The notes under the pieces were generated by a model. It saw nothing but the letters and a program-made list of their open reading frames with translations. It made no database searches and was not told where the DNA came from. This document shows positions 1 through 64,000 of a stretch of DNA of 64,000 nucleotides, in pieces. A program made the translations under genes and the position numbers. The stretch is from Bacteroidaceae bacterium (GTDB taxonomy: Bacteria > Bacteroidota > Bacteroidia > Bacteroidales > Bacteroidaceae): assembly GCA_017429525.1 (NCBI GenBank), contig JAFROT010000010.1, positions 62,001 through 126,000 of the forward strand, read 5' to 3'. Position 1 is the first letter of the stretch. Each line of letters opens with the position of its first letter.

Positions 1-395
1 GCCTCATGGGGTTCTTCACAATGATGAGCATAGAGGATGGCGGTAAACGACTTGCTGATATCGTCCATCAAACCACGGCGATAGAGCAGGCGTGTCATGT
101 CGCGAATCTCGTAGTTGTACTGGAAGAATGCATCTGCGTTGTCGAGCCTGAACTCGTCACGTATAGTCACTCCGTGCACCTCGGCCCACACTTGCCACTG
201 CCGTATCATCTTGTACGTCACCGACTCATGCTTCGATCGGAAAGCACGGAACCACGATGAACGATGGTACCCGCTGACATCACATATCTGCTTCACCTGT
301 ATCTCATTTAGAGGATATTTCTCCAGCAACCGTATGACAGCATCTGCCATACAGTCCTTCAAGAACTCTGACGGTATATTCTTCTCACTCTTCAT
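1..395 (-). CDS. TetR/AcrR-like transcriptional regulator, 3'-truncated by window edge
   Basis: Reading the minus strand from an ATG at 393-395 gives an open frame running off the window edge (about 131 codons seen). The N-terminus contains a helix-turn-helix of TetR type around residues 30-55 (EIQVKQICDVSGYHRSSWF, then a Phe-rich helix), followed by a helical region (RQWQVWAEVHG). This is typical of small Bacteroidales TetR-like regulators whose C-terminal domain binds an unknown ligand. A TAnnTTTG box lies about 20 bases upstream of the start, supporting this start codon. The target is unknown; the C-terminal part is outside the window. Confidence 0.72.
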   Translation of the reverse strand, partial: MKSEKNIPSEFLKDCMADAVIRLLEKYPLNEIQVKQICDVSGYHRSSWFRAFRSKHESVTYKMIRQWQVWAEVHGVTIRDEFRLDNADAFFQYNYEIRDMTRLLYRRGLMDDISKSFTAILYAHHCEEPHE

Positions 396-679
396 CCACT
401 TTGATTTTTTATTGCAAAGATACGAGATCCCCATCATGAAACGGCAATGCCCTCCGAAGTCTTCACTTCGGCTTTCATCACATCGCCCCTGCAGCCTATC
501 AAGGCCGTTAGGAATAGATCAGTATGGGCAATAATCGTTTCATTCTGCTTCCGGAACGAGGGCTTTCTCGAACGTTCTCACTACTTTCGGCCGCAAAGAT
601 AGTGAAAAATCCGCATTTACGCTTCCCTTTGAGGTCAAAATCTCCAAGAACAACGGAATTTGCGGTTGCTTTTGCCTGA
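396..679. other. Intergenic region with a small hairpin and an extra -7 box
   Basis: No convincing gene. It holds a perfect 7-bp hairpin (CCGAAGT, loop CTTC, ACTTCGG) at 454-471 and a second minus-strand TATCTTTG box at 594-601. That box lies downstream of the WG-repeat gene and could drive a short leader transcript into the TetR-like gene. Its use is not certain. Confidence 0.35.
415..422 (-). promoter_or_regulatory. Bacteroidales -7 box for the TetR-like gene
   Basis: The minus strand reads TATCTTTG, a match to the Bacteroidetes -7 consensus TAnnTTTG, 20 bases before the ATG at 395. Confidence 0.6.
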
Positions 680-1117
680 TTACCGGGTCGCGTCAGGCCA
701 GAACCGTCCGAGCAATCGGCGCAGGAAGGAGAGCGACTTTCGGTTGCCTTGCCTGTCGATGTGGCAGAAGATGCCCGGTGCCTCCTCCACGGCCGCTGTG
801 CCACGGGTGAAGGAGCGGGCACTCGTCCACCGGCAGGAAATGACGAGGCTGCCGCCCTTGTCGACATAGCCCCACTTGCCGCTTGAATCCTGCACCGCCG
901 CTAAGTCCTCGCTGAACGAATAAGCGCGCTGCCACGTGCAGGGGATGACCAGCGTGCCGGCCTCGTCAATGAAGCCGTACAGCCCCCGTTCGTCCCGCAC
1001 CCATGCACGGCCACAGTGGAAGCCGCGGGCATCGCGCCACTGGCACGGAATGACGATGTTTCCGTCCTTATCGGCAAAGCCGAAAAGGCCTTGTTGCTTG
1101 ATGGGTTGCAGTTTCAT
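680..1117 (-). CDS. WG-repeat protein
   Basis: This 145-residue protein is made of tandem WG repeats: GLFGFADKDGNIVIPCQW, GLYGFIDEAGTLVIPCTW, GKWGYVDKGGSLVISCRW and a degenerate fourth unit (GIFCHIDRQGN). WG repeats are beta-hairpin-like units of about 25-30 residues; no enzymatic role is known. There is no signal peptide, so it is probably cytoplasmic. The start ATG at 1117 lies 33 bases downstream of the stop of the flavodoxin-type gene, so the two are probably cotranscribed. Many relatives are longer with more repeats, so this is a short member. Function unknown. Confidence 0.7.
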   Translation of the reverse strand: MKLQPIKQQGLFGFADKDGNIVIPCQWRDARGFHCGRAWVRDERGLYGFIDEAGTLVIPCTWQRAYSFSEDLAAVQDSSGKWGYVDKGGSLVISCRWTSARSFTRGTAAVEEAPGIFCHIDRQGNRKSLSFLRRLLGRFWPDATR

Positions 1118-1150
1118 TCCTTCGTTATTCAGTCAGACAATAAGATGCCT

Positions 1151-1843
1151 TCAATTGGCGTGTTCGGCTTCGGCGGCCTTCTCCACCAGCCGCTGTCCGA
1201 GTTCGTAGGCGTTCTGCAGGTCCACGGGGAAGTGCTCGTCGCGATAGCGGCGCTTGTCCTCTTCTGAGAAGAGGTTGAAGTCGTAGCGCGAGTAGTCGTT
1301 GAACTGATAGGTGTTGCAGGCATAGAGCGTCTCGGAGTAGCCGAAGATGTCGGCCATCACCTTCGTGTTCTCCTCCAGGATGGGCGGATAGCCGATCTCT
1401 CGCATGTAGGCCTCGGGGCAGTTCATGGTGAAGATCACGGCCGTGGGGACGACCTTCTCGCGCAGGCATACGTGCTTGCCGTTCTCGTAGAGGTAGGTGC
1501 CGACGGGGAAGCACAGGCGCTCCATGAACGAGCGCAGTTCGCCCGTGGGATAGCTGTAGTAGACGGGCGAGCCCAGCACGATGACATCAGCCTCGCGGCA
1601 GCGCTCCAGCACTGGGCGCAGGTCGTCCTTCAGCGCGCACACGCCATTGCACTTCGAGCCCTTCAGCTTGCAGGCGAAGCAGCTCTTGCAACCTCGGAAG
1701 TCGATGTCGTAGAGGTTCACCAGCTCACATTCCGCTCCCTTCGCCTCGGCGCCACGCATGGCGCTCTGGAGCATCAGAGCCGTATTCTTGTTCTTACGCG
1801 GACTGCCATTCACGAAGATGGCCTTGATCTGTTTCTTTTCCAT
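1151..1843 (-). CDS. Flavodoxin-family NAD(P)H-dependent oxidoreductase with Cys cluster
   Basis: The 230-residue protein begins with a flavodoxin-like beta-alpha unit and phosphate-binding loop (AIFVNGSPRKNKNTALML, about residues 9-26), as in NADPH-dependent FMN reductases. A Cys-rich stretch (GCKSCFACKLKGSKC, about 51-65) fits the iron-sulfur flavoprotein branch of the family. VLGSPVYYSYPTGELRSFMER is the usual flavin-contact segment. It probably transfers electrons from NAD(P)H through FMN to an unknown acceptor. A TAnnTTTG box lies 33 bases upstream, and the WG-repeat gene follows closely. Confidence 0.85.
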   Translation of the reverse strand: MEKKQIKAIFVNGSPRKNKNTALMLQSAMRGAEAKGAECELVNLYDIDFRGCKSCFACKLKGSKCNGVCALKDDLRPVLERCREADVIVLGSPVYYSYPTGELRSFMERLCFPVGTYLYENGKHVCLREKVVPTAVIFTMNCPEAYMREIGYPPILEENTKVMADIFGYSETLYACNTYQFNDYSRYDFNLFSEEDKRRYRDEHFPVDLQNAYELGQRLVEKAAEAEHAN

Positions 1844-1876
1844 AGTCGATCGTATCGTTTTGATGTTTTAGCGGTG

Positions 1877-1937
1877 CAAAGATAAGGAAAAAGACGAAAA
1901 CAATAACGAAAACGAAAACTTTTTTCAACGGGAACAC
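1877..1937 (-). promoter_or_regulatory. Promoter of the oxidoreductase gene with family E module
   Basis: The minus strand has TATCTTTG at 1884-1877. Immediately upstream is a T-rich module built from TTTTCGTT units that begins GTTGAAAAAAGTTTTCG. The same module precedes -7 boxes at 27113, 27350 and 61446, suggesting a shared or mobile promoter cassette. Confidence 0.6.
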
Positions 1938-2042
1938 GGAGCATTTCAGAGAACTGAGTGTTCTCGGAAAGCGCACGGGTGCAGTTGCGAACCACTTCTT
2001 GATGACATTTGCCTACTTTTGACGACATTTCATGCGTTTTTG

Positions 2043-2159
2043 AAGCACAAACTACACTTTAGCACCCTAAATTACACCCAAACTACACCTTTTTCAAAGC
2101 TGTTATCCTATTGATAATCATATTGATAATTATAAAAGAGTGCTAAAGTGTAGGTGCTT
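2043..2159. repeat. Inverted repeat with 14-bp perfect arms (MITE-like)
   Basis: CTACACTTTAGCAC at 2052-2065 is repeated in reverse complement at 2140-2153. The homology extends outward to AAGCAC on both sides with a 3-base offset. The loop is AT-rich and carries TTGATAAT repeats. No ORF fits, so this looks like a small palindromic intergenic element. Confidence 0.7.
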
Positions 2160-2316
2160 GAAAGAAATTTTACGTGCGCATGCGCGCGTGAGAGGATATA
2201 AGGGACGAGAATACGTTGGCGGGAGGACGGAGGTTAGTCGACGGGACGACAAGTGAGAATGCTCTTGCCGTGCAGGACAAGTTGACTAGAGGAATCGGTG
2301 AATTGATATAGACAAC

Positions 2317-2346
2317 TTCGTTATTCGGTCGCGACCGAATAACGAA
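2317..2346. repeat. Perfect 30-bp palindrome
   Basis: TTCGTTATTCGGTCG at 2317-2331 is followed directly by its exact reverse complement at 2332-2346, with no loop. There is no T-run, so an intrinsic terminator is unlikely. It could be an operator for a dimeric regulator or a cruciform. Confidence 0.8.
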
Positions 2347-2385
2347 CACATACGGTTGCGCTGGGCTTAACCTCTATATGTGCAT

Positions 2386-2428
2386 GGCGATGCGAACGGT
2401 CGTATGAGGCTTCGCGAACGGTCGTGAA
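2386..2428. repeat. Two 21-22-bp direct repeats (GGCGATGCGAACGGTCGT type)
   Basis: Two adjacent copies are seen (2386-2407 and 2408-2428). They match the three perfect 22-bp tandem units at 53365-53430, so the family is dispersed. No coding sense is apparent. Confidence 0.6.
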
Positions 2429-2490
2429 GGGCTTAAGGAACAGACGTAAGGAAGAGGAGGGAAAGAGCATTGACAAGGGGCGTCAGGAGG

Positions 2491-2526
2491 TGTGCGAAAG
2501 CGCACAGAAATGTGCGAAAACGCACA
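2491..2526. promoter_or_regulatory. Paired 16-bp dyads, probable response-regulator binding sites
   Basis: TGTGCGAAAGCGCACA (2491-2506) and TGTGCGAAAACGCACA (2511-2526) are dyads spaced exactly 20 bp start to start. The same type of pair with the same spacing lies at 5368-5403 upstream of a sigma-54 promoter. Because the next gene encodes an NtrC-type regulator, autoregulation is inferred. Confidence 0.7.
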
Positions 2527-2597
2527 AAAGAGAGGGGATGGGAGGGAAAGGAGACGTTTTTCGGAGAAAAAGAGAAAGGGAGATGCTGGAAATTGTA

Positions 2598-2605
2598 TAT
2601 CTTTG
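2598..2605 (+). promoter_or_regulatory. -7 box for the response regulator gene
   Basis: TATCTTTG matches TAnnTTTG, about 33 bases before the ATG at 2638. Confidence 0.6.
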
Positions 2606-2637
2606 CCTGCGGAAAGTTCGATAAGACCTGATTACAG

Positions 2638-4008
2638 ATGGAAGAAGAAAAAAAGAAAGGCAAGGTGCTCGTCATCGACGACAACGAGGACATCCTGTTT
2701 GCCCTGAACCTGTTGCTGAAGCCGCTGGTTGAGGACATCCGTGTGACGTCCCGACCAGAGCAGATCGACAAGTTCTACGACCTGATTCATCCCGATGTAG
2801 TGCTGCTCGACATGAACTATGAGCGTGATGCCATCAGCGGCGAGGAGGGTTTCGAGTGGCTGGAGCACATCCTGCATCGCGACCCGCAGGCTGTCGTCAT
2901 CTTCATGACGGCCTACGCCGATGCCGACAAGGCGGTGCGGGCGCTGAAGAGCGGCGCTACGGACTTCATCACCAAGCCGTGGGACAACAGCAAACTGCTG
3001 GCAACGCTTTTCGCCGGCGTGGAACTCAGCCGCGAACGCCACAAGAACCGCCTGCTGGAGCAGCGCATGGAGGTGGCCGCATCGCCGTTCGGCGCTGCAG
3101 CTGCACCGACCATCATCGGCGAGAGCCCCGCCATGCGCCATGTCCTTCAGACCGTAGCGCAGGTGGCTGCGACGGATGCCAACGTGCTCATCCTCGGCGA
3201 GAACGGCACGGGCAAGGATGTCATCGCCCGCCAACTCGGAGCCCTGTCCGCACGCGCCTCAAAGCCATTTGTGAGCATCGACCTCGGCAGCGTGCCGGAA
3301 CAACTGTTCGAGAGCGAGCTCTTCGGCTACGAAAAAGGGGCCTTCACCGATGCCCGCAAGTCCAAGGCGGGCCGCATGGAGACGGCCAACGGCGGCACGC
3401 TCTTCCTCGACGAAATCGGCAACCTGCCCCTACCCTTGCAGGCAAAGTTGCTCGCCGCCCTGGAACGTCGCGAGATCTCGCGCCTCGGCGGCACGCAGGC
3501 GACGTCCATCGATGTGCGCCTCATCTGCGCCACCAATGCCGACCTGCATCGTGAGGTGGAGGAAGGACGTTTCCGCGAGGACCTGCTCTACCGCATCAAC
3601 ACCATCGAAATTACGATGCCGCCGCTGCGCGACCGTGGCGAGGACATCATCCTGCTGGCCGAGCACTTCCTCAGCCTCTACGCGCGTAAATATAATAAGG
3701 TGTCGCTCAGCCTCAACCGCGATGCCCGGCAGAAGCTGCTGCGCCACTCCTGGCCGGGCAACGTGCGCGAGCTGATGCACGCCGTGGAACGGGCCGTGCT
3801 ACTCGCCAAAGGGCCTGGACTCTGTGCTGCGGACTTCGTGCTGAAGGAGACTACCCGCCGCACTGCCCAGACGCCCATCCTGAACCTCGAACGCTTGGAG
3901 CAGGAGGCCATACAGCGAGCCATGGACGTCGCGGGAGGCAACATCAGCAAGGCCGCGGACCTGTTGGGCATCACGAGGTATGCGCTATATAGGAAACTGA
4001 ATAAGTAA
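2638..4008 (+). CDS. Sigma-54-dependent NtrC-family response regulator
   Basis: A 456-residue cytoplasmic transcription activator. It has a receiver domain (residues 9-125: acidic pair DD at 14-15, phosphoacceptor Asp58 in VVLLDMN), an AAA+ sigma-54 interaction domain (Walker A GENGTGKD near 187, sigma-54 contact loop GAFTDA near 234, Walker B GGTLFLDEIG) and a C-terminal Fis-type helix-turn-helix (about 425-456, NISKAADLLGITRYALYRKL). GAFTDA departs from the textbook GAFTGA. It precedes a histidine kinase and an ABC exporter operon, and is predicted to bind the dyads at 2491-2526 and 5368-5403 and to activate the sigma-54 promoter at 5458. The ATG at 2638 is preceded by a -7 box. Confidence 0.95.
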   Translation: MEEEKKKGKVLVIDDNEDILFALNLLLKPLVEDIRVTSRPEQIDKFYDLIHPDVVLLDMNYERDAISGEEGFEWLEHILHRDPQAVVIFMTAYADADKAVRALKSGATDFITKPWDNSKLLATLFAGVELSRERHKNRLLEQRMEVAASPFGAAAAPTIIGESPAMRHVLQTVAQVAATDANVLILGENGTGKDVIARQLGALSARASKPFVSIDLGSVPEQLFESELFGYEKGAFTDARKSKAGRMETANGGTLFLDEIGNLPLPLQAKLLAALERREISRLGGTQATSIDVRLICATNADLHREVEEGRFREDLLYRINTIEITMPPLRDRGEDIILLAEHFLSLYARKYNKVSLSLNRDARQKLLRHSWPGNVRELMHAVERAVLLAKGPGLCAADFVLKETTRRTAQTPILNLERLEQEAIQRAMDVAGGNISKAADLLGITRYALYRKLNK

Positions 4009-4011
4009 GGA

Positions 4012-4096
4012 CCCACCCCTCACCCTCCCTCAAAGGGAGGGAACAGACCCACCCCCAGCCCCTCCCGTCAGGGAGGGGAGGGAAGTTACCATTCAA
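4012..4096. repeat. Family A palindromic repeat, intergenic copy
   Basis: Two C-rich/G-rich hairpin units in tandem (CCCTCCCTCAAAGGGAGGG and CCCCTCCCGTCAGGGAGGGG) are followed by GTTACCATTCAAGG, the loop-side sequence seen in other family A copies. It lies between the regulator and kinase genes. Confidence 0.75.
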
Positions 4097-4121
4097 GGGT
4101 TGTATTCACTCTTAAGTATTG

Positions 4122-5363
4122 ATGAAAGCGTATCTACTCTACATAATCGGACTGGCAGTCTTGCCGCTGGCGATAGCGGCGTGCTTGTTTGCGCGCCTCC
4201 CCTTCACTGCCATTGCCTTCGGCCTCATGCTGATGGGACTGTGCACCTCCATCTACAATCGCATCAGCCGTCTGCGCTACAGCTACCGCGAGACGGAACG
4301 GGAGAACGAGACGTTGCGGCACAAACTCACCGAAAGCGAACGGCAGATGCAGTACCTGCAACAACTGACGGAAAACGTCGATACTGCCCTCTTCGTCTGC
4401 TCCACCGACGGACGGATTGACTGGATGAATCATGCAGGGAGGAAAATCCTCTCCCCGCTCACCCGTCAGGGGGAGGGCCTCTTCCTTCCCTCCCCCATCC
4501 TTCAGGCCATTGCCGACCACGCCGAGGTGGTGAATGGCTGCGCCCTTTCCACCGTCCTATTGCGCATCGACGGACATCGCCGCATGGTGGTGGCGATGAA
4601 GGATGTCTCGATGCTGATGCAGCGACAGGAAATGGAGGCCTGGCAGCAACTCATCCGCGTGCTGACGCACGAAATCATGAACTCGCTGACGCCCATCATC
4701 TCCATCAGCGAGACGATGATGGAAAGAGAAAGCCCCGAGAGACCCACCCCCTACCCCTCCCGTCAGGGAGGGGAGAGGCTGCGCGATGATATTCTTTCCC
4801 AATCCAGAGGCCTCCCCTCCCCGACGGGAGGGGGCGGGGGTGGGTCTGTTGGGTCTGCTTCTGCTTTCGCCGTCATCAACCGTCGCTGCCACTCCCTTCT
4901 CGAATTCGTAGAAAGCTATCGCCAGCTCACTCGCATCAAACAACCCGAACGCACGACTTTCTCTGTCAACGAACTCTTTGACCACATTTCTGCTCTCTAT
5001 CCACAAGTCCAGACCAAAGGCGACGGACTGCTGAACGCCGATCGTTCGCAGTTGGAACAGGTGCTCATCAACCTCGTCAAGAACGCCATCGAAAGCGGAG
5101 CAACGGAAGTCTCCCTCACCGCGCAGCCGCTCCCCTCCCCGTCGGGTGGGGGTGGGACTGATACAGCCATTCATGTAAGCGACAACGGCGCAGGCATGAC
5201 GCCCGATGTTCTCGCACACGCCTTTGTGCCTTTCTACACGACCAAGCCCAGCGGCACCGGCATCGGCCTCAGCCTCTGCCGCCAGATTATCCTCAAGCAC
5301 GGCGGTCACATCAGCGTGGACAGTCAGCCCGGCCACGGCACCACGTTCACCATTACCCTGTAA
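4122..5363 (+). CDS. Membrane sensor histidine kinase carrying in-frame family A insertions
   Basis: About 413 residues from the ATG at 4122 (a TTG one codon earlier is also open). Two N-terminal transmembrane segments (YLLYIIGLAVLPLAIAACL; FTAIAFGLMLMGLCTSIY) lead to a coiled helix, a PAS-like segment, a DHp domain with His183 (RVLTHEIMNSLTP), and a catalytic domain with N-box INLVKNAIES, VSDNGAGM and GTGIGLSL. It is the partner of the upstream NtrC-type regulator. Three repeat-derived segments interrupt it in frame: a weak one near 4450-4497, a large one at the tip of the DHp helical hairpin (about residues 206-243), and one in a catalytic-domain loop (5119-5158). All core motifs remain, so it is probably functional. 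Confidence 0.92.
   Translation: MKAYLLYIIGLAVLPLAIAACLFARLPFTAIAFGLMLMGLCTSIYNRISRLRYSYRETERENETLRHKLTESERQMQYLQQLTENVDTALFVCSTDGRIDWMNHAGRKILSPLTRQGEGLFLPSPILQAIADHAEVVNGCALSTVLLRIDGHRRMVVAMKDVSMLMQRQEMEAWQQLIRVLTHEIMNSLTPIISISETMMERESPERPTPYPSRQGGERLRDDILSQSRGLPSPTGGGGGGSVGSASAFAVINRRCHSLLEFVESYRQLTRIKQPERTTFSVNELFDHISALYPQVQTKGDGLLNADRSQLEQVLINLVKNAIESGATEVSLTAQPLPSPSGGGGTDTAIHVSDNGAGMTPDVLAHAFVPFYTTKPSGTGIGLSLCRQIILKHGGHISVDSQPGHGTTFTITL
4450..4497. repeat. Degenerate family A unit inside the kinase gene
   Basis: CTCCCCGCTCACCCG, GGGGGAGGG and CCTTCCCTCCCCC resemble family A arms. They encode LSPLTRQGEGLFLPSPIL between the PAS-like core segments. This is weaker than the other copies. Confidence 0.4.
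4739..4850. repeat. Family A element in frame within the kinase DHp hairpin
   Basis: The left arm (AGACCCACCCCCTACCCCTC, then CCGTCAGGGAGGGGAG) and right arm (CCTCCCCTCCCCGACGGGAG, then GGGGCGGGGGTGGGTCT) are near reverse complements around a 30-base loop. The insert encodes RPTPYPSRQGGE, the loop residues and LPSPTGGGGGGS, with no stop. Confidence 0.85.
5119..5158. repeat. Half-copy of family A in the kinase catalytic domain
   Basis: CGCGCAGCCGCTCCCCTCCC followed by CGTCGGGTGGGGGTGGGACT encodes QPLPSPSGGGGT between two beta strands. It starts with the same GCGC(C)AGCC boundary as the copies at 5530 and 8213. Confidence 0.7.
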
Positions 5364-5367
5364 CGCC

Positions 5368-5403
5368 TGTGCTTTTCCGCACACTCTTGGGCGAAAGCGC
5401 ACA
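5368..5403. promoter_or_regulatory. Paired 16-bp dyads, predicted enhancer of the permease operon
   Basis: TGTGCTTTTCCGCACA (5368-5383) and TGGGCGAAAGCGCACA (5388-5403) repeat the TGTGC-N6-GCACA pattern and 20-bp spacing seen at 2491-2526. They lie about 70-100 bases upstream of the sigma-54 promoter, the usual position for NtrC-type enhancers. Confidence 0.72.
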
Positions 5404-5457
5404 GGACGCCGCAAGCAGTGATTCTATCATCCTCCTATGGATCAGCAGCTTATCATT

Positions 5458-5473
5458 TTGGCACAGCTCTTGC
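5458..5473 (+). promoter_or_regulatory. Sigma-54 promoter (-24/-12) for the ABC exporter genes
   Basis: TTGGCACAGCTCTTGC has GG and GC separated by exactly 10 bases, matching the sigma-54 consensus TGGCAC-N5-TTGC. Transcription would start near 5485, just before the ATG at 5507. This excludes the longer upstream reading frame as the true start. Confidence 0.75.
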
Positions 5474-5506
5474 GCTATGATGGTTGTTACAAAATCAGTT
5501 TCACAA

Positions 5507-8050
5507 ATGAATAACCAAGAACAAACAACGCGCCAGCCGCTCCCCTCCCTGATGGGAGGGGGACGGGGGTGGGTCTTCCTCACCCGCATGAAAGGCTACA
5601 CCATCCTCTCGCTGCTCGGTCTCATCATCTCCCTCAGCGGCACCGTCATTATCAGCCGTTACCTTTATCAGGAGTGGACGGTGGATCACTTCATGCCCGC
5701 CCTCAACCGTACGTTTGTCCTCTTCTCGCAGTACAAGGACAGCCCCGCCGACGATCTGAACCTCGGCATGAGCTACGACCCGAACCACGAGGCCGACTTC
5801 ATCTCGCCCGTGGAAGGCCAGAGCGAGATTGAGGCTTACTGCGACATCGAACTTCGCAAGGGCTTTCCCGTCGCCCAAGAGGGCAGAGAAGTCATCTACC
5901 CCGCCGCCATCACCGTGGAAGACAGCACCTTCTTTCAGATTTATCCTGTGGATGTCGTGGAAGGCGCTCGCCAGCTGACCGCCAACGGTCAGTGCATGGT
6001 CAGCGAGGAACTGGCCCGCCGTCTGTTCCCCGCAGAGAGTGCCGTGGGCAAGAGCATCCCCATCGAGGACGGCACGCCGCACACCATCCAGGCCGTCTAT
6101 CGTCAGCCCTCCACCAAGAGCACCCTGCGATTCGACATCCTGCAGTTCCGCAAGGAGCCGGTGCTCAGCAATTCCTATTCGGTCTGCCTCGTGCTGCTGC
6201 ATAAGGGAGCCAACGCGAACACCTACAACGAACGGCAACCCTATCAGGAGATGTCGCTCTACAGCAAGCGTCCCATCAAGTTCATCCTCAAGCCTTACAG
6301 CGAGTTGAGCAACCGCTCGTGGTGGGGATATGACATGGACGGTACTAAATGCGCTCAGGCAAAAAGCTCCTCCTCGCACCTGTGGATGCTCTTCTTCGTG
6401 GCCATGCTCCTGCTGTTCGTGGGCTTGTTCAACTTCGTGAATCTCTTTGCCGTGATGCGTTCCCACCGTCGCCATGAGATGCACGTTCGCCGTCTCTTCG
6501 GCGCCTCCCGCTGGGACCTCTTCTGCCTGCTCTACGCCGAGACCTTCGTCCTGGCCGCACTCGCCATGGTAGGCGTCTGGACGGTGGTGGAACTCACCAC
6601 GCCCCTGCTCGCCACCTATTATAATATAGAGGTCATGGGGCAGTGGAAGTTTGATCTATTACTCACACTCACCATCATCGTAGGGCTACCATTCCTAACA
6701 ACCCTACAGACTCCCTCCTCAGTCCGCTCAGCCGAAACACTTTATAGTTTCGTCTGCCGTCCACCCCTTAAAGGGGGAGAGTGGTCACCTTTCAGGGTAA
6801 ATCGACCAGTCAAACACATTCCACTCTCCCCCATGAGGGGGAGCGGGGAGGGGGTCTTTTTACTCATGCAGTTCTTCATCTCCCTCACCCTCCTCAACGT
6901 CAGCCTCTACTTCATGCGCCAGCTGAACGTGATGATGGCCACCGATCCGGGGTTCCGCACCAAGGGACTGCTTAGCGTGCTCCTGCAACCGCACGAGAAC
7001 AGGGAGTCGTGGTCGGAAGAGGAATGGCAGGCGCATGTGGCCAGGTCGGCCAGCAACCGCGACATCATCATGCAACGTCTGGCGGCCTGCCCTTACATCA
7101 AGACCTACTGCTACGACCCGCATCTCGTCGGCGTACGCGAGGACAACGAAGTCAATGGAAAGTACAAAGTCAACCTCTGCTGGCTCAACCCCAAGGCGAT
7201 GGAACTCTATGGCCTGCAGGGCGTGGCCGGGAGGACGTTCAACGATAGCATCGACCACTTCGCCCAATACCTCTGCATGGTCAACGAGACGTTCATTCGC
7301 CAACTCGAAGTCAAGGACTTCCGCGACTTCAAGGTGCAATTCCCCAACCGCGTATGGTGGCAGAGCGGACTTGATATGAGCGGCAACCCGCCCTTCGAGA
7401 TTGTGGGTGTGCTACGCGACTTCCATCCCGGTCGTCAGTCCGAGCCGCTCATGCCCACGGTCTATCTCTTCGAGAACTCCGACAGCGGCAAGGACTCTCC
7501 CTTCGGGTTCGAAGGACAATACCTGCTGATGGACATCGCCGAGGGTCACGAAGAGGACGTCATCACCTATCTGCGCGACCTCGTCCACGAACTCTTCGGC
7601 ACCAACGAACTGACCTATCAATGGGTGGAGGACCAGCGCAACGACCTCTACCGCGAGGACCAGCGCACCGCCCGCATCTTCATCACCTTCTCGCTCTTAG
7701 CCATCGCCGTGACGTGCCTGGGTGTCCTCGGTCTGATGCTCTTCGACGTGCGACGTCGCTACCGCGAGATAGCCCTCCGCAAGGTGCATGGCGCCACGTT
7801 CTTTGACATCGCCCTGCTGCTCTCGCGCCGCTACCTCATCGTCTTCGCCGTGGCCGCCGTCGCCTCCCTTCCCGTCAGTCTCCTCGTCATCCACCGCCTC
7901 ATGGCCAGCTACACCATCCACACCTCCTTCGCCTGGTGGATTCCGCTGCTGAGCATCACCCTCATCCTTGGGCTGTGCGCGCTGACGCTGTGGCAGCAGG
8001 TTTGGAGGGCAACGAGGATTAAACCGTATAAGGTGCTAAAGGAGAATTAA
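5507..8050 (+). CDS. FtsX/MacB-type ABC transporter permease, first paralogue
   Basis: 847 residues from the ATG at 5507, chosen because a GTG start at 5369 would lie upstream of the sigma-54 promoter. The layout is that of Bacteroidetes FtsX-like permeases with about eight transmembrane segments: one near the N-terminus (YTILSLLGLIISLSGTVII), a large periplasmic domain, a central group starting VAMLLLFVGLFNFVNLF, a second periplasmic domain, and three C-terminal helices (last SITLILGLCALTLW). It forms an exporter with the second permease and the ATPase at 10713, possibly for antimicrobial compounds or lipoprotein-type substrates. Family A sequence forms its N-terminus (QPLPSLMGGGRGW) and a loop before QFFISLTLLN. 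Ends are almost identical to the paralogue. Confidence 0.9.
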   Translation: MNNQEQTTRQPLPSLMGGGRGWVFLTRMKGYTILSLLGLIISLSGTVIISRYLYQEWTVDHFMPALNRTFVLFSQYKDSPADDLNLGMSYDPNHEADFISPVEGQSEIEAYCDIELRKGFPVAQEGREVIYPAAITVEDSTFFQIYPVDVVEGARQLTANGQCMVSEELARRLFPAESAVGKSIPIEDGTPHTIQAVYRQPSTKSTLRFDILQFRKEPVLSNSYSVCLVLLHKGANANTYNERQPYQEMSLYSKRPIKFILKPYSELSNRSWWGYDMDGTKCAQAKSSSSHLWMLFFVAMLLLFVGLFNFVNLFAVMRSHRRHEMHVRRLFGASRWDLFCLLYAETFVLAALAMVGVWTVVELTTPLLATYYNIEVMGQWKFDLLLTLTIIVGLPFLTTLQTPSSVRSAETLYSFVCRPPLKGGEWSPFRVNRPVKHIPLSPMRGSGEGVFLLMQFFISLTLLNVSLYFMRQLNVMMATDPGFRTKGLLSVLLQPHENRESWSEEEWQAHVARSASNRDIIMQRLAACPYIKTYCYDPHLVGVREDNEVNGKYKVNLCWLNPKAMELYGLQGVAGRTFNDSIDHFAQYLCMVNETFIRQLEVKDFRDFKVQFPNRVWWQSGLDMSGNPPFEIVGVLRDFHPGRQSEPLMPTVYLFENSDSGKDSPFGFEGQYLLMDIAEGHEEDVITYLRDLVHELFGTNELTYQWVEDQRNDLYREDQRTARIFITFSLLAIAVTCLGVLGLMLFDVRRRYREIALRKVHGATFFDIALLLSRRYLIVFAVAAVASLPVSLLVIHRLMASYTIHTSFAWWIPLLSITLILGLCALTLWQQVWRATRIKPYKVLKEN
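5530..5577. repeat. Family A half-element at the N-terminus of permease 1
   Basis: GCGCCAGCCGCTCCCCTCCC, then a GATGGGAGGGGGACGGGGGT GGGTCTT segment, encodes RQPLPSLMGGGRGWV directly after the start region. The same unit is at 8213-8260 in the paralogue. Confidence 0.75.
6759..6858. repeat. Family A element in a loop of permease 1
   Basis: Arms CCCCTTAAAGGGGGAGAGTGG and CCACTCTCCCCCATGAGGGG flank a loop containing CACCTTTCAGGG and GACCAGTCAAACACATT. In frame, it encodes PPLKGGEWSPF and IPLSPMRGSGEGV. It sits at the same protein position as the element at 9381-9503, but the arms differ in both halves. Confidence 0.8.
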
Positions 8051-8260
8051 AGACCCACCCCCTGCCCCTCCCGTCAGGGAGGGGGGAAGCCTCACCCCCG
8101 ACCCCTCTCCCAAGGAGAGGGGAGTAGATACCTTTCAAGAATTGCATTCGCTCATTAGTATTAGCAAAGACATTCCCATTTACATCAATATGACAAACAA
8201 GGAACAAACACCGCGCCAGCCACTCCCCTCCCTGACGGGAGGGGGACGAGGGTGGGTCTT
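8051..8260. repeat. Family A element spanning the permease 1-permease 2 junction
   Basis: Left arms at 8051-8128 (CCCCTCCCGTCAGGGAGGGG, then CCCCTCTCCCAAGGAGAGGG GAG) lie after the stop of permease 1 and are followed by ATACCTTTCAAG. The right arm at 8213-8260 (GCGCCAGCCACTCCCCTCCC, then TGACGGGAGGGGGACGAGGG TGGGTCTT) is inside permease 2. The start codon of permease 2 therefore lies in the loop. Confidence 0.75.
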
Positions 8261-10706
8261 CCTCACCCGCATGAAAGGCTACACCATCCTCTCGCTGCTC
8301 GGTCTCATCATCTCCCTCAGCGGCACCGTCATCATCAGCCGCTACCTCTATCAGGAGTGGACGATGGATCACTTCATGCACGACCTCGACCGCACATATA
8401 TCCTCAAGTTTGGCAACGGGGATTACGGCAGCTTTCCGGCGAACTACAAACTCTTCGGCATCGAGCAATTAGCTTCTCACTTCGAGGGACGCGACGAGTT
8501 GGAGGCTGTGGCTTCGCTCCATGTCTTCGAGACCATGAAGGTGACGATGCCCAGCGGTGAGGTGCTGCAACCCGGAACCATCGGCGTGGATAGCATGTTC
8601 CTGGATCTCTACCCTTTGCGCCTCGCGGATGGCACGGGAACGCTGACGGGCGACGACAAATGTCTGCTCAGCGAGAAGCTGGCCGCACAACTGTTTCCCA
8701 ACAAACGCGCTGTGGGACAGACGCTGACGCTGAACAGCAGCGAACTGCGCACCATTGTGGGTGTCTTCCGTCAACCCGAGACCAAGACGAGCCTGAGCTT
8801 CGACCTCATTTGCTCTGAGACCATTCCCAACCAGCGTAATTCCGTGACTGCATTCACGATCCTCCGCTTCCGTCCGGGAACCGACATTCAAGCTTACAAC
8901 GCCCAGCTGTCAGACGACTTTGACATGGGTTTCTCTGGCGACAGGACCTTCAAGTTCTCCGTCCATCCCTATAGCCAAGGCTTCTTGGATAGTGAGTACC
9001 AGAAAGCCTGGTCACAGAATTACGTCAGCGGTATCATTCAACTGCGCAGCAACCCTCACTATCTGTGGCTGTTGCTGGTCGTGGCTATCCTGCTCCTCGG
9101 CGTGGGTCTTTTCAATTTCGTCAACCTCTTCGCCGTGATGCGTTCGCATCGTCGCCACGAACTGCACGTCCGCCGCCTCTTCGGTGCCTCCCGCTGGGAC
9201 CTCTTCCGCCTGCTCTACTACGAGACCTTCGTCCTCGCCCTCCTCGCTATGGTAGGTGTCTGGACGGTGGTGGAACTCACCACGCCCCTGCTTGCCACCT
9301 ATTATAATATAGAAGTGATGGGGCAGTGGAAGTTTGATGTGGCGCTGACGGCGGTAATCATTATCATACTACCATTAGTCGGACCCTCCCCCCTGCCCCT
9401 CCCTTGTAGGGAGGGGAGTAATTACCTTTCAAGAATAAAGAGGGCAACCAGTCAAGTACATCTTACTCCCCTCCCTACAAGGGAGGGGCAGGGGGGTGGG
9501 TCCGCTGGGGGTGCTGCAGCCTTCCTCTTCCTCCAATTCTTCATCTCCCTCACCCTCACCACCGCCAGCATCTATCTCATGCGCCAGCTGCACGTGATGA
9601 TGAAGGCCGACCCGGGCTACCGCACAGAGAACATCCTCTCCTGCATGCCGTTCCCCGATCGCAACGAACCCTCAATGGTGACGCAGGAGTGGTACGACAG
9701 GCTCTACAGCGACAGCCGCCTGCTGCGCGACCGTCTCAACGCTTGCCCGCATATCAAATCGTATGTCACCGACCCTTACATCATGACGGGAGGTATGCCC
9801 ATCAAGGCCAATGACCACAACATCACCTACATGCAGTGGAACCCGAAGCTGCAAGCGCTCTTCGGCCTACAGATGGCGGAGGGACGCACCTTCAACGACA
9901 CCATCGACCAAGATGAACAATACCGCTGCATCGTCAACGAGACGGCAGCACGCCTACTGGGCATACGCGATATTCGTCGAGACAAGGTGGACTTCGACCA
10001 GCGCCTCTGGCAGTTGCACGATGAGAAATGGCACACATTGAGCGAGCAACCGTTAGTTCCCTACGAGGTGGTGGGCATCATGCGCGACTTCCATCCCGGT
10101 CGCATGTCCGAACCCCAGCCTGCCATCGTCTTTGTCTATCAGCGGGAAGACCAAAGCAAGCATCTGGCCAACACCCATTTGCTCCTCGACGTGTTACCCG
10201 GTCATGAGCAGGAAGCCATCGACTACATGAAGGCTACCGTCAGCGACCTGTTCCAATCGAAGGAGTTGCCCTGCAAATGGTTGACGGAGATGAAGGCCGA
10301 CCTCTACCGCGAGGACCGCCGCACAGCGCGCATCTTCATCACCTTCTCGCTCTTAGCCATCGCTGTCACCTGTCTCGGTGTCCTCGGTCTGATGCTCTTC
10401 GACGTGCGACGTCGCTACCGCGAGATAGCCCTCCGCAAGGTGCATGGCGCCACGTTCCTCGACATCGCCCTGCTGCTCTCGCGCCGCTACCTCATCGTCT
10501 TCGCCGTGGCCGCCGTCGCCTCCCTGCCCGTCAGCCTCCTCGTCATCCACCGCCTCATGGCCTCATACACCATCCACACCTCCTTCGCCTGGTGGATTCC
10601 GCTGATGAGCATCACCCTCATCCTTGGGCTGTGCGCGCTGACGTTGTGGCAGCAGGTTTGGAGGGCAACGAGGATTAAACCGTATCAAATACTCAAAGAA
10701 CAATAA
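8190..10706 (+). CDS. FtsX/MacB-type ABC transporter permease, second paralogue
   Basis: 838 residues from the ATG at 8190 (MTNKEQTPRQPL), matching the start chosen for the first paralogue. An upstream TTG at 8142 is open but lies in repeat-derived DNA. It has the same eight-helix FtsX-like plan. The first 50 or so residues and the last 140 are nearly identical to permease 1 even at DNA level, whereas the periplasmic domains are strongly diverged, so the pair probably exports as a heterodimer. A 123-bp family A element (9381-9503) is inserted in frame before FLQFFISLTLTTASIY. The ATPase gene begins 7 bases after the stop, so they share one transcript. Confidence 0.9.
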   Translation: MTNKEQTPRQPLPSLTGGGRGWVFLTRMKGYTILSLLGLIISLSGTVIISRYLYQEWTMDHFMHDLDRTYILKFGNGDYGSFPANYKLFGIEQLASHFEGRDELEAVASLHVFETMKVTMPSGEVLQPGTIGVDSMFLDLYPLRLADGTGTLTGDDKCLLSEKLAAQLFPNKRAVGQTLTLNSSELRTIVGVFRQPETKTSLSFDLICSETIPNQRNSVTAFTILRFRPGTDIQAYNAQLSDDFDMGFSGDRTFKFSVHPYSQGFLDSEYQKAWSQNYVSGIIQLRSNPHYLWLLLVVAILLLGVGLFNFVNLFAVMRSHRRHELHVRRLFGASRWDLFRLLYYETFVLALLAMVGVWTVVELTTPLLATYYNIEVMGQWKFDVALTAVIIIILPLVGPSPLPLPCREGSNYLSRIKRATSQVHLTPLPTREGQGGGSAGGAAAFLFLQFFISLTLTTASIYLMRQLHVMMKADPGYRTENILSCMPFPDRNEPSMVTQEWYDRLYSDSRLLRDRLNACPHIKSYVTDPYIMTGGMPIKANDHNITYMQWNPKLQALFGLQMAEGRTFNDTIDQDEQYRCIVNETAARLLGIRDIRRDKVDFDQRLWQLHDEKWHTLSEQPLVPYEVVGIMRDFHPGRMSEPQPAIVFVYQREDQSKHLANTHLLLDVLPGHEQEAIDYMKATVSDLFQSKELPCKWLTEMKADLYREDRRTARIFITFSLLAIAVTCLGVLGLMLFDVRRRYREIALRKVHGATFLDIALLLSRRYLIVFAVAAVASLPVSLLVIHRLMASYTIHTSFAWWIPLMSITLILGLCALTLWQQVWRATRIKPYQILKEQ
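9381..9503. repeat. Complete family A element in frame within permease 2
   Basis: Left arm GGACCCTCCCCCCTGCCCCT plus CCCTTGTAGGGAGGGGAGTA and right arm TACTCCCCTCCCTACAAGGG plus AGGGGCAGGGGGGTGGGTCC are almost perfect reverse complements around a 43-base loop that starts ATTACCTTTCAAG. It is 123 bp, a multiple of three, without stops. Confidence 0.9.
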
Positions 10707-10712
10707 AGAATT

Positions 10713-11387
10713 ATGATTAAGACAATGAATCTCCAGCGCTCCTTCACGACCGAAGAAGTGCGGACCATCGCCCTGAACGGCGTGAACCTCGAAATCAATG
10801 AAGGCGAGTTTGTGGCCATCATGGGTCCCAGCGGCTGCGGCAAATCGACGCTGCTGAACATTCTCGGACTGCTGGATGCCCCCACGGGCGGGCAGTATCT
10901 GCTCGGTGGTCAGGACGTGACGCCGCTGAGCGAGCCGGAGCGCGACCGCCTGCGCAAGGGACTCATCGGTTTCGTCTTCCAGAGCTTCAACCTCATCGAC
11001 GACCTGAGCGTAGAAGAGAACATCGAGCTGCCGCTGCTCTACATGCGCCTGCCCAAGGCCGAACGCCGCCAGCGCGTGGCCGAGGCCATGCAGCGGATGG
11101 ACATCAGCCATCGTGCCAAGCACTTCCCGCGTCAGCTCTCAGGCGGTCAGCAGCAGCGCGTGGCCATCGCTCGTGCCGTGGTCTCGCGTCCTAAGATTAT
11201 CCTTGCCGACGAACCCACGGGCAACCTCGACTCCAAGAACGGCCGCGAGGTGATGGAGCTCCTCAGCCAGCTGCACCAAGAAGGTGCCACCGTCGTGATG
11301 GTGACCCACTCGCAGCGCGATGCGTCTTATGCCGACCGCATCATCAACCTCTTCGACGGACAGGTTGTCACCGAAGTGGAGCTATAG
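10713..11387 (+). CDS. ABC transporter ATP-binding protein (LolD/MacB type)
   Basis: 224 residues, the standard size for a stand-alone ATPase of the MacB/LolD group. Walker [10 protein letters not shown] at 38-46, Q-loop in [25 protein letters not shown], signature LSGGQQQR, Walker [13 protein letters not shown] and H-switch VTHSQRD are all intact. It powers the two FtsX-like permeases immediately upstream and shares their sigma-54 promoter. No repeat insertion is present. A family C hairpin follows the stop. Confidence 0.95.
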
Positions 11388-11397
11388 GGCGGTGGAT

Positions 11398-11551
11398 GAG
11401 GAATGAAGAATGATGAATGACAATAGTATTAATGACAAATGACGAATGACGAATAAAAGTTACCTGTGTCCTATGTGCTCTATAATGGTATATTTTATTC
11501 GTCACTCGTCATTCGTCATTAGAGGACGCTGCCTTTTATTCTTCATTCTCC
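11398..11551. repeat. Family C palindromic repeat between convergent genes
   Basis: Arms at 11430-11458 and 11493-11521 are built of ATGACGA-like heptamers (AATGACGAATGACGAATAAA) and pair with two mismatches. The loop begins AGTTACCTG. Outer GAATGAAGAATG/CTTCATTC segments extend it. It lies between the ends of the ATPase and S4 genes and may act as a bidirectional terminator. The rest of 11388-11609 holds nothing else that I recognise. Confidence 0.7.
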
Positions 11552-11609
11552 AAGTGTGGAGCGTCCCTTCGGGCCGAGCGCCGAGCGAAGCGAGATTCGA
11601 CATTTGTCA

Positions 11610-12116
11610 TTAAAATTCGCCGTCATCGAGGTCGAAGTCGAAGTCGCCAATGAAGATGGGCATATCGGCTGCCTGCGCTCCGAAGTCGTCGAGGGCGCGG
11701 CGCTCTTTCTTCGTCGGTCGTCCCGTGCCACGGGCTCGATCCACGAAACCGCTGATGCGGTTCATTTCCAGCAGTTCGTACTGCTCTGGAGCCGTGACGT
11801 TCTCGAGGATCTGAGGAATAAATCTGGCTCCTACGCGATGCTCAATAGCCTGCAGGATGCGGAAACTGTAGGTGATGGGCGGTTTGCGCACGTCGATGAC
11901 ATCGCCGACCTTGACCATGCGCGAGGGTTTCATCTGCGCCCCGCCTATGCTTACCTGTCCGCGCTTGCAAGCGGCGGCGGCAAGGGTGCGGGTCTTGAAG
12001 ATACGAGCGGCCCAGAGCCATTTATCGAGGCGGGCAAGAGAAGACCCTCCCCCCTGCCCCTCCCACGTAGGGAGGGGAGTAGTTACTTTTGAATGATTGT
12101 TATGAGTTGAGCCCAT
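11610..12116 (-). CDS. S4-domain RNA-binding protein (Hsp15-like)
   Basis: 168 residues. The S4 RNA-binding fold spans about residues 28-90 (ARLDKWLWAARIFKTRTLAA, then ACKRGQVSIGGAQMKPSRMV and GDVIDVRKP), followed by an acidic C-terminal tail (FDFDLDDGEF). Hsp15-like proteins bind 50S subunits carrying nascent chains. The first 27 or so residues are encoded by family A DNA (TTPLPTWEGQGGGSS), and the only ATG ahead of the S4 domain is in that DNA, so the element supplies the start codon. It starts 14 bases after the pth stop and is probably cotranscribed with it. Confidence 0.88.
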   Translation of the reverse strand: MGSTHNNHSKVTTPLPTWEGQGGGSSLARLDKWLWAARIFKTRTLAAAACKRGQVSIGGAQMKPSRMVKVGDVIDVRKPPITYSFRILQAIEHRVGARFIPQILENVTAPEQYELLEMNRISGFVDRARGTGRPTKKERRALDDFGAQAADMPIFIGDFDFDLDDGEF

Positions 12117-12208
12117 ATCTTGAAAGGTATTTACTCGCCTCCCTGCAAGGGAGAGGCAGGGGGAAGAGTCTCCTCCCCTTCATGACGGGAGGGGTTGGGG
12201 GTGGGTCT
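12042..12208. repeat. Family A element joining the S4 gene start and the pth end
   Basis: Arms AGACCCTCCCCCCTGCCCCT/CCCACGTAGGGAGGGGAGTA and CTCGCCTCCCTGCAAGGGAG, plus a further arm ending GGGTTGGGGGTGGGTCT, surround a loop with GTTACTTTTGAATG and CTTGAAAGGTATTTACT. On the minus strand it encodes the Pth tail ([14 protein letters not shown]) and the S4 N-terminus. Confidence 0.85.
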
Positions 12209-12886
12209 GCTTTTCTTTCTATTCAACTGATTCATCGCCATCTGGATGCCAGCCAGACAGAAGGTCTTGATGGCGGCGGAGGTCTCCTTGGTATGCTCGG
12301 GGATAAGGGTTTCCTCCTCTGGCGGGAACTGGCCGAGGACATAGTCGACCTGCTGACCAGAATAGAAATTCTTGCCGATGCCGAAGCGGAGGCGAGCATA
12401 CTGCTGCGTGCCCAGGATCTGCGCGATATGCTTTAGTCCGTTGTGGCCGCCATCACTGCCACTGGGCTTCATGCGGAGTTGTCCGAAGGGCAAGCCTATA
12501 TCGTCAACGCAGACGAGCAGATGCTCCAGCTCGATCTTCTCCTGCTGCATCCAATAGCGGACGGCATTACCACTGAGGTTCATGTAGGTGGTGGGTTTCA
12601 GCAGGATGAGCTGACGGCCCTTGACGCTGATGCGAGTGATGAAGCCGTAGCGCTTATCCTCCCAAACGGTCTGACGGCCCTTGTCTTCGTTGACCGAAGC
12701 GGCCAGGGCGTCGACCATCCTGAAACCTATATTGTGGCGCGTGCCTTCGTAGTCGGGTCCCATATTGCCAAGACCCACGATAAGGAATTTTTCCATAGGG
12801 ATAGAGGACTCCGACTCTCCTCCTGCTCCTGCAGTCTGGGAAGGAGCTGTATTCTTGGAAAAAAGTTTTTTGAGGAAAGAGAACAT
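12131..12886 (-). CDS. pth: Peptidyl-tRNA hydrolase
   Basis: Cleaves peptidyl-tRNA to recycle tRNA. The conserved core starts [20 protein letters not shown] (residue 31), with catalytic His in TRHNIGF, the YMNLSG segment, and the [16 protein letters not shown] and GGHNGLKHI motifs. The reading frame has 251 residues against about 190 for the family: 30 extra N-terminal residues ([12 protein letters not shown], which may be real or mean that the start is at residue 31) and a tail of about 30 residues encoded by the family A element. Downstream of rplY, as is common in Bacteroidales. Confidence 0.93.
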
Positions 12887-12941
12887 GGTAGAGTGTGAAG
12901 AGTCTTATCTTGAATTCGTTGAATATACTTATTTATATGGA

Positions 12942-12975
12942 AAAGGCACAAGTACTTGCATGTCCTTGTGCCTTT
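12942..12975 (-). terminator. Rho-independent terminator after rplY
   Basis: AAAGGCACAAG at 12942-12952 pairs perfectly with CTTGTGCCTTT at 12965-12975. On the minus strand it is followed by a short T-rich run, between rplY and pth. Confidence 0.6.
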
Positions 12976-13032
12976 CTTTTCTTGAAGATAATCCCCAGCC
13001 CACACTTGACGGGCAGGCTTGGGAAGAGGTCT

Positions 13033-13635
13033 TTATGCCTCACCTTCCTCAGCGCTGGCAGCGCTACGAGCGTTACGGGTCATCTTGACCTGGCAGACGA
13101 CAACGCTGGGCGAGGTGACGAGCTCGAGGCCCTCGAACTGGAGTTCAGCGACCTTGATGGTCTTGCCGAGCTCGAGGTGGGTGACGTCGATGTCGAGGCG
13201 CTCGGGGATGGCGGTGTGAACAGCCTTCACCTTCAGCTTGCGGACGCTGGCAGCGAGCTTACCACCAGCCTTGACGCCCTCTGCGAGGCCGTTGAGCTTG
13301 ATGGGCACTTCCATGACGATGGGCTTCTCGTCGGTGATCTGATAGAAATCGACGTGCAGGACGTTGTCCTTCACGGGGTGGAACTGAGCCTCCTTGAGGA
13401 TAGCGAGGCACTGGTTGCCGTCAACGTCGAGCTTGACGGTGTAGATGTTGGGCGTGTAGATGAGCTTGCGGAGCTCGCCCTCACTGACGGCGAAAGCGTA
13501 AGCCTTGGGCTGGCCATTCTCGTCCTTGAGCTCGCCATAGAGATTGCAGGGAATCATGCCCTGTTTGCGGAGTTGCTTGGCAGCCTTCTTGCCGCCGGCG
13601 ACACGTGCTGTGCCTTTGATTTCAATTGTCTTCAT
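13033..13635 (-). CDS. rplY: 50S ribosomal protein L25/general stress protein Ctc
   Basis: 200 residues. The N-terminal 5S-rRNA-binding L25 domain (MKTIEIKGTARVAGGKKAAK, then QLRKQGMIPCNLYGE) is followed by the TL5/Ctc C-terminal domain (VMEVPIKLNGLAEGVKAGGK, IPERLDIDVTHLELGKTIKV). A short Ala/Glu-rich tail ends it. It binds 5S rRNA in the large subunit. A minus-strand TACCTTTG promoter lies about 95 bases upstream and a terminator follows. Confidence 0.96.
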   Translation of the reverse strand: MKTIEIKGTARVAGGKKAAKQLRKQGMIPCNLYGELKDENGQPKAYAFAVSEGELRKLIYTPNIYTVKLDVDGNQCLAILKEAQFHPVKDNVLHVDFYQITDEKPIVMEVPIKLNGLAEGVKAGGKLAASVRKLKVKAVHTAIPERLDIDVTHLELGKTIKVAELQFEGLELVTSPSVVVCQVKMTRNARSAASAEEGEA

Positions 13636-13730
13636 TTGCTTAGAAATTTTTGTGTTACTCTAAATGAATTTTGCTTCATTCGCCATCACACGGGCTGCCT
13701 CGCGGCAGGGATGTGCTCCGAAAGCGGGCG

Positions 13731-13738
13731 CAAAGGTA
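13731..13738 (-). promoter_or_regulatory. -7 box for rplY
   Basis: The minus strand reads TACCTTTG, matching TAnnTTTG, with a 90-base leader before the rplY ATG. Confidence 0.6.
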
Positions 13739-13854
13739 CAATAAAAAGTGAAAAGCGGCAAAGTGAAAGGTGAAAAAATTGCGCTTTACGTTTATTTTTA
13801 TGCCTCAAAGGCGCTTTTTGACCTATTCACGCCGCTATAATAATAAATAAATTG

Positions 13855-13862
13855 TATCTTTG
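13855..13862 (+). promoter_or_regulatory. -7 box for the large secreted dockerin-like protein
   Basis: TATCTTTG lies 37 bases before the ATG at 13899. Confidence 0.65.
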
Positions 13863-13898
13863 GCCCCAAATTATGCACGATTAACTAACTAAACGACT

Positions 13899-16800
13899 AT
13901 GCACAGAAAGTCACTCGCCTCCTTGCTGCTGGCTGCCTTAGGCTTTGCCACCGCATGGGCTCAAACTGATATCACACCGATATCGCTCACGAATCCGTCG
14001 TTCGAAGCCGACGCCACCAGCGCTCTGGTCCCTGTCAACAATTCGGCCGATGGCCTCCGTGGGTGGACGCTCACGAGCCCTACGGGCTGGACAGTCAGCG
14101 GCACTGCAGTGACGGAACTGCTCGTCAGCAAGGACTGCTACGCCGACAACGACTTCGGCCTGCTCACGACCATCCCCGACGGCAACTATGCCTACTACCT
14201 GCGAATGGGTTGGTCCACGGGCAGCACCTCCATGCGTCAGGACGTCACGCTGGACGCTGGCCTCTACCGACTGAGCGTACGCCAACGCACAGGCTATGCC
14301 AACAATGCCACGTCGACACTCACGATGGTAGCAGGCAGCGAGACGAAGAACATTCCTTTTGAGATAGGCTCTAAAGGCGTCTTCACGACACGGGCTTGGA
14401 CCACCAGCTCGCTGGAGTTCGCCGTGTCATCGCCCAAGACGGTCTCCATAGGCTTCGACGTCCAGTGGCTGAGCGGCGGTTCGTGCGTCATGCTGGACAA
14501 CGTGACCCTCGTGCGCACGGCAGACTACGAGGAACCCACCGAGCCCACCGAGCAGGACCTAGCATCTCCTACTGAAGGCGTAATTACCAGCGACTTCGTC
14601 GACGAGAGCACGATGATGAAGGACCTGCTGCAGATGCTGGCCACCTTCAGCACCTATCTGGTCAACGACTATCAGGAGTGCAATGCCCCCAACAGCCTTG
14701 GCGAGACTTGCGGCTGCTTCAAGGGCGAGAGTACGATGGCCAGCAACGAGGCTGGCGTGCGCACCAACGCCGACTTGTCGATGATCTGCGCCTTCCTGGT
14801 CAAGTACGCCAAGCCGGCAGGAGTGGCGCTTCCTGCGGACGTGACCTGGGACCGGCTGGAGGAACTGGCCCGCAAAACGCTCGTGTTCGCCTACAGCACA
14901 CATAAGGCCAATAAGCTGAAGGTGTGCTCGGGCGGCGACTACTGGGGCAGCACCTCGGGCAGCGACCACGTCTGGGAGAGCTCGCTGTGGGCCATGTCAG
15001 TAGCCTACTCGGCTTTCTTCCAATGGGATAAGCTCAGTGATGCGCAGAAAGGCTACATCTACGCCTTGCTGAAAGCGGAATGTAACTATGAGCTCAACCG
15101 CACCATCCCTACTGGCTATGCGGGCGATACGAAAGCCGAGGAGAACGGCTGGGAGGCCGACGTACTGGCAGCTGCCTTGGGTCTGTTCCCCAACGACGAA
15201 CTAGCCCCGCAATGGTTCGACCGCCTGCGGGCCTTCGCCATCAACAGCTACAGCCACACCAACGACGCGCTGAACACTCAGGTCCTCGACGACTGGTACG
15301 ACAAGAAGACGGTGGCCGACTACTATGCCGGTCAGAACCTCTACGACGACTATACGCTCCAGAATCACAACCTCTTCCACACCTCCTATCAGAACGTCGT
15401 CATGCAGGAACTGGGCGAAGCAGCCCTGGCGCTACAGCTCTTCCAGACGGGGCAAGGCTACACCAACCGCTGGCGCACGCAGGCGTTGATGCACAACAAC
15501 CAAGAGGTGATGGACAGCGTGCTCAACTGGCTGGCCCTGACCGACGGCGAGCTGGCAATGCCTAATGGCAACGACTGGAGCCTCTTCCTCTTCGACCAGA
15601 TCACCAGCTACACGACGCAGGCCTGCTTCCAGCGCGATGCCAACGCCCTGCTGCTCGAGAACCTGGCCTACAAGTTCATCAAGGCGCGCCAGCAGACGAC
15701 AACAGACGGCTCCTGGCTGCTGCGCCCCGACGTGCAAGCCCGCCGCATGGGCGTCGAGGCTCATCGTGTGATGATGACCTACCTCATGCACCTGACCCAC
15801 AGCACGGCCGACCTCATGCCTCCGACGTGGGAGGCGTTTCGCGCCGCGCACAGTGAGGCCCGCGTGCTGCCCTGCCAGAACGTGGTCCGTGCCTTCACGC
15901 GCGACCGCTTCACCACTTTCTCATGGAGCAACGGACTGAAGAGCTATACGGGCTATATCGCCGCCAACTCGGTCGACAAGAACAAGATCATCGTACCCTT
16001 CCGCGCCAACAACACGGGCAACCTCATCGGCTGGTACACGGTCAGCGGCAAAAGCACTGACGCATCACCCGTCATCCCGGGCATCTACAAGCTGAAGGGC
16101 GACGCCTACACGATGAACGGCGAACTGAAGACCAACGGCTCGACACTCGACAACCGCTTCGCCCTCTACTCCACGCCGGGCAATGCCGTCATCTACCTCG
16201 ACGAGGTACGCGGTCTCGCCAGTGGCACCATCACAGGCGAATACGGCGGCCTGCTGGCCATCTCAGTCGACGATATGACCAAGACCTCACGCACGATCTA
16301 TTATAATGACGGCTACAAGACGCTCGACGGCTCCTCGCTGCGCACGTTCGTTACGCCGTGGGTGAACATAGACAATGCCGTGGGCGTCGTCTCGGGCAGC
16401 AGCACGCAAATGGCCTTCGGCGACCGCGCCAACAACAACAGCATCATGACGGCTAAGCTCTACCCCTCCTACAGCAACGGCAGCCGGACCTTCACCAGCG
16501 GGAGTTCCATAGACCGCCGCAACATCATCTATTACAGCAATATCGACGCCGAGACGACCGCCGCCATGCACTCGCACCTGCAGGTGCTCACCAGCGCCGT
16601 GCCTGCGGGCTGGAACGGCGTTATCGCTGCCGACCCCGACGGGACCCACTATCTGCTGATCGCCAACTTCAACGGCAGCAGCACCACCGCCACGCTCACC
16701 GGTATCACCTGTCCGCTGGGCGCACCCGTCTTCGCCGTCGCAACGACCATCCGCGACGATAGCGCCACAGCCACCTTCAGCCTGACGGCCAACAATAGCG

Positions 16801-17732
16801 AGGGCGAGGCACTGAAGATCTTCGTGAAGGGCAGCGCTGTCACGGCTCAGCAGGATCCCGAGAATGACGAAGCAGCCTTCCTCACGGCAACGGCCAATGG
16901 CACCGTCGAAGTGAGCATCCTCTCCGATGGGACGCCCTACACCGCCAGCCTCAACCTCGCACAAGGACAGACCGTTCGTGTGTATGTCGAAGGCGGCATC
17001 CTCAAGAGCGAGGCTTCTACCCTCCCCGTTTCTGAGGCTAACTACATCGTCAATCCCTCCTTCGACGGCAATAGCACGGCAGGCTGGAGCGGCACGTCCT
17101 TGACAGCCAACTACAACGAGGTAGAGAAGTACAACGACAACTTCGATTTCAAGCAGGAACTAACAGGTCTGCCCGCAGGCGAGTACATCCTCTCGTGCCA
17201 GGGCTTTTACCGCAATGGCAGTTACGAGAATGCCTCTGCTACGCACGCCGCTGGAACCGAGGCCCTGCATGCCCTGCTCTATGCAACATCATCCGTCGAT
17301 AACAAGACGCAAGCCCTGCCTTCTATCATCGACGAAGCGGGCAAGAAAGGACCTGTAGGCGTCAACGTCAGCCAAGGCTATATCCCCAACTCGATGGAGG
17401 AGGCGGCCACCTATCTTCGCGCTGGTCTCTACCCCGCAGGGTTGAAGGTGAAGGTTGGTTCCGACGGCCTACTTACTATCGGTGTGAAGAAGTCAACACT
17501 CGTAGACAAGGACTGGACGCTCTTCGACAACTTCCAGTTGACCCCTTTTGTGCTCGGTGACGTCAACCGCGACAGCAAAACGACCATCGCTGACGTCACC
17601 GCACTGGTCAACTTGATACTCGGTCAGCTGTCGCCCTCGCTCATCATCTCCTTGATTGCCGACCTCAACGACGATGGCTTCACCAGCATCGCCGACGTCA
17701 CCGCCTTGGTCAACCACATCCTCGCTCGTTAA
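13899..17732 (+). CDS. Large secreted protein with dockerin-like C-terminus, probably carbohydrate-active
   Basis: 1277 residues with a signal peptide (MHRKSLASLLLAALGFATAW, cleavage after AWA or AQ). After a beta-rich N-terminal module like a carbohydrate-binding domain (residues 25-210, ending CVMLDNVTLV) comes a long helical region (about 230-640) that resembles the alpha/alpha-barrel of polysaccharide lyases. Beta-rich regions follow, and a second CBM-like module (NYIVNPSFDGNSTAGWSG). The C-terminus has two dockerin-like calcium repeats (GDVNRDSKTTIADVTALVNL and DLNDDGFTSIADVTALVNHI), common in Prevotellaceae secreted proteins. I infer a lyase or related enzyme from architecture only and cannot name the family or substrate. 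Monocistronic between a promoter and a strong hairpin. Confidence 0.8.
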   Translation: MHRKSLASLLLAALGFATAWAQTDITPISLTNPSFEADATSALVPVNNSADGLRGWTLTSPTGWTVSGTAVTELLVSKDCYADNDFGLLTTIPDGNYAYYLRMGWSTGSTSMRQDVTLDAGLYRLSVRQRTGYANNATSTLTMVAGSETKNIPFEIGSKGVFTTRAWTTSSLEFAVSSPKTVSIGFDVQWLSGGSCVMLDNVTLVRTADYEEPTEPTEQDLASPTEGVITSDFVDESTMMKDLLQMLATFSTYLVNDYQECNAPNSLGETCGCFKGESTMASNEAGVRTNADLSMICAFLVKYAKPAGVALPADVTWDRLEELARKTLVFAYSTHKANKLKVCSGGDYWGSTSGSDHVWESSLWAMSVAYSAFFQWDKLSDAQKGYIYALLKAECNYELNRTIPTGYAGDTKAEENGWEADVLAAALGLFPNDELAPQWFDRLRAFAINSYSHTNDALNTQVLDDWYDKKTVADYYAGQNLYDDYTLQNHNLFHTSYQNVVMQELGEAALALQLFQTGQGYTNRWRTQALMHNNQEVMDSVLNWLALTDGELAMPNGNDWSLFLFDQITSYTTQACFQRDANALLLENLAYKFIKARQQTTTDGSWLLRPDVQARRMGVEAHRVMMTYLMHLTHSTADLMPPTWEAFRAAHSEARVLPCQNVVRAFTRDRFTTFSWSNGLKSYTGYIAANSVDKNKIIVPFRANNTGNLIGWYTVSGKSTDASPVIPGIYKLKGDAYTMNGELKTNGSTLDNRFALYSTPGNAVIYLDEVRGLASGTITGEYGGLLAISVDDMTKTSRTIYYNDGYKTLDGSSLRTFVTPWVNIDNAVGVVSGSSTQMAFGDRANNNSIMTAKLYPSYSNGSRTFTSGSSIDRRNIIYYSNIDAETTAAMHSHLQVLTSAVPAGWNGVIAADPDGTHYLLIANFNGSSTTATLTGITCPLGAPVFAVATTIRDDSATATFSLTANNSEGEALKIFVKGSAVTAQQDPENDEAAFLTATANGTVEVSILSDGTPYTASLNLAQGQTVRVYVEGGILKSEASTLPVSEANYIVNPSFDGNSTAGWSGTSLTANYNEVEKYNDNFDFKQELTGLPAGEYILSCQGFYRNGSYENASATHAAGTEALHALLYATSSVDNKTQALPSIIDEAGKKGPVGVNVSQGYIPNSMEEAATYLRAGLYPAGLKVKVGSDGLLTIGVKKSTLVDKDWTLFDNFQLTPFVLGDVNRDSKTTIADVTALVNLILGQLSPSLIISLIADLNDDGFTSIADVTALVNHILAR

Positions 17733-17799
17733 GAATTGGCCGTTCCAATACAAGACCTTTGGTCTTCAGGCCGCTTCGCCCAAAATTCTCATGAATGAA

Positions 17800-17837
17800 G
17801 TGAACCCCAGAAGTTAGAAAAAACTTCTGGGGTTCAC
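17800..17837. terminator. Bidirectional hairpin terminator
   Basis: GTGAACCCCAGAAGTT at 17800-17815 pairs perfectly over 16 bp with AACTTCTGGGGTTCAC at 17822-17837, loop AGAAAA. It lies between convergent genes. Confidence 0.75.
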
Positions 17838-17885
17838 CTCAAATTGACACATCCTTCTTTGACAGTATCTGCTATACCTTATTGG

Positions 17886-19127
17886 CTACTTGGCAATAAG
17901 ACGTCGCACGACGCGCAGATGATTTTTTGCATCATTGATAGAGACGATGAGCACCGTACCGCGACTTACATTGATGGAAACTGTGAACTGAGATTGATCT
18001 TTTGTCCACAATTCTGAAGCAATGCGCATGCCACCGACGGTCACGATATCTACCTGGCAGTCGCCCTTCAAGCCGCTTTCTGCCGTCAATGTGCAAGCCC
18101 TTGTGGTAGCCATCATACCGATGGGCAGCATACGCTCCATGCTTACGATGCCCGTGCCTCCACCATCGATGATACGGAACGGCTCGCTGTGCACGACCGA
18201 CCACTTGCCGTCGTCGTCTTTGGCACGTACATTCAACTGGTGTTGCCCTTCAGAAAGACTGCCGACAGCCACATCGAAAGCAAACGGCTCTTTCAGGTTG
18301 CTTGGCAGTTGCACATTCGTAGCCTTGCCCTCGCCCGGGTCGTTGGCATCGAAGAAGTATTCGAGTGCCACCACCTTACCCAACGCCTGATAGACGTAAA
18401 GCGGACGGGACAACGTTGTCGACCAATAGCCATTGGTATCTTGCGCGCGAAGATAAAGCACATGCGCGCCATGCTCTATTCCCGAGAAATCCATCAGGTA
18501 AGTATTCTTTCCTGTACACGGATTCTCAAGCTTCCGACCAAGGCCGTAACCGGGATCGGTGTCAAAGAAATACTCAATGCGTGAGAGGTCGCCGACAGGC
18601 TGCGGTGGATCGGGTGGTGTGATTCCTCCCTGCACAATCGTGAAACGACGGCTCATGATATCTGTCCACTGATCAAATCGGTCACGGGCGCGCACAAATA
18701 TCTCGTGTTCACCCAATGACAGTCCCGTGAGGTCCAACTGAAGATTCAGGTTCAGGTGCGCCTTATAAGACAGATTGGGTAGCTGAACGGCCTTACCCTT
18801 GCCTACACCTGGGTCGCTGTCGAAGAAATACTCAACGTAGACAATATCCTGAAAACGGTCGATGAAGAGTGGACGGCTCATGGTGGTTGACCACTTTCCA
18901 TCCGTGTCTTGTACACGCACATACAGCACATGTGCGCCTGATGCGGCCTCGGACAGGTCGAACGTCAGCTCATTTCCACCCACATGGATGTTGGTAATGA
19001 CCTGCGCCAAGCCATAGCCTGGGTCGTTGTCGAGGAAATACTCTACTCTGTAAGGTGATTGCGCGAAGGCCGTTTCCACACAAACCATCCCTAAGAGTGC
19101 GAGTACAATATGACTCAACCTTCTCAT
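17886..19127 (-). CDS. Secreted protein with four YFFDxDPGxG repeats
   Basis: 413 residues with a signal peptide (MRRLSHIVLALLGMVCVETA). Four tandem units of about 85-95 residues each start with a motif such as VEYFLDNDPGYGLAQ, VEYFFDSDPGVGKGK, IEYFFDTDPGYGLGR and LEYFFDANDPGEGKA and contain HVLYVRVQDTDGKWS-like strands, which suggests Ig-like beta domains. The C-terminus (SINDAKNHLRVVRRLIAK) looks like a type IX-secretion tail. Its start overlaps the stop of the upstream beta-helix gene by 4 bases, so they are translationally coupled. Function unknown; an extracellular surface role is inferred. Confidence 0.75.
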   Translation of the reverse strand: MRRLSHIVLALLGMVCVETAFAQSPYRVEYFLDNDPGYGLAQVITNIHVGGNELTFDLSEAASGAHVLYVRVQDTDGKWSTTMSRPLFIDRFQDIVYVEYFFDSDPGVGKGKAVQLPNLSYKAHLNLNLQLDLTGLSLGEHEIFVRARDRFDQWTDIMSRRFTIVQGGITPPDPPQPVGDLSRIEYFFDTDPGYGLGRKLENPCTGKNTYLMDFSGIEHGAHVLYLRAQDTNGYWSTTLSRPLYVYQALGKVVALEYFFDANDPGEGKATNVQLPSNLKEPFAFDVAVGSLSEGQHQLNVRAKDDDGKWSVVHSEPFRIIDGGGTGIVSMERMLPIGMMATTRACTLTAESGLKGDCQVDIVTVGGMRIASELWTKDQSQFTVSINVSRGTVLIVSINDAKNHLRVVRRLIAK

Positions 19128-20038
19128 TGCTGCACTCCCACTTTAATTGTCACATTCAGCTTGCTGCCTAGCTCCACTGTAGTAGGCACAATCATATCCT
19201 GAATAACAGGCCCAGCGGGAACACCAGAGAGAACGTAGGGAGAATCTCCAGCAAAAGCACCGTACTTGTTTCGAATATCCATCGTGAGATTGTTGTTATA
19301 GACATCAGAATCGATACCTTTATAGTCTGTAACCGTTGGGAAGAGATTATCACCTTCGTAATTGTCGTTAAATGTACAAGAACTTTCTTCATCATGCGAC
19401 TTCCAAAGATTCTTTTCAAAGGTATTATCCTTGGATGAGAAGATTGTAACTTTATTCAGAGCAAAGGTGTTATAAGCAATATAACTATTGTCTATGTTCC
19501 TAAAATTACCCTTTCTAAAGATGTTGTTAGTAATTTGATGATAACTTGATTCCTCATAAGAATCGCCAACCACATTTCCTATAAAGTTTTGATGGATTAC
19601 GCAGTTGCTTACTCCACTTGCTATATGTACATTCTGTACCCTGCATCGTTTTACAACAGTTTTGGAACCATAAATAATGACATTATTATTCCCTGCTCCA
19701 GTAAAGTCAATTCCACAAATAGTAGTTCCTTCAGCATATGTTTTAATCTCTCCGACCATTGCTGAGGATGCACCTTCTGATAGGATACCATTATCTACCA
19801 ACCAATATCCGGCACCAATTAAGACAACCTTCTTTGTGAGGGTTGTGCCATCATAAGCTTTTGGAGAAATATCCACCATGATGGTATCACCTGTGCTCGC
19901 AGCATCATGTGCGGCCGCAATAGTCGTATACGGTGCCGAGCTACCCGACACATTACTAACTCTCAGAATTTTTGCATTGGCAGCGGCGGCGATGCCCACG
20001 GCTGTCAGAACTAACATTACTTTTTTCATTTTAAACAT
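19124..20038 (-). CDS. Secreted beta-helix-like protein
   Basis: 304 residues with an N-terminal signal (MFKMKKVMLVLTAVGIAAAA). The sequence opens like parallel beta-helix proteins (APYTTIAAAHDAASTGDTIM) and continues with short strand-like turns (NNVIIYGSKTVVKRCRVQNV, NCVIHQNFIGN). No catalytic residues of pectate lyases could be identified. It is AT-rich compared with neighbours. Part of the minus-strand secreted-protein operon, coupled by a 4-base overlap to the next gene. Function unknown. Confidence 0.7.
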   Translation of the reverse strand: MFKMKKVMLVLTAVGIAAAANAKILRVSNVSGSSAPYTTIAAAHDAASTGDTIMVDISPKAYDGTTLTKKVVLIGAGYWLVDNGILSEGASSAMVGEIKTYAEGTTICGIDFTGAGNNNVIIYGSKTVVKRCRVQNVHIASGVSNCVIHQNFIGNVVGDSYEESSYHQITNNIFRKGNFRNIDNSYIAYNTFALNKVTIFSSKDNTFEKNLWKSHDEESSCTFNDNYEGDNLFPTVTDYKGIDSDVYNNNLTMDIRNKYGAFAGDSPYVLSGVPAGPVIQDMIVPTTVELGSKLNVTIKVGVQQ

Positions 20039-20122
20039 TGTTTAAGTTGATTATTAAAATTGAATATCAGGCGAATTTGGAATTCAGCGGAACGGGGAAA
20101 CTCGGTGTATTCTTTGTTCTTT

Positions 20123-22321
20123 TCATTTGGCTGAGGGACTTAATTCTGGGACGTGAACGGGGCGAACACTATTTCCATCGTACCGGCCGGAAGTGGATGC
20201 ATCGAAAGCACCATGATTGTATTGATTGTAAAATAGGATCCATGCGTTGGTCATAGTCGCCAACCCAATTGAACGAGACCAGTAGTAGCCGTGCAAGCCA
20301 ACGCCGTAGAAAATCGTTCCGTTGCGCTGGCCCGCAGCGGGCAGGAAAAGGCAAGCACCGTTGCTCTTGCTTGTGATTCTCAGGCCTATTATACCATTCA
20401 GCGTCGTTCTTTCCTCCGTGGTGTATTCTCTGTTGGAGAGCTCATAGACCTGCTCGCGGCTTGGAATCCGCCAGCCACCGTCCCAGTTGACTGTAGCCGC
20501 ATCGTCTTCGGGAAGAAGTTCCGTCAGGTCATCGGTGAAGCCGTTGTCGCCTAAAGAGCTAAATCCACAATACTTTGTCAATTTGTCAATGTGACCGTTG
20601 CAGTATTTGTATGTGGACCAATCGTACACGCTCTTCTCGCTGGTCTCCCCCCAAGCGTAATAGCCACCATAGCCTTCTGGCATAGACGCCCCCACGTTGC
20701 AGCAGGCCCATTTAGTCCCACTTGGCAGCCCTAAGTCTATCATGTGCGGGTGGTTGCCATCAGGACAGAAGGGATGATCATCTTCTATTTTAAAAGTTTT
20801 CACTTCACCATAATATGTTTTATCGGCATAAGTGAAACCGATGACGACTTGGTACTCATTGTCTTCCGTTTCTGGCAGGTCGGTACACTCATAAGAGAAA
20901 GTGCCATCTGCATTTGGAGCGAAGGCCTTGCCCGTTTCTATATCAGCATAGTTTAATTCCTTTCCCTTTCCAAAAACGTAAACATAATACTTCACGTCTG
21001 TTTTCAAGTTCTCATATCCATTAATTTTCCCCTTAATAATCGCGTTGCCATTCTTTGCAAAGTCCGTCACATCTTCAGTTTTAATACTGAAATATCTTCG
21101 TTTCGAAGCTTCATTAACCGATGGTTTAGGATTAAAAAAATTCTTAAAGAAATCACATTCCAATATATCCGCATGTGCACCAGCTAATGTATACCCATTG
21201 AACATGTCTTCCGTTAATCTTGTCAACACTTTAAGATTATACCCATAGCCTGATCTATTAATATTCCCATAAATGGCGTTATGATGATTGATTTTTGCCA
21301 ATCCATAACTGAAGCAATAATTTCCAACATAAACTGCATTGCTATTTCGGAGCTTATTATTAACAAGAAATCCTTTAACGTGATATACCTCTTTTTCCAT
21401 TTTCTTATATATCCAACCTTTTGAGCAATAAAGTATCAATAATCTTGAGTTTATATGTTCGAGTGCTGATTCGTCTTCAACCATAAAACCACCGTTATAT
21501 CCTATTCCGTGAGTTTGTGTAACAAGCATCATCCCATATTCTTTCCAATCAAATGACAAGAAACGAATGTTTTTTCTTTCTAAATCCAACTTCAAACATA
21601 CTGGGGAGTTGTTAGCATTTGCACTTATGGCATCTTTCTCTTCTTCGGCATTGCTCGACCACCAATCTTTATAGGGGTTTGGGTACATTTGAACGCATTG
21701 CGCGAATAAAACATTTGGACTTAAAATGAGTTTCTCGTCTGTTTGATGAGATACATCAAAAAACTTGTTGTCTGTTTCTTTCCTTGGAGCCATTATTCTT
21801 GCATTTTGCTCTTCCTTTTCTTCTTCATCTTCAAAGAATGACATATCTTGGAAGAAAACAAAAGTCTCGATACCGTTGTTCATAGTGACTGTGATGAAAT
21901 CACGGTTGTCGTTAATCACGGCATGATCCACCCATTCCTGTGCATTAAGCCACGCGAGGAGATTGTTTTGGAAAGGCTCAACGGCCAATTCCTCTTGTTG
22001 GCCGATATACTCCTCAATGCTATTGATGTTGTTTTGATATTCTTCCACATCCAAGTCCTCGACAACGATGCTGTCGATGGAAGCAGTGGGGATGTTATAT
22101 ATGCTGTCGAGCGAATAAATGACAGACTGCAGATAATCCGACTGCCGGATGCTATCGGCATCGTAGCGAGAGTGCATCAGACTGTCGACATTCGACAACT
22201 GGATGGTAGTGCCCACTCCGCCATTGAAGATACGGAGGACTTTAATCGGTCCGTCATACATGGCGAACACAGACAAGCACAACAGACACGACATCAATAG
22301 GGTATATACTGACTTTTTCAT
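20123..22321 (-). CDS. Secreted protein with C-terminal FISUMP-type domain
   Basis: 732 residues with a signal peptide (MKKSVYTLLMSCLLCLSVFA). The C-terminal 170 residues match the Fibrobacter succinogenes major paralogous (FISUMP) type: HMIDLGLPSGTKWACCNVGA, YYAWGETSEKSVYDWSTYKY, DGGWRIPSREQVYELSN, GYYWSR and SVRPVHVPE. The N-terminal 500 residues are not recognised. A middle stretch (ENLKTDVKYYVYVFGKGKE) looks like an Ig or fibronectin-type strand region. The 4-base overlap with the BspA-like gene shows coupling. The 5' and middle parts are notably AT-rich, consistent with transfer. Likely outer-surface protein of unknown role. Confidence 0.75.
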   Translation of the reverse strand: MKKSVYTLLMSCLLCLSVFAMYDGPIKVLRIFNGGVGTTIQLSNVDSLMHSRYDADSIRQSDYLQSVIYSLDSIYNIPTASIDSIVVEDLDVEEYQNNINSIEEYIGQQEELAVEPFQNNLLAWLNAQEWVDHAVINDNRDFITVTMNNGIETFVFFQDMSFFEDEEEKEEQNARIMAPRKETDNKFFDVSHQTDEKLILSPNVLFAQCVQMYPNPYKDWWSSNAEEEKDAISANANNSPVCLKLDLERKNIRFLSFDWKEYGMMLVTQTHGIGYNGGFMVEDESALEHINSRLLILYCSKGWIYKKMEKEVYHVKGFLVNNKLRNSNAVYVGNYCFSYGLAKINHHNAIYGNINRSGYGYNLKVLTRLTEDMFNGYTLAGAHADILECDFFKNFFNPKPSVNEASKRRYFSIKTEDVTDFAKNGNAIIKGKINGYENLKTDVKYYVYVFGKGKELNYADIETGKAFAPNADGTFSYECTDLPETEDNEYQVVIGFTYADKTYYGEVKTFKIEDDHPFCPDGNHPHMIDLGLPSGTKWACCNVGASMPEGYGGYYAWGETSEKSVYDWSTYKYCNGHIDKLTKYCGFSSLGDNGFTDDLTELLPEDDAATVNWDGGWRIPSREQVYELSNREYTTEERTTLNGIIGLRITSKSNGACLFLPAAGQRNGTIFYGVGLHGYYWSRSIGLATMTNAWILFYNQYNHGAFDASTSGRYDGNSVRPVHVPELSPSAK

Positions 22322-24024
22322 TTCTTTCGGATTTTGTAGGTCATGTTGTTAACTTTTACGAGATAGATGCCTTGAGGCAGTCCACTCAGCGAGAGTGTCC
22401 GATGGCTGGCAGACAGATGGAACTCGCTGACGAGTGTGCCATTTGCAGAATAGATGCTGACGGGGGTGCCCTCTGCCATATCTACGAACGACAGGGATTC
22501 GCCGAAACGACCGTTCCCATCTTCAACATCCATGATGCCCGTTACCAAAGGGTTATCGTCATCCTCCTTATAGGTGATGCACCGGAATTCTGACAGCGGA
22601 TAGGTAGCCGACATGGTGGCCGTCTCTATCAGCAGTTCTTCCTGTGTGAATGAAATCTTTGGTTCTTCTTTGAGCAGATAGACACACTTTTCGCCATCCT
22701 TGGTCCAGATGACCACCTTGGCCGTCAGTTCTTCATCGTCGGGATCGTCTTGCCCCATCTCCACAATGTTCTGGAACTTCTTCCAGCCAGCCGCCTGCTC
22801 ATAGAGTTCCTTGGTTCCGGCGGGTACATAAAGTATTGCAGAAGTAAAGGTGCTGTCATTAAGCAGGAACACATTTTCATGTATATCAAAAGGCTCAGCA
22901 ACATTGCAGAACACAGTTCTTAATGAGGGACATTCGTAAAAAGCAATCATATCGATACCAGTAATACTTGAAGGAATCGTAACGGACACCAGATTCAGAC
23001 AGCGGTGACAAATAATACCTTCAATCAATTCAATCGAGGGCGGAAATTCTATTGATTCAAGCCCACTCTCAGCGAAACATCTGTATCCGATGGTTTTCAC
23101 GCCATCTGGAATGGTGATACTTTTCAGTCTGGAGCAATAGGCAAATGCCTGCCCTCCTATTTTGACAAGTGTCTGCGGAAGGGTTATTGATTTTAACTTC
23201 CAAGCACTGAAAAAGGCCATACCTTCAATCTCTTTCACTCCCTCGGGGATTTCGATCGATTCTATCTCACTGTTAAAGAAGGCCCCTGATCCAATCCGCT
23301 CAACAGAAGAAGGTATTGTTGTTGACTTGAACCCACTCACCAATGTATTCGTACGGGTCTGAATCAGGGCATTGCACTGCTCACGTGAGTCGTAGACAGA
23401 ATTATTCTCATCGACAGAAAAGGCCTTCATACTATCACAACCAGCGAAGGCTCCTGCCTCGACGGTGTGGACTGTAGCAGGAATTGTAATCGTCTTCAGG
23501 CGTGTATCCCTAAAAGCTTCTTCACCTATATACTGGAGGTGTTCGGGGAGGTCCACTACTTGCAACCAACTTGCCTCGAAAGTCTTGGCCTCAATTCTTT
23601 CGAAATCTGCAGGAAGATTGATTGTCTTCAAACTGGAATATTGGAAAGCAGCCTTGCCGATAGAAGCGATGGTTGATGGGAGCGTAACGTTGTCAATATT
23701 ATAGTTCCCCCAAAATGCCATTTCCCCAATTTCGCTGACGACATATTCTTTTCCACCATCTACGATCTTGTCGAGAATCGTAATGTCGCCGGAAGCATCT
23801 GGCGAACCTACCTGACCTGAAGCCCCGGCCTTCACTTGTGCTGTCGTGCCGTCGGGGTCGTAAGTGTAAACTACGTTGTAGGTTTCATCTACATACTCTT
23901 TCAGGTTTGCTTCGCTTTTGATGGGTTTGCCGCCATCGGGTGCCAAAGACCAGGCATGAGCCACCGCCCCTTGGCTCCACGCTGACATCAGTACAGTGGC
24001 TAGAACAAATAGAACTCTTCTCAT
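22318..24024 (-). CDS. BspA-like leucine-rich-repeat surface protein
   Basis: 568 residues from the ATG at 24024, chosen because it begins directly with a signal peptide (MRRVLFVLATVLMSAWSQGA); a longer frame starts at 24075. Many LRR_5 (BspA/TpLRR) repeats follow, such as LPSTIASIGKAAFQYSSLKT and IPDGVKTIGYRCFAESGLES. The C-terminus ends as a type IX-sorted protein (SIYSANGTLVSEFHLSASHR, GIYLVKVNNMTYKIRKK). BspA proteins are adhesins binding host proteins or other bacteria. First gene of the four-gene secreted operon running to 17886. Confidence 0.88.
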   Translation of the reverse strand: MRRVLFVLATVLMSAWSQGAVAHAWSLAPDGGKPIKSEANLKEYVDETYNVVYTYDPDGTTAQVKAGASGQVGSPDASGDITILDKIVDGGKEYVVSEIGEMAFWGNYNIDNVTLPSTIASIGKAAFQYSSLKTINLPADFERIEAKTFEASWLQVVDLPEHLQYIGEEAFRDTRLKTITIPATVHTVEAGAFAGCDSMKAFSVDENNSVYDSREQCNALIQTRTNTLVSGFKSTTIPSSVERIGSGAFFNSEIESIEIPEGVKEIEGMAFFSAWKLKSITLPQTLVKIGGQAFAYCSRLKSITIPDGVKTIGYRCFAESGLESIEFPPSIELIEGIICHRCLNLVSVTIPSSITGIDMIAFYECPSLRTVFCNVAEPFDIHENVFLLNDSTFTSAILYVPAGTKELYEQAAGWKKFQNIVEMGQDDPDDEELTAKVVIWTKDGEKCVYLLKEEPKISFTQEELLIETATMSATYPLSEFRCITYKEDDDNPLVTGIMDVEDGNGRFGESLSFVDMAEGTPVSIYSANGTLVSEFHLSASHRTLSLSGLPQGIYLVKVNNMTYKIRKK

Positions 24025-24176
24025 ACCTAAATTCCGCAGCACATTAGTTTTACACTCTTTTTTAGTTCCTGTCAAGTTCCTTGGCTACATAAAGTTGCCT
24101 AGGATTTTGTTATGTCAGATTTTTTCACTTACCTTAGTGCTGCATTTCAAGACAAGCAAAATCATCAATGACAAGG

Positions 24177-24184
24177 CAAAGGTA
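24177..24184 (-). promoter_or_regulatory. -7 box for the secreted-protein operon
   Basis: The minus strand reads TACCTTTG upstream of the BspA-like gene. The leader would be about 145 bases. No other feature is seen in 24076-24372. Confidence 0.5.
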
Positions 24185-24372
24185 GGCATAAAATCTGAAA
24201 ACATTCTCCCTTTTAGAGGAATATTTCACGATAGAGAGCTATTTTCCAGTTTCGAGGGCCCAGTTATCGAAAATGTTCTGGGCTTACGATGCTCATCATA
24301 CGGTTATCAGTACAGTGAAATTGCCGGCGCCCTGCCAAGTGCTTACTTCTGCGGCGATTGTGTGGAGGACGG

Positions 24373-27084
24373 TTACGAGCCATTGCCCGTCTGCATCCCA
24401 GCGGCAGGCAAGCCCTGAATGAATTCGTCCACCAGCTGCATGCGCATCACGAAAACTGAGCGCATGCGGTCGATGGCTTCGTCAAAAGTCATCGTCTCAT
24501 CGCCGTTGACGCGCGTCCAGATAGGCCATTTCGGCGTGTTCAGCTGAGCTGAAAGACGGATGTGGCGGGCTGCGCTGTCGATGTAGTCGGGGATTGTCTC
24601 CAGCCGAGGCTTCAACAGGAGCCAACGGTCCTTGGCCAATGCGCAGAAATGCGGCGATAGGAACAGCTGAGCCAGATAGTACGTCTCGCGCACGTAGAGC
24701 TCCGTGTAGGGACGGAACGAGCCCCAGTCGAAATCCCACACGGGGCCCGCCTTGATCACGTCGCCCCGATCCTTGTACATGAAGAAGCTGCGACGGTTCT
24801 TCGGCTCCAGGCAGTTGCAGACCTCATAGACGAGCCAGTAGTCGAAGAACGACGCGGCGTCCAGATAGTTGTCGTAGTCGTGACGGAGGAGGCGGTCGTA
24901 GTCGCCGAGCGAGGCCTCCATCTCGTTGATGTAGTGTTGAATGTAGGAGAACTGCTGGTCGGTGAGCGTTGAGGGTCCGGGCTCCTGGATCATATAAGGC
25001 ATCAAGTAGGTTTCGGAGTAGAACTTGTTCACCTCGTCATATTGCTGGTCGACCTCCAGCAAATAGCCTCCCGTCAGTTCGTTGCCTAAGATGTCGAACT
25101 GCGTCATCTCGGCGATATCGACTCGGTTCTTGTCGACCTTGATTTTCTCGCAGAGGAAATACGTTCCCATGTGCTCGCCGTTCAAGATGAGTTCCACGCT
25201 CTCGCCGCGAGGCGTCCAGGCCAGTTCGGTGCGCCTCGCCACCTCAAAGCAGACGTCGTTGCGCAGGAGTGTGCGATCCATCCAGTTGGCCAGCAGCACC
25301 CATCGGCGATCCTTGGGCATGCCCAGCACCTTCTGCTTCTCGTCGAGTTTCAGCGAGAAGGGTTTCTTGGGATAGCTCCAGGTCGTATTGCCTCGCCCCT
25401 TGATGGCCATTGTGCCTTCCATGTCGAGCGAGCCGTCGGCTCGGCGGATGCGTATCTGCGCGCCCTCCATCCACTCGGTCTTGCTCTCGATTGCAGCGCT
25501 GTCGGGCGTATTGATCTCGACGAGCGGAAGGCCCGTCCCCTGAACACTGACGCGATAAGCAACCTCCTCGCCCTGAGCGCCAACGACACGGAGCGTCTGC
25601 GCCGTCGTGAAGTCGATGACCGAGCGGCCGCTGGCTATCTCCTGCTGTCCCACGAAGACATGCTCGCCGTTGGTCTCGAACGTAGGGATAAGCGAAGAAG
25701 CGTCAAAAATGTAAGGCGATGTCACGCTGACCTCCTGTCCGCTGACGGGGACGTCCACGTCGCGTGCGATGCACCCGCTGTTCAGGCTCTCCTTGAAACC
25801 GAACGAGAGAAGGAGGGCTCCGCTGGCCTTCACCTCAAAAGCCGACGAGGAAATCTGCGCAACTTGCCCGTGCAGGTCGGTGCCCGTGAGCACCAGGGCG
25901 ACCGTTTCGTCGTAGCTCTCGCTGCGGCCGAGGTCTTCAATCCAGGCGCGATACTGCCCCTCGCGTCGCACGCCATTCCCGTCGTAGACCTGCTCCACGC
26001 CCGCCAGCCGGTAAGCCGTAGGCGCCGTGACATAACTGCTGCGCGTGAGCGTCCCTACGCGGTCCAGCTCCAGCATGAGGCGGTCGGTCTGCAGTTCCGA
26101 CAGGAGCATGGCCGTCGAGGGATTCACGCGGAACTCCACGCTGGCACGTCCCTTCGAACTGAGCAGCAACGGTCGCACCGCGAGCAGCGCTATGCTGGTG
26201 GGCGTCACGTAAGTGTGGGCGAAGGTGTAGGTCGTGCCGTCGGCCATCGTCAGCACCGTCTGATGCGACCATGGGTCTTCGACAATCGACTGAATGATCT
26301 GGTCTTGGCTCGCGGGATAGGGAGTAACCACCGTGGCCAGCACCACATCGGGCTGTTGCTCACGATAGCTCTCGATGGCGTAGTTGCCATCCGCTGTCAC
26401 GACAACGCGCAGCGAGACGCCCTCTTCTCCGCGTTCACCCTGTTCTCCATGCTCTCCTTGCTCACCCTGTTCACCCTGTTCGCCCTGAACGCCTTGCTCG
26501 CCCTGTTCGCCCTGCGGACCTTGGGCGAGGATGTAGTCGCCCTGGTTGTCCATCAGCCGAGTGAAGGTTGACGCATCGTCATAGGAGATGCACCAGTAGC
26601 CCTGCTCGTCGACCTGCAGGTAAGGGGTGATGCCATCCGTGCCGTCGCGGCCATCCTTGCCGTCAGTGCCGTCGCGACCATCCTTGCCATCCGTGCCGTC
26701 GCGACCATCCTTGCCATCTGTGCCATCGCGGCCATCCTTGCCATCCGTGCCGTCACGACCGTCCTTACCATTGATGCCATCGATGCCATCACGACCATCT
26801 GCGCCATCCGTGCCATCGCGACCATCCTTGCCATCAGCACCATCGCGGCCATTCACGAGGTCGATGGTCGACTCGTCCGAGAAGGTTATCAGCCATCCGT
26901 CCGCAGAGCGCGTCACGGCCGTGATGATGCGTCCCTCGTCGTAAGCCTTGCGCAGGGCAGCCACCGCAGCCTCCAGCCCATCAACACGCTCTTCGAGCAA
27001 ATCCAGCCGCGACTCGACATCACTCAGATCCGTGCAGGCTACAAGTGCCATAAGGAGCACAACCAAAGAGATAATACGTTTCAT
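24373..27084 (-). CDS. CotH-domain lipoprotein with collagen-like repeats
   Basis: 903 residues. Lipoprotein signal peptide (MKRIISLVVLLMALVAC, lipid-anchored Cys17), then a coiled coil (VESRLDLLEERVDGLEAAVA). Two Gly-X-Y tracts follow: about 75 residues of GRDGTDGKDGRDG type (about 78-155) and GEQGEQGVQGEQGEQGEQGE type (about 190-230). The C-terminal half is a CotH-kinase-like domain with GRGNTTWSYPKKPFSLKLDE, LLANWMDRTLLRNDVCFEVA and the catalytic-type WDFDWGSF. The protein is anchored in the outer membrane and presumably displays the domain on a triple-helical stalk. The 18-base tandem DNA repeats could vary tract length. Own promoter at 27113. Confidence 0.9.
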   Translation of the reverse strand: MKRIISLVVLLMALVACTDLSDVESRLDLLEERVDGLEAAVAALRKAYDEGRIITAVTRSADGWLITFSDESTIDLVNGRDGADGKDGRDGTDGADGRDGIDGINGKDGRDGTDGKDGRDGTDGKDGRDGTDGKDGRDGTDGKDGRDGTDGITPYLQVDEQGYWCISYDDASTFTRLMDNQGDYILAQGPQGEQGEQGVQGEQGEQGEQGEHGEQGERGEEGVSLRVVVTADGNYAIESYREQQPDVVLATVVTPYPASQDQIIQSIVEDPWSHQTVLTMADGTTYTFAHTYVTPTSIALLAVRPLLLSSKGRASVEFRVNPSTAMLLSELQTDRLMLELDRVGTLTRSSYVTAPTAYRLAGVEQVYDGNGVRREGQYRAWIEDLGRSESYDETVALVLTGTDLHGQVAQISSSAFEVKASGALLLSFGFKESLNSGCIARDVDVPVSGQEVSVTSPYIFDASSLIPTFETNGEHVFVGQQEIASGRSVIDFTTAQTLRVVGAQGEEVAYRVSVQGTGLPLVEINTPDSAAIESKTEWMEGAQIRIRRADGSLDMEGTMAIKGRGNTTWSYPKKPFSLKLDEKQKVLGMPKDRRWVLLANWMDRTLLRNDVCFEVARRTELAWTPRGESVELILNGEHMGTYFLCEKIKVDKNRVDIAEMTQFDILGNELTGGYLLEVDQQYDEVNKFYSETYLMPYMIQEPGPSTLTDQQFSYIQHYINEMEASLGDYDRLLRHDYDNYLDAASFFDYWLVYEVCNCLEPKNRRSFFMYKDRGDVIKAGPVWDFDWGSFRPYTELYVRETYYLAQLFLSPHFCALAKDRWLLLKPRLETIPDYIDSAARHIRLSAQLNTPKWPIWTRVNGDETMTFDEAIDRMRSVFVMRMQLVDEFIQGLPAAGMQTGNGS

Positions 27085-27112
27085 TCTTACCTTTTGTTTC
27101 TCATTTATGGTG

Positions 27113-27120
27113 CAAAGGTA
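27113..27120 (-). promoter_or_regulatory. -7 box for the CotH/collagen lipoprotein, with family E module upstream
   Basis: The minus strand reads TACCTTTG, 29 bases before the ATG, preceded by the family E module described at 27140-27317. Confidence 0.65.
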
Positions 27121-27139
27121 AGGAAAAAACGGGAACGAA

Positions 27140-27317
27140 AACTTTTTTCAACGAAAACGATAACGAAAACGATGACTTTTTTTCAACCAAAAGCTCTTAG
27201 CGCACTTGACTTCTTGGATTTTGCCTTAGATTATGCAGTTTTTGCACAAAGTGCAATCCGTTAACGTTTTCGTAGAAAAAAATTATCGTTTTCGTTATCG
27301 TTTTCGTTGAAAAAGTT
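27140..27317. repeat. Family E inverted repeat between two divergent promoters
   Basis: The arm at 27140-27173 (AACTTTTTTCAACGAAAACG, then ATAACGAAAACGAT) is repeated in reverse complement at 27285-27317 with a single-base length difference. Each copy lies just upstream of a -7 box, one facing the CotH gene and one facing ansA. The rest of the 27085-27383 gap holds nothing else recognised. Confidence 0.75.
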
Positions 27318-27349
27318 TTCGTTTTCGTTATCGTTTTCGTTATTATTCC

Positions 27350-27357
27350 TATCTTTG
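27350..27357 (+). promoter_or_regulatory. -7 box for ansA
   Basis: TATCTTTG lies 27 bases before the ATG and is preceded by GTTGAAAAAGTTTTCG and TTTTCGTT units (family E). Confidence 0.65.
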
Positions 27358-27383
27358 CACCCAGAAATCAACAGAACCCTCTC

Positions 27384-28433
27384 ATGACCGACCAACCGAA
27401 AGCTACAGGCCGCGTCCTGCTCATCTACACGGGCGGGACCATCGGCATGGGCCGCAACCGCCAAACGGGCGCCTTGGAGCCGCTGGACTTCAACCACCTG
27501 ATCGCCAGCATGCCCGAACTTGCCGCCATTCCCGTGGAGACCGTTGTCCATCAGTTTCCCCAACCCATTGACAGCAGCGACATGAAGCCGCAGCTGTGGG
27601 CGCGCATCGTGCAGATCATCGCCGACCACTACGAGCAGTACGACGGCTTCGTCATCCTGCACGGCACCGACACGATGGCCTTTACCGCCTCAGCCCTCTC
27701 ATTCATGCTCGAGAACCTGACGAAGCCCGTCATCCTCACGGGCTCGCAGCTGCCTATCAACCAGCTACGCACCGACGGCCGCGAGAACCTCATCACGAGC
27801 ATCGAAATCGCCGCAGCACGCCATCCCGACGGACGGCCCCGCGTGCCCGAAGTATGCATCTATTTCAGCGGCAAGCTGCTGCGCGGCAACCGCGCCACAA
27901 AGATCAACAGTGAGGGCTTCAATGCCTTCGACACTTTCAATCTACCTCATCTGGCTGACGCAGGCGTCAACATCACCTACCACGACGAGCTCATCCTGCA
28001 CCCCGACTACAGCCGACCGATGCGACCGCATTTCGCCATGGACACCGGAGTGATTGTCTTCACCCTCTTCCCAGGCATCGAGGAGGACACGGTGCGCCAC
28101 CTCCTGGCCACGCCCCGACTGCGAGGCATCGTCATGCGCACCTACGGCAGCGGCAATGCGCCCCAGCAGCCGTGGCTCATGGAGGCGCTCTCCGAAGCTA
28201 CTGCCCAAGGCATCACCATTATTAATATAACGCAGTGCGCCGCAGGTCCTGTAGCGATGGCCCGCTACAGCGGAGGCTATCTGCTGCAGAACGCAGGTGT
28301 CATCAGCGGCTACGATGGCACCGTGGAATGTGCCGTGGCCAAACTCATGCATCTGATGGGGCATACCACCGACACCGCCCTCATACGCGCTCAGATGAGC
28401 CGAGCCCTTTGTGGCGAGATAACGGTTGGATAA
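27384..28433 (+). CDS. ansA: Type I (cytoplasmic) L-asparaginase
   Basis: 349 residues, the usual size. Hydrolyses L-asparagine to aspartate and ammonia. Catalytic motifs are the N-terminal LLIYTGGTIGMG (Thr19) and the second Thr-Asp pair in LHGTDTMAFTASALSFMLEN. There is no signal peptide, so cytoplasmic. Monocistronic: own family E promoter upstream, tandem repeats and a hairpin downstream. Confidence 0.95.
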   Translation: MTDQPKATGRVLLIYTGGTIGMGRNRQTGALEPLDFNHLIASMPELAAIPVETVVHQFPQPIDSSDMKPQLWARIVQIIADHYEQYDGFVILHGTDTMAFTASALSFMLENLTKPVILTGSQLPINQLRTDGRENLITSIEIAAARHPDGRPRVPEVCIYFSGKLLRGNRATKINSEGFNAFDTFNLPHLADAGVNITYHDELILHPDYSRPMRPHFAMDTGVIVFTLFPGIEEDTVRHLLATPRLRGIVMRTYGSGNAPQQPWLMEALSEATAQGITIINITQCAAGPVAMARYSGGYLLQNAGVISGYDGTVECAVAKLMHLMGHTTDTALIRAQMSRALCGEITVG

Positions 28434-28469
28434 AGGATTTCCTTTGGCTTTACACTTATATACCTTCAA

Positions 28470-28579
28470 GGCTGAGCGTATATACGTACAGGGCTGAGCG
28501 TATAGTACACAAAGGACTGAGCGTATATACGTACAAGGCTGAGCGTATATACGTAAAGGGCTGAGCGTATATACGTAAA
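28470..28579. repeat. Five tandem 21-24-bp repeats (GGCTGAGCGTATATACGTA)
   Basis: Five near-identical units, each containing the palindrome GTATATAC, lie between the convergent ansA and LTA-synthase-like genes. The second unit is mutated to GTATAGTACAC. No spacer structure exists, so this is not a CRISPR array. Confidence 0.75.
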
Positions 28580-28617
28580 GGGCTCTTCGTCCGTATGTAT
28601 TTGTCAATAGGAGCATA

Positions 28618-28647
28618 CCGCCACCAACGGGTTCATGCTGGTGGCGG
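28618..28647. terminator. Hairpin between convergent genes
   Basis: CCGCCACCA (28618-28626) pairs with TGGTGGCGG (28639-28647) around a 12-base loop, between the convergent ansA and LTA-synthase-like genes. No long T-run follows. Confidence 0.5.
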
Positions 28648-28700
28648 CTTGATCATCTGCACTATTATCGAGACGAAGTGGTAAAACTCTTCCGCGATGG

Positions 28701-30644
28701 CTATTCGGTGGGAACAACCATTTCGTTGTTCTTCAGGCGCTCGGCGGTAGCCTGCAGGATGGCTTTGAGTTGGCGTGTCATCGCTTTCTCCTCAGGCAAG
28801 GAGCCTACAAGGTTGTGATGCAAGAGACTATCGCTGCGGTAGCGGAAAAAGCCTGTAGGCTGCTGCCCATCGAACTGTAGGAGGTAGTCGCCCTTGATGA
28901 GCTGTGGGATGTTGAAATTGTTGAAGGCCCATGTGGAGTCGGGCGAAGTGGTGAGGAGGTCCTTGCCAAAGGCGACGAAGGGGCGGTCGTAGCCAAGGTA
29001 GCTCAGGAGGGTGGGCATGATGTCGAGCTGTTGTGCAATGCCGTCGATGCAGCCTCGCGGGAGCTCGCCCGAGGGGTCGAAGAAGAGGATGGGGATACGG
29101 AAATGGCCGAGCTCAGTCTTGTACTCGTCGTGGGTGGTTTTGCTGCTGGCGTGGTCGGCACAGAGGACGAAAATGGTGTTCTCGTACCACGGCTGCCGAC
29201 GGGCGGAGGCAAAGAAGTGGCGGAGGGCGTTGTCGGTGTAGCGGATGCACTTGTGGAGGGCGTGGATGCCCTCGTCGGGGAAGACGTCCTTGTACTGCTC
29301 GGGGATGGCGAAGGGGTGGTGCGACGAGAGGGTGAAGATGGCGGTTACGAAGGGCTCGCGCATCTCAGTCATCTTCGTGCAGAAGAACTGCAGAAAGGGT
29401 TCGTCCCAGATGCCCCAAGTGCCGTCGAAGTCGGCCTTACCGCCGAAGCGCGTGTCGGCATAGTAGTCCTCACGGCTGAAATAGTCGCTGAAGCCAGCCG
29501 AACGGGCGAAAGAGCGGAAACCCATAGAGTTGCTCTCGGCGCCATGGAAGAAGGCGGAATGATAGCCCCAGTGGGCGAGCTCTGTGGCGAGGCTGTTGAT
29601 CTTGTTGAGCGAATAGGTGGAGAGGACGAAGGGGTCGTGCATACGGGGTATGGAGGCGAGGACGGCGGGCATGGCGTCGATGCTGGTCCAACCATTGCAG
29701 AAGGTAGAGCGCCACGTCAGGCTGACCGAGAGGAGCGAGTCGGCAAAGGGCGTATAGCCACGGTAGGTGCCGCCGTCGAGGTGGCGGTTGCGCGAACCGA
29801 TGAACTCCTCGGCGAAGCTCTCAACGATAAGCACGACGACGTTCTTGCGGCGCTCGATGCGATCGGGACGGGGCGTGTGGACGGGCATGTAGAGGCTGTC
29901 GAGTTCAGCCTGGTTGCTGTAATAGACGGGGGTCTTAACGCCTTTATGCTTGAGGGTCTTGATGATGTTGAAGGGGGTGTTGAGGACGACATTCGTCTCG
30001 ATGGGCTGGCTGGCATAGCGGAAGGCATCGTTCGGCGTGATGGGGCGCGTAGCAGTGCGGAAAAGGGCGCCGCGCATGCCACCTACGCAGAGGGCTATGG
30101 CGAGGAGGAAAACGAGGATGTCAACGACCTTCGATGCGCGGGTGCTGCTGGCGTAGGCTTCGGCTCTACGCTCTCGATAGCCCTTCCAGAGCAGGGTGAT
30201 GAGCGCGAGGGCGAGTAGGACAAAATACCAATGGCGGACAACCTCGACGCCAATGATGCCAAGGAGGTTGCCTTCGTTCTCGAATTCGGCAAAGACGTTG
30301 GCCGTCACGCGCTTCTGCGTGAACGAGAAATAGGCCGAGTCCATCAGGTTGACGACAACGGCGAGGACATTGGGGACGAGGAAGGCCCACTTGGCCGCCA
30401 CGCGCAAAGGGCGCTTCTGCTGCCCGAAAGGAAGGAGGGCGAGCAGCAGGTAGAGGCTGCACGTGAAGCAGATGGCAGCCGTGTCGAAAAGGAGTCCTCC
30501 GCGCGACATCGTCAGGAAGGACTGCCATGACATATTGGCGCTCAGCAGCGGCCAGTTCTCAGCCAGGAAAGCGAGGCGGCAGGCCTCGTAGCAGACGTAG
30601 GCAAGAAACACGTTCCAAAGGACGTGCAGGGGAAGTCGTTTCAT
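28701..30644 (-). CDS. LTA-synthase/MdoB-family phosphotransferase, copy 1
   Basis: 647 residues. About five N-terminal transmembrane helices are followed by a periplasmic alkaline-phosphatase-superfamily domain: metal-binding VVVLIVESFAEEFIGS, the nucleophile region NGWTSIDAMPAVLAS, and the distal metal motif LCADHASSKT. Family members transfer phosphoglycerol or phosphoethanolamine to membrane glycolipids. Its place as the last gene of a Kdo/lipid A/core operon suggests that it decorates LPS; that substrate is inferred. The start overlaps the stop of copy 2 by 4 bases. Confidence 0.88.
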   Translation of the reverse strand: MKRLPLHVLWNVFLAYVCYEACRLAFLAENWPLLSANMSWQSFLTMSRGGLLFDTAAICFTCSLYLLLALLPFGQQKRPLRVAAKWAFLVPNVLAVVVNLMDSAYFSFTQKRVTANVFAEFENEGNLLGIIGVEVVRHWYFVLLALALITLLWKGYRERRAEAYASSTRASKVVDILVFLLAIALCVGGMRGALFRTATRPITPNDAFRYASQPIETNVVLNTPFNIIKTLKHKGVKTPVYYSNQAELDSLYMPVHTPRPDRIERRKNVVVLIVESFAEEFIGSRNRHLDGGTYRGYTPFADSLLSVSLTWRSTFCNGWTSIDAMPAVLASIPRMHDPFVLSTYSLNKINSLATELAHWGYHSAFFHGAESNSMGFRSFARSAGFSDYFSREDYYADTRFGGKADFDGTWGIWDEPFLQFFCTKMTEMREPFVTAIFTLSSHHPFAIPEQYKDVFPDEGIHALHKCIRYTDNALRHFFASARRQPWYENTIFVLCADHASSKTTHDEYKTELGHFRIPILFFDPSGELPRGCIDGIAQQLDIMPTLLSYLGYDRPFVAFGKDLLTTSPDSTWAFNNFNIPQLIKGDYLLQFDGQQPTGFFRYRSDSLLHHNLVGSLPEEKAMTRQLKAILQATAERLKNNEMVVPTE

Positions 30645-32509
30645 ACTTTGTCGAGGTAGGAGTAGAGGGTTTGCAGGATGACCTTTGCGGTCTCGATGCG
30701 CGCGGGATCATCGCCTTCAAGAGCGGTCTCGGAAGCGTTGTCGTAGTGGGTCATGCCTGTGGCATCGCGGAAGACGAAGCCGTTATTGTAGGTGTGGAAA
30801 GCGAAAGGATAGGTGTAGGTGTCGGCCGTGACGTCGCGACTGAAGATGAACTCGTCGTGCGGCAGTCCCATCTGTCCGAGGAGGGTGGCGGCGATGTCGG
30901 CCTGGCCCATGAGCGTGTCGATGGTCATCGGCTCGCGGACGGCGCCTCCGAGCAGGAGCAAGGGGATGTGCGGGTTCTTGGTCTGGTCGCCGATGTACTC
31001 GAGGTTAACACCATGGTCGCCGGTGACAACGATGAGCAGGTCCTTCCATGCAGGCGAAGCCTTGAGGCGGTCTACGAAGCGTCCGAAGGCCTCGTCGACG
31101 TAGGCGAAGGAGTTATCTACCATATTGTCCTTGATGCGGTCGTAGGGCACGCGGAACGGCTCGTGGGACGAGAGGGTTTGTAAGGTGGTGTACCAGCGGC
31201 GGCCGCTGTCGGCCTTGCGGATGATATCGTCGGCCAACCAGTCGAATACGTAGCCATCGTGAACGCCCCATGAGATGGTGGGCGCATCGGCAGGGAAGTC
31301 CTTCTGCTGGACGAGGGTGTCGTGACCCGAAGCCCAGTAGTAGTCGCTCTTGTGGAAGATGTTGAGGTTGCCGCCGTGGACAGCCATGGTCTCGTAGCCT
31401 GCGGTGTCGCGCAGCGTGCGCGGCAGGGCAGTGAGGCGTGGCAGCTTGCTGGTGTTGAGGATGACGCTGGTCGTAGGCTGACCGAGGATGCCGCTGAGGA
31501 TGGCAACGAGGCCGCGGTCGGTGCGGAAGCTGGCTGCATGGCAGTTGGTGAAGTAGACGCCTTCGCGGGCCACACGGTCGAAGTGGGGCATCACGCCCGG
31601 TTTGCCGCCCAACGACTCAATGAAACGCGAGCAGAGGCTCTCCCAGACGACGACGAGGATGTTTGGACGGTCTGTGTTCAGAAGCTGCACCTGCGGGACG
31701 CCGTGCGTGGGGAAGAGCGGTGCAAAACGCTCGGCACAGTAAACGGGGTCGAAGGCTTGGAACTGACTGCCGAAATCGCTCTTGATGGAAAGCGAATAGA
31801 TGAAGTTGTAGACGGGGTTGACGGCCGAATGGTTGAAGAACTGATTGCGGCTGTAGAACGAGTTGACAGGTGTGTCGGGGCGTCGTTTGAGGCCACGGAT
31901 GATGCAGAAGAAGAGGCCTGCCACGATGAGATTGACAACGACAATGACGAGGTGCCCCCACCAGGGGAGATCGCTCATAGGATGGGCCGTGAGACGGAAG
32001 ACACGGCTCAATGGGAGCAACACGACGAGGAGCAGCGCCGTGAGCAACACTATGCCTGCAAAGGCCACTACAATATAAGCTACCGAGACGCTGGCGAAAG
32101 CGCCTTTGAGCGAGCGCAGGTAGTGGAGCACTGAGGCCTCAATCTTGAACTGCCACGAGCGGTAGAGCGCCGTATCGGCCAGGGAAAGCAGCACGACGAC
32201 GAAAGCGATAACGATGTCGTAGGCAACAATACAGCGCGTGACATCGAACAGCGGTGCATGGGCAAAGGCCCAGAGCAGCAGCACAGGGATGGCCGTGACG
32301 TAGGCAGCCACCTTCATGTCGGTGCGCAAACCGTGGCGATAGATGTCCAAGAGGTCATGCCGCGTCATGCCGGCGTCGTTAACGCGACGGTTGTAGGCGA
32401 CGAACATGGGCCGCTGCACAAGGACGAAGAAGGCCACGAACACGAGGAAGTGCAGGCAGATGAAAAGGAGGTAGCGAAGGAGCGGACAGAAGAGGGCTTC
32501 AACAATCAT
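30641..32509 (-). CDS. LTA-synthase/MdoB-family phosphotransferase, copy 2
   Basis: 622 residues with N-terminal transmembrane helices (LLFICLHFLVFVAFFVLVQ and later ones) and a periplasmic sulfatase-like domain: NILVVVWESLCSRFIESLGG, a substrate pocket region SFRTDRGLVAILSGI, and VVTGDHGVNLEYIGDQ. It is paralogous to copy 1 but clearly diverged. Both copies have the metal-binding motifs, so both may be active. 70 bases separate it from the GT9 gene upstream, so cotranscription is likely. Confidence 0.88.
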   Translation of the reverse strand: MIVEALFCPLLRYLLFICLHFLVFVAFFVLVQRPMFVAYNRRVNDAGMTRHDLLDIYRHGLRTDMKVAAYVTAIPVLLLWAFAHAPLFDVTRCIVAYDIVIAFVVVLLSLADTALYRSWQFKIEASVLHYLRSLKGAFASVSVAYIVVAFAGIVLLTALLLVVLLPLSRVFRLTAHPMSDLPWWGHLVIVVVNLIVAGLFFCIIRGLKRRPDTPVNSFYSRNQFFNHSAVNPVYNFIYSLSIKSDFGSQFQAFDPVYCAERFAPLFPTHGVPQVQLLNTDRPNILVVVWESLCSRFIESLGGKPGVMPHFDRVAREGVYFTNCHAASFRTDRGLVAILSGILGQPTTSVILNTSKLPRLTALPRTLRDTAGYETMAVHGGNLNIFHKSDYYWASGHDTLVQQKDFPADAPTISWGVHDGYVFDWLADDIIRKADSGRRWYTTLQTLSSHEPFRVPYDRIKDNMVDNSFAYVDEAFGRFVDRLKASPAWKDLLIVVTGDHGVNLEYIGDQTKNPHIPLLLLGGAVREPMTIDTLMGQADIAATLLGQMGLPHDEFIFSRDVTADTYTYPFAFHTYNNGFVFRDATGMTHYDNASETALEGDDPARIETAKVILQTLYSYLDKV

Positions 32510-32579
32510 AGGTTACTAATCAAAATTATACAACAATATTCCCAGGTCATAAATTGTTCTCGTGCTTCTCATTTCCTAC

Positions 32580-33581
32580 TTAAGACGCAATGATTTTCTG
32601 GATGATCTGCTGAACAGGAATAGCACGGGTGCACTGCATGTGCCCGAGCGGACAACTGTCGGAGCCCGCAATCGTGCAGGGTTGGCAGGAGAGGCCTGCC
32701 ATGAGCGCATCGGAAGGAGCCTGCCCATAGCCGAGGAAGCCGCAGGCGGGGGTAGTGCCGCCCCAGAGCGAGACGACGCGGGTGCCGACAAGCGAAGCCA
32801 TATGCATATTGGCCGAGTCCATGGTCAGCATGACGTCGACGTGGGCCATCAGCGCGAGCTCCTCCTCGAGCTGCAGGCGACCGGCCACAACGAAGACGTT
32901 CTCGGCCTTGTCGGCCCATTCATGCAGAAGTTTCTCCTCACGACCGCGTGCGCCAAACAGGAAGACGCGGCTGCGGGGACGCGCGGCAAGCTGAGCTACG
33001 ACCTCACGCATCTGAGCCTCGTCGTAGGTCTTGGAGCGATAGCGCGCAAATGGCGCCACGCCGACCCACTGTTCGTTGGCCTTGGCAGGCAGGTCTGCGG
33101 GCAGAGGGGGCAGACTGTTCTGGAAGAGAGAGGTGAACTGAGGCTCCGCGGGCAAGCCCAGCCGCGCGAAGACGTCGAAATAGCGATTGATGAAAGGCGT
33201 GGCCGAACTAGCGTGATCGTGGAGGATAGAACGGCGTTCGCTACGGTGCTTGTCGAGCATGGCAACGGGCTTCAGATGCAGGCGGAAAAAGGCATCTACA
33301 ATCCACGAGCGAAGGACGTTGTGGAGGTCGGCCACGGCATCGACATGGAGGCGGGAGAGGCGGCGCAGCATGCGCCAGGTGCCTCCCGCTCCCCTACTCT
33401 CGCCTTTCGACAGGCCAATGACCTCGACGTTCGAGGGTGCGTTGATGAAGAACCGCGCCGTAAAGGCCGAGGTGGCCACGACGAACGTGTGCTGCGGATA
33501 GGCACGCGCGACGCTGTAGACGGCGGGGATGGTCATGGCGACGTCGCCGAGGGCTGAGAGGCGAAGAACGAGGACGGTCAT
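32580..33581 (-). CDS. Glycosyltransferase family 9 (LPS heptosyltransferase-like)
   Basis: 333 residues. The N-terminal VLVLRLSALGDVAMTIPAVY is the GT9 hallmark and the C-terminal half has DVMLTMDSANMHMASLVGTR and VSLWGGTTPACGFLGYG, the nucleotide-sugar site. Predicted to add a core sugar to Kdo-lipid A in the cytoplasm. The sugar is not determinable from sequence. Placed between GT4 and LTA-synthase-like genes. Confidence 0.9.
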   Translation of the reverse strand: MTVLVLRLSALGDVAMTIPAVYSVARAYPQHTFVVATSAFTARFFINAPSNVEVIGLSKGESRGAGGTWRMLRRLSRLHVDAVADLHNVLRSWIVDAFFRLHLKPVAMLDKHRSERRSILHDHASSATPFINRYFDVFARLGLPAEPQFTSLFQNSLPPLPADLPAKANEQWVGVAPFARYRSKTYDEAQMREVVAQLAARPRSRVFLFGARGREEKLLHEWADKAENVFVVAGRLQLEEELALMAHVDVMLTMDSANMHMASLVGTRVVSLWGGTTPACGFLGYGQAPSDALMAGLSCQPCTIAGSDSCPLGHMQCTRAIPVQQIIQKIIAS

Positions 33582-33631
33582 ATGTGAAGGAAATGGGAAT
33601 AGACGATGGACAATGGAGAATAGGGTGGTCT

Positions 33632-34762
33632 CTAACTTCGAAGTTTAGCGCTCGACTGCTGAAGTCGGGTCAGCATCTGATGCCAAGCCTGCCACGTGCG
33701 CTCAATCGTGTAGGTGGCAGCCTTGGCCATAACAGCCAGTTGCATGCGTCGGAACCGGGCCCCGTCGCGTGCCAGGGCGACAAGCTGACGGGCATAGGCG
33801 GCCTCATCGAACGGAGGCACGAGGATGCCCTCGTCGGGCGACGAGATCTGATCGTGAGCTCCCGCAAAACTGTCGAACACGATAGGTATGACGCCTTCGG
33901 CCTGCCCTTCGGCGACACTCATGGGCCAACCCTCGAACGAAGAGGTCAGGCAGAGAATGGAAGCCGAGCTGTAATAGGGCCTTACGTCGGTATGAAAGCC
34001 TTCGAAACATACTCGCTGCAGATGCAATTCCGACGCCAGGTCTTGCAGGAACTGACGCTCAGGACCATCGCCTACGACGCGCAGGGTCCACTCGGGCAAC
34101 TGAGGTTCTGCCTCCGCCCAGATGCGCAGCAATCGGTCCACCCGCTTGTCGCGGCGCGAGAGACGGCCCACAAAGAGCACCTCTGGCAGCTTCTGCCTCT
34201 CTACCGCTGAACCTGAGCGAACAGAATTGGGCAATACACAGAGCTTCTGCTGCTCACTATCCAAGCCGAGTGTGCTGATGAGCTTCTGGCGATGCGCCTC
34301 GCACAAGACACCATAGGCATCGGCCGCACGGATGACGCGTTGGTATTTGTTCAGGTAAAAACGGCGAGCGATCCACGAAGCATGGCTCATCTCGTAAAAG
34401 GGCATGCTCTGAAGGGCAAAGACAAAGGCTGCACCCGTCTTGCGTTTAAGCCACTGAGCGTAGAGCAGCTCACGATAGCTGACGAAGGCTTCGACAGCAT
34501 GCTGCTTCACAAAATCGCAAACGAAACGGGCCACACGCGGTGACCATTTGATATTCCCCTTCGGCAGCTCCACAACTGAGAAACGTCTTGACAGGCCAGC
34601 AGGATAAGCCTCGGCGTGATGATGGCTGGCAAGCACCGTCGCCTCATAGCCATGCACACAAAGCTCGTTGGCGATGTCAAGCGTTACGCGCTCGGCTCCG
34701 CCAAAGGGAAAATGCTTGTGGAGGAAAACGATGTGCTTAGCCACGGTATAGGAGCTTAGCAA
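33632..34762 (-). CDS. Glycosyltransferase family 4
   Basis: 376 residues of GT-B fold. N-terminal acceptor part HKHFPFGGAERVTLDIANEL; C-terminal donor part PEVLFVGRLSRRDKRVDRLL and the EX7E-type segment EGWPMSVAEGQAEGVIPIVF. Predicted LPS core glycosyltransferase. Its start overlaps the stop of kdsB by 7 bases, so the two are coupled. Confidence 0.9.
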   Translation of the reverse strand: MLSSYTVAKHIVFLHKHFPFGGAERVTLDIANELCVHGYEATVLASHHHAEAYPAGLSRRFSVVELPKGNIKWSPRVARFVCDFVKQHAVEAFVSYRELLYAQWLKRKTGAAFVFALQSMPFYEMSHASWIARRFYLNKYQRVIRAADAYGVLCEAHRQKLISTLGLDSEQQKLCVLPNSVRSGSAVERQKLPEVLFVGRLSRRDKRVDRLLRIWAEAEPQLPEWTLRVVGDGPERQFLQDLASELHLQRVCFEGFHTDVRPYYSSASILCLTSSFEGWPMSVAEGQAEGVIPIVFDSFAGAHDQISSPDEGILVPPFDEAAYARQLVALARDGARFRRMQLAVMAKAATYTIERTWQAWHQMLTRLQQSSAKLRS

Positions 34763-35484
34763 TTAGCCTTTAAGTAAGCCTCGACCCCGGCAATGTCCTT
34801 GGGGGTATCGACGCTGAGCGACTTGCAGTGGGCGTTGTAGTAATAGATAGGTACGTGGTTCTCGATGAAGCGGAACGAGTCGTTTTCCTCGATTTTCTCA
34901 ATGGGGCCGCGGGGCGTAGTGTGATAGAAGTCGAGCGCCTTGCGGTTGAAGGCTCCTACGCCGACGAACTTGTGGAAGACGTAGTCCATGGCTCCCTTGG
35001 GATAGGGGATGGGCGAGCGAGAGATGAAGAGGCAGCGGTCGTCCTTAGCGGTGACAATCTTCAGGTTCGTCGCGTCGACGACCTCCACAGGGTTCTCGAA
35101 GTCGGTCATCAGGTTGGAGACGTAGAGTTCGCCTTCCTTTATCTCGGCGGGAATGCACTGGATGATGGCCTCGCGGGTGAGCAGGGGCTCGTCGCCGTTG
35201 ACCATCACATAGAGGTCGGCGGGGATGCGGGTCGAGACTTCATAGAGGCGCTCAGTTGCCGTGTCGTGGTCGGAACGCGTCATGACGACCTTCGCGCCAA
35301 AGGCCTCGGCAGCCTCGCGGATGCGGTCGCTGTCGGTGGCGACGTAGACCTCGCTGAACTCGGGCACTGCCTTGCAATGCTCATAGACCCACTGAATCAT
35401 GGGCTTGCCCAGAATCAGCGCCAGCGGCTTCTCGAAGAAGCGACTGCTGCCACCGCGGGCGGGAATAACACAAACGATATTCAT
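34756..35484 (-). CDS. kdsB: 3-deoxy-manno-octulosonate cytidylyltransferase
   Basis: 242 residues. Activates Kdo with CTP to CMP-Kdo. The nucleotide-binding signature PARGGSSRFFEKPLALILGK replaces the more common PARxxSxRxPxKxL spacing. YVMVNGDEPLLTREAI carries the metal-binding Asp, and FISRSPIPYPKGAMDY and VGVGAFNRKALDFY are typical. Supplies CMP-Kdo to WaaA, encoded two genes upstream. Confidence 0.95.
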   Translation of the reverse strand: MNIVCVIPARGGSSRFFEKPLALILGKPMIQWVYEHCKAVPEFSEVYVATDSDRIREAAEAFGAKVVMTRSDHDTATERLYEVSTRIPADLYVMVNGDEPLLTREAIIQCIPAEIKEGELYVSNLMTDFENPVEVVDATNLKIVTAKDDRCLFISRSPIPYPKGAMDYVFHKFVGVGAFNRKALDFYHTTPRGPIEKIEENDSFRFIENHVPIYYYNAHCKSLSVDTPKDIAGVEAYLKANC

Positions 35485-35523
35485 ATAGGAATGATATAAG
35501 ATTAAGAATTAAAGCATTACGAG

Positions 35524-36444
35524 TTACGCCAAACGGGGGTTGGTTTTTTCCGCTTGACGACGATTGTATTCCTCGCGGCTGATGTACCAGCGGCGATGCG
35601 ACCACAGCCAGAGCTCAGGCTGACGACGGATGCAGGCCTCCATCATCCGCAGGTAACCCTTCGTGACGGGAAATTCCTCGCCTTCGACAGGTTCGATCGG
35701 ACGCACGGTCATGCGATAGTGCCCACGCGACGTGCGTTCGATGTCGACAAAGATATAGCGCGCATCCACCTTCTGACCAATCTCCTCGGCGCCCGTGATA
35801 TACATCGTATCCTGCCCGAGGAAGGTGGTCCAATGATCCATCACCTCGCTGTTGGGGTGCTGGTCGGCGATGAAAGCGACGAGGAAGGGGGCTCCGCTCT
35901 TGCGCGACCGCAGGACGGAACGCACGGCGTGGGTCTGACGGATGCAAGTGCCGGTGAAACGCGAACGCAGGCGTAGCATAAGTTCGTTCGTAGGCCAGTC
36001 GCGCGTAGGACGATAGATTTGCGAACAGGCAACAGGCTCACGAAAATAGGTGTAGATATGCTGAGCCCATTCCCAGTTACCATAATGCCCCATCAGCGCG
36101 AAGACGGGATGTCCCTGACGGGCATACTCGTCGACAATCTCGGCGCCATAGACGTCGATGCGGCTGCGGAGCTCGTCGTCGCTGATGTGCAACAGCTTGA
36201 CAATCTCGACGATGATGTCGCAGAGATGATGATAGAAAGCGCGCTCCATGGCAAGGCGCTCCTCGGCCGAAACTTCGGGAAAGACACGCTGAAGGTTCTC
36301 GCGCACGACGCGGCGACGATAGTGCCACACGTGCGTCATGATCCAGCACAGGAAGTCGCTCAACCCGTAGAGCCAGGAGAGCGGCAGGCGTGCCAGCGCG
36401 CCGAGCAGACCCGCGTAGAGGTGATAGAGCAACTTATCCTTCAT
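35524..36444 (-). CDS. Lipid A acyltransferase (LpxL/HtrB family)
   Basis: 306 residues. One N-terminal membrane-associated helix, then the conserved catalytic region ALMGHYGNWEWAQHIY (the H-x4-E variant of the HX4D motif), and the later AFIADQHPNSEV and TGAEEIGQK segments. Adds a secondary acyl chain to Kdo-lipid A at the inner membrane. Its start overlaps the waaA stop by 11 bases, indicating coupled expression. Confidence 0.93.
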   Translation of the reverse strand: MKDKLLYHLYAGLLGALARLPLSWLYGLSDFLCWIMTHVWHYRRRVVRENLQRVFPEVSAEERLAMERAFYHHLCDIIVEIVKLLHISDDELRSRIDVYGAEIVDEYARQGHPVFALMGHYGNWEWAQHIYTYFREPVACSQIYRPTRDWPTNELMLRLRSRFTGTCIRQTHAVRSVLRSRKSGAPFLVAFIADQHPNSEVMDHWTTFLGQDTMYITGAEEIGQKVDARYIFVDIERTSRGHYRMTVRPIEPVEGEEFPVTKGYLRMMEACIRRQPELWLWSHRRWYISREEYNRRQAEKTNPRLA

Positions 36445-37696
36445 GAGTAGAGATGGTGGCTACGATTGACTCGGTGGCGCCTTCATGGCGCTTCATATAA
36501 TCACGAGCGGTCTGGCTGATCTTCTCCAGGCGCTTCTCGTTGTCTTTCAGTTCGGCAAACCAATCGTCCAGCTGCTCGGCATTCTCAACGATGCGACCGA
36601 CGCCCAGCTCGGCCAGTTCCTGAGCTGTAGGCTTACGCTCGATGCGCGGGCCATAGGCTACGGGCAAGCCGTAGGCAGTGGCTTCGATGATGCTGTGCAG
36701 GTAGGGCGTAAAGCCGCCGCCGACGTAAGCCCAACGGGCGTAGCGATAGATTGAGGCCAATGCTCCCATGAAATCGATGATGAGCACCTGCGTCTTCGAG
36801 AAATCCGTCTCAGGCGTGCAGTGGGAGTAGCGATGGGCCTGACAGAGCAAGCGTTTCTTGATGCGGAGGATATTCTCGGGACTGATCTCGTGAGGGACCA
36901 GGATGAAGCGCGTGTCCTGATGGCGGTTGGCCACGGTGGCTACCATTTCCAGGTCCTGCTTGTCATGGATACTGCCTGCGATGAATACCTTGCCTCCATT
37001 CACAAAGTGCTCGATGATAGGATTCTCATAGGGCGAACGTGCCACCTTACGGGCGTTGTCGAACAGCGGATCGCCCGTCACAGTCACATTGGTGAAGCCA
37101 ATCCGTTGCAAGCGCTTCTGCGAAGCCTCGTTGAGCACGAAGAAATGCGTATAGGTCTTCAATTGGCGGCGCCAGAGGCCACCATACCAATGCATGAACG
37201 GTGCCCGCTCGGTGATGTTGGCCGATACGAGATAGGTCGGGATCTCGCGCTTGCCCAATTCGTAGAGGTAGTTGACCCAGTACTCCGATATGATGAAGAC
37301 GGCACGCTGAGGCTTGACGGTGTCCAGGAACCGACGTACGTTACGCGGCTTGTCCAACGGCAGGGCATAGACGGCGTCGACATGCTGGCGATAACGCTTC
37401 AGATAGTCCAGACCCGAAGGTGAGAACACCGTCAGCACAATGCGCCACCGACCCGATTCATGCAGCCGCCGGACGATCGGCTTGGCCACATTATACTCGC
37501 CCAACGATGAAGCGTGCACCCAAAGCGTCGGACGCTCATCGCCCGTGGCACGCTCGTTGGCGATAATGTGATTCAACAGCCCCTGCTGCCCTTTGACAAA
37601 GCGGAGGAATTTCATCCGAGGATGACGAAAGAACAGCGAGAAGATCTGAAAAATAAAATCGATCAGATAGGCTATCTGGTTGTATATTGTATGCAT
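36434..37696 (-). CDS. waaA: 3-deoxy-D-manno-octulosonic acid transferase
   Basis: 420 residues from the ATG at 37696, chosen because the TATCTTTG promoter at 37727-37734 lies upstream; a longer frame to 37759 would cross it. One N-terminal membrane anchor (YNQIAYLIDFIFQIFSLFF), an N-lobe with WVHASSLGEYNVAKPIVRRL (active-site Glu), and the C-lobe AYVGGGFTPYLHSIIEATAY. Transfers Kdo from CMP-Kdo to lipid IVA. First gene of the lipid A/core operon running down to 28701. Confidence 0.95.
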   Translation of the reverse strand: MHTIYNQIAYLIDFIFQIFSLFFRHPRMKFLRFVKGQQGLLNHIIANERATGDERPTLWVHASSLGEYNVAKPIVRRLHESGRWRIVLTVFSPSGLDYLKRYRQHVDAVYALPLDKPRNVRRFLDTVKPQRAVFIISEYWVNYLYELGKREIPTYLVSANITERAPFMHWYGGLWRRQLKTYTHFFVLNEASQKRLQRIGFTNVTVTGDPLFDNARKVARSPYENPIIEHFVNGGKVFIAGSIHDKQDLEMVATVANRHQDTRFILVPHEISPENILRIKKRLLCQAHRYSHCTPETDFSKTQVLIIDFMGALASIYRYARWAYVGGGFTPYLHSIIEATAYGLPVAYGPRIERKPTAQELAELGVGRIVENAEQLDDWFAELKDNEKRLEKISQTARDYMKRHEGATESIVATISTHEG

Positions 37697-37726
37697 GAAA
37701 ACTGTCGTATCTCTGGATTTCGGCTG

Positions 37727-37734
37727 CAAAGATA
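37727..37734 (-). promoter_or_regulatory. -7 box for the waaA/LPS operon
   Basis: The minus strand reads TATCTTTG, about 30 bases before the chosen ATG. Confidence 0.65.
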
Positions 37735-37809
37735 CGCTAACTTTGGCGGAAAACATCACGAAAAGCGAAAAAAAGTGATAAAGATGATGGAAGAGTCGGA
37801 AAGATTTGC

Positions 37810-37817
37810 TACTTTTG
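37810..37817 (+). promoter_or_regulatory. -7 box for the lipoate ligase/glycine cleavage genes
   Basis: TACTTTTG matches TAnnTTTG, 21 bases before the ATG at 37839. Confidence 0.6.
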
Positions 37818-37838
37818 TGGCCGCAGAGACCAAAAAGA

Positions 37839-38558
37839 ATGATTTACGTCAGCCTTCCCAGTACGCTACGACGTCGCCTGAGTTTCTATCTGGCGATGGA
37901 GGAGTACTTGGCTCGCGAGAGGAACGACGGCGACGACCTCTTCTTCGCCTGGCAGGTAGAACCCACTGTCATCTTCGGCCGCAATCAGGTCATCGAGAAC
38001 GAGGTGAACCTCGACTACTGCCAGCGCCACGGCATACAGTTCTATCGCCGCAAGAGCGGAGGAGGTTGCGTCTATGCCGACCGCTCCAACGTCATGATGA
38101 GCTACATCACGCGCTCCGACGAAGTTATCAAAACCTTCACACGTTATATGAATATGGTGACGACGATGCTCCGCGACCTGGGGCTCGAAGCCACGTCGAC
38201 AGAGAACAACGACGTCCTCATCGGCGGGCGCAAGGTATCGGGCAACGCCTTCTACCACATCCCTGGCCACAGCATCGTGCACGGCACCATGCTCTTCGAC
38301 ACCGACATGCAGCACATGCTCAGCGCCATCACACCCCCGCAGACGAAACTCGACAAGCATGGCGTAGAGAGCGTCAGACAGCGCATCACCCTCCTTCGCG
38401 AGCATACCGACCTCAGCATCGACGCATTCTGCACCTACACACGCTCTCGCCTTTGCAACCGCGAACTACTGCTCACGTCTCTGGACGTGGAAGCCATCGA
38501 GAGCCTCGAACGCGAATACCTTGAGCCCTCATTCATCTATGGTACCAAAAGCACATGA
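37839..38558 (+). CDS. lplA: Lipoate-protein ligase A family protein
   Basis: 239 residues from the ATG at 37839 just after the promoter box. Biotin/lipoate-ligase fold: FYLAMEEYL, FAWQVEPTVIFGRNQVIENE, the lipoyl-AMP loop FYRRKSGGGCVYADRSNVMM, and VLIGGRKVSGNAFYHIPGHS with the catalytic Lys. HGTMLFDTDMQHM follows. It attaches lipoate (or octanoate) to lipoyl proteins; the GcvH gene 1.6 kb downstream in the same direction is the obvious substrate. Shorter than some LplA that carry an extra C-terminal domain. Confidence 0.9.
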   Translation: MIYVSLPSTLRRRLSFYLAMEEYLARERNDGDDLFFAWQVEPTVIFGRNQVIENEVNLDYCQRHGIQFYRRKSGGGCVYADRSNVMMSYITRSDEVIKTFTRYMNMVTTMLRDLGLEATSTENNDVLIGGRKVSGNAFYHIPGHSIVHGTMLFDTDMQHMLSAITPPQTKLDKHGVESVRQRITLLREHTDLSIDAFCTYTRSRLCNRELLLTSLDVEAIESLEREYLEPSFIYGTKST

Positions 38559-38615
38559 ACTCACAAGCTAAAAGACTCATAAATTCATTATCTCAAATAC
38601 TTACAAACTTATAGT

Positions 38616-39719
38616 ATGGAAAAGAAAACCTGCCTCTATGACCGCCACGTGGCACTCGGCGCACTGATGTCGCCCTTCGGCGGATTCATTATGCCTATCC
38701 AGTACACGAATATCACCGACGAGCACAACGCCGTGCGCCAGCACTGCGGTGTCTTCGACGTCAGCCATATGGGCGAAGTGCGCATTACTGGACCCGATGC
38801 CGAGCGCTACGTCCAGCATATCTTCACGAACGATGTGACCGATGCACCCCTCGGGCAGATCTACTATGGCATGATGTGCTATCCCAACGGCGGTACGGTT
38901 GACGATCTGCTCGTCTACAAGATGGGCGAGAACAATTTCTTCCTCGTCATCAACGCAGCCAACATCGACAAGGACGTCGAGTGGATGCAACAGCAAATGG
39001 AAGGCTTCGACATCAACCTCGACCACCAAAGTGACTACTATGGCCAGCTTGCCGTTCAAGGTCCCGAGGCTGAAGCCGTTGTCGAGGAAGTGCTCAATCT
39101 TCCCTGCAAAGAGCTAAAATTCTACACGGCAAAGACGTTGGATGTAGCTGAAGGCGACGAGGGCGAAACCATTATCATCTCCCGCACAGGCTATACCGGT
39201 GAAGACGGTTTTGAGATTTATGGCTCACACGAATTCACGCAGCAGGCATGGGACAAGCTCATCGAGAGCGGACGCTGCAAGCCCTGCGGCCTCGGCTGTC
39301 GCGACACGCTTCGCTTCGAGGTCGGCCTGCCCCTCTATGGCGATGAACTCAGCGCTGACATCACGCCCGTCATGGCCGGTCTCTCCATCTTCGTCAAGCT
39401 CGACAAGGAGGAGTTCATCGGCAAAGAAGCCCTCGCTGAGCAGAAAGCCAACGGCGTTCCAGCACGTATCATCGGTATCGAGCTGGCCGACAAAGCTATT
39501 CCACGCCATGGCTACCCGGTCCTGAACGAGGCTGGCGAACAGGTAGGCGAAGTCACCACCGGCTACCACTGCCTCAGTGTCGACAAGAGCGTCTGCATGG
39601 CCCTTGTCAAGACCGAATTTGCCAAGCTGGGCACACCCCTGAAGGTGCAGATCCGCAAGAAGATCTTCCCCGGCACGGTCGTCAAGAAGCAGTTCTATAA
39701 TAAGAGTTATAAGAAGTAA
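38616..39719 (+). CDS. gcvT: Glycine cleavage system T protein (aminomethyltransferase)
   Basis: 367 residues, full length. Takes the aminomethyl group from GcvH and yields methylene-THF and ammonia. Typical motifs: [40 protein letters not shown] and [20 protein letters not shown]. No repeat insertion. Begins the gcv operon; the stop merges with family B repeat DNA. Confidence 0.97.
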
Positions 39720-40178
39720 TTAGAAAATAAGAAATTTAGAAATTAAGAAATTTAGAAAAGGAGATGATTAGGAATAATCTGTTGGCTGAGCTAAGCAAAA
39801 AATTTGCCTTGCGAATAATGAAATTGTCTAAGTTTCTTAAAGAAGAGTGAAAAGAATTTGTCATTTCTCACCAAATCTACAAATCCGGAACGAGTATTGG
39901 TGCGAATATAGCGGAAAGCAAATATGCACAGAGCAAGCCTGATTTTCTCACCAAGCTGAATATCGCTCTTAAAGAAGCCGGCGAAACAGATTATTGGATA
40001 GACCTCTTGTTCTTGTCCGAGACCATCGGTCAGAAAGAATTTGATTCTCTAAAAAACGATTTAAATATAATTATTGGTACATTAATCAAGGTAATTAAGA
40101 AAACGAGAGACAATATGGATGAGGATTGACCCTTAGCCTTTCTTATTTTCTTATTATCACAATTTCACATTTACAATT
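39718..40178. repeat. Full-length family B element enclosing a four-helix-bundle gene
   Basis: Left arm at 39722-39762 (GAAAATAAGAAATTTAGAAA, ending AGAAAAGG) and right arm at 40137-40176 (CCTTTCTTATTTTCTTATTA, then TCACAATTTCACATTTAC) are complementary. The decayed four-helix-bundle gene fills the loop. The same arms without a gene occur at 40561, 42471, 43001 and 44408. Confidence 0.75.
39764..40129 (+). pseudogene. Four-helix-bundle (23S rRNA intervening-sequence/S23-like) protein, broken by TGA
   Basis: An ATG at 39764, preceded by AAAAGGAG, opens a frame that reads MIRNNLLAELSKKFALRIMK, then SKFLKEE, then TGA (39848-39850). It continues in the same frame with KEFVISHQIYKSGTSIGANI, the core of the S23/IVP family, and ends DNMDED at 40129 (121 codons). 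A CGA-to-TGA change would explain the stop, since the rest is undamaged. These proteins are known from intervening sequences in 23S rRNA genes, flanked by inverted repeats, exactly the setting here. Transposition or RNA roles have not been shown. It splits gcvT from gcvH. Confidence 0.85.
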
Positions 40179-40559
40179 ATGGCAACATTTGAATCAGGAC
40201 TCTACTACAGTGAGTCACACGAGTACATTCGCGTAGAAGGCGAATTTGGTTTCATTGGCATCTCCGACTACGCTCAGCATGCTCTGGGTAACGTGGTCTA
40301 CGTTGACATGCCAGAGGTGGATGACGAAGTCACCGCAGGCGAGGAGTTTGGTGCCGTCGAGAGCGTCAAGGCTGCCAGCGACCTCATTTCGCCCGTCAGC
40401 GGCACCGTTGTGGAGGTCAACGAAGCGCTCGAGGACGAGCCCGAACTGCTCAACAAGGACGCTTTCGCCAACTGGATTATCAAAGTCCAGCTCTCCGACC
40501 CCACTGAACTCGACAACCTCATGGACGTCGAAGCTTACAAGGCTCATTGCGAGGCGTGA
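40179..40559 (+). CDS. gcvH: Glycine cleavage system H protein
   Basis: 126 residues, full length. Carries the lipoyl arm between P, T and L proteins. The lipoyl lysine lies in FGAVESVKAASDLISPVSGT, and YSESHEYIRVEGEFGFIGIS and GNVVYVDMPEV are typical. Its start lies directly after the right arm of the full-length family B element. Lipoylated presumably by the lipoate ligase at 37839. Confidence 0.97.
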   Translation: MATFESGLYYSESHEYIRVEGEFGFIGISDYAQHALGNVVYVDMPEVDDEVTAGEEFGAVESVKAASDLISPVSGTVVEVNEALEDEPELLNKDAFANWIIKVQLSDPTELDNLMDVEAYKAHCEA

Positions 40560-40560
40560 G

Positions 40561-40650
40561 AGATAAGAGATTAAGAAAATAAGATAATAAGAAAGGAAGA
40601 GGCTGCCTCCGCCTTTCTTATTTTCTAAATTTCACATTGTCTAATTTTCA
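40561..40650. repeat. Family B repeat between gcvH and gcvPA
   Basis: AGAAAATAAGATAATAAGAA followed by AGGAAGAGGCTGCCTCCGCC and TTTCTTATTTTCTAAATTTC ACATTGTCTAATTTTC form a hairpin. The right half has the TTTCACATT and CTAATT sequence shared by the intragenic copies. Confidence 0.8.
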
Positions 40651-40653
40651 GCT

Positions 40654-42000
40654 ATGCAATTCAAGTACTTTCCCCACACAGAAGAAGACCTGCAGGAGAT
40701 GCTGAGAGTTTGTGGCGTCTCCTCTGTCCACGACCTCTTCGCCGACGTGCCCGAGGCAGCGCGCTTCCGTCGCGACTACGAACTGCCGCAAGCTCTCTCT
40801 GAGACCGACCTGCGCCTCTTCTTCGAGCAACTGACGCACCCTCTGAACGCACAGCAGCTTATTTGCTTCGCCGGTGCCGGTTGCTACGACCACTATGCGC
40901 CCAGCGTAGTCCAGAACCTCATTCAGCGCTCCGAGTTCCTGACCTCCTACACCCCCTATCAGGCCGAGATCTCGCAGGGAACGCTCCACTACATCTTCGA
41001 ATACCAGTCGATGATTGCCGAGCTGACAGGCATGGAGATATCAAACGCCTCATTGTACGACGGCGCCACCGCTACAGCCGAGGCAGCCATGATGGCGTGG
41101 TCCAACGCCAAGAAGGCCACCCGCGTGCTCGTCAGCGAGACCGTTGACCCGAAGGTGCGTCGCGTCGTCGATACCTATGCCCACTTCCATGGCATCCCCC
41201 TCCAGCTCATTCCCGCTGAGAACGGCGTCACATCGCGTGCTGCCCTCGACAAAGAGCTCTCCGAAGGCGGCGTGGCGGGCGTCATCCTCCAACAGCCCAA
41301 CTACTTCGGCATCGTCGAGGACTTCACAGGCATCGCCGATGCCGTGCATGGGCAGAAAGGCATCCTCGTCATCAACGCCAACCCCAGCGACCTTGCCATC
41401 CTGAAGACTCCGGGTGAATGGGGCGCCGACGTCGCCGTGGGCGAAGGTCAGAGCCTCGGTATTCCTATGACCTTCGGTGGTCCCGGCGTTGGTTTCATGG
41501 CTTGCAGCGAGAAACTCATCCGCAAGATGCCGGGGCGCATCGTCGGTCAGACCCTCGACAGCCGTGGTCAGCGCTGTTTCGTGCTGACGTTGCAAGCTCG
41601 CGAGCAGCATATCCGTCGGCAGAAAGCCACCTCCAACATCTGTTCCAACCAAAGTCTCATGGCCCTCTATGTGACCATCTACCTCGCCGTTATGGGCAAG
41701 GAAGGGTTGCGCGAGGCTGCCGAGATGAGCTACGCCGGAGCCCATAGCCTCTGCGACAAGCTTCTCGCCACGGGCAAGTTCCGTCTCACCTACCCCGACC
41801 AGCCTTTCTTCAACGAGTTCTGCGTCGACTACGACGGCGACCTCGATGCACTGATGGCCGAAGCCACCGAGTGCGGCTACCTCGCTGGCGTGAAGGTGGG
41901 CGAGAAGACCCTCATGCTTGCCGTCACCGAGCAGCGCACACCCGAGGAAATTGAAGAGTTAGTGGAAATCTTAAAAGAACATAAGGAGGCACGAGCATGA
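40654..42000 (+). CDS. gcvPA: Glycine dehydrogenase (decarboxylating) subunit 1
   Basis: 448 residues, usual length for the split P-protein alpha subunit. Markers: FAGAGCYDHYAPSVVQNLIQ, PYQAEISQGTLHYIFEYQSM, NASLYDGATATAEAAMMAW and KATSNICSNQSLMALYVTIY. Works with GcvPB, which holds the pyridoxal-phosphate lysine. Start and stop are free of inserts; the stop overlaps gcvPB by 4 bases (ATGA). Confidence 0.97.
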   Translation: MQFKYFPHTEEDLQEMLRVCGVSSVHDLFADVPEAARFRRDYELPQALSETDLRLFFEQLTHPLNAQQLICFAGAGCYDHYAPSVVQNLIQRSEFLTSYTPYQAEISQGTLHYIFEYQSMIAELTGMEISNASLYDGATATAEAAMMAWSNAKKATRVLVSETVDPKVRRVVDTYAHFHGIPLQLIPAENGVTSRAALDKELSEGGVAGVILQQPNYFGIVEDFTGIADAVHGQKGILVINANPSDLAILKTPGEWGADVAVGEGQSLGIPMTFGGPGVGFMACSEKLIRKMPGRIVGQTLDSRGQRCFVLTLQAREQHIRRQKATSNICSNQSLMALYVTIYLAVMGKEGLREAAEMSYAGAHSLCDKLLATGKFRLTYPDQPFFNEFCVDYDGDLDALMAEATECGYLAGVKVGEKTLMLAVTEQRTPEEIEELVEILKEHKEARA

Positions 42001-43607
42001 ACAGAACATTATACGGAAACCTGATTTTCGAACTCTCGAAGAAAGGACGTCGGGGCTACTCACTGCCTCAGGATTACGACCGCACGCACAGCACGGCTGA
42101 GTTGCCCGAGGCCCTGCGCCGTAGCGAGGCAGCCCGCCTGCCCGAGTGCGACGAGCTGACCGTAGTGCGCCACTATACAAACCTCAGTCACAACAACTTC
42201 GGTGTGAACGACGGTTTCTATCCATTAGGTTCCTGCACGATGAAGTACAACCCCATCATCAACGAGGAGATTGCTGCCATGAAGGCTTTCGCCGGCCTGC
42301 ATCCCCTGCAGCCTGCCGAGACGTGCCAAGGTGCACTCGAAGTCTACTACAACCTCCAGCAGTCCCTTGCCGAACTGGCTGGCCTCAGCGAATTCACGCT
42401 GAACCCCTGTGCCGGTGCCCACGGCGAGTTGACAGGCTTGATGGTCATCCGCGCGTATCATGAGGCAATGGGAAATAAGAAAATAAGAAATGAAGAGATG
42501 AAGAAAGATGAAGCGCCAGCCTCTTCTAATTCTCTTAATTCCACATTTTCTAATTCTCAAAGAACCAAAGTCCTCATCCCCGACTCCGCCCACGGCACCA
42601 ACCCCGCCTCAGCAGCTGTCTGCGGCCTGGAAGTCGTAGAGGTGAAGAGCCTTCAGGACGGCACCGTGGATGTCGACCATCTGCGCCAGCTTCTCGATGA
42701 GATGGGCGACCAAGTGGCAGCCATGATGATGACGAACCCCAACACGCTCGGTATCTTCGAGCCCCGCGTGCTGGAAATCACCGATATGGTGCACAAGGCT
42801 GGCGGCCTGATGTACTACGACGGCGCCAACCTCAACGCCCTCCTCGGCGAGTGCCGCCCAGGCGATATGGGCTTCGACGTCATGCACATCAACCTCCACA
42901 AGACCTTCTCCACCCCTCACGGCGGTGGCGGTCCCGGGAGCGGACCCGTCGGCGTGCGCAAAGGTCTGGAGCAGTTCCTGCCTACGCCTCGCGTGGTGAT
43001 GGAAAATGAGAAAATAGGAAATGAAGAAAATAAGAAAGACGCTGCGTCAGCATCTTCTAATTCTCTTATTTTCACAATTTCCCATTCTCAGTCCGCTCCC
43101 CTTTCCGTCGGCAGCTTCTTCGGCAACTTCGGTGTGATGCTGAAGGCCTACGCCTACATCCTCAGCCTCGGTCACGAGAACGTGAAGCACGTAGGCCCAC
43201 TGGCCACGCTCAACGCCAATTATATTAAGGAACGCCTGCGCGACGACTACCTTCTCCCCATCGAAGGGCTGTGCAAGCACGAGGTGGTCTTCGACGGTCT
43301 CGTCGATAAGAGCACAGGCGTGACCACTATGGACGTCGCCAAGCGCCTGCTCGACTACGGCTACCACGCTCCCACCATCTACTTCCCCCTCCTCTTCCAT
43401 GAGAGCCTCATGATAGAGCCTACAGAGAACGAGAGCAAGGAGACCATCGATGCCTTCATCGACGTGATGCACACGATTGCAGCCGAAGCCAAGTCCGACC
43501 CCGAACTGGTCAAGACGGCTCCCCACAACACCCCTATCGGTCGCGTGGACGATGTCTTAGCTGCTAAGCACCCTATCACCACGTATTGGAAATCATTGGA
43601 AGCATGA
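41997..43607 (+). CDS. gcvPB: Glycine dehydrogenase (decarboxylating) subunit 2, with two in-frame repeat insertions
   Basis: 536 residues, about 50-60 more than usual. PLP-dependent: LGSCTMKYNP, DSAHGTNPASAAVCG, and the PLP lysine in DVMHINLHKTFSTPHGGGGP. Decarboxylates glycine onto the lipoyl arm of GcvH. Two family B elements are inserted: one after VIRAYHEAMG (42471-42558) and one after PTPRVVMEN (43001-43090). Each adds nearly 30 residues ending in (A/S)SSNSL-type peptides. Conserved motifs on both sides are intact, so a working enzyme is likely. Stop overlaps lpdA start (ATGA). Confidence 0.96.
   Translation: MNRTLYGNLIFELSKKGRRGYSLPQDYDRTHSTAELPEALRRSEAARLPECDELTVVRHYTNLSHNNFGVNDGFYPLGSCTMKYNPIINEEIAAMKAFAGLHPLQPAETCQGALEVYYNLQQSLAELAGLSEFTLNPCAGAHGELTGLMVIRAYHEAMGNKKIRNEEMKKDEAPASSNSLNSTFSNSQRTKVLIPDSAHGTNPASAAVCGLEVVEVKSLQDGTVDVDHLRQLLDEMGDQVAAMMMTNPNTLGIFEPRVLEITDMVHKAGGLMYYDGANLNALLGECRPGDMGFDVMHINLHKTFSTPHGGGGPGSGPVGVRKGLEQFLPTPRVVMENEKIGNEENKKDAASASSNSLIFTISHSQSAPLSVGSFFGNFGVMLKAYAYILSLGHENVKHVGPLATLNANYIKERLRDDYLLPIEGLCKHEVVFDGLVDKSTGVTTMDVAKRLLDYGYHAPTIYFPLLFHESLMIEPTENESKETIDAFIDVMHTIAAEAKSDPELVKTAPHNTPIGRVDDVLAAKHPITTYWKSLEA
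42471..42558. repeat. Family B mini-element in frame, gcvPB copy 1
   Basis: GGAAATAAGAAAATAAGAAA, then TGAAGAGATGAAGAAAGATG and AGCGCCAGCCTCTTCTAATT plus a CTTAATTCCACATTTTCTAA tail. Encodes KKIRNEEMKKDEAPASSNSL and STFSNSQ. The other two forward frames contain stops (TAA). Confidence 0.88.
43001..43090. repeat. Family B mini-element in frame, gcvPB copy 2
   Basis: GGAAAATGAGAAAATAGGAA, then AAATAAGAAAGACGCTGCGT and CATCTTCTAATTCTCTTATT plus TCACAATTTCCCATTCTC. Encodes EKIGNEENKKDAASASSNSL and IFTISHSQ, in the same frame as copy 1. Confidence 0.88.
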
Positions 43608-44950
43608 GCGACCTTATCATCATCGGCGCTGGCCCTGGCGGCTACAAGACTGCCCTCCACGCCGCCCAGCATGGGCTCCAAGTAACCATCTTCGAGCAGC
43701 AGCATGTAGGTGGTACCTGCCTCAATGTTGGCTGCATCCCCACGAAGACCTACGTCCACTCGGCATCCTTCGACGAAGCCGTTGAGCGCCAACCGCAGGT
43801 GGTAGAGCAGCTGCGCTCAGGCGTGGAGACACTCCTCTCCCACCCCAATATCACACTCGTGCGTGAGCGTGCATCCTTCGTCGATGCCCGCACAGTAGAG
43901 ACGCCCAGCGGCCAGCGCTACACAGCCGACAACATCATCATCGCTACGGGTTCCTCGACCAAGTACATCCCCGTTGAGGGCGTGAACGATCCTTGCGTGG
44001 TGGATTCCACAGGCCTACTTGCCTTGAAGGAACGACCTCGTCGCCTATGCATCATCGGAGCAGGCGTCATCGGCATGGAGTTCGCCAGCGTCTTCAACCG
44101 CTTCGGCTCAGAAGTCACAGTCGTGGAGTTCCTCAAGGAATGTCTGCCCGCCATCGACAGCGACATCGCCAAGCGCCTGCGCAAGGTGATGGAGAAGCAA
44201 GGCATCAAGTTCAATATGCAGTGCGGTGTCAAGCGCATCGCCGACGGCACCGTCTTCTTCACCAACAAGAAGGGGCAAGAGGAAAGCGTCGAAGCCGACG
44301 TCGTCTTGATGGCAACAGGTCGCAAGCCCAATACTGAAGGGCTGAACCTCGAAGCCCTCGGCATCACCCTCGAGCGCAACGGCGCCATCCCCGTCAACGA
44401 GCATTTCGAAATGAAGAAAATAAGAGATGAAGAAAATAAGAAAGACGATGCACCAGCCTCTTCTAATTCTCTTAATTTCACATTTCCTAATTCTCCCCAC
44501 ATCTACGCCATCGGCGATGTCAACGGCCGTCAGATGCTGGCGCACGCCGCTGAGTTCCAAGGCCACCACGTCGTCAACCACATCCTCGGCCTTGAGGACC
44601 ACATCCGCTTCGACGTCATGCCCGCCGCCATCTTCACCACGCCCGAAGCCGCCAGCGTCGGTCCCTGCGAGGGTCAGCTGAAGGAAGCCGGCACCCCCTT
44701 CGAGTGCCACAAAGCTTTCTATCGCGCCAACGGCAAAGCCTTGTCGATGAACGAGACAGAAGGTATGGTCAAGCTCTGCTGCGAGCCCGGCGAGGGTCGC
44801 CTGCTCAGTTGCCACGCCTATGGCGCTCACGCTGCCGACCTCGTGCAGGAAGCCACCGCCTACATCACGCTCGGCGCCACCCTGCGCCAACTGCGCGAGA
44901 CGGTGCACATCCACCCCACCCTCTCCGAGATCCTCATCGAAGTCAACTGA
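43604..44950 (+). CDS. lpdA: Dihydrolipoyl dehydrogenase (glycine cleavage L protein) with in-frame repeat insertion
   Basis: 448 residues from the ATG at 43604, which overlaps the gcvPB stop; an in-frame upstream ATG at 43586 is less likely. FAD motif IIIGAGPGGYKTAL, redox disulfide GGTCLNVGCIPTK, NAD motif CIIGAGVIGMEFA, C-terminal HIHPTLSE with catalytic His. Reoxidises the lipoyl arm of GcvH. A family B element (44408-44496) interrupts the loop just before HIYAIGDV, adding MKKIRDEENKKDDAPASSNS and LNFTFPNS. Last gene of the gcv operon; a strong terminator follows. Confidence 0.96.
   Translation: MSDLIIIGAGPGGYKTALHAAQHGLQVTIFEQQHVGGTCLNVGCIPTKTYVHSASFDEAVERQPQVVEQLRSGVETLLSHPNITLVRERASFVDARTVETPSGQRYTADNIIIATGSSTKYIPVEGVNDPCVVDSTGLLALKERPRRLCIIGAGVIGMEFASVFNRFGSEVTVVEFLKECLPAIDSDIAKRLRKVMEKQGIKFNMQCGVKRIADGTVFFTNKKGQEESVEADVVLMATGRKPNTEGLNLEALGITLERNGAIPVNEHFEMKKIRDEENKKDDAPASSNSLNFTFPNSPHIYAIGDVNGRQMLAHAAEFQGHHVVNHILGLEDHIRFDVMPAAIFTTPEAASVGPCEGQLKEAGTPFECHKAFYRANGKALSMNETEGMVKLCCEPGEGRLLSCHAYGAHAADLVQEATAYITLGATLRQLRETVHIHPTLSEILIEVN
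44408..44496. repeat. Family B mini-element in frame within lpdA
   Basis: GAAATGAAGAAAATAAGAGA, then TGAAGAAAATAAGAAAGACG and ACCAGCCTCTTCTAATTCTC plus TTAATTTCACATTTCCTAAT. It encodes the same peptide as both gcvPB copies. Confidence 0.88.
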
Positions 44951-44972
44951 CACGTTTCCTTCACATCAACAT

Positions 44973-45013
44973 AAGCGGTCCTTCACACCAACTGTGAGGG
45001 ACCGCTTTTTTCA
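44973..45013 (+). terminator. Rho-independent terminator of the gcv operon
   Basis: AAGCGGTCCTTCACA (44973-44987) pairs with TGTGAGGGACCGCTT (44993-45007) with one G-T wobble, then T-run. A nearly identical second copy is at 45957. Confidence 0.9.
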
Positions 45014-45313
45014 TGACTTCGTCATTGCGCCTCCCAAAAATCCCCATCGAATAGTTTTGCGATAGACTTGTGCCTCTTCATGGGCACTGTCTCAATAAAA
45101 TGCATCTTGTCGTAATCCTGCTCTCTTATACAATTTCCCCAAAATAATCTATCACTAAATCACTCACTATTGAGAACCAATAGATTACGAGTGATAGATA
45201 CAGTGATTGATGGGTGATTTAGTGATGTATTTTGCCTCAAAAATGGGGGTTGACACAAAATTCGACTGCTTCCTGACAGGGTATGCTATACTGAACATAC
45301 CGCTGCTCGGACG

Positions 45314-45456
45314 TGTCACCGGCTACCAGTTGACCTGCCGCTGGCTTCCAGTTGACGTGTCGCTGGCTACCAGTTGACGTGTCGCCGGCTACAGTTGACG
45401 TGTCGCCGGCTACAGTTGACGTGTCGCTGGCTACAGTTGACGTGTCGCTGGCTACC
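45314..45456. repeat. Tandem 21-23-bp repeats (TTGACGTGTCGCTGGCTAC)
   Basis: Seven units with variants CAG/CCAG at the junction and CTGG/CCGG in the middle. No spacers, so not a CRISPR. Confidence 0.75.
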
Positions 45457-45468
45457 AATATGAATTCG

Positions 45469-45536
45469 GTTTTCCAACCGCTTGGAAAACTGATGGCTCC
45501 TATGTAAAACCAGTTTTCCAACCAAATGGAAAACTG
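45469..45536. repeat. Two related hairpins (GTTTTCCAA/TTGGAAAAC)
   Basis: GTTTTCCAA-CCGC-TTGGAAAAC at 45469-45490 and CAGTTTTCCA-ACCAAA-TGGAAAACTG at 45511-45536 are perfect hairpins of 9 and 10 bp with similar stems. Confidence 0.75.
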
Positions 45537-45956
45537 TTAGGCTACGGGGTTTGCGGGTCAACAGCTATATCATTGCCAATAATTATCCAGATGAAAATTG
45601 GATGAACGCGTTAAAAAAAGTAAAATCAATCACTAAAGTGACTCTTTTTTTAGCGATCTATCACTGCTAATCGTTTGGTTTTCAATAACGAGTGATTTAG
45701 TGATTGATTATTTTGGGAAAACTCATAGAGGGAAGCTCAACTTCCACCGATGAAGTCGAACTCGAGCACGTCTGATGTTGCTTTGTGGTTCACTGAAAAT
45801 TGTGTGTCTGACATTTCTCTCGCAGTGGGCAGTATTCTATTTGAGGCAAAAATACCGCGCCTCCCAGCATAGAAGACCAAGTAGTGATTATCTGACAGTT
45901 ATGTTGTACCTGTAAAAAGTGGCGAAAACAACTGACACCGCCTTTTTGACAACACC

Positions 45957-45996
45957 AAGCGGTCCTTCACACGAACTGTGAGGGACCGCTTTTTTA
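45957..45996 (+). terminator. Second copy of the gcv-type terminator
   Basis: AAGCGGTCCTTCACA (45957-45971) and TGTGAGGGACCGCTT (45977-45991) followed by T-run. Plus-strand orientation, though no plus-strand gene precedes it. Differs from 44973-45007 only in the loop. Confidence 0.8.
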
Positions 45997-46027
45997 TAAT
46001 CAGTCGTAATCACACGCTGATGACTCA

Positions 46028-49000
46028 TTAATCCATGAGGGGACTTTCGTCGTCCATCCTTTCAGCAGCCATTCCCATGTGTCTTTGCTGCATCTCGACA
46101 ACCTTACGCGAATCCTGCACGACTGCCTTACGTGTCATGGGCGTGTAAGCTTCAATGATGCGTTTCCAGTCCATGATGCCCATGTCGGGATAGCGCGTTC
46201 CGAACTGTTCCATTGCTTCGCGCTGTAGTTCGAAGTCTTCAGTGGCAGGATTCAGTAGCAGACGATTATAGATAAGGTTGCGCACCTCGGCATCGTCCTC
46301 AACTGCATAGAGCTTGCGAACGGCATAGTTCTCTTCGTCGTCTGCCCAGCGGTCGCACTGAGCCATCACCGTGCGCAACGCCTGTTCCTGCCCTTCGGGC
46401 GGATAGTGGTATTTCTTCAGCAGTCGCTTCACCATCACGCGCATCTTCGCGCGGCTCGACTCCTTGCGATTCCAGTCGATGGTGCGGTTGCGGCGCAGCT
46501 CTTCGGTCAGTTCTTTTGTCAGTTCCACGAACTGCTCGTCGGTGTACGCCTGCCGTATGCCTTCGGGCGAGGTAAGCGCGTCGTAGAAGGCTTTCTCTTC
46601 GTTGTTCAGTCCCAACGCATTGTCCTCCTCTTCCTGTCGGCGTATCTCTTCGGCCATTTTCAGGAGTTCCTCGATGACCTCCTCGTTCGTGAGCATACCC
46701 TTCAGGTAGTTGGATAACGCACGGTTCATCATCTCCGAGAAGCGTTGGCTCTGCACGACGTTCGTGCGTTCGAACGTGCGCAAGCGGTCGTTCATCAGTT
46801 TCTTCAGCAGTTGCACCGCCAGGTTCTTCTCCTTCATCCGTCGTATCTCTTTGAGGAAGCTCTCGTCGAAGAGCGAGAACTCCACGTCGGCGAACAGGTT
46901 GATGACGCCTTGGCTCTTGATGCTCTGCTCCAATAGTCTGCTGATGCGCTCGTTGATATCGTGCTTCGTCACCTTGCCTTTCTGGCGGAAGCGCATGAGC
47001 ATCACGCGCACGGCGTCCATGAACGCCACCTCCTGTCGCTCCTGCTCGGTGGTCAGCGAGCGGCAAAGCGTCAGCGCGTTGTGCAGGAGTTGGCTCTCGC
47101 TGATGAAGGTTGACTCTCTAGAAGGTCTAGAATCTCTAGAAGGTCTAGGTGTTCTAGAGTCTCTAGAAGATCTAGAAGGTCTAGATTCTCTAGAGGGGGT
47201 GGGGTCGAGCATGAAGTTGACGCCGCCGTTGATGGTCTTGGCGCGCATAGTATTGTCGCCGTCGATGAACGCGCTGTAGTCGTAGCCGTGCATGAGGTCG
47301 CGGCACACCTCCAGCTTCTCCAAGAACTTCACGCGCGCCGTGGTCTGGATGTTCGGGTCTCCGTACTCCTTGCGGTCGCGCTGGGTGTAGTCCTTCATCG
47401 CCTGTCGCAGCGCGCTGGCGATGCCGACGTAGTCCACCACCAAGCCGCCCTCTTTGTTGGGGAACACGCGGTTCACGCGGGCGATGGCCTGCATCAGGTT
47501 GTGACCCTTCATGGGTTTGTACACGTACATCGTAGCGAGGCTCGGCACGTCGAAGCCCGTCAGCCACATGTCGACCACGATGGCTATCTTCATCGGGCTT
47601 TCATCGTCCTTGAATAGCTTCGCGTATTCCTTGTTCGTGCGGTCGTTGATGAGTTGGTGCCACTCCTCCTTGTCCTTGTTGCTGGGGCTTGCCACCACGT
47701 GCACCTTCTCCGTCCACTCAGGCCGCAGTTCCAGCAGCCGCTTGTATATCTTGAACGCCGCCAGCTTGTTGTAAGCCACTATCATCGCCTTGCCCGTCAG
47801 TTCGTTAGCGCGGTAATTCTCGTAGTGGCTCACGATGTCGTCGCACAGGCTCCGTATGGTAGCATCGCTGCACAACAGACCCTTGATGCCGCTATGGTCG
47901 TTCTTCGCCTTTTCGGTCTGCTCGGGCGTAGCGCCCTCTTCGGCCAGTTCGTCGAAGGCCTCGTCCAACTGCCGCAACTTGTCCTCGTCGAGGTTCAGGT
48001 TGATGACGCGGCTCTCGTAATAGACGGGGCGCGTGGCGCCGTCGGCCACCGCCTGCGTCATGTCGTAAACGTCGATGTAGTTGCCGAACACCTCTTGTGT
48101 GTCGCGGTCGCGGTCGGAGATGGGCGTGCCCGTGAAGCCCACGAACACGGCGTTGGGCAGCGCCTCGCGCATCAGTCGCGCGAAGCCTTTCCGCATCCGC
48201 TCGCTCTTCTCGTCCCAATGCTCCTCGCCGTACTGCGAGCGGTGCGCCTCGTCGGTAATCACGACGATGTTGCGGCGGTCGCTCAGCAGACCCGTGCCCT
48301 CCTCGAATTTCTGTATCGTCGTGAAGATGATGCCGCCCGTTTCCAAGTCCTTCAACTTGGTCTTCAGGTCGGCGCGACCGCCCTCGGCGGCCTTCGTCTC
48401 CTTGCCCTTAGCATTCAGCTCGAAGCCCACGCGCTGCGGTGTCTGACGCACAAACCGACTGCAGCCCGCAAACTGCTCGTACAACTGCTGGTCCAGGTCA
48501 TTGCGGTCGGTCACTACCACCACCGTCAGCCCCGGCACCGTCATCATCAGCTTGTGCACGAAGAACACCATCGACAGCGACTTGCCACTACCCTGTGTGT
48601 GCCAGAACACGCCGCCCTTGCCGTCGCGACGCTCATAGGCCTCGCGGGCACGTGCCAGCGCTTTGTTCACGGCGAAGTATTGGTGGTAGGCGCCCATCAC
48701 CTTGCGCGCCTTGCCTTCCTTGTGGTCGAAGCAGACGAAGTTCCGCAGGATGTCCAGCAAGCGCTCCTTAGGGAAGATGCCTTCGAAGAACGTTTCGTAG
48801 GGGATCACCTTGTCGGTGCTGTACTCGCCGCTCTTCGATTTCCATTCCATGTAGCGGTTCTGCGGTGCCGTGATGGTGCCGGCACGCGTGCAGAGCATGT
48901 CGCTCGTCACCGAGAACGCGTTATAGACGAACAGGCTCGGGCATTTCTGCTGGTACTGCTTGAGCTGCAAGTACGCATCGTCCTCCTCCACGCCGGCGTT

Positions 49001-49468
49001 CGTTGGTGATTTCAGTTCCACGACCACCAGCGGCAGGCCGTTCACCATCACCACCAAGTCGCACCTGATCTTGCCATATTCCTCCACCGACCACTGGTTC
49101 ACCACCTTGAAGCAGTTCTTGCTGACGGTCTCGAAGTCGATGAGTTTGACCAGCGCCGTGCGCGAACGTCCACCCTCGGCGTACTTCACTTCGACGCCGC
49201 TCTGCAGATAGTCCATCAGCGTCTCGTTGCGCTGCACCAACGTGCCCTCGTGGATGGAGGTCACCATGCGGCGGGCCTCGCTGAGCACCGATGCCGAAGC
49301 CGAAGGATTCAGTCGCTGCAGCGCAGCCTCCAAGTTGGCCACGTAACACGGTTGGCGGTAGTCGCGCTCCACGTCGTAGCCGCACTCGTAGTCATAGCCC
49401 AGCCGCTCCGTGAACAACGCAATCAACGCCTGCTCGTAGTCGTTCTCTGTGAAACCTTTATCGTTCAT
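46028..49468 (-). CDS. hsdR: Type I restriction enzyme R subunit with in-frame TCTAGA repeat
   Basis: 1146 residues. N-terminal nuclease site (KIRCDLVVMVNGLPLVVVEL, then K), helicase motor with Walker A VFWHTQGSGKSLSM and DEAH box ITDEAHRSQYG, and motif VI region MQAIARVNRVFPNKEGG. ATP-dependent translocase and endonuclease of the HsdRMS complex. An 81-bp array of nine 9-bp units (47116-47196) adds a Ser-Arg-rich segment (PSRESRPSRSSRDSRTPRPS) between helicase and C-terminal helical domain. The start overlaps the hsdS stop by 4 bases. Confidence 0.96.
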   Translation of the reverse strand: MNDKGFTENDYEQALIALFTERLGYDYECGYDVERDYRQPCYVANLEAALQRLNPSASASVLSEARRMVTSIHEGTLVQRNETLMDYLQSGVEVKYAEGGRSRTALVKLIDFETVSKNCFKVVNQWSVEEYGKIRCDLVVMVNGLPLVVVELKSPTNAGVEEDDAYLQLKQYQQKCPSLFVYNAFSVTSDMLCTRAGTITAPQNRYMEWKSKSGEYSTDKVIPYETFFEGIFPKERLLDILRNFVCFDHKEGKARKVMGAYHQYFAVNKALARAREAYERRDGKGGVFWHTQGSGKSLSMVFFVHKLMMTVPGLTVVVVTDRNDLDQQLYEQFAGCSRFVRQTPQRVGFELNAKGKETKAAEGGRADLKTKLKDLETGGIIFTTIQKFEEGTGLLSDRRNIVVITDEAHRSQYGEEHWDEKSERMRKGFARLMREALPNAVFVGFTGTPISDRDRDTQEVFGNYIDVYDMTQAVADGATRPVYYESRVINLNLDEDKLRQLDEAFDELAEEGATPEQTEKAKNDHSGIKGLLCSDATIRSLCDDIVSHYENYRANELTGKAMIVAYNKLAAFKIYKRLLELRPEWTEKVHVVASPSNKDKEEWHQLINDRTNKEYAKLFKDDESPMKIAIVVDMWLTGFDVPSLATMYVYKPMKGHNLMQAIARVNRVFPNKEGGLVVDYVGIASALRQAMKDYTQRDRKEYGDPNIQTTARVKFLEKLEVCRDLMHGYDYSAFIDGDNTMRAKTINGGVNFMLDPTPSRESRPSRSSRDSRTPRPSRDSRPSRESTFISESQLLHNALTLCRSLTTEQERQEVAFMDAVRVMLMRFRQKGKVTKHDINERISRLLEQSIKSQGVINLFADVEFSLFDESFLKEIRRMKEKNLAVQLLKKLMNDRLRTFERTNVVQSQRFSEMMNRALSNYLKGMLTNEEVIEELLKMAEEIRRQEEEDNALGLNNEEKAFYDALTSPEGIRQAYTDEQFVELTKELTEELRRNRTIDWNRKESSRAKMRVMVKRLLKKYHYPPEGQEQALRTVMAQCDRWADDEENYAVRKLYAVEDDAEVRNLIYNRLLLNPATEDFELQREAMEQFGTRYPDMGIMDWKRIIEAYTPMTRKAVVQDSRKVVEMQQRHMGMAAERMDDESPLMD
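47116..47196. repeat. Family D array of 9-bp TCTAGA-centred units inside hsdR
   Basis: Nine units of type CTCTAGAAG/GTCTAGAAT in 81 bp, so each is three codons and the frame stays open. Unit changes would vary protein length rather than switch the gene off. Confidence 0.88.
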
Positions 49469-50703
49469 TGTATTTCTCTTTCTATCTCATTTACTTTCAG
49501 TTCTCCCGACATCAGCCGAGGCAAGAGGGTATCGCGAAGGGTGGCGAGACGAGAGGATTCATCCTCTAATTCTTCTTGCTGATTTAAAATTGGCTTTACT
49601 AATTCTTCAAACCGTTCCATAATTTTTTTTGGAGCTATAACCAATGGGAAAGACTTCATTAAAGAGCCAGAAGCTTCTTTAAAAGTAGAGCCAGTTGCTT
49701 TATTCTCGATCTCACTGGTTGATTTCTTCAAGAAATAATAAAGAAAGGCTGTTCCTGCAATTTTAGGTATAACAGATTTAAAACCTTGGTTTGTACATAT
49801 TTCATTTTTGGCTATAGTTATATAACCTATAGGTGCTCGTGAACTGAAAAGGACAGAGCCTTTGGGCATTAACTTTGTACTACAACTATTATACCCTTCA
49901 ATTGTGATATCTATTTCGCCTCTTGAAGTAAACTTATTATGAGAGATTGATAAATCTTTTGGAGTCAACCAAGCAATACCCTTTTCAGCATAATATTCAG
50001 GCTTTTTCTTCGATGGTGTGCTTCCACCAACTACATCGCCTACTTCATCAAGCGTTCCCACTCTCCACCCCTTTGGGATCATTCCCAGCTCGCTCTCCAC
50101 GAACTCGCCATCGCGGAAAGGCTCGAAGTCGACGAACCACGACTTGAACAACGCCTGTGCTTGCGCCTCCAAATTATCGTTTATCCGCCTGTTTGTCTCA
50201 ATTTTATCATCAAGTGATTTCAGGATTGAAGATATTTGTCGCTGTGTCTCTAACGATGGAAATGTGAAATTATATCCTCGCATGGTTTTCAAGGATATGT
50301 GTTTAATCGTAGAGCCAGTGGACATCTTGTCAATGTATGATTTAAAGCGTGGTGACTGAAGTTCATAATATAAAAACATCCTGTCTAACACCTGAGGATT
50401 TGGATTCATATAACATGCACCTTTACCGAGAATGCATTTTTCTCCTCTATATAAAGCTACGTTTCCTATAGTGCCATCGATGGAATACAATATTGTTGTG
50501 TCATTGAGGGGAGATGAGTATTTCAAATACTCCTCATAGGTTGACTTTTTTGATGGATCATTGTCAATAACAAAGCCACCAAATATATTCTTGGCATTGA
50601 CAAAGATATAGTCTCCACCCATTTTGAACTTAGGTGCTTTGTGCAATCCATCGCTCAATTCAGTACAAACCTCTCCTAACTTATATTCTTTCCATTCTTC
50701 CAT
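49465..50703 (-). CDS. hsdS: Type I restriction enzyme S subunit
   Basis: 412 residues with two target-recognition halves. First half WKEYKLGEVCTELSDGLHKA ... PSLETQRQISSILKSLDDKI; second half MIPKGWRVGTLDEVGDVVGG ... and central and C-terminal conserved helices (DKIETNRRINDNLEAQAQAL; ERFEELVKPILNQQEELEDE). Determines the DNA sequence recognised. AT-rich TRD regions relative to hsdM and hsdR suggest exchange. No second hsdS or invertase is seen nearby. Confidence 0.95.
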   Translation of the reverse strand: MEEWKEYKLGEVCTELSDGLHKAPKFKMGGDYIFVNAKNIFGGFVIDNDPSKKSTYEEYLKYSSPLNDTTILYSIDGTIGNVALYRGEKCILGKGACYMNPNPQVLDRMFLYYELQSPRFKSYIDKMSTGSTIKHISLKTMRGYNFTFPSLETQRQISSILKSLDDKIETNRRINDNLEAQAQALFKSWFVDFEPFRDGEFVESELGMIPKGWRVGTLDEVGDVVGGSTPSKKKPEYYAEKGIAWLTPKDLSISHNKFTSRGEIDITIEGYNSCSTKLMPKGSVLFSSRAPIGYITIAKNEICTNQGFKSVIPKIAGTAFLYYFLKKSTSEIENKATGSTFKEASGSLMKSFPLVIAPKKIMERFEELVKPILNQQEELEDESSRLATLRDTLLPRLMSGELKVNEIEREIQ

Positions 50704-50758
50704 AAATGAGAATTTATATCGTTTTATAGCCCTATTATCCTTTCCACTCTTCCATGAC

Positions 50759-51439
50759 CTACAATCCTCCCATTCCTTTAAGTTTGGTTCTCAGCATCGC
50801 GTTCTCCTGCTTCAACTGCTCTATCTCCTTCTGAAGTTGTTCTATCGCTTCGCGTTGGTTGGTGCGATAGCCGAGGCGCGCTGCGGTCATGCGTTCATGA
50901 ATGCCTCCTTCGGTGACGAACTCATGTTCCTTCTTCTTTTGGTAGGCGAGCATCATCTTATCCACCATCCGGCAGAGGCTGATGGCGATGTTGGCCATCT
51001 CCTCGTCGGTCCACTTCTCAAAGAACGTCTCGTAGTCTGCCACGTAGTTGTGTGAGCGGCAGAATTCGAGCATCGCTTCGAAGCGCGGGTGTCCGGGCGT
51101 CCAACGCACCAGGCGGTGGGCAGGAAGGTAATCCTCATAGTCCTCCTGCAGTTCTTTGATGCTGGAGCGAGCTATATTCAGCAACTGCAGCTCCATCTTG
51201 GTAGAAGTAACGCCGTCAGCCGAACCCTCCACGATGTTCTGCTTGCCCGAGCGCGCCGCCTGCACCATCTGATCCACCGTGCGGTCGCCGTACTGAGGCA
51301 GGAAGCGACGCGTGAACGTGTAGGTCAGCTGGTAGAGCACCACTGTCTTCTGGTAGAACCAAAGGTTCTGCCAGTTCGCCTGCTTGCGCAGGACGGACTC
51401 TATTTGCTTGGCGGGTTGCTGCTGTGGCTTGTTTTCCAT
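50759..51439 (-). CDS. Four-helix-bundle protein with coiled-coil suffix
   Basis: 226 residues. Residues 1-140 resemble S23/IVP four-helix-bundle proteins (LWFYQKTVVLYQLTYTFTRR, AARSGKQNIVEGSADG, ELQLLNIARSSIKELQEDYE), followed by a suffix and a heptad-rich tail (EQLQKEIEQLKQENAMLRTK). It lies between hsdM and hsdS and is probably cotranscribed. A TCTAGA repeat array lies just upstream, and another in hsdR. Known members are small basic proteins of unclear function. Confidence 0.85.
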   Translation of the reverse strand: MENKPQQQPAKQIESVLRKQANWQNLWFYQKTVVLYQLTYTFTRRFLPQYGDRTVDQMVQAARSGKQNIVEGSADGVTSTKMELQLLNIARSSIKELQEDYEDYLPAHRLVRWTPGHPRFEAMLEFCRSHNYVADYETFFEKWTDEEMANIAISLCRMVDKMMLAYQKKKEHEFVTEGGIHERMTAARLGYRTNQREAIEQLQKEIEQLKQENAMLRTKLKGMGGL

Positions 51440-51479
51440 CGCTTTTTGTTTTTTGGGGAGGCTAAGAGGGGGGAGGCTT

Positions 51480-51551
51480 TCTAGAGGGCCTAGAAGTTCT
51501 AGAAGTTCTAGAGATTCTAGAGGGTCTAGAGATTCTAGAGGGCCTAGAGCT
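51480..51551. repeat. Family D array between hsdM and the four-helix-bundle gene
   Basis: Eight 9-bp units of type TCTAGAGGG/CCTAGAAGT/TCTAGAGAT. The hsdM stop codon (51544-51546) lies inside the array. Matches the array in hsdR. Confidence 0.88.
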
Positions 51552-53052
51552 CAAAGCCGATTGTTTTCAACTGCTTCTTGATTTCTTCCTCCAGCCGGTG
51601 GCTCTCGGCGAAGAGGTTGCTGAGTTCGGAGGTCAGGCGCTGCATCTTCTCGGTGAAGGGCTCGCCGTCATCCTCCTGCTCTGCAATGCCGACGTAGCGG
51701 CCGGGAGTGAGGATGAAGTCCTGCGCGGCGATGTCCTCGGTGGAGCGGACGGCACAGAAACCTTTCTCGTCCTCCAGCGTCCCGGCGCGGAACTGGTCGA
51801 AGGTGGCAGCTATCTTCAGGATGTCGGTCTCGGTGAGCTCGCGCACGGCACGCGTCACCATCTCGCCCATCTGGCGGGCGTCGATGAAGAGCGTCTTGCC
51901 AGCCTGCGCCTTGCGGCGAGAGAGGAACCAGAGCGAGACGGGAATGCCCGTGCTGTAGAACAACTGCGAGGGCAGCGCGACGATGCCCTCCACCAAGTCG
52001 GCCTCCACGATGCGCTGACGTATCAGGCCCTCGCCACCCGTCTGCGACGAGAGCGCGCCGTTGGCCAGCACGAGGCCGATGCGACCTACGGGCGAGAGGT
52101 GATGAATCATGTGCTGCATCCATGCGAAGTTGGCGTTGCCTGCAGGCGGCACGCCAAAAGCCCAGCGTTTGTCCTGCTGCAGCTTGTCGGCGCCCCAGTC
52201 GCTGAGGTTGAACGGTGGGTTGGCCATCACGAAGTCAGCCTTCAAGAGCGGGTGTTGGTCGTCGAAGAACGTGTCGGCATACGAAGTGCCGAGGTTGGCC
52301 TCCAGTCCGCGGATGGCCACGTTCATGCGCGCCATCTTCCACGTCGTAGAGTTCAGCTCCTGACCATAGATGCTGATGCCCGTGAGCGATTTCTGATGAT
52401 TCTGGAGAAACTTGGCGCTCTGCACAAACATGCCGCCGCTGCCGCAGCAGGGATCATAGACGCGGCCTTCGTAGGGCTGAATCACCTCTACGATGGTTCT
52501 TACGATGCAGCTTGGCGTGTAGAACTCGCCGGCGTTCTTGCCCTCCTGCGAGGCGAACTTCTGCAGACAGTATTCATAGACGCGGCCCAGCAGGTCCTTC
52601 TCGTCGCCCGAAGCCAGCATCTTGATGTTCGAGAACAGATCCACGACGTCGCCCAACCGCCGCTTGTCCAGCTCGGGACGCGCGTAGTTGCCGGGCAGCA
52701 CGCCCTTCAACGTCAGGTTCTCGTCCTCGATGGCATCCAGCGCATCGTCGATGACCTTGCCTATCTCGGGCGTATGCGCCGCTTCGCTGATGACGCTCCA
52801 GCGCGCCTTTTGCGGCACGAAGAAGATGCTCTCGGCAGCGTATTCGTCCTTGTCCTCGGGGTCGGCATACTCGTCGGCTGCCAACTCCGCGTACTTTGCC
52901 TCGAAGCGGTCGCTGATGAACTTCAGAAAGATCAGACCGAGCACAACGCTCTTGTACTCGGCTGCATCAAGATTGCCGCGCAGCTTGTCCGCTGCCCGCC
53001 ATATCGTCTCTTCAAATCCTATCGACGTCGTATTCGTCTGTTTCTTTGCCAT
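51544..53052 (-). CDS. hsdM: Type I restriction-modification M subunit
   Basis: 502 residues. N-terminal helical domain (FEETIWRAADKLRGNLDAAE), SAM-binding YDPCCGSGGMF, and catalytic ADFVMANPPFN. N6-adenine methyltransferase of the type I complex. C-terminal coiled tail (RLEEEIKKQLKTIGFEL) ends in repeat DNA. First gene of the operon, with a -7 box at 53078. Confidence 0.97.
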   Translation of the reverse strand: MAKKQTNTTSIGFEETIWRAADKLRGNLDAAEYKSVVLGLIFLKFISDRFEAKYAELAADEYADPEDKDEYAAESIFFVPQKARWSVISEAAHTPEIGKVIDDALDAIEDENLTLKGVLPGNYARPELDKRRLGDVVDLFSNIKMLASGDEKDLLGRVYEYCLQKFASQEGKNAGEFYTPSCIVRTIVEVIQPYEGRVYDPCCGSGGMFVQSAKFLQNHQKSLTGISIYGQELNSTTWKMARMNVAIRGLEANLGTSYADTFFDDQHPLLKADFVMANPPFNLSDWGADKLQQDKRWAFGVPPAGNANFAWMQHMIHHLSPVGRIGLVLANGALSSQTGGEGLIRQRIVEADLVEGIVALPSQLFYSTGIPVSLWFLSRRKAQAGKTLFIDARQMGEMVTRAVRELTETDILKIAATFDQFRAGTLEDEKGFCAVRSTEDIAAQDFILTPGRYVGIAEQEDDGEPFTEKMQRLTSELSNLFAESHRLEEEIKKQLKTIGFEL

Positions 53053-53077
53053 AAGATCTTGCTTTAGATTCTGCCTG

Positions 53078-53085
53078 CAAAGTTA
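53078..53085 (-). promoter_or_regulatory. -7 box for the hsd operon
   Basis: The minus strand reads TAACTTTG, 26 bases before the hsdM ATG. Confidence 0.55.
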
Positions 53086-53364
53086 ATCATCTTTTTGTGA
53101 ACGGCAAAGAAAAAGAATGAAAAAGAATGAAATACGTGATGTGAGCGAGTACATAGGCGGTCATGAGGTTTTTCGCGCGTATCGACAGCGGCCAACACAT
53201 CGGGACGAGATGACACATTCAACGGGACGTGACGATGATACCTAATAGAGGAAGCAACAATCTTAACAGGATAAAACAACGATTTTATCAAGTAAAAGTG
53301 CCGCTTTATAAGGTCGCAACAGGTGGATCACCATGGTGGTCCAACTCACACGTATATTCGCGGA

Positions 53365-53430
53365 GGGCGATGCGAATGGACGTGAAGGGCGATACGAATG
53401 GTCGCGAAGGGCGATGCGAACGGACGCGAA
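53365..53430. repeat. Three perfect-length 22-bp tandem repeats
   Basis: Units start GGGCGATGCGAATGGACGTG, GGGCGATACGAATGGTCGCG and GGGCGATGCGAACGGACGCG. Related to 2386-2428. The remainder of the 53086-53613 gap shows no gene, apart from the promoter at 53529. Confidence 0.75.
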
Positions 53431-53528
53431 ACCAAAGGCAAGCTTGCGATTAGACGCCCAAAAGGGGTGATTTGGCAGGAAAAGTGATGAAAATGGCGAG
53501 AATAATTGGTCAGGTCGCGCGTGTTGCT

Positions 53529-53536
53529 TACCTTTG
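53529..53536 (+). promoter_or_regulatory. -7 box for the EamA transporter gene
   Basis: TACCTTTG matches TAnnTTTG; leader of about 70 bases before the ATG at 53614. Confidence 0.6.
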
Positions 53537-53613
53537 CGGCCGTAAAAAAACGCTAACGCCTCTTTGCAATCGTAAGGGGCAGATTAGCGAATTTCAATAT
53601 AGAGAAGAAGTAA

Positions 53614-54870
53614 ATGACGACGTTCTACGGAGAAATATTATCTATCCTCACGGCGATGACGTGGACGGTGACGGCGCTGTGCGCCGACGTGGCCAGCCAT
53701 CGCATGGGTCAGCTGCAGATGAACGTGCTGCGCATGGGTGCGTCGTTGGTCATCCTGGCCGTCATTCTGTGGGTGTTCACGGGCTCTCCCCTACCCCAGG
53801 CGATGAACGGGGAGGCGCTGGCGTGGCTGCTGGCCTCGGGGGCGGTAGGCTACGTCTTCGGCGACTACTGCCTATTCACGTCGTACGTGCTGATGGGAAG
53901 CCGCATGGGGCAGCTGTTCATGACGCTGGCTCCGCTGTTCTCGGCGCTGACGGCATGGTTGCTGCTGGGCGAGACACTGAGCCTCCAAGCCATAGCAGGC
54001 ATCGTCGTGACCATCACAGGTATTGGGGTGGTTATTAGAGGGAAAAAACAGACCCACCCCCAACCCCTCCCGTCAGGGAGGGGAGCGGCTGGCGCAGTGT
54101 CGGCTGGCGGTAGCCTATACTTAAGGGAAGACGTAAAGGAGGTTGACGATATTTCAGACAATATTGATGGGGCCAAAGGAGTGTCGGCAAGTATAGAAGA
54201 CGCCTCTGTCGAGTTTACAAGGGGATATGAAAGTCTCCCCTTACGGGGAGATTTAGAGGGGTCTTCCCCCCTCCCTGACGGGTGGCTACGAGGGAAAGAC
54301 TTAGTGTCTTTGCCGAAGTTGCCTTCTCAGTGCTCGACGAATGCGAGACGGTTTATCCAGGTCGAAGCAGTCGGCGTTAAGCACGTGAGGTCGGGTTGGG
54401 GGTGGGTCTGTCGGGGCTGCTGGGCTTCATGGAAATGGGTCTTCTTTGGCATCGGCGCAGGTATGGGCCAGGGCGTAGGGATTGTACTTTCGAAAGTGGG
54501 AATGGGGCTGTGCGAAGAGACGCCGCTGTTGCCGATGGCGGCCACGATGGTACGTGCTGTGGCTGGTTTCGTGGGCTTCGGCATCGCCTACTACCTGCGT
54601 GGCGACCGTGCACGTATGCGAGCAGGATTGCGTGACCGCACGACGCTGAAAGCGGCTACGGGCACCATTATCATGGGACCAGTCATCGGCGTTTCGCTCT
54701 CGCTGCTGGCCGTTCAGATGGCCCCTGCGGGAATAGCCTCAACGCTGATGGCGCTGACGCCTGTGTTCATTCTCTGGCCGTCGCGCTGGCTGTTCAAGCA
54801 ACCTATCACGGCGCGCGAGGTCATCGGCTCGCTCATCGCCGTAGGGGGCGTGGCGCTGTTCTTCTTATAA
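53614..54870 (+). CDS. EamA/DMT-family transporter with a long in-frame repeat insertion
   Basis: 418 residues; EamA proteins usually have about 290-310. Two five-helix halves: EILSILTAMTWTVTALCADV ... LQAIAGIVVTITGIGVVIRG and FGIGAGMGQGVGIVLSKVGM ... VIGSLIAVGGVALFFL. Between them a segment of about 120 residues is encoded by family A DNA and its loop (54048-54411), with [13 protein letters not shown] at the left arm. Both halves are intact, and the insert sits in the cytoplasmic or periplasmic loop between them. Substrate of the permease unknown. Confidence 0.88.
   Translation: MTTFYGEILSILTAMTWTVTALCADVASHRMGQLQMNVLRMGASLVILAVILWVFTGSPLPQAMNGEALAWLLASGAVGYVFGDYCLFTSYVLMGSRMGQLFMTLAPLFSALTAWLLLGETLSLQAIAGIVVTITGIGVVIRGKKQTHPQPLPSGRGAAGAVSAGGSLYLREDVKEVDDISDNIDGAKGVSASIEDASVEFTRGYESLPLRGDLEGSSPLPDGWLRGKDLVSLPKLPSQCSTNARRFIQVEAVGVKHVRSGWGWVCRGCWASWKWVFFGIGAGMGQGVGIVLSKVGMGLCEETPLLPMAATMVRAVAGFVGFGIAYYLRGDRARMRAGLRDRTTLKAATGTIIMGPVIGVSLSLLAVQMAPAGIASTLMALTPVFILWPSRWLFKQPITAREVIGSLIAVGGVALFFL
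54048..54411. repeat. Large family A element inside the EamA gene
   Basis: Left arm CAGACCCACCCCCAACCCCT plus CCCGTCAGGGAGGGGAGCGG CTGGCGC. Right arm CGGGTTGGGGGTGGGTCTG at 54393-54411. An extra internal unit is at 54257-54285 (CTTCCCCCCTCCCTGACGGG). At 364 bp this is the longest copy; its loop does not resemble a known gene. Confidence 0.75.
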
Positions 54871-54879
54871 GAATGAAGA

Positions 54880-55145
54880 ACTTATAATGACGAATGAAAG
54901 GCTACGCCATCTAATGACGAATGACGAGTGACGAGCGACGAGCGACGAATCTTTTTAATGACGAATGACGAGTGACGAATGACGAATAAGATTTACCTTC
55001 ATTGGCTACAGGTAACTTATATTCGTCATTCGTCACTCGTCATTCGTCATTCGTCACTTGTCATTCGTCATTCGTCACTCGTCATTCGTCATTCGTCACT
55101 CGTCATTCGTCACTCGTCATTCGTCACTCGTCATTCGTCATTAAA
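54880..55145. repeat. Long family C palindromic array between convergent genes
   Basis: The left half is built from ATGACGA/GTGACGA heptamers and the right from TCGTCATTCGTCACTCGTCA-type units, around a loop with GATTTACCTTCATTGGCTAC AGG. It lies between the ends of the EamA and GH51 genes, and is the longest C copy here (about 266 bp). Confidence 0.8.
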
Positions 55146-55176
55146 AGAGCATCATTAAAAGATCGTCACCCATGGA

Positions 55177-57237
55177 TCAGATCTTAATCTTGAAGACCTG
55201 GAAGGTCTTGGCTGGGACGGTGACGTCGAAAGTGACAGTGCTCTTCGAGGACTTGAGCGTTGTGAGGGTGCTCTGCTTGGGGCTCACGCGCTCGGGCTTT
55301 GAGGGCATGTTCTCGGCATCGTAGTCGGAGCAGTCGAGTGAGGTGACGGCGACGCTGGTGACGACGTTCTTCATCTTGAGGCCATTGATGTTGATGCTGG
55401 TCGTGCTGGCAGCGCCCTTCGTGTTGATCACCTTGACGATGACTTCCTGCTTCTCGCGATCGATGACGGCACTGGCAAAGACACCATCCTCACCCTTCGG
55501 GACGGGATTGACGGAGGCCTTGCCGCCGTTGATGGCGACGGTAGTGGGCAGGACGTTGGTGCCGCGATTGATCATATAGAGCTGCTGTACGTAGTAGCTG
55601 GCCGTGCGGGCGGTCGAGAGGTTGTCGTACCAGATGAGGTCGGGACGCCACTGCCAACCGTCGACGTGCGCGAAGAGGGGTGCGTAGGTGGCCATGTGCA
55701 CGAGGTCGGCGTTGCGCTCGATGTTGGTCATGAAGGCTGCTTCGTAGATGCTGGCTCCAGCGTGGTTCCACTTCTTGCCGCGGTCGTGGCAGGCCCATTC
55801 GCCAGCGAAGACGCGCGGACCGTTCTTGGTGTAGAACTTACGGTCGTCATAGCGGTTCATCCAGTTCTGGTACCACTTGACGTCGCGGTAGTAGTGCTCG
55901 TCGACGAGGTCGGCCTTGAGCTGGCGCATGGCGGGCCAACCATTGTGGAAGTGGTCGTCCTCGGCATTAGGTCCGCTGGTGCCGATGAGCTTGATCTCGG
56001 GGTGAGCCTTGCGCACCTCGGGGGCGATGATGGCGAGGCGGTCGAAGTAGGGTTTCTCCCACTGCTCGTTGCCGATGGCGAGGAACTTGAGATTGAAGGG
56101 TGCGGGGTGACCCATATCGGCACGGAGCTTAGCCCACTCGTTCTTAGCGGGGTCGCCGTTAGCGAAGTCGATGAGGTCGATGCAGTCGTCGATGAACTGC
56201 TGGAGGCCTTCCTTGGTGCAGGGCGCGTGGGCGTCGTCGCCGTTCTGGAACTGGCAAGCCATGCCTACATTGAGCACGGGCAGCGGCTCGGCGCCAATCT
56301 CCTCAGCGAGCTGGAAGTACTCGAAGAAGCCGAGGCCGTACGACTGAAAGTAGTCGGGATAGTAGCGATAGGTGAAGGTGTTCTCCCAACGGTTCTTGTT
56401 GATGGGGCGGTTCTCGACGGGGCCTACGGTGTTCTTCCACTGGTAGCGGAGCTCGAGCGTGGTGCCTTCGACAATGCAACCGCCGGGGAAGCGGAATACA
56501 CCGGGGTGAAGGTCCTCGAGGGCCTGGGCGACATCCTTACGCATGCCGTTCTCGTGGCCCTTGTAGGTGTCGACGGGGAAGAGCGAGACATGCTCTACGT
56601 CCATGACACCCGAACCGCTGCGACGCCTCTCGTCGGTGAGGAACAGGCGCAGCTGGGCGCGCTCGATGGTGCGAGGGCTCTTGATGACGACGGTGTACTT
56701 CTTCCATTCGCGGGAGTCTACCTTGAGGTCGGTGTTGGTGAACTCCTGATGCTCGTCCATCGTGGTTTGGTCGACGAACTGAATCCAGAGGTACTGCGCC
56801 TTGCCATCGGGCACGCGAGCCCATACGCTGAAGCGGTACTCGGCGTCCTTCTGGAGTCCGATGCCGAAGAAGCCTTCGTTCTGGATGCCCGTCCAGAGGT
56901 CGCGATGACCAGCGGAGGTAAGGCGGACGTAATGCGGGTTCTTCTCGAAGGGTCCGTCGTTGCGGACCTCGACCTTACCGAAGGACTGCCAGCCCATGAG
57001 GTGGTCAGGCGTAAACTCGAAGGAGCGGTTCTTGACGAGTTCGCCATAGAGGCCGCCGTCGGCCGCGAAGTTGATGTCCTCGAAGAAGATACCCCATTGG
57101 GTCTTCTGGATGGGAGCGCCCAGCTTCTTGGCACTGACGTTAATGACGGTCTCGGCAGCGCGGGCTGAGTTGGACAATGAACAATTGGCAAAGCCGCTGA
57201 AGAGGGCTGCGCCAAGAAGAAAATACTTGATTTTCAT
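55177..57237 (-). CDS. Alpha-L-arabinofuranosidase, GH51
   Basis: 686 residues with a signal peptide (MKIKYFLLGAALFSGFANCS). GH51 catalytic barrel: acid/base Glu in LKFLAIGNEQWEKPYFDR, nucleophile Glu in RVFAGEWACHDRG. C-terminal beta-sandwich. Releases arabinose from arabinan side chains; extracellular or periplasmic. 30 bases after the PL11 gene in the same direction, so an operon against rhamnogalacturonan I carrying arabinan. Confidence 0.95.
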   Translation of the reverse strand: MKIKYFLLGAALFSGFANCSLSNSARAAETVINVSAKKLGAPIQKTQWGIFFEDINFAADGGLYGELVKNRSFEFTPDHLMGWQSFGKVEVRNDGPFEKNPHYVRLTSAGHRDLWTGIQNEGFFGIGLQKDAEYRFSVWARVPDGKAQYLWIQFVDQTTMDEHQEFTNTDLKVDSREWKKYTVVIKSPRTIERAQLRLFLTDERRRSGSGVMDVEHVSLFPVDTYKGHENGMRKDVAQALEDLHPGVFRFPGGCIVEGTTLELRYQWKNTVGPVENRPINKNRWENTFTYRYYPDYFQSYGLGFFEYFQLAEEIGAEPLPVLNVGMACQFQNGDDAHAPCTKEGLQQFIDDCIDLIDFANGDPAKNEWAKLRADMGHPAPFNLKFLAIGNEQWEKPYFDRLAIIAPEVRKAHPEIKLIGTSGPNAEDDHFHNGWPAMRQLKADLVDEHYYRDVKWYQNWMNRYDDRKFYTKNGPRVFAGEWACHDRGKKWNHAGASIYEAAFMTNIERNADLVHMATYAPLFAHVDGWQWRPDLIWYDNLSTARTASYYVQQLYMINRGTNVLPTTVAINGGKASVNPVPKGEDGVFASAVIDREKQEVIVKVINTKGAASTTSININGLKMKNVVTSVAVTSLDCSDYDAENMPSKPERVSPKQSTLTTLKSSKSTVTFDVTVPAKTFQVFKIKI

Positions 57238-57267
57238 AAGGTCATGATTTTATTGTTTGTAATGACA

Positions 57268-60200
57268 TTAGTAAGCAATCTTCTCGCCATCGACGACGTA
57301 GACCTGCCCCTTACGCGGATGTGCGACGCGGCGGCCACTGAGATCGTAGGATTTACGATTTGAGGATTTACTATTCAAGGATTGACCATTTACCGTCTGG
57401 ATGGCGGTGGGGACGTCGGCCTTGGAGAGGTAGTACTGGTCGAGAGGCGGATTGGCGGCCGTGCCCTTGACGCAGAGCCAAGGTGTGGCTGCTGGTTGAC
57501 GATGGCCAGCATCGACTTTGAAGAAGCCCTGCACGCCCGACTGCTCGTCGACGCGGAACTCGTAGAAATATTCAAAGGTCTCCTCGTTACTGGTCAGTAC
57601 GCTATCGACGGCACAGCCCTTGAGGTAGGTGGTAGAGACGGAAGCGGCGGCGCGGGTGGTCGGCACGAACTTCACATGAGCGCCTGCAGCGGCCTTGTAG
57701 AGGACGGAAGCTCCAGCGGGGATGACTGCCCCAGCAGCCAACTTGGTCAGGCGGACGGTGTCGGCCGCGGCGTTGACGCCCGCGATGCTATAGGCCGTCA
57801 CGCCTTCGGGCAGGCTGACAGGATAGGACGTATAAAGGAGGTCGCATCCGCTCTCGGGGACGGTGCGCTCGATGGTGTAACGCGAACGCAGGTCGTAGGA
57901 GAGGTGCGGCGGCTGGTTGTAGACGACATTCTGACTGATGAGCTGCGCCCGGTAGGAGGGGTCGTCCATGAGATGAGGCATGCCATAGTCGGTAGGATAG
58001 CTGGTGGCGTTGATGATAAGGCGGTAGTTAGCGCCCGACTGATTCCAAGTGACAATCTCTTCGCGCCAGTCGCCCAGCAGGTCGCCCGAGACGCATGGAT
58101 TCTGCTTCGAAGAATTGTTGTAGTTGCCGATGACGTAGTTGCCACCATTGATCTGCAAGCGCCAGAAGGCATTTTGCGTGGGATTCCAATATTCGAGTAC
58201 GTTCTTGCCGTAGAAATCGTCGGCGAGGTCGTCGTTCCAATAGACGCGGAAGCTAAGGCCTGCACCGCCGCCATGCGAGATGTTGGAGGCGATGGTATTG
58301 CCCGCGGTGTCGTAGAGGCCTGCGTCGGCACTGAACTGCCAGTAGGCGTTCTCCGCCTCAGGGTTGAAGTGAGCCATAATGCCGCGTCCCGTGTCGTCAC
58401 CGGCAGTCTTATGCAGCAACAGCTCGCCCGTGGCGGCGTCGCGGAGGTCCATGCCGTAGGGCTTCTCCTCGTGGACCATGAAGAGCTCCTGCCCGGGCCG
58501 CGAGGGCACGAAGTCGCTCAGGTGCATGGCATCGCCGTGGCCGAGGCCGGTGCGGTAGAGCGTGGTGCCGTCGGGCTTGAGGGCGCCGGAGCCGTAGTGA
58601 ATCTCCTGGCAGCCGTCGCCGGTGACGTCGCCGACGCAGATCCAGTGGCAACCTTCGGCGTAGACGGTCTTCGTGAGATTCTTGACCGTTCCGTTGGCGT
58701 AGGTGACGGTGCCCTTAGAGGCACTCTCACCTCGATGCAGCCAGCGGAGGGTCAGATTGCTGCCGTCCCAGTCGTAGGCGCCTATCTTGCAGCCGTTGTA
58801 GTAGCCGCGGGCGAAGATGGCCGAGGGATTGCCTTGCTCGCCATCCAACCAGGCAATGGCAGCAAGATAGCGCTCAGCGCGGTTCTGGTTGGAATCGCCC
58901 CAGAAGGAGGTTGACTCATCGCCGTAAGCGGTGTGATAAGGGATGGTCTGCAGTTCGGCACCTGTCATGCCATCAAAGACGGAGATGTACTCCGAGCCGT
59001 GGTCCTGCTTGCCGCGACCGCCTTTGAGATTCTCGTTGGGGTCGTCGTTGCCGAGTAGGACATAGTTGCCCTCGCCATCGATGGCGCCAGGGGCCGTCTT
59101 CACCATGAACTCGCCATAGCCGTCGCCGTCGAGGTCCCAGGCAATGAAGGGCGTAGTGTGGGCGGAATTAAACATATTGGCACCGGTGTGGAGCATCCAT
59201 AGGCGCGTGCCGTCCATCTTATAGCAGGCGTAGAACGCGGGCGAGGTGGTGCCGCTTCCGGCGGCGTCCTTCTCGTTGGAAGGCGCCCACTTGAGCACGA
59301 TATCGTACTCGCCGTCGCCGTCCATATCGCAGAACGAGGCATCGTTGGGTGTATAGGTGGCGCCGGCCGAGGTCGGGTCGGTGGGCGCGCCGCCCTGCAG
59401 GGTGATATACTGAGTTTGATTGCTCCAGGCTTTCACGCCTTCCTGGCGGTCGATAATGTTGCCTTGACCATCAACAGCCTCGAGGGTATAGACGCTGGTG
59501 GCCGTTCCGCCGGTGTCGAGGTAATTGGATTTGCCGCATACAGGCGTCTTGGTGATGAGGGTCGTGCCGCGATAGAGACGGAAACGAATGTCTTGAGGAT
59601 TGTCGGCCGCACGCAAGCGCCAGCTGACAAGCACGCCGCCCGACACCTTAACGGCCATGAGACCTCTATTCAGGGGCTTGGCCTCGCCGCGGGGCTGAAT
59701 ATAGCTGACAACGAAGCGGACAGTCACGGTGAAGACCGCCTTACCATCCTTCAAGGCTGTCAGCGTGACCACCTTATTATTATAGGTAATCGTGGCGCTG
59801 TAGCCATCAGCAGCCGTGACGCTGAAATCTGTGGGGTCGCCATAGAGCTTCGTCGGCCAAGTGGCCGCGCCGCCATTGCGCAGCGAAGCGATGACGTCGA
59901 GCAGATTACCTGCCGAGCAGGTGGCTGACGTAAAGTAGTGGGAGGCGTCCCAGATAGGTTCGTCGGTCTCGCCGCTGACGACGACGTTGCGGAAGGCGAT
60001 GGACTTCGGGTTCTCGTTGTTCTGCCCATTGAAATTATAGACGTAGAGGGTCAGTTGGAAGGCCTTGCCGCTCTGCACCAGCACGTCGGCGAGCTGGTAG
60101 GTGTGATGACTGAAGGCGTTAGGGTTGCCCGAAGCCACCTTGTTGCGCAGAGGTACCACGGCAGTCTGCAAGGCGCTTTCTGCAGCCGTGCCATTCTTGA

Positions 60201-60612
60201 CGTAGACGTCGAAGTTGCCGCCATCGGTGCCGCACTTGACGGCATCAAACTCGATGGTTGTGGGCTTAAAGGTATGGCCGGCGGTGGGCGTCACAGTGAA
60301 GGTGACACTATGGCCTGCCGTCTTCTGCGTGACGCGCGTCTTGGGCGTCAGCTGGGTAAAGACGGGATCGTAAGTGACTGCGGTATAACCGGCATCGGCA
60401 TTGCTGCCAGCCATGGTGGCGGTGGCACTGAGGTTAGCAGCGAGGGAGAACGAGGGCGTAAGGTAGTCAGAAGCCCACGTAGTAAGCGTCGTCGCGCCGA
60501 GGTTGTCCTTGTTGTCCATTACCCATTTGACATCAACGTGATCGGCAAAAAGGTTGAAGGGTTGCGACAAGATCGCTACAAAAAAAACGAAACGTAGATA
60601 TAGTCTATTCAT
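57268..60612 (-). CDS. Rhamnogalacturonan lyase, PL11, with extra N-terminal modules
   Basis: 1114 residues with a signal peptide (LYLRFVFFVAILSQPFNLFA). A beta-rich N-terminal region (residues 25-310) precedes the PL11 eight-bladed propeller (about 310-930): RGEAKPLNRGLMAVKVSGGV, DASFCDMDGDGEYDIVLKWA, GEFMVKTAPGAIDGEG, HPxY-like HYGSGALKPDGTTLY. The C-terminal tail SYDLSGRRVAHPRKGQVYVV looks like a type IX signal. Cleaves the rhamnogalacturonan I backbone. Cotranscribed with GH51. Confidence 0.93.
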   Translation of the reverse strand: MNRLYLRFVFFVAILSQPFNLFADHVDVKWVMDNKDNLGATTLTTWASDYLTPSFSLAANLSATATMAGSNADAGYTAVTYDPVFTQLTPKTRVTQKTAGHSVTFTVTPTAGHTFKPTTIEFDAVKCGTDGGNFDVYVKNGTAAESALQTAVVPLRNKVASGNPNAFSHHTYQLADVLVQSGKAFQLTLYVYNFNGQNNENPKSIAFRNVVVSGETDEPIWDASHYFTSATCSAGNLLDVIASLRNGGAATWPTKLYGDPTDFSVTAADGYSATITYNNKVVTLTALKDGKAVFTVTVRFVVSYIQPRGEAKPLNRGLMAVKVSGGVLVSWRLRAADNPQDIRFRLYRGTTLITKTPVCGKSNYLDTGGTATSVYTLEAVDGQGNIIDRQEGVKAWSNQTQYITLQGGAPTDPTSAGATYTPNDASFCDMDGDGEYDIVLKWAPSNEKDAAGSGTTSPAFYACYKMDGTRLWMLHTGANMFNSAHTTPFIAWDLDGDGYGEFMVKTAPGAIDGEGNYVLLGNDDPNENLKGGRGKQDHGSEYISVFDGMTGAELQTIPYHTAYGDESTSFWGDSNQNRAERYLAAIAWLDGEQGNPSAIFARGYYNGCKIGAYDWDGSNLTLRWLHRGESASKGTVTYANGTVKNLTKTVYAEGCHWICVGDVTGDGCQEIHYGSGALKPDGTTLYRTGLGHGDAMHLSDFVPSRPGQELFMVHEEKPYGMDLRDAATGELLLHKTAGDDTGRGIMAHFNPEAENAYWQFSADAGLYDTAGNTIASNISHGGGAGLSFRVYWNDDLADDFYGKNVLEYWNPTQNAFWRLQINGGNYVIGNYNNSSKQNPCVSGDLLGDWREEIVTWNQSGANYRLIINATSYPTDYGMPHLMDDPSYRAQLISQNVVYNQPPHLSYDLRSRYTIERTVPESGCDLLYTSYPVSLPEGVTAYSIAGVNAAADTVRLTKLAAGAVIPAGASVLYKAAAGAHVKFVPTTRAAASVSTTYLKGCAVDSVLTSNEETFEYFYEFRVDEQSGVQGFFKVDAGHRQPAATPWLCVKGTAANPPLDQYYLSKADVPTAIQTVNGQSLNSKSSNRKSYDLSGRRVAHPRKGQVYVVDGEKIAY

Positions 60613-60757
60613 TTTTCAAAAGGATTGATAGCAGATAATCTTTATGTTTCACTGTTTATTGTCCTCTTCGTTGAACCGAAGGGATGATCTCAGCGATGAG
60701 GATGCGTCCTCAGGCTTCCGTTAAGGAGTCCCATGGAGGGTCCGTCTGGGAGAGGGG

Positions 60758-61417
60758 CTATTCATAATCATCAAAAATCTCATTGAGGAACTGATTCAGG
60801 GGTGCCATTGTACGGAACATTTGCTCGATGCGATCCTGACTGTCGGGCTCGCTGACGAGTGAATCGGGGATGGGATGCCAGACGGTGTAGAGGCGGGGGC
60901 GGATGTACTCGGGATAAGCGAAATCTTTGGGGAATCCCTTGGGCATCGTCTTAACAGGGTCCTCACCAACGACGGGGAACAGCGCCTTGAAAGCAGGGGC
61001 CTCAACGATATCACGGAAGCGGTCGATATCATCGACAATCGTCTCGCGGACATGCTTCAACAGCGGCGCAGGCGGGCACCACGAGCCGCCGGCTATCAAG
61101 GAATGTCCGGGCTCGAGATGCAGGTAATAACCACCTCGGTAGCTCTTGCGACCATGCGAACAGACGAAAGCTCCGAAATGACGCTTGTAGGGACTCTTAT
61201 CGGCTGAAAACCGCGTGTCGCGTGCAAAACGATAGGTACACGTCCTGGGCGTCTGGTAGGCCACACTCGAATCGAAGGAGGCGATGCGAAGAATCATCTC
61301 CTGAACGTAGTCCTCAAACGACTGGCGTGCAGCCTTGTACTCCGGCTGATGAGCATGGAACCAATCACGATTGTTGTGCTCGTCAATCTGCCGCAAGAAG
61401 TTATAAACATGTTGCAT
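60758..61417 (-). CDS. DUF2461-family protein
   Basis: 219 residues. The start FLRQIDEHNNRDWFHAHQPE matches the DUF2461 family motif, with RDTRFSADKSPYKRHFGAF and GGYYLHLEPGHSLIAGG following. Function unknown, cytoplasmic. Its own -7 box at 61446 has a family E module upstream. Confidence 0.9.
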   Translation of the reverse strand: MQHVYNFLRQIDEHNNRDWFHAHQPEYKAARQSFEDYVQEMILRIASFDSSVAYQTPRTCTYRFARDTRFSADKSPYKRHFGAFVCSHGRKSYRGGYYLHLEPGHSLIAGGSWCPPAPLLKHVRETIVDDIDRFRDIVEAPAFKALFPVVGEDPVKTMPKGFPKDFAYPEYIRPRLYTVWHPIPDSLVSEPDSQDRIEQMFRTMAPLNQFLNEIFDDYE

Positions 61418-61445
61418 AGAGTGTCATTCTTACACGTTTTCGGCA

Positions 61446-61500
61446 CAAAGATAAGAATAAAAACGTTAACGTTGACGAAAACGAATGTTTTTTTTCGCTG
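61446..61500 (-). promoter_or_regulatory. Promoter of the DUF2461 gene with family E-like module
   Basis: The minus strand reads TATCTTTG at 61453-61446, preceded by CGTTTTCGTCAACG and T-rich sequence like that at 1877, 27113 and 27350. Confidence 0.55.
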
Positions 61501-61620
61501 AAAAGAGAAAAAACGTCAGAGAATATCGAAAAACAATTCATAAAGATGCTCACGAAGAAGAAGCTGTGGCGAAAAGGCACGTTTTTCGTGCTTTTCTTTG
61601 GCTGAATCGCAGGGCTTTTG

Positions 61621-61628
61621 TAATTTTG
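61621..61628 (+). promoter_or_regulatory. -7 box for the cation symporter gene
   Basis: TAATTTTG, 36 bases before the ATG at 61665. Confidence 0.55.
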
Positions 61629-61664
61629 CAAGCAGAAACCACACATCCACTCATCCAACCGATC

Positions 61665-62840
61665 ATGAAAACCCTCTCATTAAAGAGAATGCCCTTGCTG
61701 ATGCGCGTCGTGATTGCTATCGCGCTGGGTGTCCTGCTGGGATGCCTCCTGCCCGAATGGCTTGTCGCGGTGTTCACGACGTTCAACAGCGTCTTCTCGT
61801 CGTTCCTCAAATTCTTAATTCCTCTGATTATCGTGGGGCTGGTGATGCCTTCGATAGCTGACATCGGTCGCTCGGCCGGTCGACTGTTGCTAATCACGGT
61901 TTGCATAGCTTACGGCTCTACGGTGTTGTCGGGGTTGTTCTCCTACTGTGTTTCGTCGTCGGTCTTCCCCAGTCTGATACCATCGTCAGACGTGGTAAGG
62001 AGCATCGAGAGTGAATCCACAAGCATCGCGCCCTATTTCACTTTAGCCATTCCTCCGCTCTTGGACGTGATGAGTGCACTCGTGCTGGCCTTCACGGCCG
62101 GTCTGGGCATGGCTTACCTCAGCCTGCCTCGCATGAAAGCATTAGCCGACGAACTGAAAGTGCTGATTGAGAAGACCATCGCCGTGATTGTGATTCCGCT
62201 GCTTCCCCTCTACATCTTCGGTATCTTCTTGGAAATGACACGTACAGGACAAGCCTTGCATATCCTAATGACATTCGCTGCTATCATCGGTGTCATCTTC
62301 GCCATGCATATCGCTTTGCTGCTGATTCAATACTGCATTGCAGGCGCCATCGTCCGTCGCAACCCACTTAGTCTGCTGGCTACGATGCTGCCTGCTTATT
62401 TCACTGCCCTCGGAACCTCGTCGTCGGCGGCCACCATCCCCGTAACAGCCCGACAAGCCAAGCGGATGGACGTCTCGGAGGAGATTGCAGATTTCGCAAT
62501 CCCACTCTGTGCAACCATTCATATGAGTGGCTCGTGCATGAAGATCACCGCTTGTGCCGTCGCCCTCATGCTGATGCAGAACCTGACATTCACCACACCG
62601 ATGTTCATAGGTTTCGTGCTGATGCTGGGCATCATGATGGTTGCCTCTCCAGGCGTTCCTGGCGGAGCTATCATGGCATCGCTAGGCGTGCTGTCATCAA
62701 TGTTAGGCTTCGGCGAGCATGACTGTGCGCTGATGATTGCGCTTTACATCGCCATGGACTCGTTCGGAACGGCCTGCAATGTGACCGGTGACGGAGCCAT
62801 TTCGCTCATCGTGGATAAGTTGCATAAGCAAAAGAAATGA
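61665..62840 (+). CDS. Dicarboxylate/amino acid:cation symporter (DAACS/SLC1 family)
   Basis: 391 residues from the ATG at 61665, chosen because the -7 box at 61621 precedes it; a longer frame to 61485 would cross this promoter. About eight membrane segments and two re-entrant loops: FLIPLIIVGLVMPSIADIGR, serine-rich FTALGTSSSAATIPVTARQA (HP1), and MASPGVPGGAIMASLG-like HP2 (ASPGVPGGAIMASLGVLSSM). Imports dicarboxylates, glutamate or serine/threonine with Na+ or H+; substrate unclear. Confidence 0.93.
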   Translation: MKTLSLKRMPLLMRVVIAIALGVLLGCLLPEWLVAVFTTFNSVFSSFLKFLIPLIIVGLVMPSIADIGRSAGRLLLITVCIAYGSTVLSGLFSYCVSSSVFPSLIPSSDVVRSIESESTSIAPYFTLAIPPLLDVMSALVLAFTAGLGMAYLSLPRMKALADELKVLIEKTIAVIVIPLLPLYIFGIFLEMTRTGQALHILMTFAAIIGVIFAMHIALLLIQYCIAGAIVRRNPLSLLATMLPAYFTALGTSSSAATIPVTARQAKRMDVSEEIADFAIPLCATIHMSGSCMKITACAVALMLMQNLTFTTPMFIGFVLMLGIMMVASPGVPGGAIMASLGVLSSMLGFGEHDCALMIALYIAMDSFGTACNVTGDGAISLIVDKLHKQKK

Positions 62841-62942
62841 CGCCTGCCATTTTTAATTAATGTTAAGGTTTCAGCACTTTTGCATCAACTTTCAAGAAAA
62901 GTTTGTATAATTACGCAGTTTTTCAACTAAAAAGGTTCGATT

Positions 62943-63746
62943 ATGAAGCATTTTACACTGATTGCAACAGCCTTAATGGCTTTATGCTCACCGATTTCCG
63001 CACAAACCGTGCGCGTTAAGTACCTCAGTACAACATCTCAGGCTCTAAACACCGAAATCCTGCTGAATGAAGAACAGCCCGTACAGCTGAGTCGTTTTCT
63101 CTTTGCGGGTTACAACTCCATCTGCTTGCCCCTGACACTCAACGCCGAGCAGTTGCAGAAAGCTGCACCCGACGTACGGGTAGAGCGCCTCACTGGCATG
63201 CGTCAGGAAGGCGATGTACTGAACCTCCTCTTCGTGGATTGTACCGACGAAGGCATTGAAGCAGGCGTGCCCTACCTCATCTTTTCGCCCAAGTCCCAAA
63301 GCCTGCGCGCACGCAACACGACGTCCAATGGCGTGAGTACTCTGCTCCATGACATTACGCTAAGCGACAACGCAGGCAACCGCGTCAACTTCGGCAGCAG
63401 TTGGGAAGCCGTGCAGACAGTCGGACGCTATGGCATACCTGCCAAGCAGGATGTAGAAATCCTGGAAAGCGTACTCGTGCGCACAGATGGTGCCCAGACA
63501 TTCCTGCCCACGCGCTGCGGTTTCACTTGGGAATCTCAAGCTCCAGGTGCCAACACAATTCAAATCAAGCACGTAAAAGCTGCTGATTTCACTCGAGTTG
63601 AGAGTCTGAAGGCCAGCCATGAAATTGTCGACATCTACGATGTCAACGGAGCCCTCATCCGCAAGCAAGTACGTTCCAACGAAGCCATGAAGAGCCTGCC
63701 GCGTGGCGTCTACGTCATCGGCTCTGAAAAAGTTGTCATCAAGTAG
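62943..63746 (+). CDS. Secreted protein with type IX-like C-terminus, function unknown
   Basis: 267 residues with a signal peptide (MKHFTLIATALMALCSPISA). Middle part is beta-rich (FLFAGYNSICLPLTLNAEQL, GVPYLIFSPKSQSLRARN), of the type found in Prevotella secreted proteins. The end IVDIYDVNGALIRKQVRSNE, then LPRGVYVIGSEKVVIK, is a typical sorting tail. I do not recognise the family. Confidence 0.78.
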   Translation: MKHFTLIATALMALCSPISAQTVRVKYLSTTSQALNTEILLNEEQPVQLSRFLFAGYNSICLPLTLNAEQLQKAAPDVRVERLTGMRQEGDVLNLLFVDCTDEGIEAGVPYLIFSPKSQSLRARNTTSNGVSTLLHDITLSDNAGNRVNFGSSWEAVQTVGRYGIPAKQDVEILESVLVRTDGAQTFLPTRCGFTWESQAPGANTIQIKHVKAADFTRVESLKASHEIVDIYDVNGALIRKQVRSNEAMKSLPRGVYVIGSEKVVIK

Positions 63747-63785
63747 CATCAAAAGGTGAATCGTCTTTCATAGACGATAAAAAAA

Positions 63786-63846
63786 GACGAGCGACGAATT
63801 AGGTTTTACCTTCATTATGAAAGTTAAATCTAATTCGTCGCTCGTC
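63786..63846. repeat. Family C hairpin near the window end
   Basis: GACGAGCGACGAATTAG (63786-63802) pairs perfectly with CTAATTCGTCGCTCGTC (63830-63846); loop GTTTTACCTTCATTATGAAA. Between convergent coding regions again. A 7-bp hairpin (ATCGTCT/AGACGAT) precedes it at 63760-63778. Confidence 0.8.
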
Positions 63847-63891
63847 ATTTGTATGTCCAGCTAAAAACGTTCGTCATTCTCACTTCACTTT

Positions 63892-64000
63892 TCATTCCCG
63901 CCTGACATCTATCGCAACACCAGCGCCACGACAGTCTGCGCCCATCGGTGGATTCTCCTTGAGGAGTTCGAGGTGGATGGCTTGAGCCACGGGGAAACGG
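63892..64000 (-). CDS. C-terminal fragment of an unidentified protein at the window edge
   Basis: The minus strand reads AQAIHLELLKENPPMGADCR and ends AIDVRRE with TGA at 63892-63894. Only 35 codons are inside the window. Composition looks like real coding sequence, but I cannot name the family; another frame is also open. Confidence 0.45.
   Translation of the reverse strand, partial: RFPVAQAIHLELLKENPPMGADCRGAGVAIDVRRE

Follow-up and report, generated by a model that had tools for sequence, protein, structure and literature searches.

PF05635 four-helix-bundle genes between inverted short-word arrays, with gene-less hairpins nearby, suggest a family of mobile elements that has mostly escaped notice

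Genes of the 23S_rRNA_IVP family (PF05635), which encode four-helix-bundle proteins, lie in many genomes between inverted arrays of a short word; the word follows the protein lineage, the upstream arm is G-rich, and gene-less copies of the same word occur close by, some of them in frame within conserved protein genes at sites that are empty in relatives. We consider it somewhat probable (about 0.6) that gene and arms form together a mobile unit similar to the intervening sequences (IVS) of 23S rRNA, and that the gene-less hairpins are its local, non-autonomous relatives.

Five repeat copies in a glycine cleavage operon

The window, i.e., the whole stretch of 64,000 nucleotides analysed from a Bacteroidaceae bacterium, carries in its glycine cleavage (gcv) operon the five copies of a repeat (family B) that had been reported in the original prediction, and all five proved to be real when the sequence was read and the strings recounted (Table 1). 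Their arms were described there as one shared palindrome but are in fact inverted arrays of a drifting AAGAAAAT-like word of about 8 nt, spaced at 8 nt, with no single fixed palindrome. The shared strings quoted do occur, but none is exact in all five copies: in the left arm, copies 1, 3, 4, and 5 have GAAAATAAGAAA exactly and copy 2 does not, TTTCACATT is exact in copies 1, 2, and 5, and TAATTCTC in copies 3, 4, and 5. Over 92 nt, copy 3 shares 83% identity with copy 4 and 84% with copy 5, and the left arm of the gene-bearing copy pairs with the right arm of copy 2 at 88% complementarity (pair I7). When folded as RNA, the gene-less copies 2 to 5 give z-scores of -4.42, -1.55, -5.59, and -2.57, respectively, copy 3 folding only weakly better than its own shuffles. 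No Rfam match was found between positions 37500 and 46500 at the gathering score.

The gene between the arms of copy 1, predicted to be a four-helix-bundle pseudogene, indeed matches PF05635 (E 2.1e-24) and is interrupted by one in-frame TGA. Its protein is 87% identical to that of genome G022 and 85–92% identical to other close relatives, and other species have intact relatives of the broken gene at the corresponding place. This copy sits between gcvT and gcvH, not inside a 23S rRNA gene; its arms match each other over 18 nt with a score of 31, which is below the threshold of 36 used in the survey.

Table 1. Features of the glycine cleavage operon and its family-B copies (positions in the window).
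Feature	Position	Strand	Evidence
gcvT, host operon gene	38616..39719	+	ORF; translation found orthologues by tblastn
Left arm, gene-bearing copy 1, 8-nt word array	39720..39758	+	Inverted match, score 31
Four-helix-bundle / 23S_rRNA_IVP (PF05635) gene, one in-frame TGA	39764..40129	+	PF05635 E 2.1e-24
Right arm, gene-bearing copy 1	40136..40174	+	Inverted match to left arm
gcvH	40179..40559	+	ORF
Copy 2, gene-less hairpin filling gcvH-gcvPA spacer	40560..40650	+	Inverted pair I4; fold z -4.42
gcvPA	40654..42000	+	ORF
gcvPB with two in-frame inserts	41997..43607	+	GcvP2_C and GDC-P domains
Copy 3, in-frame family-B insert 1 of gcvPB	42470..42558	+	Repeat match and orthologue comparison
Copy 4, in-frame family-B insert 2 of gcvPB	43001..43090	+	Orthologue comparison; fold z -5.59
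lpd (dihydrolipoamide dehydrogenase), one in-frame insert	43604..44950	+	Pyr_redox_2 and Pyr_redox_dim
Copy 5, in-frame family-B insert in lpd	44405..44496	+	Repeat match and orthologue comparison

PF05635 genes between inverted arrays

PF05635, for which relatives with solved structures exist (2rld, 2gsc), is matched at E<=1e-10 in 117 of 139 genomes of the genus and in 212 of the 296 genomes that sample the phylum. The unit of gene and arms recurs far beyond the window. Within the genus, 50 of 85 PF05635-type genes lie between strong inverted arrays (score of at least 36) vs. 5 of 445 control ORFs, and the same score was reached by mismatched flank pairs in 8 of 334 cases and by direct arrays at 6 of the 85 genes. 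These 85, mostly high-scoring profile matches together with the genes of the gcv regions, are not a random sample and do not include the window's own copy. In named genomes, inverted arms were found at 34 of 77 loci (controls, 12/271); since these loci include Prevotella MAGs possibly belonging to the window's genus, we recounted without the Prevotella-labelled ones and obtained 26 of 64. The phylum sample gave 5 of 30 (controls, 1/45). All these counts cover ORFs of up to 200 codons with at least 150 nt of flank, duplicate flanks being removed in the genus; the genes scoring below 36 number 35/85 in the genus, 43/77 in the named genomes and 25/30 in the phylum sample. The genes are mostly oriented like their surroundings (54 of the 59 located between co-directional neighbours vs. 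358/459 in the control), a count based on crude ORF calls in which L048 looks mis-oriented by eye.

The word differs between loci, with a period of 7–8 nt, and goes with the protein lineage: 33 of 89 pairs of proteins more than 60% identical and encoded at different loci share words above 0.15, vs. a mean of 4.2% and a maximum of 13.5% in 2000 permutations. This signal appears only above ~50–60% identity, and over all pairs the rank correlation between the similarity of words and that of proteins is 0.088, within the permutation range (maximum 0.157). The upstream arm is the G-rich one, with G exceeding C in 43 vs. 6 cases in the genus and in 37 vs. 1 at the named and phylum loci (29 vs. 1 without the Prevotella-labelled loci). 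At the inner edge, a motif GANNATA is seen in 12/50 left and 9/50 right arms for a shuffled expectation of 6.7%, which is suggestive only.

Gene-less copies near the gene

The gene-less relatives that had been predicted were recovered, clustering near the gene and also inserted in frame into genes next to it. For 12 of 26 elements, where 0.67 were expected, gene-less copies of the word were found within the same 10–20 kb, a region truncated wherever the contig ended; random AT-rich segments had them in 11 of 240 cases (p = 3.6e-8). The density of periodic hairpins as such was not significantly raised near these genes (14 per 671 kb vs. 4 per 398 kb in 20 control regions, p = 0.14; 16 per 718 kb vs. 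6 per 400 kb in a second count).

In-frame arrays carrying the word of a nearby cognate element occur in six recognisable genes, EtfB included, among nine ORFs inspected, three of which look spurious by eye (two in L154, one in L136). The inserts form inverted array pairs in gcvPB, lpd, L138, L131, L151, and the EtfB of G030 and G090; in the EtfB of G095 and G075 and in L149, the arrays lack a clear inverted partner. A saccharopine-dehydrogenase-like gene (15 of 30 loci parsed) harbors two different words at one codon site, and its insert has the arm word of the adjacent four-helix-bundle gene in 4 of 5 genomes, G090 being the one where they disagree. For EtfB (19 of 30 loci parsed, the unparsed ones including G043, G018, G057, and G110, which have a four-helix-bundle gene nearby), insert and arms agree in one of three genomes; agreement fails in G030 and in G086, where the insert is a GC-rich palindrome. 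In G016 and G084 a four-helix-bundle gene lies near etfB, yet EtfB has no insert.

Patchy presence in relatives

Among 40 gcv regions of 39 relatives, which match best among the 102 genomes that have gcvPB, the first gcvPB insert site is empty in 26, and the Thermus protein 1wyt_B also lacks this insert, which is present in L075, L076, and L077. The second gcvPB insert is clearly common to L087, the lpd insert recurs in G094 (L397), and the gcvH-gcvPA spacer measures only 10–14 nt in L097 and L106–L109. Other relatives have unrelated inserts at the same gcvPB codons; L089 has a GTTGACAAG insert in gcvPB although a family-B gene adjoins, and in some relatives GC-rich palindromes unrelated to the PF05635 gene occupy the same loops of gcvPB and EtfB. 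Of the four-helix-bundle gene itself, only remains are left in L078 and L087. That the inserts are ancient and shared by all relatives, an outcome the original prediction had named as speaking against it, was therefore dropped. Empty orthologous sites were found for the in-frame inserts of gcvPB, EtfB, and the saccharopine-dehydrogenase-like gene. Neither a target-site duplication nor an exact empty site could be defined by eye, the relatives being too diverged and the ends of the element being arrays.

The exact 12-mer GAAAATAAGAAA occurs eight times in the 3.30 Mb assembly, six of them within the ~4.8 kb gcv operon, and the word changes between loci, so that no family sequence is conserved genome-wide. 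A stringent family-B pattern, so strict that the window's own copies escape it, was found at 10 places in 6 of 139 genomes. G094, G011, and G082 carry family-B copies and no close family-B gene was found there, the best matches being 49% in G094 and 52% in G011, with none at E<=1e-25 in G082. A close family-B gene is present in 2 of the 6 genomes with arrays vs. 7 of 139 overall, a weak co-occurrence at the genome level. Of the predicted descent of gene-less derivatives from a gene-bearing parent, the unit and its local copies stand; the direction from parent to derivative we only infer, and none of the 10 stringent places has a detectable four-helix-bundle gene within ~1.5 kb on each side (less at contig ends), which speaks against it.

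Comparison with known elements

Rickettsia palindromic elements (RPE) and Wolbachia palindromic elements are palindromes found in frame in unrelated protein genes, and RPEs form families of conserved sequence that are not known to have a linked gene. The inserts in gcvPB, lpd, EtfB, and the saccharopine-dehydrogenase-like gene are likewise in-frame palindromes in unrelated genes, with empty orthologues; unlike RPEs, they have locus-specific words and a four-helix-bundle gene is commonly linked. REP elements have the RAYT transposase as coding partner, and the Avd protein of diversity-generating retroelements forms a four-helix-bundle pentamer with a presumed relationship to PF05635, a family reportedly named in one published paper. 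The bundle is shared with Avd; unlike in diversity-generating retroelements, no RVT_1 match at E<=1e-8 was found in G000 (86.5% complete assembly) or in another 102 of the 139 genomes, all from incomplete assemblies, and a reverse transcriptase as necessary partner in the same genome was dropped. REP/RAYT systems and MITEs such as BrickBuilt also occur as short copies that are palindromic or have inverted repeats, some accompanied by a coding partner and some not (available parts of PMC3733652 and PMC4596501), whereas the protein linked here is a PF05635 four-helix bundle, and no transposase was noticed in those elements whose sequence was read.

In the accessible portion of PMC4679880, TAACTGA heptamer repeats of Beggiatoaceae, cyanobacteria, and Bacteroidetes are short-word arrays with a period of 7 that lie mostly between genes and have a patchy phylogeny, as do our arrays, but are described mainly as direct repeats, whereas the arms studied here are inverted around a PF05635 gene; its main text, as far as available, does not contain the terms S23 and four helix. 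The 23S rRNA IVSs of Coxiella and Leptospira consist of a stem, an S23/IVP ORF, and a stem, and are suspected selfish elements of patchy spread whose protein relatives have no known function (PMC4990558, in part). Our elements share the patchy distribution, the PF05635 protein, and an ORF within stem-forming inverted repeats (weakly so in the window's copy), and we draw the putative kinship with rRNA IVSs from the protein family and this stem-ORF-stem layout. They differ in being hosted by operon spacers and protein genes, in having arms made of 7–8 nt words that change by locus, and in the existence of gene-less copies. Genes of the 23S_rRNA_IVP type have been noted within cas loci, in one case between cmr3 and cmr2 (PMC3936711, in part), which would fit insertion in operon spacers, and are merely listed in the part of PMC8700078 available. 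Among the literature matches listed, outside which most subscription papers fall, no report joins PF05635 genes with inverted short-word arrays.

Mechanism and alternative explanations

For the mobile, IVS-like unit, we propose a layout in which an array of the 7–8 nt word, the PF05635 four-helix-bundle ORF, and an array of the reverse-complemented word would be inserted mostly between co-directional genes. Same-word hairpins and arrays in nearby spacers and tolerant gene positions would be related to the local element but non-autonomous, and would most likely have arisen in its vicinity. The protein may bind hairpin RNA or single-stranded DNA of its own word and promote local re-insertion or templated copying; slippage and hairpin-templated correction could keep the arms alike, and within coding sequences only in-frame, stop-free copies would survive. 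More tentatively, PF05635 genes may in general be the coding part of minimal mobile elements, possibly spread over bacterial phyla, that would be recognised by a private, fast-changing word of 7–8 nt in place of a fixed end, a word alike on both arms and matched to the protein; the protein would drive local copying of this hairpin within one transcript region, in-frame colonisation of host proteins included.

It is also conceivable, if rather doubtful, that the word hairpins multiply on their own, by slippage during replication and by template switching at hairpins, the gene being a passenger, or one that lands on such hairpins, with no role in their spread. Gene-less hairpins do exist in control regions and away from any such gene, the locality of copies is an expected outcome of template switching, and GC-rich palindromes foreign to the gene fill the same loops; however, the matching arms around 50 of 85 genes, a word that follows the protein to other loci, and the G-rich upstream arm would all be left unexplained. 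A regulatory role, in which the protein binds word hairpins of the polycistronic transcript that encodes it and selection retains the copies in spacers and loops for the control of operon processing or stability, appears improbable: co-orientation with neighbours, stem-loops in the transcript, the orientation rule of the arms, and the removal of the rRNA version by RNase III in Coxiella (PMC4990558, in part) agree with it, whereas the patchy presence, the empty sites, the unrelated inserts in the same slot of sister species, and a gene that is broken in the window and elsewhere survives as mere remains do not. Ordinary low-complexity expansion of loops without any insertion is highly improbable, and was dropped for the inverted inserts, because, although the segments lie in loops that vary in length anyway and a few lack a clear inverted partner, the others are inverted array pairs with the word of the neighbouring element and are missing from orthologues.

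If gene and word arms do constitute one element, the PF05635 family would gain a testable role, some of the short-word arrays found in bacterial spacers would be explained, and a way in which conserved enzymes acquire new in-frame peptide loops would be recognised.

Gene and arms

The five family-B copies originally predicted in the glycine cleavage (gcv) operon were found at their positions when the sequence was re-read, and the right-hand strings that all copies were said to share proved not to be exact in every copy. In each arm a drifting 8-nt word recurs as an array (at a spacing of 8 in the window repeat analysis), and the arms are inverted around either a short loop or the PF05635 (23S_rRNA_IVP, four-helix-bundle) gene. 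The score, i.e., the match of the upstream flank to the reverse complement of the downstream flank, is 31 for the window's gene-bearing copy, below our threshold of 36. Exact GAAAATAAGAAA occurs eight times in the 3.30 Mb assembly: six times within the gcv operon, once inside an ORF of contig C42 and once as a single-arm array in C44.

PF05635 genes and their arms form a unit. The genome (G000) presents six PF05635 matches at E ≤ 1, and its two other small PF05635 genes (L009, L010) are each flanked on both sides by their own word. Across the genus, inverted flanks scoring at least 36 surround 50 of 85 distinct genes vs 5/445 control ORFs, 8/334 mismatched flank pairs and 6/85 of the same pairs in direct orientation. 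A profile built from six proteins retrieved 80 named loci; here 34/77 genes pass vs 12/271 control ORFs (26/64 genes without Prevotella-labelled loci), and armed genes occur in MAGs or strains of Terriglobia (L245), Clostridia (L242), Opitutales (L247), Nitrosomonadales (L273), Oryzomonas (L246), and Flavobacterium (L272). In a phylum sample chosen by best score, only 5/30 pass vs 1/45 controls. In passing genes of the genus a period of 8 is commonest, followed by 7; in those of the named and phylum loci it is 7. Upstream arms have more G than C in 43 vs 6 cases in the genus and 37 vs 1 in the named and phylum loci (29 vs 1 without Prevotella-labelled ones).

The word goes with the protein. 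Word similarity exceeds 0.15 in 5/3102 gene pairs at different loci with <50% identity, in 28% of pairs at 0.6–0.7 protein identity and in 76% at 0.7–0.8. Among pairs at different loci above 0.6 identity, 33/89 exceed 0.15, and the mean of these 89 is 0.129 vs a permutation maximum of 0.088; over the whole range, the rank correlation of word and protein similarity did not go beyond permutations. The slot before genes identified by eye as sdhB-like holds three different gene/word types, also judged by eye, across different species.

Features and hosts of in-frame arrays (window positions unless a locus, L, or a genome and contig, G:C, are named)
Feature	Position	Remark or basis
PF05635 gene, broken	39764-40129	One in-frame TGA
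Terminator-like hairpins AAGCGGTCCTTCACA...GGACCGCTT	44973-45011 and 45957-45995	97% identical, ~1 kb apart
66-nt inverted pair	45134-45199 / 45656-45721	86% complementary, 456 nt apart; AT-rich surroundings have GTGATTTAGTGAT-like words; may be a further element that lost its gene
Tandem 21-22-nt repeats, GACGTGTCGCTGGCTACCAGTT type	45310-45460	Then two similar hairpins with GTTTTCCAACC arms
263-aa ORF (L012), weak PF05635 match (E 5.2e-8)	50761-51550 (-)	Then TTCTAGA-type word array; longer relatives L013, L014 precede GGGATTTC and CAGATTACT arrays
GGTTAAT word alternating with small hairpins	L121 ~7990-8097 and 9440-9510	Stems vary unit to unit, complementarity kept
Two four-helix-bundle genes within ~1.2 kb	G053:C168:1994-3138	Same contig as gcvPB
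Two four-helix-bundle genes within ~1.2 kb	G057:C64:491-1635
In-frame array host, EtfB	L126	Pfam
In-frame array host, saccharopine-dehydrogenase-like protein	L138	Pfam
In-frame array host, PyrK-like	L131	Pfam
In-frame array host, laccase-domain	L149	Pfam
In-frame array host, DUF1015	L151	Pfam
In-frame array host, glycosyltransferase-like ORF	L121	By eye

Local copies and insertion sites

Gene-less relatives of the elements are local. For 26 elements in 10–20 kb regions, we compared an arm's best further match within its own region with the matches in all unrelated regions: the local match wins for 12 (0.67 expected), vs 11/240 random AT-rich segments. These copies are hairpins or arrays, in spacers as well as within ORFs; six of nine array-bearing ORFs inspected can be recognised as genes and carry the array in frame, and two of these six (EtfB and saccharopine-dehydrogenase-like) were compared with orthologues. 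The latter gene was found in 123/139 genomes, and the match runs straight through an insert in 10, made of GGTTAGAGG words in five (two of them single-armed), GGAGCAAGG words in three (one degenerate) and other sequence in two, one of which is G000. A four-helix-bundle gene lies just downstream in 5/10; its arms share the insert's word in four (G030, G026, G102, G136) and carry the other word in G090. EtfB was found in 115/139 genomes. Among 19 parsed loci, the inserts at one of its loops include a perfect inverted CCATTGA array (L336, L339), AAGTTAAAG arrays without inverted partner (L314, L322) and GC-rich palindromes. In G095 a nearby four-helix-bundle gene has the insert's word, but in G030 and G086 it does not; no EtfB insert is present in G016 and G084, which also have a four-helix-bundle gene close by.

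The gcv inserts are recent and their sites hot. Inserts that are ancient and common to all relatives are contradicted by the first gcvPB site, which is empty (18–21 nt) in 26 of 40 gcv regions from 39 relatives within the genus. The 14 filled sites comprise three family-B inserts (L075, L076, L077), two other AT-rich word arrays (L088 and L089, the latter GTTGACAAG) and nine GC-richer inserts, several palindromic. Thermus GcvPB (1wyt_B) lacks the first gcvPB insert. The second gcvPB insert, read in 38 regions, is clearly family B in L087, with other AT-rich arrays there in L083 and L114. The insert in lpd is also present in G094 (L397). Among 32 gcvT-gcvH spacers, 13 are at most 30 nt, six contain a gene of the family-B type or what is left of one (L078, L087, L088, L089, L106, L114) and 13 have other sequence. 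The gcvH-gcvPA spacer holds a four-helix-bundle gene in 6/31, with three other words (L086, L101, L104; L096, L110; L112), and a gene-less family-B hairpin in L093. The same slots therefore take different inserts in different species. GC-rich palindromes lie in frame at gcvPB loop 1 (L080, L082, L085) and in the EtfB loop (L323, L334, L342); they share loops with AT-rich arrays and are apparently a separate family.

Origin of the gene-less copies

That a gene-bearing parent gave rise to the gene-less derivatives, as originally predicted, agrees with the gene/arm unit and the local same-word copies, but not with the stringent arrays: a stringent family-B pattern, which misses the window's own copies, hits 10 places in 6/139 genomes, and at 0/10 is a four-helix-bundle gene detectable within ~1.5 kb each side, where decayed genes may escape detection. 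A close family-B gene exists in two of these six genomes (G057, G080); in G094 the best relatives of the protein reach 49%, and G097 gave no hit to PF05635 at E ≤ 1e-6. Periodic-hairpin density near four-helix-bundle genes is not significantly raised either, and therefore gene-less arrays are maintained, or originate, in places where no such gene is near. In each of G053 and G057 one of the paired genes is ~90% and the other ~60% identical to the family-B protein of G022, perhaps through local duplication with a change of word.

Nature of the element

The element comes closest to rRNA IVSs, to coding palindromes such as RPEs, and to REP/MITE pairs. IVSs have the same protein family and layout and a different host site; RPEs, coding palindromes inserted in frame, share the in-frame habit. 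Our literature search found none of these kinds to pair a four-helix-bundle gene with short words private to the locus, and we file the element as IVS-like.

We favor, with a probability of about 0.6, a selfish, transcript-embedded unit. Its arms would fold into a stem enclosing the ORF or short loop. Insertions between co-directional genes would survive because they cost little, and those within genes only when in frame, stop-free and in a tolerant loop; by crude gene calls, 54/59 genes between co-directional neighbors share their orientation vs 358/459 controls. Copies may be made by hairpin-templated or single-strand-mediated local copying, assisted by the protein; G000 shows no evident reverse transcriptase. 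Two chains of solved structure, 2rld and 2gsc (XCC0516), match the protein profile, and the Xanthomonas campestris S23p is described as a homopentamer (PMC4990558). More tentatively, PF05635 genes might be the coding part of a minimal class of mobile elements, in which a private, fast-changing word is matched to the protein that drives its local copying.
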